This document shows positions 1-54,981 of a stretch of DNA of 54,981 nucleotides, in pieces. The notes below the pieces were generated by a model. The model did no database searches. It was not told the DNA's origin and was given only the letters and a program-made list of their open reading frames with translations. The position numbers were made by a program, and so were the translations under genes. Every line of letters begins with the position of its first letter. The first letter of the stretch is position 1. The stretch is from an uncultured bacterium (GTDB lineage Bacteria; Cyanobacteriota; Vampirovibrionia; Gastranaerophilales; Gastranaerophilaceae): NCBI GenBank assembly GCA_950022495.1, contig CATLLJ010000008.1, forward strand, positions 1 through 54,981, read 5' to 3'.

Positions 1-165
1 GATTGCGACGCAAAAAGAAAAAGTAGAACCGAAAAAGAAAAACACGCTTGATTAATGGTTCGAGTCATCAGGGGATTTTCCCCTGAAACCCCTTTTATCA
101 CCCTGAACTCGTTTCAGGGTCTCTTCTGATAGAGATTCCGAAACAAGTTCGGAATGACATTTATT
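1..165. repeat. Dispersed palindromic intergenic repeat, copy A
   Basis: Bases 15-53 are identical to 44796-44834, and the same theme (AACACGCTTGATT followed by a CGAG-TATCAG box) occurs at 14750-14780. Three perfect 8-bp stems follow: 68-75/79-86, 100-107/113-120 (CCCTGAA...TTCAGGG) and 135-142/148-155 (TTCCGAA...TTCGGAA). No ORF was recognised. The copy may begin before the window. This is a non-coding dispersed repeat of unknown mobility. Confidence 0.6.
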
Positions 166-204
166 ATATCGACTTGATATTTACCCCTAATATTGTTTAT
201 GGAA

Positions 205-236
205 TGAAAAGGACCTCTTGGTTAGAGGTCTTTCAT
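205..236 (-). terminator. Likely terminator downstream of recA
   Basis: Stem GACCTCT (212-218)/AGAGGTC (224-230) with a 5-nt loop, flanked by short A and T runs on both sides. It lies about 120 bp past the recA stop codon. The U-tract is weak. Between it and recA there is a 16-bp perfect palindrome (265-280, TTGTTATATATAACAA) of unknown role. Confidence 0.5.
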
Positions 237-357
237 ATACTCGGTTTATATTACGTTGCCAACCTTGTTATATATAACAAATTGATGTTGTTTAAACTAA
301 CGTAAATAAATTATTTTGCTATTTTGTTTATAATTCGTAACAATTATTAAATTCTTA

Positions 358-1377
358 TTAACCTTCTGCTAATTTAGCACGAACTAAAGATTCAACTTCT
401 GCAAGAACTTCAGGATTTTGTTCTAAAAATTCTTTTGCTTTTTCTCTTCCTTGACCAAGTTTTTCTTCGTTGTAACTAAACCATGCTCCGGCTTTCTTAA
501 CGATATCAAGATTTACGGCTACATCTAAAATATTACCGATTTTAGAAATACCTTTACCGAAAATAATATCGAATTCAGCAGTTCTGAATGGAGGTGCAAC
601 TTTGTTTTTCAAAACTCTTACTCGAACATGGTTACCAATTTCACCTTCGTCACCTTTAAGAGTTTCTGTACGTTTGATTTCCATACGAACTGATGCATAA
701 TACTTAAGTGCATTACCACCGGTTGTAGTTTCAGGATTTCCGTACATAACACCAATCTTCATTCTTAACTGGTTGATGAAAATAACTGTAGTGTTAGTTT
801 TACCGATAATACCAGTTAATTTTCTTAATGCCTTTGACATCAAACGAGCTTGAAGCCCCATTTGCTGATCTTCCATAGAACCTTCAATTTCAGCTTTTGG
901 AACAAGAGCTGCAACAGAGTCAACTACAACAATATCAACAGCTCCGGAACGTACAAGTTCTTCTGTAATATCTAAAGCCTGTTCACCTGTGTCAGGTTGG
1001 GAAATCAATAAATCATCAACTTGAACACCAAGATTTCTTGCATATTCAGGGTCAAGAGCGTGTTCTGCATCAACAAACGCTGCAATACCGCCTTTTTTCT
1101 GGCATTCAGCAACTATATGTTGAGCAAGGGTTGTTTTACCGGAAGATTCAGGACCGTAAATTTCAATAATACGACCGCGTGGAATTCCTCCAATACCAAG
1201 AGCTACGTCTAATGATAAAGCTCCTGTCGGGATAGCATCAACATTGACAGTTGTTTTATCACCGAGTTTCATAATTGAGCCTTTACCAAAATCTTTTTCG
1301 ATTTTTTCAATAGCTAATTTTAAAGCCTTACTTCTTTCTTCACTAATATTTGCAACCGGTGCTTCTTTAACTGCCAT
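358..1377 (-). CDS. recA: Recombinase RecA
   Basis: RecA forms the ATP-dependent filament for homologous recombination and SOS induction. The 339-aa protein carries the Walker A motif GPESSGKTT (about residues 75-83), the loop L2 region ([19 protein letters not shown]) and a short C-terminal tail, close to the family's usual length. The ATG is preceded by GAGGAAG. It follows the 179-aa gene at 1390-1929 by 12 bp, so the two are probably co-transcribed, with the hairpin at 205-236 as the likely end. No clear LexA box was recognised upstream. Identification is secure. Confidence 0.98.
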
Positions 1378-1389
1378 TATAACTTCCTC

Positions 1390-1929
1390 TTATTCCCAAA
1401 CGTATACTTCTTTTTTCTTATAAAGACCAAAACCAACAGATTTATAGCTGTTTAATTCATTTTTCAACTGATAAACTTCTTTGTTAAGGTCAACAATTTT
1501 TTGTTTTAATGTTTCGTTGTCAGTTTTACAGCGAATCAATTCAACTACAACATCATCCATACCTTCAAGTTTTTCATCAATAACTTTAGCGATTTTATCA
1601 CTTAATTTAGTTTCTAACTCTTGTAAAGATGTAAGAATACTTCTAACAGAAGCATTTGATGCTGCTAATGAAGTTGAAGATGAAGCACCTGCATAAACAG
1701 GAACTTTTGCAGAAATAGGATTTGATACCATTCTACTGTCTGCTTGAGCTTGAATTTTTCTCAAATTTTTCACTTCATCATAAGAGAAATAAGTGTGACC
1801 TTTAGCATTTTTTCTAGGTCTAATAGATGCTTTTTTGCACAACTCAACTATCTCTTTGTTATCAGTTTTTAAAATAGTTCTCACCTCTTGAGGTGTCAAT
1901 GTTCTCTCTTTCAAATTTTCTTTTATCAT
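1390..1929 (-). CDS. MerR-like HTH plus coiled-coil protein upstream of recA
   Basis: The 179-aa protein has an N-terminal winged-helix/MerR-like region (about residues 10-62: LTPQEVRTILKTDNKEIVEL... then YFSYDEVKNLRKI). A Ser/Ala-rich linker follows (65-90), then a long coiled coil (about 95-165). This layout suits a DNA-binding protein that oligomerises. It is the first gene of a probable two-gene unit with recA (12-bp gap), so a role in nucleoid, DNA repair or recA control is possible, but this is inference. Start ATG has AAGGGA upstream. Specific function unknown. Confidence 0.75.
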   Translation of the reverse strand: MIKENLKERTLTPQEVRTILKTDNKEIVELCKKASIRPRKNAKGHTYFSYDEVKNLRKIQAQADSRMVSNPISAKVPVYAGASSSTSLAASNASVRSILTSLQELETKLSDKIAKVIDEKLEGMDDVVVELIRCKTDNETLKQKIVDLNKEVYQLKNELNSYKSVGFGLYKKKEVYVWE

Positions 1930-2032
1930 TCTATCTATCCCTTAAAAAACATTCCCAATATCATTTTATTACATTCATAAAAAACAGGCAAACGATTTTC
2001 ATGAAACATGAAGAAATGTAAACTGGATAATA

Positions 2033-2062
2033 AAAAAAAGAACTCTAGTGAGTTCTTTTTTT
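2033..2062 (-). terminator. Intrinsic terminator of rpmB
   Basis: Stem of seven A plus GAACTC (33-45 of the 2000s) against GAGTTC plus seven T, loop TAGT. It is symmetric, so it can work in both directions, and sits 24 bp past the rpmB stop. Confidence 0.85.
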
Positions 2063-2085
2063 AATTCCTAATTGTAAAAGCCTAA

Positions 2086-2277
2086 TTATATAGCTTTTTG
2101 AACTTTTCCTGCTTTAATACAAGAAGTACATACTCTGATTCTTTTTGTAGTACCGTTAACAACAGCTTTAACAGTTTGTAAGTTTGGTTCTTGAGTATGA
2201 ACGATTTGTTTATGAGAGAAAGTCAATTTAGCTGCTTTAATTGGAGCTTTTCCGCATATTTCACAATGTTTTGCCAT
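2086..2277 (-). CDS. rpmB: 50S ribosomal protein L28
   Basis: Large-subunit ribosomal protein, 63 aa, the usual size. Two zinc-knuckle pairs are visible, CEIC (residues 5-8) and CTSC (about 51-54), so this is the zinc-binding (C+) form. The conserved KRIRVCTSC core is present. AAGGA precedes the ATG, and a strong terminator follows. It appears monocistronic. Confidence 0.97.
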   Translation of the reverse strand: MAKHCEICGKAPIKAAKLTFSHKQIVHTQEPNLQTVKAVVNGTTKRIRVCTSCIKAGKVQKAI

Positions 2278-2395
2278 AATTTATTTTCCTTTTCTAGCTA
2301 GTTTATCACTCTATATACCTAAATTTTAACCCAAAAATACTTTTTTGCAAGCAGCATGTTAAAAATGATTACAAAGAAAATGTAATACTCTAAGG

Positions 2396-3034
2396 TTACA
2401 TTTCCCAATTTATATTTTCTTTTAAAATTTTTGCCGGACATCCGCCTAGCAAAACGTTTTCCTTATCAAAACTTTTTGTTACTACACTACCATTAGCTAC
2501 TACCGTATTATCAGCGATTGAAACATCTTTAAATATTTTTACATCTCTTGCAAGCCAAACATGGTTCCCTATAGTAATTCCTTTTTTAGGAGTATTGGTT
2601 TGAACATTAGATTTTATATCATAAATACTATGATAATCACCAAGCATAAATTTTACATTTTGCCCGAACATACAATCATTACCAATATTCAATTCTAAAT
2701 TAGATTCACCTGCAAATTCAAATTTTGTTACACCTGTTGAATATAAATTCTCACCTATAATAACTTTATTATTATCCTTAAGTCCCAAAAGCTGAATAGA
2801 AGATATGCGGTAGATGGTAGGTTTTATAACAATATGATTATTATCACCATTTATACGTATTTTACACCTTTTTTCACCGAACCACTTAACAAAATAAAAT
2901 GGCTCCCAAACTTCAACGACAGAATTTTTACCTTTGAATCTGATGCTTAATCCATTAATATGCCCAACCTGACAGATATCTCCATTCTTTTTATGAAGTA
3001 TGATTTTATTATTATTTTTACTTCCGAACAGCAT
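2396..3034 (-). CDS. Hexapeptide-repeat acyltransferase (left-handed beta-helix)
   Basis: The 212-aa protein has the hexapeptide turns of the LbH acetyltransferase family: IGENLYSTGVTKFEF, IGNDCMFGQNVKFML, then IGNHVWLARDVKIFKDVSIADNTVVANGSVVTKSF and the C-terminal GCPAKI motif typical of CatB/WcaF/NodL-like O-acetyltransferases. It probably acetylates a sugar of a surface polysaccharide, but the substrate cannot be read. A strong GGAGG precedes the ATG. It is transcribed away from the HTH gene at 3124, and the phased operator at 3074-3110 lies in the shared promoter region, so it may be under that regulator's control. Confidence 0.85.
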   Translation of the reverse strand: MLFGSKNNNKIILHKKNGDICQVGHINGLSIRFKGKNSVVEVWEPFYFVKWFGEKRCKIRINGDNNHIVIKPTIYRISSIQLLGLKDNNKVIIGENLYSTGVTKFEFAGESNLELNIGNDCMFGQNVKFMLGDYHSIYDIKSNVQTNTPKKGITIGNHVWLARDVKIFKDVSIADNTVVANGSVVTKSFDKENVLLGGCPAKILKENINWEM

Positions 3035-3073
3035 TAAGAAATTACCTCCAGCAATTGAGCATTTTAAAATCTC

Positions 3074-3110
3074 GTTCTCGTACTAGAACAATTTGTTCTT
3101 ATATTAGAAC
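3074..3110. promoter_or_regulatory. Phased operator with four alternating GTTCT/AGAAC half-sites
   Basis: GTTCT (3074-3078), AGAAC (3085-3089), GTTCT (3095-3099) and AGAAC (3106-3110). Half-site starts are 11, 10 and 11 bp apart, so all four face the same side of the helix. The site lies between the divergent acyltransferase and HTH genes. It probably binds the HTH protein as two dimers. The motif resembles neither the cyanobacterial nor the Gram-positive LexA box exactly. Confidence 0.65.
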
Positions 3111-3123
3111 AATAATAAAAATT

Positions 3124-3378
3124 ATGCAAGACAGCAAAAAAGAATTACAAAATACTCTGGCTTCAGTTATAAAAAAACATCGAAAAAATAAATCAATCTC
3201 ATTACTATCCAATGAAATTGATTTGAGTAAATCAATCTGGTCTGAATTAGAAAAAGGCAACAAAGATATACAACTGTCCACTTTTTGGAGAATAGCAGAA
3301 GCTCTTGATATCCGTCCGCATATTTTAATAAAAGAAATAGAAAGTATCCTGGGCAAAGATTTTTCGTTTTTAGAATAA
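3124..3378 (+). CDS. Small XRE-family HTH regulator
   Basis: The 84-aa protein has a lambda-repressor-like HTH: ASVIKKHRKNKSISLLSNEIDLSKSIWSELEKGNKDIQLSTFWRIAEAL (about residues 11-62). The reading frame is open back to 3055, but that extension would code over the operator repeats at 3074-3110 and is basic and unlike a HTH N-terminus, so ATG 3124 is preferred. No strong Shine-Dalgarno is visible. The divergent position and operator suggest autoregulation. Confidence 0.75.
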   Translation: MQDSKKELQNTLASVIKKHRKNKSISLLSNEIDLSKSIWSELEKGNKDIQLSTFWRIAEALDIRPHILIKEIESILGKDFSFLE

Positions 3379-3416
3379 TGCTTCATTTGTTAAAATAAGA
3401 CATAATAAAACATTTA

Positions 3417-3425
3417 TGATATAAT
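3417..3425 (+). promoter_or_regulatory. Extended -10 promoter of hom (leaderless type)
   Basis: TGATATAAT with TATAAT at 3420-3425, exactly six bases before ATG 3432. There is no Shine-Dalgarno, so the transcript should start at or next to the A of the start codon. Confidence 0.7.
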
Positions 3426-3431
3426 TATTCC

Positions 3432-4706
3432 ATGGAAAATAAAATTAAAATCGGATTAATCGGACTGGGAACAGTCGGAAGCGGAGTTTTCAAAACTCTT
3501 AGAAATTTTGGTAATGTTGAAGTAGTTAAAATTGCAGTTCGCAACAAAAACAAAAAAAGAAACATTGAAGGATTGGACGAAAGTATTATTACAGACAATC
3601 CTTACGAAGTGGTTAATGACCCTGAAATTCAAATCGTTGCAGAACTTGTAGGAGGTACAGACCCTGCATTTGATCTTATTAAAACTGCAATAAAAAATGG
3701 TAAGCACATTGTAACAGCGAACAAAGAACTTCTTGCAAAACACGGCGAAGAGTTATTCAAATTTGCCGAAGAAAACAACAAAGTTGTTCTTTATGAAGCG
3801 GCAATTGCCGGCGGAATACCTTTGATTATGCCAATAAAAACAATTCTTGCTGGTAATAAGATAAACAAAATAAAAGCAATTTTAAATGGAACAACAAATT
3901 ACATTTTAACAAAAATGGATGTTCAAGGTGCATCTTACGAAGATGTATTGAAAGAATCGCAGGAACTTGGTTATGCCGAAGCTGACCCGACAGGTGATGT
4001 TGAAGGTTTTGACGCAGCATACAAGATTACAACCCTTGCAACAATTGCTTTTGGCAAACGTATCAAATTTGAAAATGTATATCGTGAAGGAATTACAAAA
4101 ATCAGTCCTGACGACATGAAAGCTGCAAATGAAATGGGTTATAAAATCAAACTCATAGCATCTGCAGAACTTAACGAAGACGGAAGAGCAGACGTAAGAG
4201 TTCACCCGATGCTTGTTCCAAAATCAAAAACACTTGCACATATTGATTATGTAACCAATGCAGTAAGTTTAACAGGACATCCTGTAGGAGATGTTACATT
4301 ATCAGGACCTGGAGCAGGAGAATTTCCAACTGCAAGTTCTGTTGTCGGTGACATTTTAGCAATAGTTTCAGAAATAGGTAAAACAGATTATTTATTACCT
4401 ATGATGAGATGCAACCACCACGAAAACGCAGTACCAATGAGTATTTCTGAAACAGAAAACAAATATTACTTATCAATCACTGCACAGAACAGCAAAGGTG
4501 TAATCGGACGTATCGGAAAAGCTTGCGAAGACAACAACATAAGTTTAGCAAGTATTGTACAAAAAGAAGTTGCCGGAAATAATGCTGCCAGAATTACTGT
4601 TATCACAGAACTTTGCAAAGAAAAAGATATGCAGAAAGTTATTGAAATATTTAACAACGATTCTGCGATTACAAAAGTTAACAGTTTAATAAGAGTGCAA
4701 ATATAA
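3432..4706 (+). CDS. hom: Homoserine dehydrogenase
   Basis: Reduces aspartate semialdehyde to homoserine for threonine and methionine synthesis. The 424-aa protein has an N-terminal Rossmann motif GLGTVGSGV (residues 11-19), the catalytic-domain signature (AAIAGGIPLI, NGTTNYILT, GYAEADPTGDVEG) and a C-terminal ACT domain (about 345-424: YYLSITAQNSKGVIGRIGKACEDNN) for feedback control, probably by threonine. It heads a cluster with the 146-aa protein and thrC, all co-oriented and ending at the terminator at 6254. Homoserine kinase (thrB) is not in the cluster. Confidence 0.96.
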   Translation: MENKIKIGLIGLGTVGSGVFKTLRNFGNVEVVKIAVRNKNKKRNIEGLDESIITDNPYEVVNDPEIQIVAELVGGTDPAFDLIKTAIKNGKHIVTANKELLAKHGEELFKFAEENNKVVLYEAAIAGGIPLIMPIKTILAGNKINKIKAILNGTTNYILTKMDVQGASYEDVLKESQELGYAEADPTGDVEGFDAAYKITTLATIAFGKRIKFENVYREGITKISPDDMKAANEMGYKIKLIASAELNEDGRADVRVHPMLVPKSKTLAHIDYVTNAVSLTGHPVGDVTLSGPGAGEFPTASSVVGDILAIVSEIGKTDYLLPMMRCNHHENAVPMSISETENKYYLSITAQNSKGVIGRIGKACEDNNISLASIVQKEVAGNNAARITVITELCKEKDMQKVIEIFNNDSAITKVNSLIRVQI

Positions 4707-4721
4707 TTAAAGGAATTCAAT

Positions 4722-5162
4722 TTGGATTTTAATAATTTAACAAAAAAAGATTATATCTTAATAGCGTTAATCTTATTACCTTGTGTTTATATACTATGCA
4801 AGGGCAAAAGTCAACAGCTAACACATCTGCAGTGCAGAGAAAATGCTTGTATAATTCAAGAAGTCGAAGAAAATGGAACAGTTAGACCATACAACACAGA
4901 GTTTAAATTAGGAAAGCAAACAAATCCGCCATTCGAAATCGAGAAAAAAACACAAGTTGGACTAACATTCTTGAATCATCTGTTCAGTAAACATTATCAT
5001 GGTGCAGAGTATGTTTACACAATCAGTTGCACCAGTGAAGATAATGTTCATTATATTTTTAGCACGTACACACCAAATAGAAAACGTACAGAAGAAACCG
5101 TGAACAATTTGAACAATGCATATTTTCAAAACATAGATATAGATATAGAATTCAAACCGTAA
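4722..5162 (+). CDS. Membrane-anchored hypothetical protein between hom and thrC
   Basis: 146 aa, starting at TTG 4722 with AAAGGA upstream. One hydrophobic segment lies near the N-terminus (residues 11-26, [16 protein letters not shown]), followed by a soluble domain with Cys pairs (C38, C43) and a mixed alpha/beta look. No family was recognised. It sits 15 bp after hom and 23 bp before thrC, so it is probably co-transcribed with them. Nothing in the sequence ties it to threonine synthesis. It is not a homoserine kinase (no GHMP motif). Confidence 0.7.
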
Positions 5163-5185
5163 AACAACATAAAAGAGGAAAAATT

Positions 5186-6238
5186 ATGTACTATCAAGGA
5201 TTAATTAACAAATACAGAGAATATTTACCTGTCACTGACACAACTCCGGTTGTAACACTGAACGAAGGTAACACTCCGCTTATTAAAGCTGATAATTTAG
5301 CAAAAAAAATCGGGGTTAATGCTGAAATTTATTTAAAATTTGAAGGCTGCAACCCTACCGGAAGTTTTAAAGACCGCGGAATGACAATGGCTGTAACAAA
5401 AGCAAAAGAATCAGGTTCAGGAGCAATCATTTGTGCTTCAACAGGCAACACTTCAGCATCAGCTGCAGCTTACGGAGCAAAAGCCGGTTTAAAAACTTAC
5501 GTTTTAATCCCTGATGGTTACATTGCACTTGGCAAACTTTCTCAAGCAATGATGTACGGAGCAGAAATTATTGCAATTCAGGGTAACTTTGACAGAGCAC
5601 TTGAAGTTGTTCGTGAAGTTTCTGAAAAATATCCGATTACCCTTGTAAATTCTGTAAATCCATACAGAATTGAAGGACAGAAAACCGGTGCTTTTGAAAT
5701 CTGTGAAGCATTAGGACAAGCACCTGATTACCACTTCATACCTGTGGGTAATGCCGGAAACATCACAGCTTACTGGAAAGGCTACAAAGAATGGCATAAT
5801 TTAGGAAAAATTCCAGCTTTACCTAAAATGATGGGCTTTGAAGCAGAAGGTTCTGCCGCAATTGTACGAGGAGAAAGAATTCTTAATCCTGAAACACTTG
5901 CAACAGCAATTAGAATAGGCAACCCTGCAAGCTGGAAACAAGCAGAAGCAGCTCGTGACGAAAGCAATGGTATGATAAATTGCGTTACTGACGAAGAAAT
6001 CGTTGCAGCTTACAAGCTTATTGCATCATGTGAAGGTGTTCTAGCAGAACCTGCGTCTGCGGCTTCTGTTGCCGGTCTTATCAAAGTTAAAGATCAGGTA
6101 AAAGAAGGCTCTAAAATTGTTTGTATCCTTACCGGAAACGGACTTAAAGACCCTGACAATGCTATTAAATATTCAAATGCAGATGTTAAAAAGACATCTT
6201 CCGATATCACTGATATCTTAAAAGCAATGAATATCTAA
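5186..6238 (+). CDS. thrC: Threonine synthase
   Basis: PLP-dependent conversion of O-phosphohomoserine to threonine. The 350-aa protein matches the short (fold-type II) class. The PLP lysine lies in GSFKDRGM (about residues 59-66), [14 protein letters not shown] is the phosphate-binding loop region, and [13 protein letters not shown] and [11 protein letters not shown] follow. AGAGGA precedes the ATG. It is the last gene of the hom cluster and is closed by a strong terminator. Confidence 0.97.
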
Positions 6239-6253
6239 TTATTAAAAACTTAC

Positions 6254-6285
6254 AAAAAAGACGGGATATAAATCCCGTCTTTTTT
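6254..6285 (+). terminator. Intrinsic terminator after thrC
   Basis: A 14-bp stem (6254-6267/6272-6285; core GACGGGAT/ATCCCGTC) with T6. The A-run on the other side makes it usable by the convergent gene at 6295-6885 too. Confidence 0.9.
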
Positions 6286-6294
6286 AGTTATGAA

Positions 6295-6885
6295 TTAAGG
6301 ATTTGTAACATCCACAACAGTATATGCGTTAAAATCAAGAGAGCCGAAAATTATTTTAATTTTATCATCGCCCTCAAAAAACCATTTTGCAAAGGAAATA
6401 GTATCTTCATCAAAGTCTTCGTTAGTCTCTACAGCAGGAAATTGAGCAAGCAAATCATGTGCCTGATACAATTTTAAAACAAGAGTTCCATCATCAAGTC
6501 TCTCACCCTTAACTTGATAATGACCTACCGGAACATAATCTTCACCGACAACAATATGAACAGGTAAAGATATTACAGGAAGGCTGTCTTTATCACCATG
6601 TTCGGAATTTATCAATTCAGTTTCATTGCTCTGGCTAAATTCTTCCCCTTTAGGAATATTTCGTTTTTGCTGCTTGTATTTTCGTTTATTTACTTTTCGG
6701 TCAACCTGATCAATTGCCTTGTCGAATTCTTCATCCGTAACAGGTTTAACTTCACGCCCTTCTTCTCTGGTATTCCAATTATCCCACAAGTCTCCGGTTG
6801 CAGGTAAATCTAAGTCATCTGCATAAACGGTTGAGCCGGCCAGAATAAAAAATCCAAGCATTATAAGTGTAAAAAACTTTTTCAT
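6295..6885 (-). CDS. Secreted hypothetical protein
   Basis: 196 aa with a clear signal peptide (MKKFFTLIMLGFFILAGSTVYA, cleavage after residue 22). The mature part is acidic and charged, with a Lys-rich stretch (about 68-85, RKVNKRKYKQQKR) and a beta-rich C-terminal half (VVGEDYVPVGHYQVKG...). No known domain was recognised. The ATG has no Shine-Dalgarno but lies six bases after TATGAT (6892-6897 on the complement), so it is probably leaderless. Confidence 0.75.
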   Translation of the reverse strand: MKKFFTLIMLGFFILAGSTVYADDLDLPATGDLWDNWNTREEGREVKPVTDEEFDKAIDQVDRKVNKRKYKQQKRNIPKGEEFSQSNETELINSEHGDKDSLPVISLPVHIVVGEDYVPVGHYQVKGERLDDGTLVLKLYQAHDLLAQFPAVETNEDFDEDTISFAKWFFEGDDKIKIIFGSLDFNAYTVVDVTNP

Positions 6886-6942
6886 ACATATATCATAATG
6901 AATTTACATCAAAAGTAAACCCAACATTTATAGGATAATGCT

Positions 6943-8286
6943 TTAAGCTTCTTCAGTATTTGCAGGTTCAGGAATTTCACGGACAACAAGAAGTTTTGTA
7001 ATTCTTGCTCCGTCAATTTCTTTTACAGTAAATGTGAATTCGCCGTACTGAACTAAATCGTCAACATTTGCAATACGTCCAAGTTCTTTTACAACAAGAC
7101 CTGCAATTGTATCAACATCTTCAACTTCCAGTTTTTCTTCCGGAATATCAAAGTAACTTGCTAATTCATCAAGTCTCATCATACCATTTGCAAGGTAATG
7201 ATTTGGTTTTATTTCTTTAATATCAATTTCAGCTTCTTCATCAAATTCGTCCTGAACATCGCCAAAGATTTCTTCCAGAACATCTTCTAATGTAATAATA
7301 CCTGAAGTTCCGCCGAATTCATCAACAACTACTGCCATCTGGCTTTTATTCTTTTTAAATTCAATAACCAAATTATCCATTGTAATTGTTTCCGGAATAA
7401 GCATTATTTTTCTTTGAATTTTTTCAATTGGACAAACTTCATCTTTCAAAGACAAAGAATATAAGTCCTTAACGTGAATTAAACCTGTAATATGGTCAAT
7501 ATCACCATCATAAACAGGGTATCTTGTATATTGATTTTCCATCGCAACTTTATTAAGTTCATGAAGAGGCATGTCGCTTGGAACACAAACCATATCTGTA
7601 CGCGGAATCATAACTTCGCGAGCGGTTAAATCTGAAAATTTAAACATATTATGAAGCATATCTTTTTCAGTTTCGTTCAAAACACCTTCATCATAGCTTG
7701 TATCAACAAGCAAGTCTAAATCTTCAATAGTATGTACAACTCTTGCTGAACTGATAGGAACTCTTAGCAAATGCAAAATTCCGTTACAAGATTTGTTCAA
7801 AAACCATACAAACGGTTTTGATATGGTCATAAATAAATCCATAGGTTTTGCAACATAAAGCGAAATTTTTTCAGGATATTGAAGAGCAATACACTTAGGA
7901 ACCTGTTCGCCGATAACAACGTGTAAAAATGTAATTACTAAGAATGCAACCACTGCAGTCAGCGGAGCAATATATGAATGTGCAGAAGGGAAATGTGTTA
8001 AAATTGGAGCCATCATTTTTTCAATAGTTGGAGAACCGAACCAACCAATACCGATACTTGCAATTGTTACACCAACTTGAACTGCTGCGATAAAGAAGTT
8101 CATATCTTCTAAAGCTTTCAAGGCAAGTTTTGCATCAACATTACCATCTTTAGTAAGTTGCTCAATTCTTGTCTTTCTTGCTCTAACAATCGCAAATTCA
8201 GCGGCTACAAAAAAACCATTTACTAATAGTAAAATAAAAACTATAAACCAATTGGAAATAATTATTCCCAGACTCGACTCACTCAT
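6943..8286 (-). CDS. CNNM/CorC-HlyC family membrane protein (DUF21 plus CBS pair)
   Basis: The 447-aa protein has three parts: a DUF21/CNNM transmembrane domain (about residues 1-190, several hydrophobic helices), a CBS pair (about 215-335, MIPRTDMVCVPSDMPL... DEFGGTSGIITLEDVLEEIFGDVQDE) and a C-terminal CorC/HlyC domain (about 350-440). The family is linked to Mg2+/divalent cation efflux (CorC/YfjD type). The older name hemolysin is not supported functionally. A Shine-Dalgarno (AAAGGAAA) and an AT-rich promoter region with TATAAT lie upstream. Monocistronic by context. Confidence 0.9.
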   Translation of the reverse strand: MSESSLGIIISNWFIVFILLLVNGFFVAAEFAIVRARKTRIEQLTKDGNVDAKLALKALEDMNFFIAAVQVGVTIASIGIGWFGSPTIEKMMAPILTHFPSAHSYIAPLTAVVAFLVITFLHVVIGEQVPKCIALQYPEKISLYVAKPMDLFMTISKPFVWFLNKSCNGILHLLRVPISSARVVHTIEDLDLLVDTSYDEGVLNETEKDMLHNMFKFSDLTAREVMIPRTDMVCVPSDMPLHELNKVAMENQYTRYPVYDGDIDHITGLIHVKDLYSLSLKDEVCPIEKIQRKIMLIPETITMDNLVIEFKKNKSQMAVVVDEFGGTSGIITLEDVLEEIFGDVQDEFDEEAEIDIKEIKPNHYLANGMMRLDELASYFDIPEEKLEVEDVDTIAGLVVKELGRIANVDDLVQYGEFTFTVKEIDGARITKLLVVREIPEPANTEEA

Positions 8287-8359
8287 TTCTCTTTCGTTTC
8301 CTTTATAATTACAATTATAATTATAATATCATCTTAAAAAAAAATCAATGCAGCGAGGG

Positions 8360-8451
8360 GTAAATGTTGCTACCAACATTGATAAAACTTGCATAAGTAA
8401 CGAAGATATTTGAGTAAATGTTGCTACTAATATTAACAAAACTTGCACAAG
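8360..8451. repeat. Two-copy direct repeat downstream of the HTH micro-gene cluster
   Basis: Units at 8360-8397 and 8414-8451 (period 54 bp) share GTAAATGTTGCTAC and AACAAAACTTGCA-type cores with a few differences. The first contains a perfect 7-bp hairpin (8363-8369/8374-8380). The 61-aa ORF that covers them looks like a translation of the repeat and is not annotated as a gene. Confidence 0.6.
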
Positions 8452-8467
8452 GAAAAACCAGTAACTG

Positions 8468-8677
8468 TTATTTCTTTCTAACAAACTCCAGTTCATAGCC
8501 CAGAATTTCTGCAATAGTCATAGCTTCTTGAAATGTAAGTCTATTATTATTTATCTTTAGAGATAAACTATTTTGCGTATACTTATTTTCACTTTTTTGA
8601 TTAAGTAATTCTGCCATTTTTTTAATAGTTACGGCATTTAGTTTCAATACTGATTTAATATAATTTTTAGCTTCCAT
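8468..8677 (-). CDS. HTH micro-protein, copy 3 of a tandem trio
   Basis: 69-aa helical protein with a lambda-repressor-like pattern: NYIKSVLKLNAVTIKKMAELL (residues 5-25), then SLSLKINNNRLTFQEAMTIAEILGYELEFV. It is nearly the same as the copy at 8906-9124 (ME.KNYIKSVLKLN at the start, AEILGYELEFVRK at the end), which points to recent duplication. It follows the middle copy by 2 bp, so the three form one transcription unit. Probably a DNA-binding protein; target unknown. Confidence 0.7.
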   Translation of the reverse strand: MEAKNYIKSVLKLNAVTIKKMAELLNQKSENKYTQNSLSLKINNNRLTFQEAMTIAEILGYELEFVRKK

Positions 8678-8679
8678 AA

Positions 8680-8895
8680 TTATCTTTTATCTTGAAATAA
8701 AACCTGATATTCTAATAACTCTGCAATCAACATAACATCATTATATGTTATTGTTCCACGTCTTAATTTATGGGACAAACTGTCAGCTCGCCATTTTTGA
8801 CCGGTATACTCGGTTAACATTTCTGCTAATCTCTTTATCGTAATATTTTTCTGAGCTAATAAACTTTTTATTTGTTCTTTTGCACGTAAAATCAT
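8680..8895 (-). CDS. HTH micro-protein, diverged middle copy
   Basis: 71 aa with the same architecture as its neighbours (QIKSLLAQKNITIKRLAEMLTEYTGQKWRADSL... DVMLIAELLEYQVLF), but clearly more diverged. The start ATG is 10 bp after the stop of the upstream copy. It is probably a paralogous DNA-binding protein, and the divergence suggests a different partner or target from the outer copies. Confidence 0.7.
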   Translation of the reverse strand: MILRAKEQIKSLLAQKNITIKRLAEMLTEYTGQKWRADSLSHKLRRGTITYNDVMLIAELLEYQVLFQDKR

Positions 8896-8905
8896 AATTT
8901 AAATA

Positions 8906-9124
8906 TTATTTCAGTCCATTCTTTCTGACAAATTCCAATTCATAACCCAAGATCTCTGCAATAATAGCTGCCTCTTTAAATGAAATCCCATCCCTATTTA
9001 TCTTTGACGTTAATCCACCTTGTGTATATTGTTTGCCTGTTTTTTCGCTAAGAAGTCCAGCCAACTTTTTTATAGTGATTCCATTTAATTTTAATACTGA
9101 TTTAATATAATTTTTTGTTTCCAT
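8906..9124 (-). CDS. HTH micro-protein, first copy of the tandem trio
   Basis: 72 aa; NYIKSVLKLNGITIKKLAGLLSEKTGKQYTQ, then LTSKINRDGISFKEAAIIAEILGYELEFVRK. The helix pattern suggests a short HTH of the kind found in small phage/mobile regulators. It is transcribed away from the 79-aa gene at 9250. The shared 125-bp region carries a consensus promoter for the other strand and a perfect inverted repeat (9171-9212) that this protein might bind. Confidence 0.7.
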   Translation of the reverse strand: METKNYIKSVLKLNGITIKKLAGLLSEKTGKQYTQGGLTSKINRDGISFKEAAIIAEILGYELEFVRKNGLK

Positions 9125-9142
9125 ACTCCAATTATATTAAAC

Positions 9143-9171
9143 TTGACAATTTTTGAAAAACACTTTAAAAT
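9143..9171 (+). promoter_or_regulatory. Near-consensus sigma70 promoter for the 79-aa gene
   Basis: TTGACA (9143-9148), 17-bp spacer, TAAAAT (9166-9171). It is the best -35/-10 pair seen in the window. The start site is predicted near 9178, inside the left arm of the inverted repeat. Confidence 0.75.
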
Positions 9172-9212
9172 TTATTCTATATATGTATTAAATAATGCAT
9201 ATATAGAATAAA
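9171..9212. promoter_or_regulatory. Perfect 15-bp inverted repeat over the transcription start
   Basis: TTTATTCTATATATG (9171-9185) and its exact complement (9198-9212) with a 12-nt spacer. It abuts the -10 element, so it could act as an operator for repression or as a hairpin at the very 5' end of the mRNA. Confidence 0.7.
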
Positions 9213-9249
9213 TAATTAATTTATAAAAATTATTACGGAAGGAGACCCG

Positions 9250-9489
9250 ATGAAAAAATGTACGATAAAAAAATTTTGCGAACTGTCAGAAAATATGCAG
9301 ACAAAAACTTACAAAATTCAAAATATCACTCAAACAATAAATGATGCACTATATTACTGCAGCGATAATTCGCAAGGAACCGGACATCTTTTAGATGTAT
9401 TTGGATATTTGCTTCAAGAAATTGAGCTGTTATTAGATATAGAGGATGAGTTATCAGCAAATTTGCTTAGAATAAAAATTAACCCTTAA
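9250..9489 (+). CDS. Hypothetical 79-aa protein under a strong promoter
   Basis: 79 aa, helical. A basic N-terminus (MKKCTIKKFCELSENM) is followed by polar residues and an acidic leucine-rich C-terminal helix (HLLDVFGYLLQEIELLLDIEDEL, about residues 46-68). A very strong Shine-Dalgarno (GGAAGGAG, 9237-9244) precedes the ATG. No family was recognised. It ends 2 bp from the convergent ruvA stop. The divergent HTH trio suggests it is the regulated output of that cassette; this is inference. Confidence 0.65.
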   Translation: MKKCTIKKFCELSENMQTKTYKIQNITQTINDALYYCSDNSQGTGHLLDVFGYLLQEIELLLDIEDELSANLLRIKINP

Positions 9490-9491
9490 TC

Positions 9492-10109
9492 TTATAAAGA
9501 TAAAACTTTCAAAGCCTCTTTTAGAATTTCTTCAGCAGAAGCATTGTCATCTATACGGCTTAATGCTCTTTCTACCGCATTTGAAACTTCATCTTTTTCA
9601 TACCCTAATGACAACAGAACCATTTGAGCATCTTCAACATTTTGAGTATTTTTCACTCCGCCTGATACCGTTTTGACAGGAACTGCATCTTTGTATGATG
9701 TTAATTTATCTTTCAATTCAAGAATAATTTTTTGTGCTAATTTTGGACCAACACCTTTTGCCCTTGTAAGTTCTTTATAATTTCCGTCAAGTACAAAACC
9801 CACTAAATCCGCAACATCAAAAGAATTCAAAAGTGTTAATGCCATCTTTGAACCAACTCCTGATACAGACATTAAAATGTTAAAAATATCTCTATCTTCT
9901 CGTTTTAAAAAACCGCAAAGACTCATTTTATCTTCTTTATGCAAAAGTTCGCAATACAATTTTAAAGGTTCGCCTTCATCAGGTAATAATGTATAATCTC
10001 TATCCATGATTTCAAGTAAATACCCGACACCATTGACATCTACCGTAGCAAAATAACCTTTTTGACCGCTTAATTTATACGCAAATAAACCTTTTATATA
10101 ATCATACAT
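9492..10109 (-). CDS. ruvA: Holliday junction DNA helicase subunit RuvA
   Basis: RuvA tetramers bind four-way junctions and recruit RuvB. The 205-aa protein has the N-terminal OB fold (MYDYIKGLFAYK...VDVNGVGYLLEI), tandem HhH motifs (LMSVSGVGSKMALTLL; LTRAKGVGPKLAQKIILELKDKL) and the C-terminal RuvB-binding domain (AQMVLLSLGYEKDEV). It starts 12 bp after the dnaA stop, so it is probably read in the same unit. ruvB and ruvC are not here. Confidence 0.97.
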   Translation of the reverse strand: MYDYIKGLFAYKLSGQKGYFATVDVNGVGYLLEIMDRDYTLLPDEGEPLKLYCELLHKEDKMSLCGFLKREDRDIFNILMSVSGVGSKMALTLLNSFDVADLVGFVLDGNYKELTRAKGVGPKLAQKIILELKDKLTSYKDAVPVKTVSGGVKNTQNVEDAQMVLLSLGYEKDEVSNAVERALSRIDDNASAEEILKEALKVLSL

Positions 10110-10121
10110 TTTAGAGCTTCC

Positions 10122-11543
10122 CTAGTTTTTTAATGTTAATTTGATTTCATTAATAGTATCCTGCAAACTGTTATCAACTTTCAATTTATCAGAAATTAAA
10201 TCACAGGAATACATAATTGTCGTGTGTTTTTTGGCAAAAAAGTCGCCGATTGATTCATAACTCATTTGTAAAACTTCTCTGGCAAGATAAATTGCAATAT
10301 GGCGTGCATGTGCAACTTTTTGCTGGCGTGCAGTACCCTTCAAATCTTTAACCGTCAAACTAAAATAGTCTGCTGTTTTTTGAGCAATAATATCCACAGT
10401 TATTTCTTTTTTCTTAACTTCGCATTTTAAAGCTCTTTGAGCAAGGTCAAGTGTCACACCAAGTCCTGAAAATTCCGCAAATGCACTAACTTTGTTAAAC
10501 GCACCTTTTAGTTCACGAACATTGTTTTCAAAATTTTCTGCGATATATTCAAATACATCATCATCTGCTTCAACTTCGAGTTCTTTTGCATAAGATTTTA
10601 CGATTTCACATCTTGTTTCAAAATCAGGCGGAACAATATCCACAACCAAACCCATTTCAAAACGGGTGCGTAATCTGTTATCAAGTGTCGGAATATCTTT
10701 TGGCAGTCTGTCAGAAGCAATTACGATTTGTTTATTGTTTGTGTAAAGTGCTTCAAATGTTGAAAAGAAGTCTTCCATTGTTTTCATTTTTGATTCAATA
10801 AATTGAATATCATCCATCAAAAGAACATCGACATTTTGGAATTTTTGATGGAATTTTCGCATTTGCGAATTGTTTATCTGACGTTTTTTACCGCCTGCTG
10901 TATCTGCAAATTGAAAACATCTTACCCATTCGTTAAAATATTCTTCCATACGAATATAGCGAACTTTTAATTCAGGTTTATTAAAAATAATATAGTGTCC
11001 GATTGCCTGCATCAAGTGAGTTTTACCAAGTCCTGATGCTCCGTATATAAACAAAGGATTAAATTTTTTAGAAGGATTATTGGCAACAGAAAACGCTGCA
11101 TTATATGCAAATTTTGAATTATCCCCGACAACGAAATTATCAAATTTCAAATTCAAATTCAAATTTGCACTGGATTGCATCTGTGCAAGTGATAATTTTG
11201 CGGATTCAGATTTTTTCTCTTCTTCAGACTGTCCCGGAATATATTTTGATAATTCTTTTTTCTTTTCTTTAAGATATTTAGCGGCTAAATTTTCATCATA
11301 AACAAGAGCAACATTTGAATTGCTGCTTACAAGCTTACGCAGAGCCTCACGAATTTTTGTAACCAGCCCTTTTTTGTTCAGCATAGTTGCCGTTAATTGC
11401 AGCGGGGTAAGCAAAGTTAACGTTTCATTTTCATAATTAACAGCTTCTAAAGGTTCAATCCAAGGAGCAACATCATCTGTCAAATCTTCCGACAAGCTCT
11501 CCTTAATTTGAGACCAAAGTTCTTTAACCTCATTTATATCCAT
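10122..11543 (-). CDS. dnaA: Chromosomal replication initiator DnaA
   Basis: 473 aa: an N-terminal protein-interaction domain, a linker, and an AAA+ core with Walker A (GASGLGKTH, about residues 168-176) and Walker B (VLLMDDIQF). The C-terminal DNA-binding domain ends with the cyanobacteria-like HTTIMYSCD. The DNA-reading loop that normally reads GGRDHTT is AKKHTT (437-442), one residue shorter and without the Asp. There is no Shine-Dalgarno; a TAATAT element lies six bases before the ATG, suggesting a leaderless mRNA. No DnaA-box cluster was found nearby, so this does not look like the origin. Confidence 0.97.
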   Translation of the reverse strand: MDINEVKELWSQIKESLSEDLTDDVAPWIEPLEAVNYENETLTLLTPLQLTATMLNKKGLVTKIREALRKLVSSNSNVALVYDENLAAKYLKEKKKELSKYIPGQSEEEKKSESAKLSLAQMQSSANLNLNLKFDNFVVGDNSKFAYNAAFSVANNPSKKFNPLFIYGASGLGKTHLMQAIGHYIIFNKPELKVRYIRMEEYFNEWVRCFQFADTAGGKKRQINNSQMRKFHQKFQNVDVLLMDDIQFIESKMKTMEDFFSTFEALYTNNKQIVIASDRLPKDIPTLDNRLRTRFEMGLVVDIVPPDFETRCEIVKSYAKELEVEADDDVFEYIAENFENNVRELKGAFNKVSAFAEFSGLGVTLDLAQRALKCEVKKKEITVDIIAQKTADYFSLTVKDLKGTARQQKVAHARHIAIYLAREVLQMSYESIGDFFAKKHTTIMYSCDLISDKLKVDNSLQDTINEIKLTLKN

Positions 11544-11620
11544 ATAAAGATATTACAATAAAAAATTTTCCAAATGAAGAAAAAATAAACTTTTGTGACT
11601 AAAAAAGAGACAAGTGGTTA

Positions 11621-11650
11621 TTTACGAAATACGCACCAAAATGATATAAT
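11621..11650 (+). promoter_or_regulatory. Extended -10 promoter of a candidate small RNA
   Basis: TTTACG (11621-11626), 18-bp spacer, TATAAT (11645-11650) preceded by TGA, giving TGATATAAT. It points away from dnaA. Confidence 0.65.
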
Positions 11651-11656
11651 ACCGGA

Positions 11657-11807
11657 ATGAGTTAAGGTTTACACTCGGGAGCAATAAAAACTCCTAAAGA
11701 TAAAAAACTTTTGATAGTACCCTCCGTTTGCTCATAATTTTATGGGTGAATTGTGTCCATTTTACTACATATAATTCCGATTTATTAAATTAAATCGGGA
11801 ATTTTTT
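11657..11807 (+). ncRNA. Candidate small RNA or leader, unclassified
   Basis: About 150 nt between an extended -10 promoter and a terminator hairpin (11773-11784/11791-11803, T6). No ORF with a Shine-Dalgarno is inside. Possible pairings include GAGCAA (around 11687) with TTGCTC (around 11736) enclosing smaller hairpins. It could be a stand-alone RNA (6S RNA is one possibility) or an attenuating leader for the 38-aa gene that follows. I could not match it to SRP RNA, tmRNA or a riboswitch class. Confidence 0.45.
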
Positions 11808-11841
11808 GCTGCATTATTTATGAAAAAGAAAGGAAGAAAAA

Positions 11842-11958
11842 ATGACAGACAAACTAGTACACGTAAATTCTTACGTAAAAGACGACGGAACAAAAGTAAA
11901 AGAACATTATCGAGGCGGAGGTTCAACCACCCCCGAAAGTTTTGACAGGCAGGATTAG
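11842..11958 (+). CDS. 38-aa protein with a V-SY-DGT-V-HYRG motif
   Basis: ATG 11842 with AAAGGAAG seven bases upstream, stop TAG 11956. The 38 residues begin MTDKLVHVNSYVKDDGTKV and continue KEHYRGGG, then a Ser/Thr/Pro tail. The VxSYxxxDGTxVxxHxRG pattern is a short motif I recognise from many bacterial and phage proteins, which argues for a real gene. It lies 35 bp after the terminator hairpin of the candidate RNA. Its stop overlaps that of the convergent membrane protein gene (11955-11957). Confidence 0.6.
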   Translation: MTDKLVHVNSYVKDDGTKVKEHYRGGGSTTPESFDRQD

Positions 11959-12269
11959 TCCTCACTTGCTTTTTTCTTTATTAAATAATATATTTTCTTT
12001 GCCAGATTATATACTGCCATTAATATAAAATATAGCAAAAAATTTATTAAAACATATACCGGTAAAACTGGATATAAACTGGATATTATTGCTTTTTTCA
12101 TGTCCGCCAAACTTGCATAGTGAATCGGATCAACAAAACCAAACACATCCATAGAAATACCAAAACTAATAACAAAAATTATAAAAACATTCAAATAAAT
12201 AAATATCACCATGGAGATAAGAACGGATCCTATTGCTATATTCTTCAACATTGATGTTTTACTTCCCAT
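11955..12269 (-). CDS. Hypothetical integral membrane protein
   Basis: 104 aa with two hydrophobic regions (about residues 10-36 and 62-90), a polar loop between them and a Lys-rich C-terminus (KKIYYLIKKKASED). It follows a similar-sized membrane protein by 4 bp, so the two are probably co-expressed and may act together. No family was recognised. Confidence 0.6.
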   Translation of the reverse strand: MGSKTSMLKNIAIGSVLISMVIFIYLNVFIIFVISFGISMDVFGFVDPIHYASLADMKKAIISSLYPVLPVYVLINFLLYFILMAVYNLAKKIYYLIKKKASED

Positions 12270-12273
12270 TGCT

Positions 12274-12588
12274 CTAAAAAATTTCCCCCAAATTTAAAAG
12301 AAACACAAAAAAATAAATAGCAAAAAATAAAGCAAAATTACAAATTGTATATACAAGTTGAAAATAACTCTTATCTATATTTTTTAGATATTTCCAAGTT
12401 ACAAATACAAAAAAAACACCCAAAATAAACATAAATAAAACTACCAAATTGATATTTTTTATACAATCAGATATCCCATCAGTTATAAAATCATTTATAG
12501 AAACAAAAACAAGAGTTACAGGAGCAAAAATATTCCACAAAAATCTTAGTGCTATCAAAAGTATTGTAAATACATTAATCTTTTCCAT
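12274..12588 (-). CDS. Hypothetical integral membrane protein
   Basis: 104 aa with about three hydrophobic segments (residues 5-29, 45-65, 75-100). It is the first gene of a two-gene membrane protein unit with the gene at 11955-12269. The ATG lacks a Shine-Dalgarno and lies six bases after TAAGAT with TGC before it, so leaderless expression is possible. No family was recognised. Confidence 0.6.
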   Translation of the reverse strand: MEKINVFTILLIALRFLWNIFAPVTLVFVSINDFITDGISDCIKNINLVVLFMFILGVFFVFVTWKYLKNIDKSYFQLVYTICNFALFFAIYFFVFLLNLGEIF

Positions 12589-12652
12589 AGAATTATCTTA
12601 GCATAGTATATTTTTTGAATATGGTCATGTGACTATTTTTGATAATACAAAA

Positions 12653-12680
12653 GGCGGTGAATTTATAAAAATTCACCACC
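12653..12680 (-). terminator. Terminator of dnaK
   Basis: A 12-bp stem with one mismatch (12653-12664/12669-12680; GGTGGTGAATTT on the complement), followed by TTTTG. It lies 25 bp after the dnaK stop. Confidence 0.8.
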
Positions 12681-12704
12681 TTAAAACTAGTTAAAGAAAT
12701 TTTA

Positions 12705-14555
<1,851 letters not shown>

Positions 14556-14601
14556 TTATCTCCTTTACTAACAATATATTTTTATATTATTTTATATTAT
14601 T

Positions 14602-14610
14602 GTTATAACA
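14602..14610 (-). promoter_or_regulatory. Candidate dnaK promoter, extended -10
   Basis: On the complement TGT then TATAAC, about 50 bp upstream of the dnaK ATG. No good -35 and no heat-shock operator (CIRCE) is seen. Confidence 0.45.
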
Positions 14611-14661
14611 CTGTTTTTTAGAAATCCTTAAAAAATAAACAAAAAATTAACAATTGGGAAA

Positions 14662-14950
14662 ATAAAATATATTATGTAAATTTTCTTTTGCCAATTTCTT
14701 TTCTTTTGATTGCGAGGCAAAAGAAAAGAAATTGGCGGAAAGAAAAGAAAACACGCTTGATTAAATGACTCGAGTTATCAGAAACTACGTTTCCGAACCT
14801 TCCTTTAGCCTTTGGGGGTTCGGGGGCTAAGCCCCTGATGACTCGTTTCATTTGGTCGCGTTTTTCTCTTTCTTTGCTTTCGTTTCTTTCTCTTTTACTC
14901 GCAATAAAAGAGAAAGAAATGAAGAATGCAATTTACATAATATATTTTAT
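14662..14950. mobile_element. MITE-like palindromic element with perfect 21-bp terminal inverted repeats
   Basis: A 289-bp non-coding element. Its ends are 21-bp perfect inverted repeats (14662-14682/14930-14950). Inside are a perfect 19-bp hairpin (14690-14708/14718-14736) and a 15-bp hairpin near the right end (14883-14897/14905-14919). The centre carries CGAGTTATCAG...CTGATGACTCG and a G/C-rich stem. Bases 14769-14811 are identical to 44841-44883. It fills most of the dnaK-MFS intergenic space. No transposase or target duplication was identified. Confidence 0.6.
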
Positions 14951-14992
14951 CTACGAATTGATTTTTTAAAATGTTAATGCAAAAATTAGGTT

Positions 14993-16168
14993 ATGATTTA
15001 CGATAAACAAGAACGAAAACCCCAAATATGGCTTGCAGGTGCACATTTTATTAATGATATTTACACAGGATTTTTAAATCCTATTATGCCATTTATTGCA
15101 GAACAAATAAAAATCTCTATGCCTGTAGCTACAATTATTTTGAGCTGCTCACATATATTTTCATCTTTGTTGCAGCCATACTTCGGATTTTTTGCTGATA
15201 AAATGAAAAAACGGGCATTAATTTTCTGGGGATTGATTTTTACCGCAATATTCATCTCTTTTGCTCCGGCAGTTAAACATGTTTATTTAATGGTTTTATT
15301 CATTATGTTGGGAAGCTTAGGCTCAAGTCTTTACCATCCGCAAGCTTTAGGATTGGTTTCAAAATTCACCACAAGCAATTCAGCTAAAAATATGGGAGTT
15401 TTCATTGCTTTAGGGACTTTAGGTTTTTCTACAGGTCCATTGTTATCTTCTGCTTTTGCCCAATATTTTGGACTCGATAGAATGCCGGTTCTTTGTATTC
15501 TCGGAATTGTGTGGGCTTTATTGATGTTCAGAATGGTTCCTAAATTTTCTAATACTGAAACAGAAAAAATTAATATAAATCTAAAACAGGCATTTATTGA
15601 TATTCTTTCTAATAAAAAATTGAATATCCTGAATACTATAGCAGTATTAAAATCTTTAGTCACAACATCTTGTTCAATTTTACTGCCATTTTTGTGGAAA
15701 GCACAAGGGTATTCAAAATTTGAAATCGGTACAGCTTTGTTTTTCTTTTTATTCTTAGGCGGAATTGCATCATTACTAAGCCCGAAAGTTGAAAACAAAA
15801 TAGGAACTCCAAAAGTCTTCTATATTTCAATGATATCAACCTTCCCGATGATGATTTTATTTATGCTTACATACAAACCTTTACCGGTTATATCATTTGT
15901 AATTTTTGCATTAATGGGATTTATAACATTCTTTGCAACACCGATAACTATGAGCATGGCACAAAAAGTTTTACCGCAATACAAAAGTATCATAGGCGGA
16001 TTTATAAACGGATTTTCATGGGGAATTGTTGCAGTTGCAATGTCTATAATCGGCTACATTGCACAGGCAACAAGCATTGTTCCTGTACTTGTAATAATTT
16101 CAATAATACCTGCAATTTGTTCAGTACTGGTAAAATATTTATTTAACAAAACCGAAATTAAGCAATAA
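14993..16168 (+). CDS. MFS transporter, fosmidomycin-resistance (Fsr)-like
   Basis: 391 aa with about 12 hydrophobic segments. The N-terminus HFINDIYTGFLNPIMPFIAEQ and the SSLLQPYFGFFADK loop resemble the Fsr branch of the major facilitator superfamily, a group of drug/H+ antiporters. The substrate is not readable. No clear Shine-Dalgarno is present; a weak TGC-AAAAAT lies six bases before the ATG. The last 11 bp overlap the convergent gene at 16158. Confidence 0.85.
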   Translation: MIYDKQERKPQIWLAGAHFINDIYTGFLNPIMPFIAEQIKISMPVATIILSCSHIFSSLLQPYFGFFADKMKKRALIFWGLIFTAIFISFAPAVKHVYLMVLFIMLGSLGSSLYHPQALGLVSKFTTSNSAKNMGVFIALGTLGFSTGPLLSSAFAQYFGLDRMPVLCILGIVWALLMFRMVPKFSNTETEKININLKQAFIDILSNKKLNILNTIAVLKSLVTTSCSILLPFLWKAQGYSKFEIGTALFFFLFLGGIASLLSPKVENKIGTPKVFYISMISTFPMMILFMLTYKPLPVISFVIFALMGFITFFATPITMSMAQKVLPQYKSIIGGFINGFSWGIVAVAMSIIGYIAQATSIVPVLVIISIIPAICSVLVKYLFNKTEIKQ

Positions 16169-16394
16169 AATCTAAATATTTTTGAGATGAGTCGGTTTTA
16201 TATTTAAATATTGATGAAATAGAATTTAAGAGACGGCTAAAAGGATTTTGATTAGTAGAAAAGTTTGAAATAACTTCATTAAAATTACCAAAACCTTCAT
16301 TTAAATTAGACTTCGACTGAGCTTTGTTCACAGACTCAACATTATAAGAATTCTTAGAATTCACATTAAAATATCCAATCGAAGATACTAACAT
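16158..16394 (-). CDS. Small hypothetical protein, Asn/Ser-rich
   Basis: 78 aa beginning MLVSSIGYFNVNSKNSYNV, rich in Asn, Ser, Phe and Lys, without a signal peptide or membrane helix. A purine-rich GGGGTTAAGAG precedes the ATG. Its 3' end overlaps the MFS gene by 11 bp. The N-terminal style resembles that of the other Asn-rich proteins of this window (31234-32604, 50876-51286), but no family was recognised. Confidence 0.5.
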   Translation of the reverse strand: MLVSSIGYFNVNSKNSYNVESVNKAQSKSNLNEGFGNFNEVISNFSTNQNPFSRLLNSISSIFKYKTDSSQKYLDFIA

Positions 16395-16493
16395 CTCTTA
16401 ACCCCAACTACCTATTGCTTTACAATACTAAAACAAACAATACACAAAATCAAGATTTTAGCAAAAAAATTTTTTATAGGATTTAAAAAGAAT

Positions 16494-17036
16494 ATGGAAA
16501 TTAATTATAATACCCCGAATTTTACAGGATTAGCTAAATTTCAGAAACAAGTTGATCAAAGACTTATCCGTGGAAAAGCTGTGACATGCCCATGGCAGCT
16601 GTATAAAATGAAACAAGAAGGAATTACGCAGGTCATTGATCTTAGGAATAGTTCCTTTATTGAAAAACCAATTGAAAGATTTTTCTGTAAGTTATTAGGA
16701 ATAAAATATACTAATTACAGATATCCGCATAGACTAAATAATATTCCTGAAAAAAGTTTTTTTGACAGGGTTAATGATACAATCCGGACAAATATCGGTA
16801 AAACCTATATTCACTGCCAATATGGAAAAAGACGTACAGGAATGTGTGTAGCAATTTACGAAAAAGAATTTACCACAAAATCAAACCACGAAATTATTGA
16901 AGAAATGCTTGAGATGGGGTATAAAGAATTAAGACATGAACAATCTAACCGAAAAAAGAAAAAATATATTAAAATTTTTATGGATTTTATAAAAAAATAT
17001 TGTCCGGAAGAATTAGAATGCATGAATAAGAAATAA
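16494..17036 (+). CDS. Dual-specificity/tyrosine phosphatase-like protein
   Basis: 180 aa with the Cys-phosphatase loop HCQYGKRRTG (HC-X5-R-T/S-G; about residues 108-117) and an upstream Asp-containing region (QVIDLRNSS, about 43-51), as in cyanobacterial/bacterial DSP-like phosphatases. It probably removes phosphate from tyrosine or from phosphoinositide-like substrates. The N-terminus carries PNFTG (8-12), a motif also seen in other proteins here. Its 3' end overlaps the convergent nuclease-like gene by 24 bp. Confidence 0.8.
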   Translation: MEINYNTPNFTGLAKFQKQVDQRLIRGKAVTCPWQLYKMKQEGITQVIDLRNSSFIEKPIERFFCKLLGIKYTNYRYPHRLNNIPEKSFFDRVNDTIRTNIGKTYIHCQYGKRRTGMCVAIYEKEFTTKSNHEIIEEMLEMGYKELRHEQSNRKKKKYIKIFMDFIKKYCPEELECMNKK

Positions 17037-17489
17037 TTTAATTCCGTTATCAAGTCGTTCTATTCTTTTTACATATTTATAATCTTTCAAATCCGTTAAA
17101 ATAAGAGCAACAGCAGGTTTTTTGCCTGTCATCTTGGCATAATACAAAGACTGCCCGATACTTTCCGCCCATTTTTTAGCAAAATCAAATTCTATGGCAT
17201 AATCTTTAGTAAGACAATCAACCCTTGTGTTGTCCCATAACACAAATTCTTGTTTTCCAAAATCATCTCTGCACCACTGGCTTACATAAAAAGATTCTTT
17301 CATATTCGGACGCATAAGTTGTGTTTCATACATTGATTTTGGAACGTAGTTTAAATTTATATAGAAATATCCGCCTGCAAATAATAGTAATGTAATAAAA
17401 AATGCAACAATTTTATGCACAAAATAATTATTTACCGGAAGGTTTTGAGTTTTTGAAGATTTATTTGATTTTTTTGCTCTTCTAGCCAT
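17013..17489 (-). CDS. Membrane-anchored PD-(D/E)XK-like protein
   Basis: 158 aa from ATG 17489 (MARRAKKSNKS); an upstream TTG would add five residues but lies inside a TATAAT element (17496-17501 on the complement) six bases before this ATG. A basic N-terminus, one membrane helix (about residues 24-45), then a domain with DNTRVDCLTKDYAIEFDFAKKW followed by AESIGQSLYYA. That D...E-x-D...KxWxE...Q pattern resembles a restriction-endonuclease-like fold I know from small bacterial proteins of unknown function. Nuclease activity is inference. Confidence 0.6.
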   Translation of the reverse strand: MARRAKKSNKSSKTQNLPVNNYFVHKIVAFFITLLLFAGGYFYINLNYVPKSMYETQLMRPNMKESFYVSQWCRDDFGKQEFVLWDNTRVDCLTKDYAIEFDFAKKWAESIGQSLYYAKMTGKKPAVALILTDLKDYKYVKRIERLDNGIKLFLIHAF

Positions 17490-17495
17490 AAAAAA

Positions 17496-17501
17496 ATTAT
17501 A
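17496..17501 (-). promoter_or_regulatory. -10 element six bases before the nuclease-like gene
   Basis: TATAAT on the complement, then six T, then ATG 17489. No Shine-Dalgarno. One of the set of leaderless-type starts. Confidence 0.6.
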
Positions 17502-17555
17502 CAATAAAATATAAATTTTTCTTAGAGCAGCTTTTATTTTTAACCAAAAACATAT

Positions 17556-17585
17556 AAAAAGACTCCCAATAATTGGGAGTCTTTT
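17556..17585 (-). terminator. Terminator of the rpoBC1C2 operon
   Basis: Stem AAAAAGACTCCCAAT/ATTGGGAGTCTTTTT (17556-17570/17572-17586) with a T-run on both strands. It is 20 bp beyond the rpoC2 stop. Confidence 0.9.
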
Positions 17586-17605
17586 TTGATATTCTAAAAG
17601 AAGAA

Positions 17606-20600
17606 TTATTGTTCGTCATCTACATTGAAATCAGGAGCACCGAACATACCTTCAATTTCTTCCAAAATTGCAGAAGGTTTTCTTGCTTGATTTCTTTGAG
17701 CAACTGCACGTTTTCTTTCTTCTCTATCACGTTCTTCATTTGCGTTAATCAGGTGATGGAAACCTGTACCTGCAGGGATTAAACGACCGATAATAACGTT
17801 TTCTTTCAAACCTCTTAACAAGTCTTTTTTACCATCAACTGCTGCTTCAGTTAAGATTCTTGTTGTTTCCTGGAATGAAGCTGCTGAAATGAATGATTCA
17901 GTGTTTAATGAAGCTTTAGTAATACCTAACAACATGTATTCACAAGTTGCAGGAGCTTTACCTGCTTCTTCTGCAAGTTTGTTTTCTTTTTCAAATGTTT
18001 GCATTTCAATCAATTCACCAGGTAACAGGTTAGTGTCGCCTGCGTCAACAATCTTAACTTTCTTAGTCATTTGACGAACGATAATTTCAATGTGTTTATC
18101 AGCAATTTCAACACCTTGAGAACGATATACACGTTGTACTTCGTCTACTAAGTATTGTTGTGCTGCTTCCGGTCCGCATAATCTCATAACATCATGAGGA
18201 TTCAAAGGACCTGAAGTTAATGCTTGACCTTTTGTAATTTTTTGTCCGTTAGAAACAATTACATTAGAGTCAATTGCATATTTGATTTCAGTTGATGAAC
18301 CGTCTTCATCTGTCAAGAATAATCTCGGGAATCCGTCGTCATCAATTTCAATCTTAGCAGTACCGTCAAATTCTGCTAAAATAGCACAATCTTTTGGTTT
18401 TCTACCTTCAAGAAGTTCTTCAACTTTCGGCAAACCTTGAACGATATCGCCTGTTTTTTCTCTTTCAAATACTAATGTTGCAAGTAAGTCACCTCTAAGA
18501 ACCAATGCTCCTGAGTCGATTTGTAACATTGTACCCGGGCTGATTAAGTAAGGACGACCGTTTCTGATAGTAATTTCGCCTTTATTGATTGCAGTAACAA
18601 GACCTGAAACAGGAGATGTTTCACCGCTTTCTGCTAAAACTTTATCAGATTTAACAAATTCGCCTTTCTTAACAACAGCTTTACCTTTAACAGAAACTGT
18701 TGTTTCAGAACTTTCAGAGATTAACAATAATCTTCTGATATCTTCATCTTCACTCTTAATTGAAGCTACTGCATCGTGCATTGCAAGAACTTGAGTTTTT
18801 GCAACTGCTGTACGAGGTTCAATTGTTTCACCGTCTTTTACAAGCAATTCTGTTTGTAAAGAAGAATGAGCTGAACCTTCTAATTCACGACGAACAATTA
18901 AGTTTTCTAATACAACGATTCTCAATGAACCTTGTGAATCAAGTTCTACCATACCTTTAAGGTGTGATAAGTAACCTTGCATTTGAAGAACTAAAGATGT
19001 TCTTGTGATTGTAGCACCATCAACATTTCTAACTCTTGCACCGTCTTTGTATTGAAGTTGAGTTACAGGGATAATATCAATCAATTCATCAGTTGTATTG
19101 AATGCGATTGAAACATCTTTCTGATTAACTTCTAATACTTGAACAGGTCTTACAAGAATTTGAACAGGTTGATTTGCAATAGAATCTTCATCTAGAGATA
19201 ATGTTGAATCAATTTCTTCATCCAAATCATCAATAGGTAATTCATCTACTGAAGAATCCATAATTGTAACGATTGAAGTTTCTTTAGCTTTAATACCGTC
19301 AGCAATTACAGTACCTTTTTTAACAACTTCACCTTCATCAACTTTCAATTCAGAAATATTTGATAAAGTATGAACTTGACCAGGTCTTATTGTAATTTCA
19401 TGAATTACATCGTTGTATTCTTTGAATTCAACAATACCATCAATGTGGCAGTATACATCTTTAACGATTTCAGTACCTGCAGTAACTGCTGTACCATTTT
19501 CAACCATTTTCAATGTACTATCTTTATTGATTTGGTGAATTTCTTCCGGAATAAATACAACTTTACCAGGTTTAGTAATAATTTGATTTTCGTCAACTTC
19601 AACGTCAACATATCTGATTTCACCTGAAGATGAAACTGAACATTCATCATCAATAAGTTCGGCAATAATCATACCGTTTTCAACTGTTGTATCAACAGGA
19701 GCTTTAACAATATATCTTTCACCTGTTGAATCAACTGTCCAGAGTTGTTCTTTTTTAGTTTGTTCAAATGAAGCATTTTCAGGTTGTAAAGATGCGATAA
19801 CAATTGTCAATTCTTTACCTTGAACAATTTTCTTAATCTTTTTACCATCAAATTTATCATCTTCGATAACTAATTCGTCACCAACTCTAACTTCACCGCC
19901 GTGTTCGCAGATAGTCAATGTTTCAGCAAGTTTTTCACCTGCAGTAACTTTTTGACCGTCTTTAACAAGAACTTTTGAACCGCCAGGTAATGTGTAAACA
20001 TCACCGCCTAGAACCCAAACAACACCTTGTTTGTTAGTAGTTCTAAGAACGTTGCCCTGTCTGTCTTTCTTTTCATCGGCTTTGAAATCTTCAAATACGA
20101 TTTCACCTGAAATATCAGTTGTGATATCTTTTGTTGCTTTTTCTGTCAAACGAGAGCTGTCACCAACAGAAGTTGGAGCGTGTTCTGCCATTTTGAAACC
20201 TTTAGCAACTTCCATACCGTCAGTAATAAACAATGTAGCACCGGCAGGAATATGATATTTAGTTGTTCTTTTTTCGCCTTTAACTTCAATATCAGCTTCG
20301 TACATAGATACTTGAACAACATCCCCGTGACGTGTTCTAAGTTCTCTTGCTTTAATTTTAGAAACAACAGTACCTGCTTCACGAGCTAAGATTTCTTTCT
20401 TAGCTTCTTTAACGCCAACCGCACCACCGGTGTGGAAGGTTCTCATTGTAAGCTGTGTACCAGGTTCACCAATTGACTGAGCTGCGATAATACCGATTGC
20501 TTCACCGATATCAACAAGTTTTTGAGTTGTCATTGCCCAGCCGTAACATTTTTGGCAAACACCGTATTCAAGTCCGCAGGTTAAACCTGAACGAACTCTC

Positions 20601-21460
20601 AATTCGTGTAAGTCAAGACTTGAAATTTTCTTGATATCATCACGATCCATTGTTGTACCGTTAGCAACTAAAACATTACCTTCAGCATCAACAATATCTT
20701 GAGCAACAGTTCTTCCTAATAATCTGTCGATTAACGGAACGATAACTGCATCACCGTCAGTAATTGATTTAAGGTCAATATATTTTGTTGTATGACAATC
20801 ATCAGCACGGATAATTACATCTTGAGCTACGTCAACAAGACGTCTTGTTAAGTAACCTGAGTCAGCTGTTTTCAACGCTGTATCTACAAGACCTTTACGA
20901 GCACCGTATGATGAAATGATGTATTCTGTAACTGACAAACCTTCTTTAAAGTTAGATTTGATAGGTAAGTCGATGATTTGACCTTGTGCGTCTGCCATCA
21001 AACCACGCATACCAACCAGCTGTGAAACCTGTGATAAGTTACCACGGGCTCCGGAGAATGCCATCATATAAACCGGGTTCAATCTGTCGAAGTTTTCAAC
21101 AACTTGTTCTGTCAATTTAGCTGTTGTTTCAGACCAAGTGTCGATAACCTTAGTATATCTTTCAACTTCTGTGATTTCACCTTTTAAGTATCTGTTTGTT
21201 GATTTTTCAATTTCTTTTTCAGCTGATTTCAACAATTCTTTCTTAGATTCAGGAACTGAAAGGTCTGCAATTGAAATTGTAGTACCTGAAACAGTTGCAT
21301 ACTTATAACCTAAGCTCTTTAAAGAGTTAGCAAGAGCAGCTGCTTTAGCACCGCCGTATTCCAAATACATCTGACCTAACAATTTTTTCAATGAACCTTT
21401 GTCCATTTGTTTGTTAATGAAATCAGGTGATTTCTTTGTATTTGTATATGTTCTTTCCAT
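17606..21460 (-). CDS. rpoC2: RNA polymerase beta' subunit, C-terminal part (RpoC2)
   Basis: 1284 aa, the C-terminal portion of beta', as found split in cyanobacteria and chloroplasts. It holds the trigger-loop start ([17 protein letters not shown], about residues 328-347) and then an insertion of roughly 650 residues rich in beta-barrel (SI3-like) repeats. The loop resumes at [15 protein letters not shown] (about 1005). The C-terminus contains [27 protein letters not shown]. It follows rpoC1 by 40 bp and is closed by the terminator at 17556. Confidence 0.97.
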
Positions 21461-21500
21461 TCTAATTTTTCCTCAATTAGTTAATTTACATTAATTTCAC

Positions 21501-23210
21501 TTACACAAGTGTTTTTCTGACTTCTTCGTTGAAGATAATTCTACCAACAGTAGTTTCTAATCTTTCACCTTTTTCATCTCTAACAACGATTTTGTCGTGA
21601 AGTTTGATTACGCCGACTTCAAGAGCAGAGATTGCATCCTGGAAGTTATAGAAGTAACCTTTAACTTCTTGGTTAGGATCTTTCAAGGTAGTTAAGTAAT
21701 ACATACCCAATACCATATCCTGAGAAGGTGTTACGATTGGTTTTCCGTTAGCAGGAGCTAACAGGTTGTTAGTAGCTAACATAAGCATTCTTGCTTCTGC
21801 TTGAGCTTCAATTGAAAGAGGAACGTGAACAGCCATTTGGTCACCGTCGAAGTCAGCGTTGAATGCTGTACATGCTAACGGGTGAAGCTGAATTGCACGA
21901 CCTTCTACCAATTTTGGTTCAAAAGCCTGAATACCTAGTCTGTGAAGGGTTGGAGCACGGTTCAACATAACAGGGTGCCCGTCAATAACCTCTTCTAAGA
22001 TATCCCAAACTATCGGTTCAGAACGTTCAATTTTCTTCTTAGCAGATTTGATATTTTGAACATATCCGCGTTCGATAAGTTTATTAACAACAAATGGTTT
22101 GAATAATTCGATAGCCATTTCTTTTGGCAAACCGCATTGGTTCAATTGTAATGTAGGACCTACAACGATTACTGAACGACCTGAGTAGTCAACACGTTTA
22201 CCTAACAAGTTTTGACGGAAACGACCTTGTTTACCTTCAATAATGTTAGATAATGATTTCAATGCTCTGTTGTTAGGACCAACAACTGTTCTTCCGCGTC
22301 TTCCGTTATCGATAAGAGCGTCAACAGCTTCTTGTAACATACGTTTTTCGTTTCTTACGATAATTTCAGGAGCACCCATTTCCAATAATCTTTGTAAACG
22401 GTTGTTTCTGTTAATTACACGTCTGTACAAGTCATTTAAGTCAGATGTTGCAAAACGTCCGCCGTCTAACTGAACCATTGGTCTCAAGTCAGGTGGAGTA
22501 ACAGGAAGTACATCCATTACCATCCATGTAGGATTTGTATCTGATGAGATTAGAGAATCTAGTAATCTTAATCTCTTAATTAATTTAGATTTCTTTTGAA
22601 CAGAAGTAATGTTACCTGCTAATTCAGTTCTGATTTCTTCTGCCAGAGTTTTAATATCAACTTCACCAAGAAGTTCTTTAATAGCTTCTGCACCGATACC
22701 AACTTTTAAAGTTGATTCTTCGTTTTCAGCCATATAATCTTCGTATTCTTCTTCAGAAAGAAGTTGAAGTTTTTTGAAATCACTGTCGCCGCCATCGATT
22801 ACAACATAGCTGTTGAAATAGATAACTTGTTCAAGATCTTTCAAAGTCATATCTAAAAGTAAGCCAAGATATGAAGGTATACCTTTTAAGAACCAGATAT
22901 GTGAAACAGGAGCAGCAAGTTTAATGTGTCCCATTCTATGTCTACGAACTTTTGAATCAGTAACTTCAACACCGCAGCGTTCGCAGATAATACCTTTGTG
23001 TCTTACTCTTTTATACTTACCGCAATAGCATTCCCAGTCCTTTGTTGGCCCGAAAATTCTTTCGCAGAATAAACCGTCTCTTTCCGGTTTTAATGTACGA
23101 TAATTTATTGTTTCCGGTTTAGTAACTTCGCCGTGAGACCATTGAAGTATTCTTTCCGGAGAGGCAATACTTATTCGTATATAATCAAAATAGTCTATAC
23201 TTGTTGACAT
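21501..23210 (-). CDS. rpoC1: RNA polymerase beta' subunit, N-terminal part (RpoC1/gamma)
   Basis: 569 aa. It carries the Zn1 site ([20 protein letters not shown], about residues 60-79), the lid/rudder region and the catalytic Mg motif [12 protein letters not shown] (about 455-466), and ends after the bridge toward the secondary channel. The stand-alone rpoC1 gene is a marker of the cyanobacterial lineage. It is the middle gene of rpoB-rpoC1-rpoC2. Confidence 0.97.
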
Positions 23211-23241
23211 TTATAATGTTCTCCTTTTGTTTTATCGTTTC

Positions 23242-23300
23242 TTCCGGGAATTACCCCCTCCCGGAAATCAAAGATTTCCACCCTCCCTCGAGGGGAGGGT
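23242..23300. repeat. Three consecutive hairpins between rpoB and rpoC1
   Basis: Hairpin A TTCCGGGA/TCCCGGAA (23242-23249/23259-23266), B GAAATC/GATTTC (23264-23269/23273-23278) and C ACCCTCCC/GGGAGGGT (23280-23287/23293-23300). They fill the 100-bp rpoB-rpoC1 spacer, which is far more G/C-rich than its surroundings. They may be a dispersed repeat, an RNA-processing site or a partial attenuator. Confidence 0.6.
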
Positions 23301-23310
23301 ATTTAAAATC

Positions 23311-26300
23311 TTATAAATCTCCGAAAGTAGTTGGAGTTTCAAAGAAGTTGATATTCAACAACTCAGAATCAACGTCTGACAGAGTTCTTTTTGGAGCAGC
23401 CTTTCTCAAGTCGTCCATATCTGTCATTAAGTCTACTTCCTGACCGTCTTTCTTCGCTACTGTTATATCTAAACCAATACTTTGTAATTCTCTTACAAGT
23501 ACTTTGAATGATTCAGGAATACCAGGTCTAGGGATGTTGTCGCCTTTAACGATTGCTTCATAAGCTCTGTTACGTCCGTTAACATCATCTGATTTGATTG
23601 TTAACATTTCTTGAAGAGTATAAGCTGCACCGTAAGCTTCTAACGCCCAAACTTCCATCTCACCAAATCTTTGACCGCCGAATTGAGCTTTACCACCCAA
23701 TGGCTGTTGAGTAACAAGTGAGTAAGGACCTGTACTTCTTGCGTGAATTTTATCGTCAACTAAGTGAACAAGTTTCAAGAAGTAAGTTAAACCAACTGCA
23801 ACAGGTCTGTCAAACGGTTCACCGGTTCTGCCGTCAATAAGCATTACCTTACCGTCTTCGCCAACCCAGTCACATCCTGATTCTTTAATACCTCTTAGAA
23901 GTTCAGCTTTTGTAGCGATTTCTGATTGGTTTTCACCGTACATTTCATCAAATGAAGGTGCTTCGTAGTGGTCGCCTGTCAAGTATGCAGCCAAGCCTAA
24001 CAATAATTCGTAAGTTTGACCAACGTTCATACGAGAAGGTACACCAAGCGGGTTCAATACGATATCAACCGGAGTTCCGTCTGGTAAGAATGGCATATCT
24101 TCTTTTGGAAGAATTCTTGAAACGATACCTTTGTTACCGTGACGTCCTGAAAGTTTATCACCTACAGAAACTTTACGTTTTTGAGCGATGTAAACCCTGA
24201 TAACTGTATTTGCACCAGGTGGAAGTTCATCACCTTTTTCTCTGTCGAATACTTTTACGTCAAGTACTCTACCGCCTTCTCCGTGAGGAACACGAAGAGA
24301 ATTATCTTTAACATCTCTTGCTTTTTCAGCGAAGATTGCTCTTAATAATTTTTCTTCAGGCGGATGTTCAGATTCACCTTTAGGTGTAACTTTACCAACC
24401 AATATATCGTCAGCATAAACACGAGCACCGATACGAACAATACCACGTTCATCCAAATGTCTCAAAGCATCTTCTGAAACGTTAGGAATTTCACGTGTAA
24501 TTTCTTCCGGTCCGAGTTTTGTTTGACGAGCTTCGATTTCTAATTTTTCAATGTGTAATGATGTGAAGATATCATCGTGAACGCATCTTTCAGATAACAA
24601 GATAGCATCCTCGAAGTTATAACCTTCCCAAGGCATATAAGCAACCAAAATGTTTTTACCTAAAGAAAGTTCACCGCCGCAAGTTGAAGCACCGTCTGCA
24701 ATTACATCGCCAGCTTTAACTTTGTCGCCTTCGTGAACGATAGGTCTTTGGTTAATACACGTATCTTGGTTAGAACGAACATATTTCATTAATGTATAAA
24801 TATGTGGTTTACCTTGAAGGTCTCTGATAACGATTTCTTCACCAACAACTCTTTCAACTGTACCGTCAACATCTGCAACGATAACCATACCTGAGTCTTT
24901 AGCTACACGAGATTCAAGACCTGTACCTACTCTTGGTCTTTGAGTGATTAAAAGAGGTACTGCTTGACGCTGCATGTTAGAACCCATCAATGCACGGTTA
25001 GCATCGTCGTGTTCAATAAACGGAATCATTGAAGTCGCAACTGAAATGATTTGGATAGGACATACACCAACATAGTCGACTTTAGATGCTTCGGTCATAA
25101 TGAATTCTGAACGATATCTTGCAGGAACCATGTTTTCTACAAATGTTCTATCTTTATTTAATTTAACGTCAGCAGGAGCACAACGATAATTTTCGTCGGC
25201 GTCAGCTGTCATATAAACTACTTCATCTGTTACTACGCCGTTTTTAACAACAAAGAACGGAGATTCAACAAAACCATAATCGTTGACTTTAGCGTGAGTT
25301 GCCAATGAACCTATCAAACCTGCGTTAGGTCCTTCCGGTGTTTCAATCGGACAAATACGTCCGTAGTGAGAAGGGTGGATATCACGAACCGCAAATCCAG
25401 CTCTTTCTCTTTGTAAACCACCAGGTCCTAAAGCTGAAATACGACGTTTGTGAGTCAATTCAGCAAGAGGGTTTGTTTGGTCCATGAACTGTGATAATTG
25501 AGAACTTCCGAAGAATTCTTTTAATGAAGCAACTAAAGGTTTAGTGTTCAACAAGTTCAACGGAGTTAAGGTTTCAGAATCTTGAAGAGTCATTCTTTCT
25601 TTAACGATTCTTTCGATTCTTGATAAACCTACTCTGAATTGGTTTTGAAGAAGTTCACCAACTGAACGGATTCTTCTGTTACCCAAGTGGTCGATATCAT
25701 CTAATTGACCTTCATCGTAAGTTAAGTTAATCAAATATTCGATTGTAGAAACGATATCTTCTACAGTCAAAGTTCTTTGATTTTTAGGAATATTTAAGTT
25801 TAATTTTTTGTTTAATTTATAACGACCAACACGACCGATATCGTATTTCTTTTCATCAAAGAATCTTGATTCTAAGATTTGACGTCCGCCTTGTGGAGAA
25901 GCAGGATCGCCAGGTCTCAATTTTTTGTATAATTCTACTAATGCTTCATCAGTAGTTTCAGTAGTATCTTTTTCCAAAGTTTTCTTCAAGAATTCAAAGT
26001 GAGTGAATTTTGATTCCATTTCAGAAACTGTGATACCCATAGCTTTCAATAAAGTTGTAGCTAAGATTTTTCTGTTTTTGTCGATTTTAACGTGAATAAT
26101 ATCGTTAGAATCTGTTTCGATTTTCAACCAAGCACCGCGGTTAGGAATCATTGTAGCGTTGTATAAACGTTTTCCTGTTGGTGATGGGTCGCATTTGAAG
26201 TAAACACCAGGAGAACGAACGATTTGTGATACAATAACACGTTCTGCTCCGTTTACAATGAAAGTACCTTTGTCTGTCATTGTAGGGATATCGCCGATGT

Positions 26301-26631
26301 AAACTTCTTGTTCTTTGATTTCACCGCTGTCACGGTTAACTAATCTAATCATAACGCGTAATTGTTTTGCATAAGTTGCGTCATGAATTCTTGCCTCTTC
26401 TACTGTATACTTTGCATTGTCGAAAGTATAGTTTGGTAAGAAGTGTAATTCTAATCTGCCTGTATAGTCTTTAATAGGAGAGAATGAAAGTAATTCTTCT
26501 TTCAAACCTTCTTTTAAGAACCATTCAAACGATTTTTTTTGCACTTCAATAAGGTCCGGTAAATCGTCCAAACGAGTATGTGGAATACCCATTGGCGTTA
26601 CTCTTTTTGCATATTTTGTCTCAGACATCAA
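23311..26631 (-). CDS. rpoB: RNA polymerase beta subunit
   Basis: 1106 aa; typical RpoB motifs include the rifampicin region ([29 protein letters not shown]), [12 protein letters not shown] and the C-terminal [37 protein letters not shown] stretch. GAGGTG precedes the ATG. It is the first gene of the operon. The ribosomal genes rplJL do not precede it; instead there is a separate promoter and a leader of about 180 nt, as in cyanobacteria. Confidence 0.98.
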
Positions 26632-26849
26632 TTCACCTCATTTTAAAATGGTGTACGTACTATAAAACTTTTTATTTTCTAACTTAAGGCTGTAAACCCT
26701 CTACCGTAATTGGTAAATAACTGCAATTTCAGGGATTTGTAAAAGTTGGTGAAACTCGCTCATAATCAAACTTCCGAGATTTGGGCATACTTCACCCGAC
26801 TTTACATTTGCATGTTATTCCATCATAGTACATCAATATTAGTAGTCAA
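26632..26849 (-). promoter_or_regulatory. rpoB operon promoter and long leader
   Basis: On the complement TTGACT (26844-26849), 16-bp spacer, TATGAT (26822-26827); start predicted near 26815. The leader of about 180 nt contains no recognised ORF and has several short complementary stretches. It may carry post-transcriptional control of RNA polymerase synthesis, but no known leader RNA was recognised. Confidence 0.6.
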
Positions 26850-26994
26850 GTAAATTTGGCATGTTTTTTAGGAAATTTTTCTATTTTTCTTAACAAAAAT
26901 TTACAGAGATAAATATATAAGGTGAAAAGTTTGAGTTTGAGAGGGTTTGAGTGTCAAGCTATACTTTAGGATTATTTTGAACATTGCATAAATA

Positions 26995-27024
26995 AAGGGT
27001 TTTGGCGATATCGCCAAAACCCTT
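26995..27024. terminator. 30-bp perfect palindrome
   Basis: AAGGGTTTTGGCGAT followed by its exact complement (26995-27009/27010-27024). It lies just past the DUF805 pseudogene and is probably its terminator, although the T-run is poor. An operator role cannot be excluded. The space from here to the rpoB promoter holds nothing else I can name. Confidence 0.5.
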
Positions 27025-27045
27025 ACATAACAATACTTTTAGTAA

Positions 27046-27426
27046 TTAATAATTATTTTTTATAATTCTTCCCGGAATAAAACATAAAAGAATCAACACA
27101 ATTAAACTAACTGCAGGTAAGATAAAATAAGTATCGCAAGCAGGATTGAACAAATTATACCCATCTTTAAATTTCCTGCAATATCATAAAGTCTCTTAGA
27201 ATGTGCTACAAAATTAATCCAAACTACAGCAAGTACAACTATAATGAACAATGGAAATAACGGACATATTAAAAAGCTATAAACTCTTTAAATAAAATTA
27301 CCAAAAGAATAAATAGTGTTAACATCAATTGTATTATAAAATACCTAAAACGCCCAATTGGTCCATCAAACCAAAATATATTTTTCCTACTTCAACCTCT
27401 AACATATCATTATCTTCGTAATCCAT
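27046..27426 (-). pseudogene. Frameshifted DUF805-like membrane protein
   Basis: It starts at ATG 27426 after GAGGGG and an extended -10 (TGATATAAT, 27453-27461 complement). Pieces of one membrane protein appear in different frames: MDYEDNDMLEVEVGKI, then WFDGPIGRFRYFIIQL..., then WINFVAHSKRLYDIAGN, then NLFNPACDTYFILPAVSL...CFIPGRIIKNNY. Each break coincides with a short A/T run. The G-RFRYF, KRLYDI and FIPG landmarks match DUF805. At least three frameshifts make it non-functional, unless they are sequencing errors. Confidence 0.7.
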
Positions 27427-27475
27427 ATAACCCCTCTATAAAATACAAATTAATTATATCATATATTTTAAAACA

Positions 27476-27517
27476 ATAGAAGAGATTCTTAACAATATTG
27501 CTAAAAATCTCTTCTAT
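27476..27517 (-). terminator. Hairpin after the 154-aa gene
   Basis: A 12-bp perfect stem (27476-27487/27506-27517; core AGAAGAGATT) with an 18-nt loop, followed on the complement by TTGTTTTAAA. A plausible weak terminator. Confidence 0.5.
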
Positions 27518-27529
27518 AAAATTTACAAC

Positions 27530-27994
27530 CTATGCAGCGTTATCAAAACGCACGCCTTTGCCACCATTTTCGTAGAATTCTTTTACTCTTTTTGAAGGCA
27601 ATTTGTTTGAGTAGTCATCATCAAATCTTACACCTTTACCGCCATTTTCGTAGAATTCTTTTATTTTTTCCTGAGGTGATAAATTATTATAATATTCATC
27701 ATATTTCTCATTATTTCTATTTACCAGATAACGTGCTAATGAACAATCATAAGAATTTACGTCTGCTTTTGGATTAAACAAATGTCGTCCAAAACCTAAT
27801 GGGTTTAAAAACGGATTTGATAAAATCGCCTGATTTGCACGTTCAGCTCTTTCTTTTTTTGTAGTTGTTAAATGCGTATAACCTGCTAATAAGCCAAGAC
27901 CGCCAACTACAGCAGTTGCTTGACCTGCCGGCTTTTTAAGGAAGTTTCTTACTACCTTAATTGTGTTGCTGTTCAAAATTCTTTCAATTCCCAT
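27530..27994 (-). CDS. Hypothetical protein with a duplicated KEFYENGGKGVRFD motif
   Basis: 154 aa. A hydrophobic segment lies at about residues 24-42 (GQATAVVGGLGLLAGYTHL). The C-terminal part repeats KEFYENGGKGVRFD(D/N) twice (about 112-126 and 138-152), each preceded by a basic/polar helix, which looks like a recent 26-residue internal duplication. A good Shine-Dalgarno (AGGAAAAAGG) precedes the ATG. No family was recognised. It may be a membrane-anchored binding protein. Confidence 0.65.
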   Translation of the reverse strand: MGIERILNSNTIKVVRNFLKKPAGQATAVVGGLGLLAGYTHLTTTKKERAERANQAILSNPFLNPLGFGRHLFNPKADVNSYDCSLARYLVNRNNEKYDEYYNNLSPQEKIKEFYENGGKGVRFDDDYSNKLPSKRVKEFYENGGKGVRFDNAA

Positions 27995-28146
27995 AATACC
28001 TTTTTCCTTTCTTAATTCCCTTACTCCCTTATAAAAAAATTTTCGTTTAAAGAATTGCTTCCTTAAAACTTAATAAATGAAACAAAATACAAAGCAATAT
28101 TGGCAACTTAAAACCCAAGTTTACATTTCGTAATAAACTCTTTTGG

Positions 28147-28152
28147 TATAAT
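28147..28152 (+). promoter_or_regulatory. -10 element six bases before pgeF
   Basis: TATAAT at 28147-28152, then six bases, then ATG 28159. No Shine-Dalgarno. Probable leaderless start. Confidence 0.65.
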
Positions 28153-28158
28153 AAATAT

Positions 28159-28908
28159 ATGTTTTATTTTGAAAAAATTAACGGAAGAAATATATTAAAA
28201 TCTGACTTATTAAAAGATGTTCAGGCATTTTTCACAACCCGTGATATTTGTATTTGTGACAAGGGATTACCCACTCTACTACAAGGAGCAAGGGAAATAT
28301 CAGACAACAAAAAAATCATCACAGATTATTTAAAAATAGATGAAAAATTCTTGATTTCACCGGAACAAACTCACAGTGCAAACATAGACACCACAATAGA
28401 AACAAAGCAAAATTATCCTGATACAGATGCATTAATTTTAACTCAAAAAAATATGGCAATTTTCTTAAATTTTGCAGACTGCACCCCTGTAATTTTGTAT
28501 GATAAAAAACAAAATATTGGAGCAATTGCCCATGCCGGCTGGCGTGGAACAGCACAAAAAATTGCACCGAAAACAGTTGAAAAAATGGTGATAAATTATA
28601 ATTCCAAACCCGAAGATATTGTTGCAATTATTGGTCCTGCTATCGGGTTTTGCTGCTACAATGTAGGAGAGGAAGTTTACGAAAAATTATCGAAAACAGT
28701 AACAAATTTTGACGGTCTTTACGAAATCCGCGAGGGAAATATTTTTGTTGATTTAAAGAATATAAATAGAAGACAATTAGAAGAAATCGGAGTCAAAGAA
28801 ATTGATGCCTGCCCGTATTGTACAGTTCATGACAACGATAAATTTTTCTCATACAGAAACGAAAATGCCACAACCAAAAGACACAGTGCAGTTCTTAAAT
28901 TAAGGTAA
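28159..28908 (+). CDS. pgeF: Peptidoglycan editing factor/laccase-domain protein (YfiH/YlmD family)
   Basis: 249 aa of the Cu-oxidase_4 family, which in E. coli corrects mis-incorporated Ser in peptidoglycan and has purine nucleosidase activities in other members. Metal/active-site landmarks are present: FADCTPV, HAGWRGT (His-Ala-Gly-Trp), GPAIGFCCYNVGEEV and CPYCTVHDNDKFFSYRN. It leads a short run with DUF1653 (4-bp gap) and tspO. Confidence 0.92.
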   Translation: MFYFEKINGRNILKSDLLKDVQAFFTTRDICICDKGLPTLLQGAREISDNKKIITDYLKIDEKFLISPEQTHSANIDTTIETKQNYPDTDALILTQKNMAIFLNFADCTPVILYDKKQNIGAIAHAGWRGTAQKIAPKTVEKMVINYNSKPEDIVAIIGPAIGFCCYNVGEEVYEKLSKTVTNFDGLYEIREGNIFVDLKNINRRQLEEIGVKEIDACPYCTVHDNDKFFSYRNENATTKRHSAVLKLR

Positions 28909-28912
28909 AACT

Positions 28913-29134
28913 ATGCAGGAAATCACAATTGGAAAAATATACAAACACTACAAAGGAAACTTGTATAAAATTATTAATTTTGCGAAACATTCCGAAACCA
29001 CAGAAGACATGATTGTATATCAGTCAGTAAAAACCGGTGAGATATGGGTTCGCCCTAAAAATATGTGGAATGAAATAATTGACGACAATGGAACATTAAG
29101 ATTTACACTTGTTGCTAATACTAATGGCGAATAA
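28913..29134 (+). CDS. DUF1653 protein
   Basis: 73 aa matching DUF1653 along its whole length: GKIYKHYKGNLYKIINFAKHSET, then MIVYQSVKTGEIWVRPKNMW. The family is a small beta-barrel of unknown function. AAGG precedes the ATG, which is 4 bp after the pgeF stop, so the genes are co-transcribed. Confidence 0.88.
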   Translation: MQEITIGKIYKHYKGNLYKIINFAKHSETTEDMIVYQSVKTGEIWVRPKNMWNEIIDDNGTLRFTLVANTNGE

Positions 29135-29153
29135 AATTTTTTAATAAAACACT

Positions 29154-29159
29154 TACAAT
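29154..29159 (+). promoter_or_regulatory. -10 element six bases before tspO
   Basis: TACAAT at 29154-29159, six bases, then ATG 29166, no Shine-Dalgarno. Probable leaderless start. Confidence 0.5.
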
Positions 29160-29165
29160 TCTATT

Positions 29166-29549
29166 ATGAATTTGTGGTATCAAAAATTAACAAAACCTCT
29201 TTTTACACCTCCGGCAGAATATTTTCCTATCGCCTGGGGAATTTTATATACGCTGATGGGTCTTTCATTTCTTCTTATAATTTTGTCACCCAAAACAAAA
29301 GAAAAAGACTATGCCGTTATATTATTTATAATACAGCTGATTTTAAATTTAACATGGAGTTATTTATTCTTTGACATGCAATCAATAAATTTAGCATTAG
29401 CAGATGTGATATTACTATTTGTATTTTTAATACCAACAATGTATTTCTTTTTCAAAATCTCAAAATTAGCAGGATTTTTATTAATTCCATATTTATTGCA
29501 GGTAATATTTGCAATATATCTGACAATGGGATTAAGAATTTTAAACTAA
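29166..29549 (+). CDS. tspO: TspO/MBR family protein lacking the first helix
   Basis: 127 aa. Begins directly at the WYQKLTKPLFTPPAEYFPIAWGILYTLMG signature that normally follows the first transmembrane helix, and continues with NLTWSYLFFD and further helices. Canonical TspO has about 155 aa and five helices, so helix 1 is missing. Upstream in-frame codons include two TAA stops (within 29138-29146), so the gene cannot simply start earlier. TspO proteins bind tetrapyrroles; whether this short form does is unknown. Confidence 0.85.
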   Translation: MNLWYQKLTKPLFTPPAEYFPIAWGILYTLMGLSFLLIILSPKTKEKDYAVILFIIQLILNLTWSYLFFDMQSINLALADVILLFVFLIPTMYFFFKISKLAGFLLIPYLLQVIFAIYLTMGLRILN

Positions 29550-29646
29550 AATTATGAAGAATAGTAAAGAAAAACATTTGAAATAACAACATTTTTCAAC
29601 ATTAATCGTTATATAATTACAAGGGAAAAATAGAAGGACTAATAAA

Positions 29647-30033
29647 ATGAAAAAGATTTTAACAGTGTTATTTTTAATTTATTTTAGCTGCTTATCAGCA
29701 AATGCAACAGAAATGGTATCTTTTATGGGCGGAAGACCAATGCATGTAATGAACAGTTCCGGACAAAGACGTTCAGTTCATAACTTTGGTTCAAATGCAG
29801 CATTTTTACCTCATAATATCGCCAGAACCGCTCAAAGAAACAGAGCAGCACAAAGAGAAAAAGCTATAACCAGAGCGATCAATTCTTATGCAAATAAAAA
29901 CAATGCTTATGCAAACGCTCTTAATAATAACAAAGTAAGTATTCAAAACAATCCATCAAGATTAGATAGAAGCAGTTCAATACAGCCGGCAAGAAAAACT
30001 TACTCACGCGGCGGAATTACTTATTACAACTAA
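29647..30033 (+). CDS. Exported small protein with C-terminal GGITYY tail, paralogue 1
   Basis: 128 aa with a signal peptide (MKKILTVLFLIYFSCLSANA, cleavage after residue 20). The mature part is basic and rich in Asn, Arg and Ala (QRNRAAQREKAITRAINSYA), and ends SRGGITYYN (GGITYY at 122-127). AGAAGGA precedes the ATG. The tail is shared with the next gene. No known family; probably periplasmic or surface associated. Confidence 0.75.
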   Translation: MKKILTVLFLIYFSCLSANATEMVSFMGGRPMHVMNSSGQRRSVHNFGSNAAFLPHNIARTAQRNRAAQREKAITRAINSYANKNNAYANALNNNKVSIQNNPSRLDRSSSIQPARKTYSRGGITYYN

Positions 30034-30115
30034 ATTCTAAATCTATTTGTATAGTTTTTATACAAAATTATACAAAAACGGTTTAGTAATTAAATTTTTG
30101 ATTTAACATAATCGT

Positions 30116-30538
30116 ATGAAGAAGGTATTTTTAACAGTATTATTTATTATATGCATGTGTGTATCGGTCGCAAATGCGGAAAACATCCAGTCTTATGATG
30201 TGGATAATTCTATGAATTGCCATAGTGAAGAGCTGCTTGCTGCATATAGACCATACTATACATATCACAGAAATATTTATGCCAAACCCAGAAAATGCTG
30301 TGCAAAAACCCGTTCAAGCTATAGATATGCCCACAATAGAGACATTATAAAAGTAAGAACAGAAAACCGTAAACATAGACGTCGTACACCTAAAAGACTA
30401 CCTACAATGGTTCCATATATCAAATCTGAAAATACTCAGCCTATCTCAAGATTTGATAAAAATTACAGAATTCCGCAATATTCTGCAAGAAGAGTTTCCA
30501 GCGGAGGTATAACTTATTACGGAACTTCCAATCGTTAA
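30116..30538 (+). CDS. Exported small protein with C-terminal GGITYY tail, paralogue 2
   Basis: 140 aa with a signal peptide (MKKVFLTVLFIICMCVSVANA, about 21 residues). The mature protein is very basic (KHRRRTPKRLP, about 87-97) and has Cys residues at the mature N-terminal side and a CC pair (KPRKCCAKTR). It ends SSGGITYYGTSNR (GGITYY at 130-135). Adjacent to paralogue 1; the pair differs in the middle but keeps signal peptide and tail. Confidence 0.75.
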   Translation: MKKVFLTVLFIICMCVSVANAENIQSYDVDNSMNCHSEELLAAYRPYYTYHRNIYAKPRKCCAKTRSSYRYAHNRDIIKVRTENRKHRRRTPKRLPTMVPYIKSENTQPISRFDKNYRIPQYSARRVSSGGITYYGTSNR

Positions 30539-30557
30539 TATAAAATTTAATTTATAA

Positions 30558-30563
30558 TATAAT
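30558..30563 (+). promoter_or_regulatory. -10 element six bases before the SGNH hydrolase
   Basis: TATAAT at 30558-30563, six bases, then ATG 30570, no Shine-Dalgarno. A second TATAAT overlaps at 30553-30558. Confidence 0.6.
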
Positions 30564-30569
30564 ATATTT

Positions 30570-31190
30570 ATGAAAAAAATATTATGCTATGGGGACTCTA
30601 ATACATTTGGCTTTATACCTGAAACAGGTGCACGTTATCCTGAAAACGAACGATGGAGCGGAATTTTAAAAGAATTACTCGCATCTGATTTTATTGTAAT
30701 TGAGGAAGGTATGAATAACCGTACAGGATTTTTTACCAATCCTGCAGGATTACAATTCAGCGGAAAAGAGTACTTACCGATTTGCCTTAAAAATTATGCA
30801 AATATTGATATTTGTATACTTGCACTGGGTACAAATGACTCGCAGTTTTTTTATAATTTAGATGAAAATATAGCAAAAACAGGACTGGAAAATCTTATCA
30901 ACACCCTAAAAAATAAAAATAACGAAATGAAAATTATTATAGTTCCGCCTGTAAAAATCACTGAAGATATTTTGCATAGCGGATTTTCTTTAATGTTTAA
31001 TAAAAATTCAATTGAGAAAATAAAACAGGTTTTTCCAGTTTTTGAAATAGTTGCAAAAGATAATGATTGTTATTACTTTGACTTTAATAAAATTGTGACA
31101 CCATCTAAAACAGACGGGCTTCATTTTACTGCATCTTCGCATAAAATAATTGCAAAAAATCTGGCAAGCTTTATCAGGGACAATTTTTAG
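30570..31190 (+). CDS. SGNH/GDSL hydrolase (arylesterase-like)
   Basis: 206 aa. Block I CYGDSNTFGF (Ser in GDSN, residues 7-10), a Gly block, block III ILALGTNDSQF (Asn) and C-terminal block V DGLHFT (Asp...His). These are the four SGNH catalytic landmarks. No signal peptide, so a cytoplasmic esterase or deacetylase of unknown substrate. Confidence 0.9.
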   Translation: MKKILCYGDSNTFGFIPETGARYPENERWSGILKELLASDFIVIEEGMNNRTGFFTNPAGLQFSGKEYLPICLKNYANIDICILALGTNDSQFFYNLDENIAKTGLENLINTLKNKNNEMKIIIVPPVKITEDILHSGFSLMFNKNSIEKIKQVFPVFEIVAKDNDCYYFDFNKIVTPSKTDGLHFTASSHKIIAKNLASFIRDNF

Positions 31191-31233
31191 CTTTTGTCAA
31201 GTCCGTATTTTTACGTAAGCCGGATGGCTAATA

Positions 31234-32604
31234 TCAAGAGATTTTAAACCCCTGAAATGCAGGACTTTTTATAAAATTAGACTGAAAATTATTAGTATCA
31301 GATTCGTTATTTTTCTGTTGATGATTGTATCTGTATTGAGTCCAAAGTCTTGTAACACCGCTCAAAATAAAGCCCATTGCAACTAAACTGAATAAATACG
31401 GCACCCCTGTTATAATAGATTTTTGTTTAATCAATTTTGCTAATTCAACATCTTTTGAAGTGTTATTCAATTTTGAAAGTTTTTCTGCTATAACAGGTAA
31501 ATCCTTACTTGTTGGAACGGGTGCAATATTGCCGTTAGCATCTTTTTTAATTAGTTCAGGGAATTTACCTTTTTTAATAAGTAAGTTTTTAAATCCGCCA
31601 TCCAGTAAAGAAGACCCGAAAATTGTATACAACACAACAAGCGGAACTCTTGTCCAAACTTCATAAAAATCTAGCTTTCCCCTATCTTTAGCTGCACTTG
31701 CATACCCAAACAGCCCAGTCGTACAAATAACAGCAAGCTGTCCTTTACTCAAAGCTAATTTACCGTTTCTGTTATCAAAATCCAGTTTTAAATATTCTTT
31801 TAAAAATTCGTCAGTTTTTTTAGAGTTTACACCCAGTTTAGTTAAGCCTTTAGAAATGTATTTGCCCGGTTCAAGTAAAATTTCAGAAAATTTCAAAGCA
31901 GATTTTGAATTATGTCCGCGTGAAGCAAGCAGCAACCCAGCCCCCAATCCTGCTACTGATAACAAACTATTTTTTAACAAAACAGATTTTGAATGTGTTT
32001 CAACTTTTTTCTGCTGCTCTTTGTTTTCTTTTTTCTCTTTATTTTTATTTAGATTAGCAACATTATTAAAATCACTAACCTTAAACACTTTCAATGTAAA
32101 TAAATTTTTGGCAAATCCAATTGAATATTCCATTGCAGGAACCGCAATACAACCAAGAAGAATTCCGGCTTTTGTTGATTTTAATCTGTTTTTTGTTTCA
32201 AGATTAAATTTAGATTTTTCAATTTCGTCCAAACTTTTTACAACATTTTTTGAAATTGTTTCTTTTAAATTTTTAGGCTGCACTTTTTTAAATAATTTAT
32301 TTCTATATAATTTCTCACCTAAAAATGGAGCCGCAAAATAAAAAAGACCAGATTCCAGAAATTCCAAAAATGTAAACTCCGAAAAATCAACAAAACTTCT
32401 AGAAAACACAGCTTTTGGAAACCAGTTTGTCATTGTACCTTGAATAAATCTTGTTGTAGACAAATCCTCCTGAGACTTGATAAATTTATTTAACAGTCTG
32501 GTTTGTTTATTTAAATTCGTACCCTGAAATGCGGGTTTGATTATTAAATTTTTATTTTTATAATTGCTATTTTGTCTTTCAAAGCTATTTATATTTGATA
32601 TCAT
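31234..32604 (-). CDS. Hypothetical membrane protein with PAFQG motifs at both ends
   Basis: 456 aa. An Asn/Ser-rich N-terminus (MISNINSFERQNSNYKN) contains PAFQG at 24-28, and the same PAFQG stands at 448-452 four residues from the C-terminus. Several hydrophobic stretches lie between (about 88-103, 150-172, 215-232, 292-304, 327-342, 400-420). Shine-Dalgarno AAAGGA. I recognise no family; the style suggests a lineage-specific protein. The paired motif could be a sorting or interaction tag. Confidence 0.7.
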   Translation of the reverse strand: MISNINSFERQNSNYKNKNLIIKPAFQGTNLNKQTRLLNKFIKSQEDLSTTRFIQGTMTNWFPKAVFSRSFVDFSEFTFLEFLESGLFYFAAPFLGEKLYRNKLFKKVQPKNLKETISKNVVKSLDEIEKSKFNLETKNRLKSTKAGILLGCIAVPAMEYSIGFAKNLFTLKVFKVSDFNNVANLNKNKEKKENKEQQKKVETHSKSVLLKNSLLSVAGLGAGLLLASRGHNSKSALKFSEILLEPGKYISKGLTKLGVNSKKTDEFLKEYLKLDFDNRNGKLALSKGQLAVICTTGLFGYASAAKDRGKLDFYEVWTRVPLVVLYTIFGSSLLDGGFKNLLIKKGKFPELIKKDANGNIAPVPTSKDLPVIAEKLSKLNNTSKDVELAKLIKQKSIITGVPYLFSLVAMGFILSGVTRLWTQYRYNHQQKNNESDTNNFQSNFIKSPAFQGFKIS

Positions 32605-32637
32605 TCTATATTTTCCTTTTATTCAAAACTACACACT

Positions 32638-32665
32638 AAAAAAGCCACCCTTAACAGGTGGCTTT
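32638..32665 (-). terminator. Terminator of the 28-aa Met-rich peptide gene
   Basis: Stem AAAGCCACC/GGTGGCTTT (32641-32649/32657-32665) followed on the complement by six T. It lies 25 bp past the micro-ORF at 32690-32776. Confidence 0.75.
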
Positions 32666-32689
32666 GAAATTTGTTATCAATCTAAAAAC

Positions 32690-32776
32690 TTAACGCATTC
32701 GAATATAACAACGACCACCTGAAACTGGGCTTTGCATCATCATCATATTCATCATCATTATTGCGTTAAATTGCAT
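32690..32776 (-). CDS. 28-aa methionine-rich peptide
   Basis: ATG 32776 with AAAGGAAAA upstream; 28 residues with the run NAIMMMNMMMM, then QSPVSGGRCYIRMR. It has a promoter candidate on the complement (TTGACA 32823-32828, 17-bp spacer, TATCCT 32800-32805) and a terminator (32638-32665), so the whole unit is complete in about 190 bp. Nine of 28 residues are Met. Function unknown; could be a regulatory or metal/redox-binding peptide, or a translated sRNA. Confidence 0.5.
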   Translation of the reverse strand: MQFNAIMMMNMMMMQSPVSGGRCYIRMR

Positions 32777-32867
32777 TACAATATTTTCCTTTTTCACATA
32801 GGATATAACAGTCATATATCTTTGTCAATATACACCGCAGAGTATTTTAATATTTATTAAATTTATC

Positions 32868-33026
32868 CTATTTATCAACATGAATACAAATTTTTATAAC
32901 AAGACGATTAATTATAACAAGAAACGCGTATATTTCCGGAACAGTAATTGTCTGATCATTCTGGATGGATAACAAAAGAAACTCCATCATATTTTTTAGC
33001 TGCTTACAAAGTTTTGAAACATTCAT
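32868..33026 (-). CDS. 52-aa hydrophobic small protein
   Basis: ATG 33026 with GGAGAG five bases before it; 52 aa, MNVSKLCKQLKNMMEFLLL at the start, then a helical hydrophobic second half (YAFLVIINRLVIKICIHV). Divergent from the XRE gene at 33196. The Shine-Dalgarno and clean frame support translation. No family recognised. Confidence 0.5.
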   Translation of the reverse strand: MNVSKLCKQLKNMMEFLLLSIQNDQTITVPEIYAFLVIINRLVIKICIHVDK

Positions 33027-33195
33027 AGATTCTCTCCAAATTAATTAAATGATTATTTAATACTAATATTTATTTGATTAATACTATTTTAGAGTGTAAA
33101 ACGACTAAGTAAATATAAATATAAGAAATATTAAGAGTGTTACAAGTCATTATTAAATATATTTTAATTTTATATAATGGTATAAAGAGGTAATA

Positions 33196-33834
33196 ATGAT
33201 TAATTTTAAAGAAGCTTTTGGTAAAAATTTAAAGCAAATACGAAAATCTAAAAATATTACGCAGGAAACTCTTGCCGAAATGGTCGGTATTCACCCGAGA
33301 CAAATATCTAAAATTGAAACAGGTGAACATTTCCCAAACAGCACAACTTTAGAAAATATCTGTATCTCTTTATCTGTTTCACCAAAAGAATTATTTAATT
33401 TTGATCTTCAGGAAGTTGTTGAAAATACCGGCTCCGGAGATAAATATACATATAAAGCAGTAATTGAAGGAAACATTATTTATTTAGATAATGAAAACTT
33501 TAGAAAACAAAAAGTTAAGAAAATAAATTCAACCAGCGATATTGATGTTAACATGATTAATTTAGCTAAAAAAATTCAGCGTCCTGTAACAGTTCAATAT
33601 TACGAAGGCCAAGAAAATTATAAAAGCATTGAATACAATCCTGATGGAACATTTAATATTTTAAAAGACAGCAAGTCTTCAGAAACTGAAAACATCATTT
33701 CCGAAATAAAAGATAAAATAGACCAAAGAAATATGATTGAATATTTCAAACTTGCGGTAAAAGCTTTAGATAATAACGAAGATTTAGAAAAACTTGAAAT
33801 ATTATTATCAGGAATGAAAATGGGGAGAAAATAA
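33196..33834 (+). CDS. XRE-family transcriptional regulator
   Basis: 212 aa. N-terminal HTH (residues 5-62: GKNLKQIRKSKNITQETLAEMVGIHPRQISKIETGEHFP...) followed by a mixed C-terminal domain with a YYEGQENYKSIEYNPDGT segment and a helical tail. AGAGG precedes the ATG. It lies 43 bp upstream of the helicase-nuclease gene, so it probably co-transcribes with and may regulate it. Also divergent from the 52-aa gene. Confidence 0.82.
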   Translation: MINFKEAFGKNLKQIRKSKNITQETLAEMVGIHPRQISKIETGEHFPNSTTLENICISLSVSPKELFNFDLQEVVENTGSGDKYTYKAVIEGNIIYLDNENFRKQKVKKINSTSDIDVNMINLAKKIQRPVTVQYYEGQENYKSIEYNPDGTFNILKDSKSSETENIISEIKDKIDQRNMIEYFKLAVKALDNNEDLEKLEILLSGMKMGRK

Positions 33835-33877
33835 AAGCTGTAAAAATTTGCAGTTTAGTCAGGGGAAGGATTAAAAT

Positions 33878-36800
33878 TTGACAAAAAGCAGTATACTGCC
33901 AAATGAAAAACAATTAGAATGCATCAATAACATTGAAGGGAAATACCTTGTTTTGGCAGGTCCGGGTACAGGAAAAACATTCACGGTAATTCAGCGTATC
34001 AAAAATATGCTGCAAAAAGGTATTTTGCCGGAAAAAATTCTCTGTTTAACATTTACTGACGCTGCCGCAAACGAAATGAAAACAAGAATTAATTCAGAAC
34101 TTGACAAATTAGACAGCGGAATCAACATTTACACATATCACGGGCTATGTTTTGAAATTATAGAAAACAATCCCGAAGACTTTGAACTTCCTGAAAATAT
34201 AAAAATCATTACAGAAGCAACCTCAAGAGCTTTTATAAAAGAATGCATTGATGAACTTAATCCAAAAGCTTTCCGCACAGACAGAAACGATCCGTATTTC
34301 TACATTAACACTATAAAAAACAGAATCGAAGAAATCAAAAAAAACAGACTTACAAAAGAGCAATATTTTTACAATCTTGAACACAACAAAGACTGGAAAC
34401 CAAAATTACAGGAATTAATTAGTAAAAACAATCAGCAGCTTGAAAAAGGTAAAAGTTTAAGTGCGTACGCCGTTGGCAAAGTTAAAGATCAGGAAAAAAC
34501 AATAGCTAAAGCCGAAGAGTTATGGGATTTTTATGAACTTTATCAGGAAAAAATGCAAAAAAATCATTATCTTGATTTTAACGATATGATTTCTCTGGTA
34601 CTAGATAAATTTGAAAACAATCCTGCATTTTTAGAAAAAATTGCCAACAAATATGATTATATTCTGGTTGATGAATATCAGGACACAAATAAATCCCAGA
34701 ATTCAATTGTTTTTAATTTAACGCATGCTCTAAAAACAGAAAACATTTTTGTAGTAGGAGACGACGACCAAATAATATACAGTTTTCAAGGTGCAAAACT
34801 GGATACTATTGAAAAATTTTTAGAAGAATTTCCGGAAACAAAAGCCATCTGCCTGACAGAAAACATGCGTTCAACCCAGAATATTTTAGATGCAGCGTAT
34901 GAATTAGCAAAACAAGATACAAAAAGAATTGAGACAAACGCTAAATTTTCACAATATAAAATAACCAAAAATTTAACCTCCAAAAATGAAAATTTAAATA
35001 ATAAAAATTCAAAGGTAAGATGCTACAAATACGTTGATATTATGCAGGAATACAACGAAATAGTTAAAGAAATCGAACAAATTATCAACTCTGACTCCTG
35101 TCCGAAAGACAAAAACGGAAATAAAAAATTATCAGAAATTGCAATCTTAACAAGGAGCAATGCAGAACTTGAAACATTTGCGGAAATGTTTAAATCTAAA
35201 AATATTCCTTATGAATTAAAAGAAGGCAAAAATATATTTACAATAAAATCGTCAATGGTTTTATATTATTACATACAAATGCTGACAAACCCTGAGCTTC
35301 ATTCAGACAAAATATTCAAAGTCCTTCTTTCTCCGCCGTTTAATATCAACCCGAAAGATTATATGACATTGTATGAGCGGCGGTCAATGGAAAAATCTTT
35401 CATAGAGTCAATAAAAGCTCTGCCGCTGAATTCATTTTTAGAACCTGAAAAAATTAAGAACTTTGTTGAAATTTTTGACCATTTAACAACATTCAAAGCC
35501 AACGAAAACCTGAAAACTACTATATTAGAAATTGGTGCAAAAACAGGTATTTTTGATTATTATTTGAATTCTGAAATCAATCGATGCGAAAATATCGCAG
35601 GGTTAAAAAAGCTTGTAGATGAAGCTATAGGGTATTCTGATGTAAATAAATCCATAGGATTGGAAGATTTTGTCGAATATTTAAATATTGCACTTAATGA
35701 TGATATTGAGATAAAAACAGACAAAGCTCCCGTCACAACCAACGCAGTCCAATTATCAACATATTACTCCGCAAAAGGAAAAGAATACGAATATGTTTAT
35801 ATGCCGACACTTCTGTCACATAAATGGGAAAGCGACAACAAGTCCTTAGCACCGTCTATTCCTGTAAATCTTGAAGATTATAAGAATGAAAAAGAATTAA
35901 AAGAGGACAAATTATCCGACAGAATTAAAGTTATGTATGTCGGAATGACCAGAGCAAAACATACGCTAAGGTTATCTTACGTTCAGACTATCAACGGAAG
36001 TGAAAAGAAACCAAGCAAGCTTATTTTAAATCTTTTAGACATGTTTGAAAAAGAAAAAGAACCATTTGAATACGATTTAAATTCATTCTGGAATGAAATG
36101 GCTCAAACAATCGTAAAATGTGATTATGATTATAAAAAAGATTTTCAACAGCTTATTGATACAAAACTGGAAAATAAAACATTTTCACCAACAGCAATAA
36201 ATGTTTACCGAAAATGCCCTAGACAATATTTGTACCATAATATATTAAACTTCGCGTCCCCCTATAAGGATGCAGATGCACTTCACTACGGCTCATCTGT
36301 GCATGAAGCATGCGAATTTGCAGTTAAATATGCTATTGAAAATCAAAAATATCCGCAGAAAGATGATTTTATAAATGCTTTTATTACAAAGTTAAATAAT
36401 CTCCCTTTATCAAGTATTGAACAGCGAAATATTCTGCAAACACGCGGAGAAAAAGCACTTTCTGAATACTATTCGCAACTATGCAATACACCAATTTCCA
36501 ACCTTCATCAAACAGAAATGGAATTGTTGTTTGCAGATGAAGATATAACATTCAAAGGTTTTATTGATAGAATTGATAAAAATGATGACGGCACATATAC
36601 TATATGCGACTACAAAACAGGCAAGTCAAAAAACGAAAAGAAAATTTGCCCTGGCGGTGAATATGAAGACTATTACAACCAAATAGGTTTATATAAGTAT
36701 TACTTTGAAAAATCAACAGGAAAACAGGTTCGTGAGACAATATTTGTATTTCCGGAAGATTATACGAATAATTTTACAATTAATTTCACCGCAGAAGAAT

Positions 36801-36943
36801 GCAGCGATATTGTTGAGAATTTCAAAAAATCAATTTCAGACATAAAATCATATAAATTTGATCCTATAAATAATAGAGATAAAAATAAAGAACCTTGTAA
36901 ATACTGCCAGTACAAAGATTTTTGCAAACTGGATTTGATTTAA
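33878..36943 (+). CDS. UvrD-family helicase fused to an Fe-S PD-(D/E)XK nuclease
   Basis: 1021 aa from TTG 33878 (AGGGGAAGG upstream). Superfamily 1 helicase: Walker A GPGTGKT (28-34), Walker B DEYQDTN (265-271), GMTRAKH (motif VI, about 690). C-terminal nuclease (about 765-1021) with D897, D911 and K913 (GFID...CDYKTGK) and four Cys (780, 1007, 1010, 1016; C then CxxCxxxxxC), the AddB/Cas4-type iron-sulfur arrangement. The layout resembles AdnB/AddAB-like end-processing enzymes. Role in break repair or defence is inference. Confidence 0.9.
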   Translation: MTKSSILPNEKQLECINNIEGKYLVLAGPGTGKTFTVIQRIKNMLQKGILPEKILCLTFTDAAANEMKTRINSELDKLDSGINIYTYHGLCFEIIENNPEDFELPENIKIITEATSRAFIKECIDELNPKAFRTDRNDPYFYINTIKNRIEEIKKNRLTKEQYFYNLEHNKDWKPKLQELISKNNQQLEKGKSLSAYAVGKVKDQEKTIAKAEELWDFYELYQEKMQKNHYLDFNDMISLVLDKFENNPAFLEKIANKYDYILVDEYQDTNKSQNSIVFNLTHALKTENIFVVGDDDQIIYSFQGAKLDTIEKFLEEFPETKAICLTENMRSTQNILDAAYELAKQDTKRIETNAKFSQYKITKNLTSKNENLNNKNSKVRCYKYVDIMQEYNEIVKEIEQIINSDSCPKDKNGNKKLSEIAILTRSNAELETFAEMFKSKNIPYELKEGKNIFTIKSSMVLYYYIQMLTNPELHSDKIFKVLLSPPFNINPKDYMTLYERRSMEKSFIESIKALPLNSFLEPEKIKNFVEIFDHLTTFKANENLKTTILEIGAKTGIFDYYLNSEINRCENIAGLKKLVDEAIGYSDVNKSIGLEDFVEYLNIALNDDIEIKTDKAPVTTNAVQLSTYYSAKGKEYEYVYMPTLLSHKWESDNKSLAPSIPVNLEDYKNEKELKEDKLSDRIKVMYVGMTRAKHTLRLSYVQTINGSEKKPSKLILNLLDMFEKEKEPFEYDLNSFWNEMAQTIVKCDYDYKKDFQQLIDTKLENKTFSPTAINVYRKCPRQYLYHNILNFASPYKDADALHYGSSVHEACEFAVKYAIENQKYPQKDDFINAFITKLNNLPLSSIEQRNILQTRGEKALSEYYSQLCNTPISNLHQTEMELLFADEDITFKGFIDRIDKNDDGTYTICDYKTGKSKNEKKICPGGEYEDYYNQIGLYKYYFEKSTGKQVRETIFVFPEDYTNNFTINFTAEECSDIVENFKKSISDIKSYKFDPINNRDKNKEPCKYCQYKDFCKLDLI

Positions 36944-36962
36944 ATAAAAAATAAACCAAATT

Positions 36963-37637
36963 TTATGTAAAATCAACTAAGTTGTATTTAACTGCAAGAA
37001 CTGCCGCCTGAAGTCTGTCATCAACATGGAATTTGTGCAAAATACTGCATACATGAGCTTTTACAGTATGAACACTTACACATAGATATTCTGCGATTTC
37101 ACTATTTGATTTACCGGCTACAAGATAATTAAGAACTTCCTGTTCTCTTAAAGTTAATTTGCCGATTTTATGTTTTGGAACGTCATTATATTTTGTAGCA
37201 AATGCTCTGAGCACAGCAGAAGCAGCATGAGGATCAACCCAGAATACACCCTTTGAAACATGTTCAATTACATTAGATAAAGATTCCGGAGATATATCAC
37301 TCAGACAATAAGCATTTGCACCAACACCAATGGAAGAAATAACTTCCTGACTATTAGGACTGTCAGACAAAATTATAACCTTAGTATTCGGTGCAGTTTC
37401 TTTAATTTTAAAAATCATTTCAAGACCCCTAACCCCGAAATAAATTAAATCAATAAGAACTACATCAATATCGTTGCGGGCTATAAAATTAATAGCCTCA
37501 TCAGCATTCCCAACATCTCCAATGACATTTATGTGTGAAAAATCCTTTAAAGATGATTTCAAACTTAAACGAATAATCTTGTGATTTTCAACTATTAAAA
37601 CTTTAATAATGTCATTTTTTGGTGCCTTACCGAGCAT
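36963..37637 (-). CDS. NarL/LuxR-type response regulator with atypical receiver
   Basis: 224 aa from ATG 37637, chosen because GAGGAG lies eight bases upstream; the frame is open 11 codons further. Receiver: KVLIVENHK, with the phosphoacceptor Asp kept (VLIDLIYFG), but the conserved acidic pair is Glu-Asn and the conserved Lys is Ser (NAYCLSDIS). LuxR HTH: LTLREQEVLNYLVAGKSNSEIAEYLCVSVHTVKAHVCSIL. No kinase is adjacent. It may sense without normal phosphorylation, as in the cyanobacterial NblR type; that is an inference. Confidence 0.88.
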   Translation of the reverse strand: MLGKAPKNDIIKVLIVENHKIIRLSLKSSLKDFSHINVIGDVGNADEAINFIARNDIDVVLIDLIYFGVRGLEMIFKIKETAPNTKVIILSDSPNSQEVISSIGVGANAYCLSDISPESLSNVIEHVSKGVFWVDPHAASAVLRAFATKYNDVPKHKIGKLTLREQEVLNYLVAGKSNSEIAEYLCVSVHTVKAHVCSILHKFHVDDRLQAAVLAVKYNLVDFT

Positions 37638-37844
37638 TTCATCTTCTCCTCTATTTAAAATACTTAACATTTACTTGAAAGTTTTTATACTATTTGTTAA
37701 TATTAAATTCCAGCCTAACGGAACAATTAAACTAAATTAGATTAAACTATCTACTAAACAATAACCTTTAATTTAAAATTCGAAGTATGATTTATTTAAT
37801 TTTTATCGCCATTTTCAACGAAAAAGCTTTATGTAGAATAATGT

Positions 37845-37865
37845 ACAACTAATTAGGTTAATTGT
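37845..37865. promoter_or_regulatory. Candidate operator (imperfect 21-bp palindrome) upstream of the CI-like gene
   Basis: ACAA-c-TAA-ttagg-TTA-a-TTGT (37845-37865), 27 bp before ATG 37893 in the region shared with the response regulator. Possible binding site of the encoded repressor. Confidence 0.4.
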
Positions 37866-37892
37866 CAAGTATTTTAAATAAACAGGAGAAGT

Positions 37893-38552
37893 ATGAATAA
37901 AAGAATAAGAGAAATTAGAATAGCCTTAGGTCTGCAACAAGGTGAGTTCGCTGAAAGAATTGATATATTACAACAACAATTAAGTAAATATGAACGTGCT
38001 GAAAATAAACCATCGGCAGATTTCTTTATAAAATTAGCTGAAAAAGAAAACATTAATATAAACTGGCTTCTAACCGGAAAAGGTCAAATGTTTACAACTA
38101 ATTTGAATAATCCAACAACAAATAAGGCTGTAGAAATCGAATATTATGAAAATCCTATTCTAACAGATACTATTAAAAACCCTGCAATTTCAAATATCTT
38201 GCTTGATAAAGAACTAATTCATAATGTATGGCAAAAAAACGAAAATAATTTAAAAATTATGCAAATGACCGGAGATATTATGGATGGCGGCAATACTCCT
38301 ATAAGAAATCAAGATATTCTTCTTATTGACACATCTATTAAAGATGTTATGCTTAGCGGAGTTTATGCCTATACTACACGTAATGATAATTTTATTTTCG
38401 TTAATTCTATCAAACAAAAAATTGATGGATCTGTAAATTTCTATTCTTGGAACCCTAATTATAAAGAAGTAATTTATAATCTTTCAGATTTAGAAAAAAT
38501 AAACTTCAAAGTTATCGGAAGAGTCATTAAAAATCTATCTTCATGTTTTTAA
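37893..38552 (+). CDS. CI/LexA-like repressor with inactive S24 domain
   Basis: 219 aa. N-terminal XRE HTH (residues 3-57, LGLQQGEFAERIDILQQQLSKYERAENKP... INWLLTGKGQMF). C-terminal S24 peptidase fold (MTGDIMDGGNTPIRNQDILLID, GVYAYTTRNDNFIFVNSIKQK, DGSVNFYSWNPNY). The catalytic Ser of the GDSM motif is Ile (129), and the catalytic Lys position (VKR) is Asn (171), so self-cleavage is not expected. AGGAGA precedes the ATG. Prophage-like ancestry is possible, but no other phage genes are near. Confidence 0.82.
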   Translation: MNKRIREIRIALGLQQGEFAERIDILQQQLSKYERAENKPSADFFIKLAEKENININWLLTGKGQMFTTNLNNPTTNKAVEIEYYENPILTDTIKNPAISNILLDKELIHNVWQKNENNLKIMQMTGDIMDGGNTPIRNQDILLIDTSIKDVMLSGVYAYTTRNDNFIFVNSIKQKIDGSVNFYSWNPNYKEVIYNLSDLEKINFKVIGRVIKNLSSCF

Positions 38553-38579
38553 TTAGCAATAAACAACTCTAAACAAAAG

Positions 38580-38608
38580 AAAAAAGGCACTGAAATATAT
38601 TCAGCACC
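38580..38608 (-). terminator. Terminator of the HD-domain gene
   Basis: On the complement GGTGCTGAA/TTCAGTGCC (38600-38608/38586-38594, two G-T pairs) then T6. The 190 bp between it and the HD gene stop hold an 11-bp direct repeat (38614-38624, 38692-38702) and nothing else I recognise. Confidence 0.6.
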
Positions 38609-38801
38609 CAAGAACGATTGATTATGATGGATGATTCGATTTATTTTCCCCTAAAATATTTCCCCAATTTTCCAGAAATTTTTCGTCTATGACGATTGAT
38701 TAACTTTGTTGTGTCCCCGAATTTTCTTTTTCTTTATAATTCCCTTACATATTTATAAACAATTTTTGTTATAAAAAATTGCTATATAGATTATATATCG
38801 C

Positions 38802-39572
38802 TTAACATTTTGTTACATTCTTTTCCGCAGCATTGCAGTTTATTGAATTTACCAGAGCATTAAACAAGAATGGATGAACAGTACCTTTTTGAACATCACC
38901 ATAAATAATCATCAAAGCCTGCTGAGGAGTCAACGCATCTTTATATACTCGTTTTTCTGTCAGGGCAGAGTATTTGTCAGCAAGATTTACAATTTGAAGA
39001 TTAATGTCAGGAACAAAATTCTTAGGACCATCCGCATTCTCATGGTGATAACGAATAAGTGTTAAAATTTTATCATCCAAACCGGCATTTTTCAAAAGTT
39101 CATAACCAATAACAGAATGTAAGTCCATAATCTTATGTTCTGCTTCTGTTAAAGCACCTTTTTTATTCAATATTTCTGGAGGAATAAGAACTTTACCAAA
39201 ATCATGCAATATTGCACCTTCTTTTAGAGTTTTGATGTCAACTTGCTGTTTCAATGCAGCAGGAAGGTTTTTATATATTTCAACCGAAACATCCTGAGTA
39301 ACTTTACAATGATTTTCCATCAAATCTTTAAGTTCTGCCATATTCAAACGAACAGGTATTTTATTAGCTTTTAAAATATTTTTCAATTCAGGATTATTAG
39401 AAATTAATTTTTTAATTTCCAATTCATTACAAAATCTGGTTGGAGAAGTACTCTGGAAGGTGTCCTTTTCTAAACCCTGTCCAAAGTAGATATTTTTCCC
39501 TAAATTATTTAATTTTATATTTGAATTCAATCCAACGGCATATTGGATTGGATTAAATATTTCCATTCCCAC
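38802..39572 (-). CDS. HD-GYP-like phosphohydrolase with degenerate GYP motif
   Basis: 256 aa from GTG (or 254 from the ATG at 39566). Core: LKEGAILHDFGKVLIPPEILNKKGALTEAE (HD pair), HSVIGYELLKNAG, IRYHHENADG, and LADKYSALTEKRVY, as in HD-GYP c-di-GMP phosphodiesterases. The GYP triplet that should follow HHExxDG is replaced by PKNF, so c-di-GMP activity is uncertain. The N-terminus (Asn/Gly-rich, YFGQG) is not part of the domain. Probably cytoplasmic. Confidence 0.8.
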   Translation of the reverse strand: MGMEIFNPIQYAVGLNSNIKLNNLGKNIYFGQGLEKDTFQSTSPTRFCNELEIKKLISNNPELKNILKANKIPVRLNMAELKDLMENHCKVTQDVSVEIYKNLPAALKQQVDIKTLKEGAILHDFGKVLIPPEILNKKGALTEAEHKIMDLHSVIGYELLKNAGLDDKILTLIRYHHENADGPKNFVPDINLQIVNLADKYSALTEKRVYKDALTPQQALMIIYGDVQKGTVHPFLFNALVNSINCNAAEKNVTKC

Positions 39573-39706
39573 TAATTGACCACACTAAATTTCTACTACA
39601 CTTACCGTATTTATATAAAGTATTTTTTTTCATGCAAATTGCAGAAAGATTAAAAATTTGTAAAAAAAGTTAATATAAAAAAATAATGTGATAAAATTAA
39701 GACATT

Positions 39707-40639
39707 ATGAAAGATATTAAAAATGTACTGATATGCGGTATTGGAGCTGTCGGCTCTATATATGCAAATAAAATTAACGAATATGACAGCAATTGTTTAA
39801 AGGTACTCGTTGATAAAAAAAGATTAGAAAATTACACAAAATCCCCGAAAATCTTCAATGGAAAGCCGTTGAATTTCAACTACATCCTGCCTGAAAATAA
39901 TGATTATAAAGCGGATTTAATAATTATTGCCACAAAATTTGATGCACTGAATGATGTAATCAAAAATATTAAAAACTTCGTAAAAGAAGACACAATAATT
40001 ATGTCTCTGCTTAACGGTGTAACAAGTGAGGAAATTACTGCACAGGAGTATGGCTGGACGCACACACTGCTTTCATACTTTATAGGGCACAGTGCAATGA
40101 GGACCGGAAACAATATTACATACGACGGCATCGGTAAGATAGTGTTCGGTATAAAAGAAAATGCAGGGACTAATATTGAAGATGTTCAAACTGTAAAAAA
40201 TTTCTTTGATAAAGCGAATATAGTATATGAAATTCCGAACGATATGCATAGAGCATTATGGTTAAAATACATGCTGAATGTAAGTTCAAATCAGCCGTCA
40301 GCGATATTAAAAATGACATTTGGACAAATGCAGTCAAATTCAAAATTTTTAGAATTTCTCAAAAAAATAATGAAAGAAGTTCAAAATATCGCAAAAGCCG
40401 AAGGCGTAAACAATACCGAAAAAATGATTGATGAAGCGTTAGTATCATTTAATAAAATGATACCGGATGGTAAAACGTCAATGCTCCAAGATGTCGAAGC
40501 AGGACGAAAAACCGAAGTAGAAATGTTTGCCGGAACAATGATTAAATTAGGTGAAAAACATAATATCCCGACACCATACAATCAAGTACTGAAAGATATG
40601 GTAGATATAATCGAAGAAGAACAAAAAATCGCAAACTAA
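39707..40639 (+). CDS. panE: 2-dehydropantoate 2-reductase (ketopantoate reductase)
   Basis: 310 aa with an N-terminal Rossmann motif (GIGAVGSIYA, about residues 10-19), the catalytic-domain features LLNGVTSEE, LWLKYMLNVSSNQPSAILK and MLQDVEAGRKTEVEMFAG. Reduces ketopantoate to pantoate for CoA. Pathway neighbours (panB, panC) are absent. No Shine-Dalgarno; a TAAAAT with TG upstream lies nine bases before the ATG. Confidence 0.92.
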   Translation: MKDIKNVLICGIGAVGSIYANKINEYDSNCLKVLVDKKRLENYTKSPKIFNGKPLNFNYILPENNDYKADLIIIATKFDALNDVIKNIKNFVKEDTIIMSLLNGVTSEEITAQEYGWTHTLLSYFIGHSAMRTGNNITYDGIGKIVFGIKENAGTNIEDVQTVKNFFDKANIVYEIPNDMHRALWLKYMLNVSSNQPSAILKMTFGQMQSNSKFLEFLKKIMKEVQNIAKAEGVNNTEKMIDEALVSFNKMIPDGKTSMLQDVEAGRKTEVEMFAGTMIKLGEKHNIPTPYNQVLKDMVDIIEEEQKIAN

Positions 40640-40671
40640 TAAACCTATATGTCTCTGTAGCCTTTAAAACG

Positions 40672-40706
40672 TAAGTGACCCTGAAACAAGTTCAGGGTGA
40701 CATTTC
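40672..40706. repeat. CCCTGAA...TTCAGGG hairpin repeat
   Basis: ACCCTGAA (40678-40685)/TTCAGGGT (40691-40698) with loop ACAAG, in the convergent space between panE and ffh. Same stem as 100-120 at the window start, so part of a dispersed family; it may also end transcription of both genes. Confidence 0.55.
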
Positions 40707-40708
40707 AT

Positions 40709-42094
40709 TTATCTTTTGAATTTTAAACCATTCATCATCTTCATAGCTTGAACCATGGCTTTTTTCTCATTTTTCTTGTTAAAACCGCCGAACATTTTCT
40801 GCATTTTGTTCATTCCGCCCATCATCTGACGCATTTGTTCAAACTGTTTCACATAAATATTTATAGTATGCATATCCATGCCGCAACCTTTTGCAATACG
40901 TTTTTTACGGCTTGTATTCATAATTTGCGGATTGTCACGCTCTTCCGGAGTCATACTCTGAATAAAAACTTCTATCTTTTTAAATTCTGTATCCGTTGCA
41001 TGTGAAATTTTTTCTCTATCAGCCTGTTTAATATTTACCCCTGGAAGCATTCCTAAAATTTGATCCATAGAACCAAACATTTTCATCTGTTTTTGCATAT
41101 TTAAAAAGTCATTGTAAGAAAATTCAGCTTTCTGCATTTTTTCCTGCATTTTTAAAGCTTCTTTTTCATCAAAGACTTCCTGAGCACGTTCAACAAGAGA
41201 AACAATATCACCCATACCTAAAATACGGGTTGCCATACGTTCAGGATAAAAATCTTCAAGGGCATTAAGTTTTTCGCCTGTACCTGTTAATTTAATTGGC
41301 TTACCTGTACAATGAACAACAGATAACGCAGAACCTCCGCGTGAATCCCCGTCAAGTTTTGTTAATACTAAACCAGTTAAACCGATTTGTGCATCAAAGT
41401 TTTCTGCAACATTAACAGCTTCCTGACCTGTCATTGCATCAATTACAAGCAGTTTTTCATGAGGCTGGAATACTCTATCCACAATTAACAATTCTGCCAT
41501 CATTTCAGTATCAATCTGCAAACGACCTGCCGTATCAAGGATTAGAACATTAAATCCTTTTTCTTTGGCATAATCTATTGCACTTTGAACAATATTTTGA
41601 ACATCTGTTGACCCTTCTACTGTAAAGACTTCACAAGCAATTTCGGTACCCAAAGTCTGTAATTGTGAAATCGCAGCAGGACGGTAAACATCACAGGCTA
41701 CAAGCAATGGATTTTTACCTTCTTTTTTTAGTTTAACTGCAAGTTTTGCAGAAGACGTTGTTTTACCGGAACCCTGCAAACCCAGCATCATAATTAAAGA
41801 CGGATGACCTGACAAGTCAAGCGGTTTTAATTCATGGCCAAGAAGTTCAACCAATTCGTCATGAACAATTTTTACGAGCTGTTGAGATGGATTTACACCT
41901 TGCAAAACATTTTCACCTTCGGCTTTATCCTTTATTGAAGAAATAAAAGATTTTACAACTCTCAAATTAACATCAGCTTCTAAAAGTGCACGTCTGATTT
42001 CACGCAAAGCCTCCTGCATATTATCCTGATTTAATTCTTGAGAATGTGCTTTAGAAATTATATTCTGTAATTTTTCGCTTAAATTGTCAAACAT
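40709..42094 (-). CDS. ffh: Signal recognition particle protein Ffh (SRP54)
   Basis: 461 aa: N domain, GTPase G domain with GLQGSGKTTSSAKLA, DTAGRLQ and TKLDGDSRGG, and a Met-rich M domain (MQKQMKMFGSMDQILGMLPG...MMGGMNKMQKMFGG) for signal-peptide and 4.5S RNA binding. AAAGGGA precedes the ATG. The partner ftsY and the SRP RNA were not seen nearby. Confidence 0.97.
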   Translation of the reverse strand: MFDNLSEKLQNIISKAHSQELNQDNMQEALREIRRALLEADVNLRVVKSFISSIKDKAEGENVLQGVNPSQQLVKIVHDELVELLGHELKPLDLSGHPSLIMMLGLQGSGKTTSSAKLAVKLKKEGKNPLLVACDVYRPAAISQLQTLGTEIACEVFTVEGSTDVQNIVQSAIDYAKEKGFNVLILDTAGRLQIDTEMMAELLIVDRVFQPHEKLLVIDAMTGQEAVNVAENFDAQIGLTGLVLTKLDGDSRGGSALSVVHCTGKPIKLTGTGEKLNALEDFYPERMATRILGMGDIVSLVERAQEVFDEKEALKMQEKMQKAEFSYNDFLNMQKQMKMFGSMDQILGMLPGVNIKQADREKISHATDTEFKKIEVFIQSMTPEERDNPQIMNTSRKKRIAKGCGMDMHTINIYVKQFEQMRQMMGGMNKMQKMFGGFNKKNEKKAMVQAMKMMNGLKFKR

Positions 42095-42166
42095 TTTATA
42101 TCCCTTTTTAATATTTATAAGCCAATTTTATCATGAAAAACAAGTATTTCACAGATTAAGAAAATA

Positions 42167-42175
42167 TGTTATAAT
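42167..42175 (+). promoter_or_regulatory. Extended -10 promoter of the exported small protein
   Basis: TGT then TATAAT (42170-42175). The predicted start near 42182 is immediately before a strong Shine-Dalgarno (AAGGAG, 42186-42191). Confidence 0.6.
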
Positions 42176-42227
42176 ATGGACAATTAAGGAGATTATATAA
42201 AAAAAGATATTAGCTATTACTCTCATT

Positions 42228-42632
42228 TTGGTGGGAACTTCAGTATTAGCAGAAGTCAATATGCCATCAACTACACCTATTTACTTTCCGGAAGTAAAAG
42301 AACAGAATTATAATAACACTCAAAATAATTATAAAAAACAAACAACACCGCCACAAACTGGTTCAATTTCAAACCAGCTAAGTTCTTTAGGTAAATCAGC
42401 TGCACAAGCTGCATTAAATGAAGATGATAATGCTCTCGATAGAATTTTTGACGAAATGGCAGATAAAGGTGCAGATAACATTAATATTGAAGAATATGAA
42501 AATTCATGTCCTTATAGAAAATATCTTACACCAAAAACTATTGGCGGAGTTACATATACTAACAAAACAAAATGTGTAAAGTTTTCATATTCATATAATG
42601 GAAAATCTTATGAAGAAGTGGCTTGCAAATAA
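42228..42632 (+). CDS. Exported small protein with unclear start codon
   Basis: Called from TTG 42228 (134 aa), but the frame continues upstream through a typical signal peptide (KKILAITLILVGTSVLA) from 42201 with no ATG. The base triplet where ATG is expected, six bases after AAGGAG, is the stop TAA (42198-42200). Either an unusual codon initiates, or the start was lost by mutation. The mature part is Asn/Gln-rich, then LSSLGKSAAQAALNEDDNALDRIFDEM, then a C-terminal Cys-containing domain with GGVTYT (106-111), close to the GGITYY tail of two other exported proteins. Confidence 0.55.
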   Translation: MVGTSVLAEVNMPSTTPIYFPEVKEQNYNNTQNNYKKQTTPPQTGSISNQLSSLGKSAAQAALNEDDNALDRIFDEMADKGADNINIEEYENSCPYRKYLTPKTIGGVTYTNKTKCVKFSYSYNGKSYEEVACK

Positions 42633-42645
42633 ATTGCACACTAAT

Positions 42646-43524
42646 TTATCTATTTTGATTTTGTAAGATTAAACTCTTAATTTCATCCAATTTAGACAAC
42701 ACTAATGAATTTTCTTCCATTTGATACAGTGGCATAAACTCATTGTAATACGGTGTTAATCGTAAATATTTAAAATAATCAAGCTTTAAATGCGGGTTCA
42801 TACCGGCAATCCATGGTTTTGCAAAACTAATATAATGAATGATAGAAGGATCTTTGGCCATTCTATGAAAATATTCTTGATCCTTATATAAACTTGTATA
42901 ATAAGTGCAATTCCACTTTATATCAACAAATTTAATTTTATGCTGGAATAAATAGTTAAGAATATCTTGATCGTTCCACTGTATTTCCCACGTTCCTGAC
43001 AAAAAGACTTTAAGCATCTCAGATACATTATGCTCTCTACAGTATTTTAAATTTAATAACATTACACCAGCATTAATATAATTAGTATCAGGAGCCATAT
43101 TATATTCTTGAATTTTACGGGGTGCAACAAGATCTTCTGCTCCGGCACAATAATAGTCATTTACATCTATTTCATATAATTCTGCGATATCTTTTCGTAC
43201 AATCAAATCTACATCCAAATATATAACTTTGTCAAAGTCAAAAAGTTCAAATGCCTTAAATCTAAAAAATGATGATGGTCCAAGCTGATTATTTACATCC
43301 AGATTTAAGTAATCATCAACATTAACTTGATGAATATTTAGTTTAAAATCTCTAATATATTTTAAACTTTCCAGTTTTTGTTTATTAATTTCAGAAATAT
43401 AGTCCGATATAATATGAAAATTGTATTTATCTTTAGGATTAGAATTATATAAAATTGAAGCAATTGTACAGGCACAATGCTGACAATAATTATCATTTAT
43501 ACCAAAACATACATTAATTTGCAT
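42646..43524 (-). CDS. Glycosyltransferase family 8 protein
   Basis: 292 aa from the ATG at 43524; GAAGAGG sits seven bases before it but only one base before the ATG at 43530. GT8 features: INVCFGINDNYCQHCACTIASIL, SDYISEINKQKLESL, the metal-binding DVD in KVIYLDVDLIVRKDI (about residues 104-106) and a C-terminal HYISFAKPW (His of the second metal site). Probably adds a hexose to a surface glycan (LPS-type). The gene stands alone, 113 bp from fba. Confidence 0.88.
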   Translation of the reverse strand: MQINVCFGINDNYCQHCACTIASILYNSNPKDKYNFHIISDYISEINKQKLESLKYIRDFKLNIHQVNVDDYLNLDVNNQLGPSSFFRFKAFELFDFDKVIYLDVDLIVRKDIAELYEIDVNDYYCAGAEDLVAPRKIQEYNMAPDTNYINAGVMLLNLKYCREHNVSEMLKVFLSGTWEIQWNDQDILNYLFQHKIKFVDIKWNCTYYTSLYKDQEYFHRMAKDPSIIHYISFAKPWIAGMNPHLKLDYFKYLRLTPYYNEFMPLYQMEENSLVLSKLDEIKSLILQNQNR

Positions 43525-43586
43525 AGCCATACCTCTTCAAGATTTTATGATTATAACATTAAACTAATAATTAAACAAAATATTAA

Positions 43587-43617
43587 GAAGAGCCGTCTTA
43601 GAATAAGACGGCTCTTC
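43587..43617 (-). terminator. Terminator of fba
   Basis: A 14-bp perfect stem (43587-43600/43604-43617; core GAGCCGTCTTA) with loop of three, T/A-rich on both sides. Located 26 bp past the fba stop. Confidence 0.85.
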
Positions 43618-43642
43618 AATTTGAAATTTAAATAGAAACAAA

Positions 43643-44602
43643 TTAGTCTTGAGCGTGACCTGCTGTACCTAATACGTCTCTCATTTTGTGCATAACCATT
43701 TCTTTAACGGCTGTTCTACCTGGTCCCATGTATTCACGTGGGTCAAATTTTTCAGGATGTTCAATAAAGAATTCTCTGATAGTAGAAGTCATTGCAAGTC
43801 TCAAATCTGTATCGATATTGATTTTTGCAACACCGTGTTGAGAAGCATATTTAAGCATTTCTTCTGGAACACCTTGAGCGTTTGGTAAGTTACCACCGAA
43901 TTTATTACATTTAGCAACGAATTCAGCAGGAACTGAAGATGAACCGTGAAGAACGATTGGATAATCGCCAAATCCAGCTTCTTTTAATGCATCTTTAATT
44001 TCTTTAAGTCTTTCAAAGTCTAATTTAGCTTCACCGGCAAATTTATAAGCACCGTGAGAAGTTCCGATAGCGATAGCTAATGAATCGCAGCCTGTTTGTT
44101 TAACGAATTCAACAGCTTCTTTAACGTTAGTATATTTAGCATCTTTAGCGTCAACGTTAACGTCATCTTCAACACCTGCTAATTTACCTAATTCAGCTTC
44201 AACTGAAACTCCTCTTTCGTGAGCGTATTCAACAACTTTTTTAGTTAAAGCAACATTTTCTTCAAATGGGAATCTTGAACCGTCGATCATAACAGATGAG
44301 AATCCGCCGTCGATACAAGCTTTACAAATTTCAAAATCAGCACCGTGGTCTAAGTGAAGAGCGATAGGCACTGTAGTTGTAGCTAAAGCAGCTTCAACTA
44401 ATTTGATTAAATAAGTTTGGTTAGCATATTTTCTTGCACCTGCAGAAACTTGTAAAATAATAGGTGATTGAGTTTCTTCAGCAGCTTCTGCAATACCTTG
44501 TAAAATTTCCATGTTGTTTACGTTGTAAGCACCGATAGCATATCCACCAGCTAATGCTTTTTTGAACATTTCGTTTGTTCCAACTAATTTTCTTTCACTC
44601 AT
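43643..44602 (-). CDS. fba: Class II fructose-bisphosphate aldolase
   Basis: 319 aa from ATG 44602, preceded at seven bases by AAGGAG; a longer frame to 44641 lacks such a signal. Cleaves fructose-1,6-bisphosphate in glycolysis. Zinc-site motifs: LHLDHGADFEIC, ELGKLAGVEDDV, GTSHGAYKF and VLHGSSS, NIDTDLR at the end of the barrel. Monocistronic by context. Confidence 0.96.
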   Translation of the reverse strand: MSERKLVGTNEMFKKALAGGYAIGAYNVNNMEILQGIAEAAEETQSPIILQVSAGARKYANQTYLIKLVEAALATTTVPIALHLDHGADFEICKACIDGGFSSVMIDGSRFPFEENVALTKKVVEYAHERGVSVEAELGKLAGVEDDVNVDAKDAKYTNVKEAVEFVKQTGCDSLAIAIGTSHGAYKFAGEAKLDFERLKEIKDALKEAGFGDYPIVLHGSSSVPAEFVAKCNKFGGNLPNAQGVPEEMLKYASQHGVAKINIDTDLRLAMTSTIREFFIEHPEKFDPREYMGPGRTAVKEMVMHKMRDVLGTAGHAQD

Positions 44603-44795
44603 TTGAGTTCTCCTTCTCTTTGTATAATATATTACACACATCTAATTTATAACAAACAAAAAGAAAGTTCAACGGGATAAATCAGGTATTTATATACAAG
44701 TTTACAGCAAATTATTCTTAAAATATGGTCATACTGAGCTAGTGCGAGCAGAGGATGAGAACGTCGACTCTCTCGTTTAATGCGAACAACCAAGC

Positions 44796-44990
44796 AAGAA
44801 AAAGTAGAACCGAAAAAGAAAAACACGCTTGATTGAATGGCTCGAGTTATCAGAAACTACGTTTCCGAACCTTCCTTTAGCCTACGGGGGTTCGGGGGTA
44901 AATGTAAAAGTAATTTAACATACCCGTTCGATTTTCCTCTCGCAATGACGTAATGCGTATTGTCATTGCGAGGGCGTTAGCCCGCGGCAA
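44796..44990. repeat. Dispersed palindromic intergenic repeat, copy C
   Basis: 44796-44834 equals 15-53, and 44841-44883 equals 14769-14811. It joins features of copies A and B, then a second hairpin (44939-44949/44962-44972, CTCGCAATGAC/GTCATTGCGAG) followed by GCAATCC, a motif I recognise from dispersed repeats of many bacteria. The region 44603-44795 before it holds nothing I can name. Confidence 0.6.
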
Positions 44991-45036
44991 TCCATTAGAC
45001 AACAAGAAATAGAACTGAGAAAGAATACAACACATA

Positions 45037-45071
45037 AAAAAACTGCAACTGAAAAACAGTTGCAGTTTTTT
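45037..45071 (-). terminator. Terminator of the FlhA-domain operon
   Basis: Stem AAAAAACTGCAACTG/CAGTTGCAGTTTTTT (45037-45051/45057-45071), loop of five A. Lies 12 bp after the gene's stop. Confidence 0.9.
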
Positions 45072-45082
45072 ATTAGTTCAAT

Positions 45083-46561
45083 CTAAATTTCACCTAAACT
45101 ATCAATCTTAAACGAACATCCGATTTCTTCCTGAGCCAAAACCGTAATATCATTGATATACAGTGATAACAATGTGAAGAATATCTGTCTGTATTCCATT
45201 GGAACAATCAATCTTGGTGAATGAATATTTAATTTTTTAGATTTTCTTATTATTTTATTAGAAAGTTTTTCCGCAAGAGTGCCGTCAATTTTTATAAGGC
45301 AATCTTCACTCTCTTCACAACCAAGAACAATATCCGAATATGTTTTTTCAGAAAGTTCAAATGCACTAATTGATTCACCATCTTCATTCACATAATTCCT
45401 GCAAATCTGACGGGATAATGACAATCTGATTTTATTTAATATATCGGCTTTACTGCCTTCTTCTGCAAAGTCATTAATCTTTTCAAAAATATATGTAATA
45501 TTTTTAATAGAAACCTTTTCTTTGATTAAACTTGTCATTAAATATTTCAAATCAGAATATGTTAACAAGTCCGGAACTATATTATCGATAAGAAATTCGT
45601 TTTCTTTTTCTACAACTTCCAAATACTTATCAATATCGTCATAGTCCAGTAAGTCGTCAACATATTTCACTGCAACATATTCTAATGCTTTAGCAATATA
45701 TTCAGATGGAGACACACCTTTTTGCCAGAAATCTTTTGTTTTGTCCTTTTCAACCCAGATTACTTTTCTATCTGTGATTTCATCAACTGCATTAATAGAA
45801 TTTTTAATTTTATGTTCAGTATGCAATTCATCAGCATAAAACATTAAATGATTAGGGCAGACACCTGCTCTGAAAACTTCCATACCACGAATTCTTATAC
45901 TAAATTCACAGGTATTAAGATTTTCATCATCTTTAAACACAACTTTCGGGATAATATAACCCAGCTGTTCGGTAATTTTTAAACGTGATTTAACAGTTTC
46001 AGCAATAAGTTCTTCACCGGAATTATCTCTATCTGAATCAACAAAACCAAGCAATTCTTCACTCAAATAAATTGACAATTTTTCTTCATGAAGTTTTGAA
46101 TACATCAAATCCGGTGATGTTGCTTTATTAAGCTGTGCTTTTAAATCTTCCAGTTCTTTTAGACCCGCTGAAATTTTATCATTTAATTTTTTTCTTGAAA
46201 CAGAAGCCGGAGCTTCACCATCTAATTCGGATTTAATTTTATTGATGGTTTCTTTTTGATTTCTAATTTTATTTTGAATTTCAAGACATTTTTCATATTC
46301 AGTAAGTTTTGGCGACAACATTTTTTCCATCTGGCTTTTAAAGTCTGAAATACTGATAATATCACTGTCAGAATTATTTTCAGATTTTGCCGGACGCATA
46401 AAAATACAATTAAGCTGGGGAGAATCTTCATCACCCACATCATGCATACTATATAAATCCCAACCGTTCATAGACATTTCGTTCAAAAGATTTTGCAACT
46501 CTTGAGCATTATCTGCTGAACAAGTTTTAATAACATATTCCATTCTACTTTTGCCGACCAT
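45083..46561 (-). CDS. Soluble protein with DUF4177-like, coiled-coil and FlhA/SctV cytoplasmic domain
   Basis: 492 aa from ATG 46561 (AAAGGA nine bases upstream). Residues about 7-58 resemble DUF4177 (MEYVIKTC... MSMNGWDLYS). A coiled coil spans about 75-160. The rest (about 160-492) matches the FlhA/SctV (FHIPEP) cytoplasmic domain: LGYIIPKVVF then EFSIRIRGMEVFRAG (the VARGE-type step), KVIWVEKDK, VPDLLTYSDLKYLMTSLIKE then VSIKNITYIFE, SLSRQI, and the final PRLIVPMEYRQ...ITVLAQEEIG. The transmembrane gate domain is absent. It lies 7 bp after udp, downstream of bamA and skp. Confidence 0.75.
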   Translation of the reverse strand: MVGKSRMEYVIKTCSADNAQELQNLLNEMSMNGWDLYSMHDVGDEDSPQLNCIFMRPAKSENNSDSDIISISDFKSQMEKMLSPKLTEYEKCLEIQNKIRNQKETINKIKSELDGEAPASVSRKKLNDKISAGLKELEDLKAQLNKATSPDLMYSKLHEEKLSIYLSEELLGFVDSDRDNSGEELIAETVKSRLKITEQLGYIIPKVVFKDDENLNTCEFSIRIRGMEVFRAGVCPNHLMFYADELHTEHKIKNSINAVDEITDRKVIWVEKDKTKDFWQKGVSPSEYIAKALEYVAVKYVDDLLDYDDIDKYLEVVEKENEFLIDNIVPDLLTYSDLKYLMTSLIKEKVSIKNITYIFEKINDFAEEGSKADILNKIRLSLSRQICRNYVNEDGESISAFELSEKTYSDIVLGCEESEDCLIKIDGTLAEKLSNKIIRKSKKLNIHSPRLIVPMEYRQIFFTLLSLYINDITVLAQEEIGCSFKIDSLGEI

Positions 46562-46567
46562 AATCAA

Positions 46568-47326
46568 TTATCCTTTTAATATTTTTATTGCCTCAATTGC
46601 TGTTTTTATAGCTTTTTCTGTATCATGCACAACAGGATTTTCAAGATTTAGCTTTTCTCTTTCCTGATTTGCAACTGTTAAAAATACAGAACCGACTTTA
46701 ACATTCAAATAACTTGCTACAACAAATAGTGCAGCAGACTCCATTTCAGAAGCAAGACATCCGAGCTTTTTCCAAGCCTCCCATTTGTTTTGCAACTCAT
46801 AACTTACAGGTTTATCTTCAGGTGAATGCTGTCCATAGAAAGAATCCTTACATTGAACAACTCCTGCGTGATAATTGTAGCCAAGTTTTTTAGCCGCATC
46901 AACAAGAGCATTTGTCACATCAAGATTTGCAACTGCCGGAAATTCAATTGGAGCGTATTCTTTTGAAGTTCCTTCAGCTCTAATTGCACCTGTTGCAACA
47001 ACAACATCACCGCCTTTGACATCCAGAGACATACCGCCGCAGGTACCGACCCTAATAAAAGTTTCTGCACCAACTTTAACAAGTTCTTCCATTGCAATAG
47101 CCGCAGAAGGACCGCCAATACCTGTTGAAGTTACACTGACTTTTTCACCGTCAACATAACCTGTATAAGTCACGTATTCTCTATTATCTGCAACAAGCTG
47201 CGGATTATCAAAATACTGTGCAATTTTAGCACATCTTTTCGGGTCACCGGGAAGAATTACATATTTCCCTACATCACCCTGTTTTAAGCCAATGTGATAT
47301 TGTTTTCCGTCTTCTGAATAGTTCAT
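46568..47326 (-). CDS. udp: Uridine phosphorylase/nucleoside phosphorylase
   Basis: 252 aa of nucleoside phosphorylase family [42 protein letters not shown] and [14 protein letters not shown], the last typical of uridine phosphorylase; SEMESAALF binds ribose. Splits uridine to uracil and ribose-1-phosphate. GAGG precedes the ATG. Co-oriented with skp (70-bp gap with a hairpin) and the FlhA-domain gene (6-bp gap). Confidence 0.92.
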
Positions 47327-47350
47327 TAAAATGCCTCTTTAAATAACTAA

Positions 47351-47381
47351 AGTGGATAGAACTAATATGATTCTATCCACT
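47351..47381 (-). terminator. Hairpin between skp and udp
   Basis: AGTGGATAGAA/TTCTATCCACT (47351-47361/47371-47381), 9-nt loop, no U-tract. A weak terminator or an RNA stability element inside the probable operon. Confidence 0.45.
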
Positions 47382-47395
47382 ATTAGCATAAATCG

Positions 47396-47845
47396 TTATT
47401 GTCCTTTTAACTTTTGGATAATCAAGTTAGTAACGTCAACTCCACCAACAAATACTACTTGATCAGATAAAATTGCATCTAATTTTTGAGCAACCATAAC
47501 TGCTTTTGCTGCAGCCTGAACTTGATTTAGAATTTGACTTTCTTTGTCTGCTCTCAATTTATATAATGCATCTTGTCTTGTTCTAAGTTCTGTTGCTGTT
47601 TGAGTTTCAAAATTTTGTTTTTTCAATGGTGTATCTAAAGATTTATATTGTTTTTCTTTTTCAAGCATATATTGCTGTAATTCTAAACCTTTAGCATCTA
47701 TTTCTTTTACCGCCTGTTGTGCAGCAGGATAATTCTCCAAAACTTTTTGATAATCTAAATATCCAACTTCTGCATTTGCACTAGTTGTAATAGATAATGA
47801 TAGACCGGCTGCTAACAACATAGCCATCAATTTTAATCTTTTCAT
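47396..47845 (-). CDS. skp: OmpH/Skp-family periplasmic chaperone
   Basis: 149 aa with a signal peptide ending near residue 25 (LSITTSANA). VGYLDYQKVLENYPAAQQAVKEI then a long charged coiled-coil (LQQYMLEKEKQYKSL... RQDALYKLRADKESQI) and VVFVGGVDVTNLII, the typical Skp fold. It escorts outer-membrane proteins to BamA. AGGAGG precedes the ATG, and it lies 17 nt after bamA, so they are co-expressed. Confidence 0.9.
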   Translation of the reverse strand: MKRLKLMAMLLAAGLSLSITTSANAEVGYLDYQKVLENYPAAQQAVKEIDAKGLELQQYMLEKEKQYKSLDTPLKKQNFETQTATELRTRQDALYKLRADKESQILNQVQAAAKAVMVAQKLDAILSDQVVFVGGVDVTNLIIQKLKGQ

Positions 47846-47871
47846 AAGTCCTCCTATTTTATATTTTTATA

Positions 47872-49863
47872 TTAGTATAATAAATCACCTACACCAAACG
47901 TGAAGTAACCGTTTTTAGAACCATTGTTACCCGGATTGGTAAGCGGAATACCATAATCGATTGATAATGGTCCCATGCCAGGAATAAATACTTTCAAACC
48001 GACACCGGCAGATACTGCATATTCAGGTCTGTCATACAAAGTATTTGAAACTGTACCGTCAAATACTTTACCGGCATCAGCCCAAACTGTGAATCTCAAA
48101 TTATTTAAGAATGCAATTCTTGTTCTATCTAAGAATGGAATAGGTGTTGCAAATTCAGCAGAACCCATAATGAAGGCATTACCTGTACCTACACCACTCA
48201 TTTTAAAACCTCTAACGGTATAAGGACCACCCAAACGATATGCCATAACTTCAGGGATATCACCATGAAGTGCTCCACCGCCTTTAACAGTTAAAGATAA
48301 AGATGATTTCTTTGCAATCGGAATATATTGTTTAATCATACCGGTAAGTTTACCATTAGTTTTGTCAAAACCATTCAAGCCGATATTTTCATCAAATCTT
48401 AAACTAGCCATTGTACCATGTCTTGTTACAGTAGCAGAATCTCTTGTATCGTACAACAAAGCTGGGCTTAATGATAAGAATAATCCGCCTTCTAACTGTT
48501 TAGCACGTTCTGATATCGGAATATTGTATTTGTAATACATTGAAGATATTCCGTTATAATCGCCTTCTTTTACATCAATATTTTCAACACCTAAACTGAA
48601 TGTTGATGTTGCATGTTTATTAGATTTCAATTTATGTGCAACAGTCATTTCTGCACCATAACGTCTTTCAACAGCTAACGGAACTTGATAAGAACCAAAA
48701 TCTCTGAAGAACAATCTATTGTTCAATGATGTGTCAGCATTAAAGAAATATGGTTTGAAATAACTTAATTCAGCCTGAATATTCATGTGGTCTTTTACAG
48801 ATGAATCGTTAAGGATTACACCTGTACCAACCAAACCTGTTAAAGATAATCTTTCGCATCTGCCGCGGAAGTTGTTTTCAGTAATACCCATTGAACCGAA
48901 AAGACCTGTTACGGTATCAAGACCACCGCCTACAGAAATACTTGCAGTTCTTTGTTCTTGAATTTTGATTGTAATATCATAGGCATCAGGAATTTCTTCA
49001 CTAGGTTCAATTTCTCTGGTTACATCTTTAAAAGCTTGAGTTGCATACAAACGAACTAAATCTTCTTTGATAAGATTTTCGTTATAAATCATACCCGGTT
49101 CAGTTAAGATATTACGTGCAATAATATAATCTTTGGTCTTTTCATTACCTTCAATCATAATTTTGTCAATAATACCTTCTTTAATACTTACGTTAATAGT
49201 TCCGTCCGGATCATCTGTAACCGAATCAACTCTTGCAAGTATGTAACCTTTAGTATTGTATAATTCTTGAATTTTAGAGATTGCAACATTCAATTGAGCA
49301 ATGTTTTGCGGCTTTCCTTTCATACCGTCAAATGTTGCAAGGATATCTTCTGTTGAAATAACAGAGTTACCTTCGATTGTAAAATCTTTTACAGGAATAT
49401 TTTCTTCTACAACAATTTTTACAGAAACTGTACCATCGCCGTTAGTTGTAGGGATAGCTTTCATTCGTTCTGTAAAATATCCGAGTTCATAGATAGTTTT
49501 TAAGTCAGTCTGCATCAAATCACGGGAGTATTCTCCCCCTTGTTTCATCTGCATTTTTTCCATTATCTCTTCTTGAGTAATAGAATTCAGACCGTAAAAT
49601 TCAATATCGCTGATAATTTTCTTTTCTTTATCAATTGGAGTTTGTGCAGATTGAGAAGACAAATCTGTCGGGTAATTACCTTGAGAATAATTTGGAATTT
49701 CTTGATTATTAGGAGCAGTATATTTGTCGAAAACAGTATTTGCATAATCATAATTAACTGAATCTTCAGACAATCCCATTCCACCCCATGCGTCTTCTAC
49801 CGCAAAGCTTCCGGATTGCATAAATAAGACTAAAGTCAAAGCTAATAATAATTTTTTAGTCAT
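47872..49863 (-). CDS. bamA: Outer membrane protein assembly factor BamA (Omp85)
   Basis: 663 aa from ATG 49863, chosen because the signal peptide MTKKLLLALTLVLFMQSGSFA begins there; a 16-codon extension has no signal character. Then POTRA domains (about residues 95-330: DIEFYGLNSITQEEIMEKM; FTIEGNSVISTEDILATF; IMIEGNEKTKDYIIARNI) and the beta-barrel with GGPYTVRGF-type insert (RLGGPYTVRGFKMS) and final strand (GYFTFGVGDLLY). Inserts outer-membrane proteins; its presence shows a diderm cell. Confidence 0.95.
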   Translation of the reverse strand: MTKKLLLALTLVLFMQSGSFAVEDAWGGMGLSEDSVNYDYANTVFDKYTAPNNQEIPNYSQGNYPTDLSSQSAQTPIDKEKKIISDIEFYGLNSITQEEIMEKMQMKQGGEYSRDLMQTDLKTIYELGYFTERMKAIPTTNGDGTVSVKIVVEENIPVKDFTIEGNSVISTEDILATFDGMKGKPQNIAQLNVAISKIQELYNTKGYILARVDSVTDDPDGTINVSIKEGIIDKIMIEGNEKTKDYIIARNILTEPGMIYNENLIKEDLVRLYATQAFKDVTREIEPSEEIPDAYDITIKIQEQRTASISVGGGLDTVTGLFGSMGITENNFRGRCERLSLTGLVGTGVILNDSSVKDHMNIQAELSYFKPYFFNADTSLNNRLFFRDFGSYQVPLAVERRYGAEMTVAHKLKSNKHATSTFSLGVENIDVKEGDYNGISSMYYKYNIPISERAKQLEGGLFLSLSPALLYDTRDSATVTRHGTMASLRFDENIGLNGFDKTNGKLTGMIKQYIPIAKKSSLSLTVKGGGALHGDIPEVMAYRLGGPYTVRGFKMSGVGTGNAFIMGSAEFATPIPFLDRTRIAFLNNLRFTVWADAGKVFDGTVSNTLYDRPEYAVSAGVGLKVFIPGMGPLSIDYGIPLTNPGNNGSKNGYFTFGVGDLLY

Positions 49864-49950
49864 ACTGAAATTCAAAAATAAATTCCTTAACAAACTCTCA
49901 CTACTCTCCAAAAAAATTGTAGCATAAATCGAAAAAAAAGTACAAGAATT

Positions 49951-50769
49951 TTACAACTGTTTACCTATTGCGATTTTATAAACTTTATTTTTATTAATTC
50001 CATACAATTCGGAAAGAATTACTGAAATATCTTTTGCACCGTAACTCTTGTCCTGCAATAATTTTATTTTCTGTTCCAAATCTGCTTCTGCTGATTTTTT
50101 ATCACTTCTGAAAATAAGGCAGACAAATTCTCCTTTAGAAACATTTTTTTCAAAATAATCTATAACATTCGCAACATTATCAACAACAACTTCTTCAAAA
50201 ACTTTTGTTAATTCACGTCCAACTGCAACTTTTGCATCAGGTCTGACATTTTTGATAGTTTTAAGAGTATTTAAAATTCTATTTGGAGATTCATAAAAAA
50301 CAACATCTTTTGATTCATACTGCATAATCAAATCTTCAATTTGAGATTGGACTTTTGGCAAAAAACCTATAAAAGAAAATTGTTCATCTTCTCTTGAAAC
50401 CTGTGAGAGGAAAGTGACCACTGCATTTGCTCCCGGTAATGCAGTAATAGAAAACCCTCTGGCTCTCAATTCTTTAACAATAACAGAACCAGGATCACAT
50501 ATTAATGGAGTTCCCGCATCAGAAACAAGTGCCATTTTGTTCCCGTTTTCCAAAAATTCCACGATTTGAGAAATCCTCTCTTTCTCATTGTATTTGTGGT
50601 ATGAAACGCATTTTGTCTTAATATTAAAATGATTTAATAATTTTTGAGTAACACGGCTGTCTTCACAGGCAATCAAATCCACAGATTTTAATACTTCAAT
50701 CGCCCTAAAAGTTATATCCCCTAAATTTCCAATAGGTGTAGGCACTATGTAAAAATCAAATTCTTTCAT
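49951..50769 (-). CDS. rsmI: 16S rRNA (cytidine1402-2'-O)-methyltransferase RsmI
   Basis: 272 aa of the tetrapyrrole methylase-like fold: YIVPTPIGNLGDITFRAIEVL (residues 7-27), ACEDSRVTQKLLNHF, LVSDAGTPLICDPGS, ALPGANAVVTFLSQV and KDVVFYESPNRI. It heads the bamA-skp run (87-bp gap). The ATG has no Shine-Dalgarno but is six bases after TGC-TAAAAT (50776-50784 on the complement), probably a leaderless start. Confidence 0.96.
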   Translation of the reverse strand: MKEFDFYIVPTPIGNLGDITFRAIEVLKSVDLIACEDSRVTQKLLNHFNIKTKCVSYHKYNEKERISQIVEFLENGNKMALVSDAGTPLICDPGSVIVKELRARGFSITALPGANAVVTFLSQVSREDEQFSFIGFLPKVQSQIEDLIMQYESKDVVFYESPNRILNTLKTIKNVRPDAKVAVGRELTKVFEEVVVDNVANVIDYFEKNVSKGEFVCLIFRSDKKSAEADLEQKIKLLQDKSYGAKDISVILSELYGINKNKVYKIAIGKQL

Positions 50770-50775
50770 AGAAAG

Positions 50776-50784
50776 ATTTTAGCA
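50776..50784 (-). promoter_or_regulatory. Extended -10 element six bases before rsmI
   Basis: On the complement TGCTAAAAT, then six bases, then ATG 50769. No Shine-Dalgarno. Same geometry as at hom and 12588. Confidence 0.6.
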
Positions 50785-50792
50785 TAAACAAA

Positions 50793-50812
50793 AGGCCGGC
50801 TTTCACCGGCCT
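50793..50812 (-). terminator. Terminator of the 136-aa gene
   Basis: AGGCCGG/CCGGCCT (50793-50799/50806-50812), loop six, then TTTTGTTTA on the complement. It sits about 60 bp beyond the gene's stop and just upstream of the rsmI promoter. Confidence 0.8.
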
Positions 50813-50875
50813 AAAATTGTGAGTAAATTGTATAAATATAAGTCCAACTTTTGATAAAGTTAGTATGAGGTTAGA

Positions 50876-51286
50876 TTATGCAAATAATTCTGCAAATGGT
50901 CCGTTAGGATCTGCAATACGTGCTGCTACAGCACCGTCTTCAACAGTTTTCAAACCAGGTAAAACAAGGTTATTTAAACCATTTGTTACGCTTGCAACTT
51001 CTTTTGCTGACACCTTGTATGAATAACCAAGGCTTGCTAGAATTGTGTTTGTTGTTTCTGCAAGATTTTTATCTTCTGCAGTAAATTTTCCTAACTGAAC
51101 ATTGTATAAATTTTGTGTATTCTGAGTTAATAGGTCAGTTTCATTTTTTAGACCTTTAAATTCAACGTTACTTTTTTCTACTTCCTTTAATTCTTCTGCC
51201 TTTTTAGTTTCTTCAGAAACTTTTTGACCGATGACTAAGTTATAGTTATTATAACTATTGTTAAATCCGTTAAACTTGATTGTCAT
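50876..51286 (-). CDS. Hypothetical protein with FxG motifs, Asn-rich N-terminus
   Basis: 136 aa from ATG 51286, preceded at eight bases by AAGGAG (the frame extends nine codons further without a signal). N-terminus MTIKFNGFNNSYNNYN, then a charged coiled-coil-prone stretch (EETKKAEELKEVEKSNVEFKG; FKG at 43-45), then a helical C-terminal half. No signal peptide. No family recognised; its N-terminal style matches the other Asn-rich proteins of the window. Confidence 0.65.
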   Translation of the reverse strand: MTIKFNGFNNSYNNYNLVIGQKVSEETKKAEELKEVEKSNVEFKGLKNETDLLTQNTQNLYNVQLGKFTAEDKNLAETTNTILASLGYSYKVSAKEVASVTNGLNNLVLPGLKTVEDGAVAARIADPNGPFAELFA

Positions 51287-51473
51287 TTTCGGTACTCCTT
51301 CTGTTTTACTCACATGATGTGTTTCGGCATGTGTTTTAATAATCTTTAATTATTTATCTAAAAAACTATGTTTTTGTTACATTCGTTAACAATTCCAATC
51401 TTTATCACTCTTTAAATATTTGATTTTATTGAATAATTTGTGATAGTATTCAGTTAAGGGTAGGATAAAAATT

Positions 51474-52226
51474 ATGATAAATAAAAAATCAAGAGATGAA
51501 ATTAAGAGAATGCGTCATGCAGGTCATATTGTTGCTCTTGTTCATCAAAAAATGAAAGAAGTTGTAGTACCGGGAATTTCTACAAAAGAATTAGACGATA
51601 TTGCAATGAAAATTATTAAAGAAAACCGTGCAATACCGACATTTTTAGGTTATAACGGATTTCCGGCTTGTATTTGTACATCTATAAATGAACAGGTCGT
51701 ACACGGCATACCTTCTGAAAAAGCTATATTAAAAGAAGGCGACATTATTGCGATTGATGTTGGTGCAACTTACGGCGGTATGGTTGGTGACAGTGCATGG
51801 TCTTATCGTGTAGGTAAAGTTTCAGATGATGTTGATAAATTAATGAGAGTGACCGAAGAGTCATTATACGCAGGCATCGAACAAATGAGACCGGGAAATG
51901 TTTTAGACGACATTTCAAAAGCAATTGAAGCAGTTGCAAATCGTGAAGGTTATGGAATTGTACGTCAGTACGGCGGTCACGGTGTAGGACATCAAATGCA
52001 TGAAGATCCGTTCTTATTTAATTACAGTGTTGGAGATAATACATTAATTAAAGCGAATACAGCAATCGCAATTGAACCAATGTTAAATTTAGGCTGCGAT
52101 GATGTTGTTGTTGCAGACGATGAATGGACAGTAAGCACAAAAGACGGTAAACCTTCAGCACACTTTGAACACACTGTTATCGCTACAGATGACGGTCCAT
52201 TAATTACAACTAAATTAATGAATTAG
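51474..52226 (+). CDS. map: Methionine aminopeptidase, type I
   Basis: 250 aa. Metal ligands sit in the usual pita-bread motifs: DVGATYGGMVGD (two Asp), GHGVGHQMHE (His), EPMLN (Glu) and FEHTVI (Glu). Removes N-terminal Met from nascent proteins. TAGGAT precedes the ATG. It lies 9 bp before the next gene, so co-transcribed. Confidence 0.97.
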   Translation: MINKKSRDEIKRMRHAGHIVALVHQKMKEVVVPGISTKELDDIAMKIIKENRAIPTFLGYNGFPACICTSINEQVVHGIPSEKAILKEGDIIAIDVGATYGGMVGDSAWSYRVGKVSDDVDKLMRVTEESLYAGIEQMRPGNVLDDISKAIEAVANREGYGIVRQYGGHGVGHQMHEDPFLFNYSVGDNTLIKANTAIAIEPMLNLGCDDVVVADDEWTVSTKDGKPSAHFEHTVIATDDGPLITTKLMN

Positions 52227-52235
52227 GAGATTTTG

Positions 52236-52907
52236 ATGAATTATTATGTTGGATTATCTTTAGCTTCAGGTTCAAGTATGGATTCGGGAGTTGCAGTTAT
52301 TGATGAAAATAACAAGATTATTCTTCTTGATAAATTGTATAAAATGAATGATATTATTTTCTTTTTTGAAAACTTTTCATCATTAAAAAACTCTAAAATT
52401 TGTGTTTCCGTACCATTTGACAGAACAATGCTTGAAGGCAAATGGCGAATACTATCAAAACCTTACCAGCTTGTTGCAACTAACAAAAATATTCCAAACC
52501 GTGACAACTGGACACAAAGACACTCAAACAGAGGTTCTGAATATTTTAAAGAATTAACACAACGGGGTATTGAGGTAAACAGATTTGACATTTATATGGC
52601 AAGACAGAGTCTGCATCTGAATTCTTGTTACAAAGACCGTTCACCGGCAGATTGCAAATTCTTGCAGCAGGCATTGCGTTTTGAATGGGGATTTGACGAT
52701 TTACCGACAAATATGATTCCAATGTCACATTTAGAAGCAATTTTAGGTGCAATTCTTGCAAAAGAAAAAGAAAATAATCCTGATAAAATTAAATCTATAT
52801 ACAATTTTAGAGGGCTGGATGTTATTGATATCCGTGATAATTTAAATATTTCCACAGATGTCTACAATTTTGAGCGAGAACTCGCAGGGAATATTGTCTC
52901 TGACTAA
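52236..52907 (+). CDS. Hypothetical protein, possibly RNase H-fold (DUF429-like)
   Basis: 223 aa from ATG 52236 with AGGAG five bases upstream. N-terminus YYVGLSLASGSSMDSGVAVID, then ICVSVPFDRTMLEGKWR, DIYMARQSLHLNS and SHLEAILGAILA. The first beta-strands with Asp and the later acidic helix resemble RNase H-fold families such as DUF429, but the match is weak. It follows map by 9 bp. Confidence 0.45.
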   Translation: MNYYVGLSLASGSSMDSGVAVIDENNKIILLDKLYKMNDIIFFFENFSSLKNSKICVSVPFDRTMLEGKWRILSKPYQLVATNKNIPNRDNWTQRHSNRGSEYFKELTQRGIEVNRFDIYMARQSLHLNSCYKDRSPADCKFLQQALRFEWGFDDLPTNMIPMSHLEAILGAILAKEKENNPDKIKSIYNFRGLDVIDIRDNLNISTDVYNFERELAGNIVSD

Positions 52908-52925
52908 TATTCAGGTTATTTGGTT

Positions 52926-54131
52926 ATGATAAATAAAATTATAAACAATCTAATAAATCCAATTTTATTCTATGCAGACAAATCAGGCAATGCTGTATTT
53001 AGAAACTTTTGCTGTTTTAAAAATACGGGAAATTTATACAAGTTGGATTTGACAAAACCGGAAGTCGGAAAAATTTTAGAATACCGCTTTGACTTGAATA
53101 AATATTTAAGAAGAGCATATATTCTTATTACAATAATTGTGTATTTAATATTTATCCACATGAAACTGTCGTTGTGGAGTTTTCTTGTCTGCGAATTTTT
53201 ATGGATAATCCTAGCTGCATCAAGCAAAGCTGTTTGTTCATATTTTTATAGTAAATATTTAGTTGAAAATTTTGGCCCCTACCAATTAACAGAATTTCAA
53301 CCGCATATTTCTAACGAGAAATGGAAAGAATACAGCGTTAATTTCTATTCAAAAGTTCTTGCAATTGGATTGCTGCTAATTGTATTCTTTTCTCCTGCAT
53401 TTCTACTTGAATACTCTATGAAATTAAATTTAACAGCGAAGAAGAAAAATTATAAATCAGCAATAAATATATCAAAAGTTTATCTTGCTCTATACCCGAA
53501 AGTAGAAAGTATTTATGATATGCGGGCTTATGCAAAATATGTAATTCGAGATTACGAAGGAGCTTTGCAGGATTATAAAACTGTATTGGATATATCCGGC
53601 AAAAAGTTTAAACAAATAGACTATGTAAGACTTGCAAACCTGCTTTTACTTGAAAAGAAATTAAATAATCCTGAAAGTGCTGTAGATACCTTTAATGATT
53701 ATGCTACAAGAAAGAAAATGTCTATATTAGACCAATCTCAAATTCTATGGATTAAATCAATATTTCGTATAGAAAATAATATACCTGAAACTATTCTTCA
53801 AGATTATGATGACCTGCTGGCTTCGCTTGATTCAAAAGATACCAGAAATTATTTTTATATTATGTGCGATAAAGCATATATTTTATATCTAATGGGTGAA
53901 TATGATTCAGCTATAGAAATTTATAATATCATTATCCCTTATGCAGAGCAAAACAGAAAAGAATTAGAAAAAGAACTTAAATCTTTATATGCAGAACGTG
54001 CTTATTCAAAAGAAAAAATAGGCGATGTCTTGGGAGCTGATGCAGATTTCATGAAATCAGAAATCAGCACATTGGAACTTGACAAATATCAGCCGTCATA
54101 CAATCCTCAAGAGTTTTTACGCGGTTATTAG
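52926..54131 (+). CDS. TPR-containing membrane protein
   Basis: 401 aa from ATG 52926. Two hydrophobic segments (about residues 62-92 and 135-160) are followed by a long helical region with TPR-like spacing: NYKSAINISKVYLALYP, DYEGALQDYKTVLDIS, EYDSAIEIYNIIIPYAEQ and ADADFMKSEIST. Probably a membrane-anchored scaffold. No Shine-Dalgarno of note; may be read through from the gene before it. Partner unknown. Confidence 0.75.
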   Translation: MINKIINNLINPILFYADKSGNAVFRNFCCFKNTGNLYKLDLTKPEVGKILEYRFDLNKYLRRAYILITIIVYLIFIHMKLSLWSFLVCEFLWIILAASSKAVCSYFYSKYLVENFGPYQLTEFQPHISNEKWKEYSVNFYSKVLAIGLLLIVFFSPAFLLEYSMKLNLTAKKKNYKSAINISKVYLALYPKVESIYDMRAYAKYVIRDYEGALQDYKTVLDISGKKFKQIDYVRLANLLLLEKKLNNPESAVDTFNDYATRKKMSILDQSQILWIKSIFRIENNIPETILQDYDDLLASLDSKDTRNYFYIMCDKAYILYLMGEYDSAIEIYNIIIPYAEQNRKELEKELKSLYAERAYSKEKIGDVLGADADFMKSEISTLELDKYQPSYNPQEFLRGY

Positions 54132-54281
54132 TATATAAAATACATGCATATTTGATATCACTATTATGAAGTTTTGTAACGAAAAGTATATACTTTTCTC
54201 TTAAACATGGCAATTTTAAAATCCAAAATTTGTTTATAAGAGTACGGGGAATATAAACATTTAGAAAAAGGGGATTTTAAG

Positions 54282-54981
54282 ATGAACGGAATTGAGTACG
54301 GACAAAAGTACGCAGCATACGAAGCTGCAATGAAAAGAAACAACAACTTTGGAATGACTGACAAAGAACAAATCAGAGCTCAGTACGAAAGACAAGGTAA
54401 AGCAATTCAAGACGCACAAATCAAAGCAGAAAACAAAACTCTTGGTAGAGAAATTGCAAGAGAAAAAGCAGCACAACGCAGAGCAGCACAACAAGCAGGC
54501 GGAGATTTATCACAAGCTTTAGCTGGAAAAACAACAACTCCAACAGCAACAACTGTACCTCCAACAGTTCAAATGCCGGCAGAAAGAATTAGTCTTGAAG
54601 GCTTTAACACAAAAAGAAATCAAAGATTACAGAAAAAATTATACAAACAAGAACAAAAAGCTTTAGGTGCTGCAGGTACAGCAGCAGAAACTGCAAGACC
54701 AATTTCAAATCGTTTTGAAATTAATGGTACATACTGGCTTCAAGATGAAAATGGAAGATACAAATCATTCACCAGTAAAAAAGAATATATTAGAGAAATG
54801 AAACGCTTAACTAAAGAAGGCGTAAAATTCGATCCAAATGCAGGAGTACCAAAAGACTTTAACCCTGCAAATCCAAACAATTTACCTGGAGTTAAACCTG
54901 GAGCAGCTACTGGTGCAGGTACTGGAGCAGCAACCGGTGCAGGAGCCGGAGCAGCTACTGGTGCAGGTGCTGGTGCAGCAA
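54282..54981 (+). CDS. Ala/Gly-repeat protein, 3' end outside the window
   Basis: ATG 54282 with AAGGGG upstream; open to the window end (233 residues seen). The N-terminal 70 residues are charged and helical (MNGIEYGQKYAAYEAAMKRNNNFGMTDKEQ..., RREIAREKAAQRRAA-type), then a Thr/Pro-rich linker, a second charged helix (RNQRLQKKLYKQEQKAL), FEINGTYWLQDENGRYKSF, and finally a tandem AATGAGxG repeat. No signal peptide or membrane helix. Family unknown; possibly structural. Confidence 0.75.
   Translation, partial: MNGIEYGQKYAAYEAAMKRNNNFGMTDKEQIRAQYERQGKAIQDAQIKAENKTLGREIAREKAAQRRAAQQAGGDLSQALAGKTTTPTATTVPPTVQMPAERISLEGFNTKRNQRLQKKLYKQEQKALGAAGTAAETARPISNRFEINGTYWLQDENGRYKSFTSKKEYIREMKRLTKEGVKFDPNAGVPKDFNPANPNNLPGVKPGAATGAGTGAATGAGAGAATGAGAGAA
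54903..54974 (+). repeat. 24-bp tandem repeat encoding AATGAG(T/A)G
   Basis: Three in-frame copies (54903-54926, 54927-54950, 54951-54974) with synonymous and one Thr/Ala change, continuing past the window end. Repeat number is likely variable between strains. Confidence 0.7.

Follow-up and report, generated by a model that had tools for sequence, protein, structure and literature searches.

A soluble counterpart of the cytoplasmic domain of the export-gate protein FlhA is encoded by a conserved single-copy core gene in Gastranaerophilales, an order of gut bacteria that are related to cyanobacteria but do not photosynthesise, where it is under strong purifying selection. In this protein, hereafter called S, the membrane gate domain is absent and its place is taken by a small head domain and a coiled coil. 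The predicted fold, the distribution, the selection, the co-occurrence with a second, flagellin-less export system and the pattern of conserved residues form the basis for reading S as a membrane-free paralogue of the export-gate sorting ring with an accessory role in the flagellum-like export systems of the order, above all in the flagellin-less one, a reading to which we give about an even chance of being correct.

S is encoded on the minus strand at positions 46561-45083 of the window, that is, of the whole stretch of 54,981 nucleotides that was analysed, and the coordinates proposed for it in the first-pass annotation were correct. The open reading frame starts with the ATG at 46561 and ends with the stop codon at 45085-45083. 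A second in-frame start, a TTG, is found at 46567; the ATG is preceded by AGGA and agrees with the start position in the family. Residue numbers are counted from the TTG (494 aa) and not from the ATG. The features of the region are collected in Table 1. The hairpin beyond the 3' end of the gene, on the minus strand, has a run of T, and terminator-like sites after S were found in 15 of 78 relatives.

Table 1. Coordinates of S, of its domains and of the neighbouring genes in the window
Feature	Position	Strand	Basis and remarks
Terminator-like hairpin, 15 pairs	45037..45071	-	Just 3' of S; pattern match only
S	45083..46561	-	492 aa from ATG 46561; profile matches, AlphaFold model, family start
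S FlhA_C domain, D1-D4	45086..46096	-	Residues 158-494; FHIPEP profile and fold alignment
S helical/coiled-coil stretch	46121..46300	-	Residues 90-149; AlphaFold helices 90-116 and 125-149
S N-terminal head, sP36/DUF4177-type, beta-alpha-beta-beta	46388..46546	-	Residues 8-60, with the modelled beta-alpha-beta-beta part at 9-59; AlphaFold and profile matches
udp-type nucleoside phosphorylase	46568..47326	-	Directly upstream of S; linkage kept in family; name by reading the sequence
skp/ompH-like gene	47396..47845	-	bamA-skp-udp-S block; name by reading the sequence
bamA-like gene	47872..49911	-	bamA-skp-udp-S block; name by reading the sequence
rsmI-like gene	49951..50769	-	First of the conserved block; name by reading the sequence

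The relationship of S to FlhA and its injectisome homologue SctV is established by sequence profiles and by the predicted structure. Residues 140-483 match positions 309-653 of the 657 positions of the Pfam profile FHIPEP (PF00771) with an E-value of 1.3e-46, and because the match starts at profile position 309, it covers the cytoplasmic part only and leaves out the membrane gate. A sequence search of the PDB recovered the FlhA_C of B. subtilis (3mix) at 4.4e-23 with S itself and at 3.7e-47 with the family profile. The AlphaFold model has a mean pLDDT of 80; its best 50 Foldseek matches in the PDB are all FlhA_C/SctV_C structures, and model residues 158-494 superimpose on the FlhA_C of V. parahaemolyticus (7amy) with a Z score of 31.6 over 329 residues (rmsd 2.6). 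In the model, residues 158-494 thus form a complete four-subdomain FlhA/SctV cytoplasmic domain, and a chance resemblance of motifs is ruled out by the FHIPEP profile, the PDB sequence match and the fold alignment. The first-pass annotation had recognised the FHIPEP cytoplasmic domain from the order of its motifs, a proposal that stood to fall with a missing FlhA_C/SctV_C profile match or a different fold; profile and predicted fold both agree with it.

Neither the FHIPEP profile nor the AlphaFold model places the N-terminal membrane gate domain, with its FHIPEP loop, in S, and a soluble head and a coiled coil are found there instead. All 26 diverse members of the S family match the NCBIfam family Sp36 at E<=0.1 (best 7.4e-7) and 21 of the 26 reach DUF4177 at the same threshold (best 1.3e-4), in line with the suggestion that a DUF4177-like domain and a coiled coil had replaced the gate; the head of S in the window scores under the curated cut-offs of both families. 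The sP36 protein of Methanosarcina mazei is a hexamer and an adaptor bridging a membrane transporter and its regulator (PMC10714827). The S head matches the sequence family of sP36 in all 26 members, but sP36 stands alone as a small protein whose targets are AmtB1 and GlnK1, whereas the head of S is fused to the coiled coil and FlhA_C. The head alone gave no PDB fold match at E<=0.001, and the match to KCTD5, with a Z of about 6, falls in the range that is common for the fold search. Within the helical stretch, Q98, K112, L115 and N129 are invariant in the family alignment.

The absence of any flagellar gene in sight, which had been remarked upon for S, is true of the surroundings of the gene but not of the genome, in which searches found full-length FlhA, FlhB, FliP, FliQ, FliR, FliI, FliH, FliF, FliE and FlgB, FlgC, FlgF and FlgG, ruling out a genome free of flagellar genes. 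A single full-length FlhA is encoded in an operon with FliE, FliF, a 335-aa protein at the FliG position and FliH; a FliM/N-type protein, FliO, FliP, FliQ and FliR are encoded on another contig, FlhB adjoins a FliA/WhiG-like sigma factor, a FliI-family ATPase is present, and the rod genes FlgB, FlgC, FlgF and FlgG lie on the same contig as S, about 28 kb away. In this genome (G000) the set is distributed over contigs C2, C3, C4, C8 and C14 (L265, L032, L264, L209/L210 and L206). The 335-aa protein (L032:14667-15671) has no Pfam match, and several loci have related ORFs in the neighbourhood of S. Proteins at L032:7463-8524 and L211:9465-10010 have a common N-terminal motif, an MG-AASQAR-type start followed by VEFEGQQINQ-R, and one of the two is encoded upstream of the second-system FliE operon; these proteins may be cargo. 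The search for flagellin in this genome returned none, and no hook protein was seen, since there were only two Flg_bb_rod matches.

This second, flagellin-less and hook-less set is found order-wide in Gastranaerophilales and is the sole set in the genus of the window. In families f2-f7 most genomes have, next to it, a canonical flagellum, with flagellin, flgD/flgE and an FlhA and a FliP that score higher, and the second set remains where flagellin, canonical FlhA and the hook are gone. The second FlhA scores under both equivalog cut-offs (700 vs 772 for the flagellar and 589 vs 692 for the injectisome model), whereas the canonical FlhA passes the flagellar one with 851. Three further families of the class, f9, f14 and f15, have the second FlhA as well but lack S. 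Partial flagellar gene sets had been reported for most Gastranaerophilales genomes and a loss of flagella had been inferred (Soo et al., 2014; PMC4040986). The same order and the same kind of incomplete set are concerned here; in contrast to that reading, the set described above is a second, paralogous and order-wide one, found side by side with true flagella in other families.

S was compared with three groups of full-length FlhA, namely flagellar, second-system and a third group from families f10-f12. Its mean identity to second-system FlhA is 0.33 in D1, 0.37 in D3, 0.17 in D2 and 0.19 in D4; between flagellar and second-system FlhA the corresponding values are 0.35, 0.35, 0.19 and 0.32. 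Relative to all three groups, D1 and D3 of S are about as alike as the groups are among themselves, and D4 has drifted. It is through D3-D3 contacts that the SctV ring is held together (PMC8223533). The glycine of the GYXLI motif (G368 in Salmonella), a conformational switch in Salmonella FlhA (PMC9431611), is Ser in 26/26 S proteins and Gly in 48/48 full-length FlhA. From the flagellar-type chaperone dimple set D456/F459/T490, S keeps only the first position, with Asp in 25 of 26 members; at the F459 position 20 of 26 have Thr or Ser, and none of the 26 has Thr at the T490 position. Second-system FlhA retains Tyr/Phe at the F459 position in all 21 sequences and Thr at the T490 position in 13 of the 21. 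In the flagellar system, altering this cleft, as in F459A, weakens motility and the binding of chaperone-cargo complexes (PMC5932034). Set beside FlhA/SctV, S has in common the four-subdomain fold, the D1/D3 sequence, the conserved Trp of the WI motif and a short linker before D1; it differs by the missing gate with the sP36-type head and coiled coil in its place, by the GYXLI and dimple replacements, and by scores far under the equivalog cut-offs of FlhA (148.7 vs 772.1) and SctV (87 vs 692.25).

The loss of the dimple could mean that S has left export altogether. S might then be a cytosolic ring working in envelope biogenesis or metabolism, with the head and D1-D3 as a scaffold and the bamA-skp-udp operon showing its workplace, a reading that we consider improbable, though worth weighing. 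Besides the dimple and glycine replacements, it draws on the gene neighbourhood: the order rsmI-bamA-skp-udp-S is kept in nearly all of the 80 family loci with contigs that reach that far (udp in 79, bamA and skp in 77 each, rsmI in 71), and the gap between udp and S is mostly a few bases. The linkage to bamA and skp, already pointed out in the first-pass annotation, is a conserved operon-like block in the family. For a terminator in the skp-udp interval of the window, only 5 of 77 relatives have a counterpart, too few to take it as a conserved boundary. Against the envelope or metabolism reading, a nucleoside phosphorylase gene sits between skp and S, and in the other families examined S lies away from bamA and has different neighbours, so that the outer-membrane assembly role once suggested retains the neighbours of one family only. 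Moreover, in genus g7, S lies about 146 bases upstream of fliJ-fliK-flgD-flgE (gene names by reading the sequences) and heads this cluster; in f3 and f6 the same operon has no S in front, and the linkage between S and fliJ is confined to one genus. The evidence from neighbours on the role of S is split between bamA-skp-udp in the family and fliJ-fliK-flgD-flgE in g7.

Soluble derivatives of an export-gate protein are not restricted to S. FlhX, a soluble paralogue of the FlhB C-domain, has a spare-part role, and to our knowledge no head domain has been added to it. FlhX shares with S that it is soluble, is paralogous to the cytoplasmic domain of an export-gate protein that is also present in full length, and lies near fliK in one lineage, but it derives from FlhB and S from FlhA. 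It is listed among the flagellar export proteins, and as flhX-fliK (PMC9321776). In a limited literature search, neither a soluble paralogue of FlhA_C nor Gastranaerophilales export systems other than flagella turned up as the subject of a paper. Short soluble FlhA derivatives of 285-335 aa (L038:10146-11036, L039:8286-9143 and L041:9972-10979; also in G195 and G209) consist of a helical N-terminus, a linker, D1 and D3, with D2 and D4 deleted; they are sporadic and no export neighbours were seen. A 289-aa soluble FlhA_C-like ORF of another order of the class (G088, L234:478-1347) lies directly downstream of the second-system FlhA. By analogy with FlhX, S might be a spare part or competitor for FlhA_C that tunes export by swapping into the gate ring or by titrating its partners. 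The complete D1-D4 of S, with D1 and D3 retained, and the recurrence of short soluble derivatives in the class, including the one next to the second FlhA, speak for this explanation; nevertheless, we regard it as distinctly unlikely, given that S carries invariant residues of its own (S169, E171, W281 and G284), unlike a plain duplicate, and is an old separate branch. A quick tree separates S, as a single clade, from the three FlhA groups (SH-aLRT 100); long branches meet there and the exact attachment is unsure, and a recent origin of S by duplication of the second-system FlhA is unsupported.

A sample that spanned the class yielded the head and coiled-coil module of S, in reading frames some 490 aa long, from 135 of 136 Gastranaerophilales genomes, a count that assumes that all unlisted non-matching genomes belong to other orders, as their sorting suggests; in one of the genomes the module is split across two contigs. 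None of about 96 genomes from other orders of the class in this sample contains it. The distribution of the full-length S model agrees with that of the module, and the loci matched by a genome scan for S come from Candidatus Melainabacteria, Gastranaerophilales or uncultured bacteria. G257, the sole sampled Gastranaerophilales genome without S, has the second-system FlhA locus. A genome (G035) that seemed to have S without any full FlhA was also empty in the FliF search, and a missing contig is the simpler reading. Within the genus, the dN/dS of S is 0.045-0.088. That S is a leftover from the loss of flagella and no longer has a function, as the functional loss inferred from partial gene sets by Soo et al. 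(2014; PMC4040986) would allow, has next to no credibility in view of this dN/dS, which rules out a relic or pseudogene, of its intact length in 135 of 136 genomes, and of its presence in flagellated families as well.

In the accessory-ring reading, which we prefer, the head and the coiled coil would hold several S chains together in the cytosol, replacing the membrane domain, and contacts between D1-D3 would either build a ring or allow S to join the second-system FlhA ring, by docking on it or by mixing into it. With its changed chaperone site, S would not take standard chaperone-cargo complexes; it would be an adaptor that links the gate, for example, to the FliH-FliI ATPase or to a cargo specific to the lineage, or it may regulate the gate. 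The position of S beside fliJ-fliK-flgD-flgE in genus g7 speaks for this reading, as do the short soluble relatives that keep only D1 and D3; the bamA-skp-udp block, in which S stands apart from export genes in the family, counts against it. The occurrence of the second FlhA without S in three other families and in G257 indicates that S is not essential to the second system in general, and the co-occurrence of both within one clade can be shared descent alone. A bolder proposal, offered tentatively and judged less probable than not by some way, concerns an undescribed secretion system that would derive from the flagellum, lack flagellin and hook and still be used by most gut Gastranaerophilales: S would be its dedicated soluble ring for sorting or coupling, and the gate ring would here consist of two separate layers, one bound to the membrane and the other free in the cytosol.

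The new adaptation of the export-gate ring that had been suspected takes the form of a soluble protein in which the FlhA_C/SctV_C domain is kept and a coiled coil and an unrelated head stand in place of the gate. In FlhA, a membrane protein, FlhA_C is the part known to dock substrates, and S is a conserved soluble version with an adaptor-type head of its own that exists alongside the full-length protein across the order. It would be a natural separation-of-function experiment on how far oligomerisation, chaperone docking and ATPase coupling can be uncoupled from the gate, and it suggests that common gut bacteria have a second export machine, one that was earlier read as the remains of a lost flagellum.
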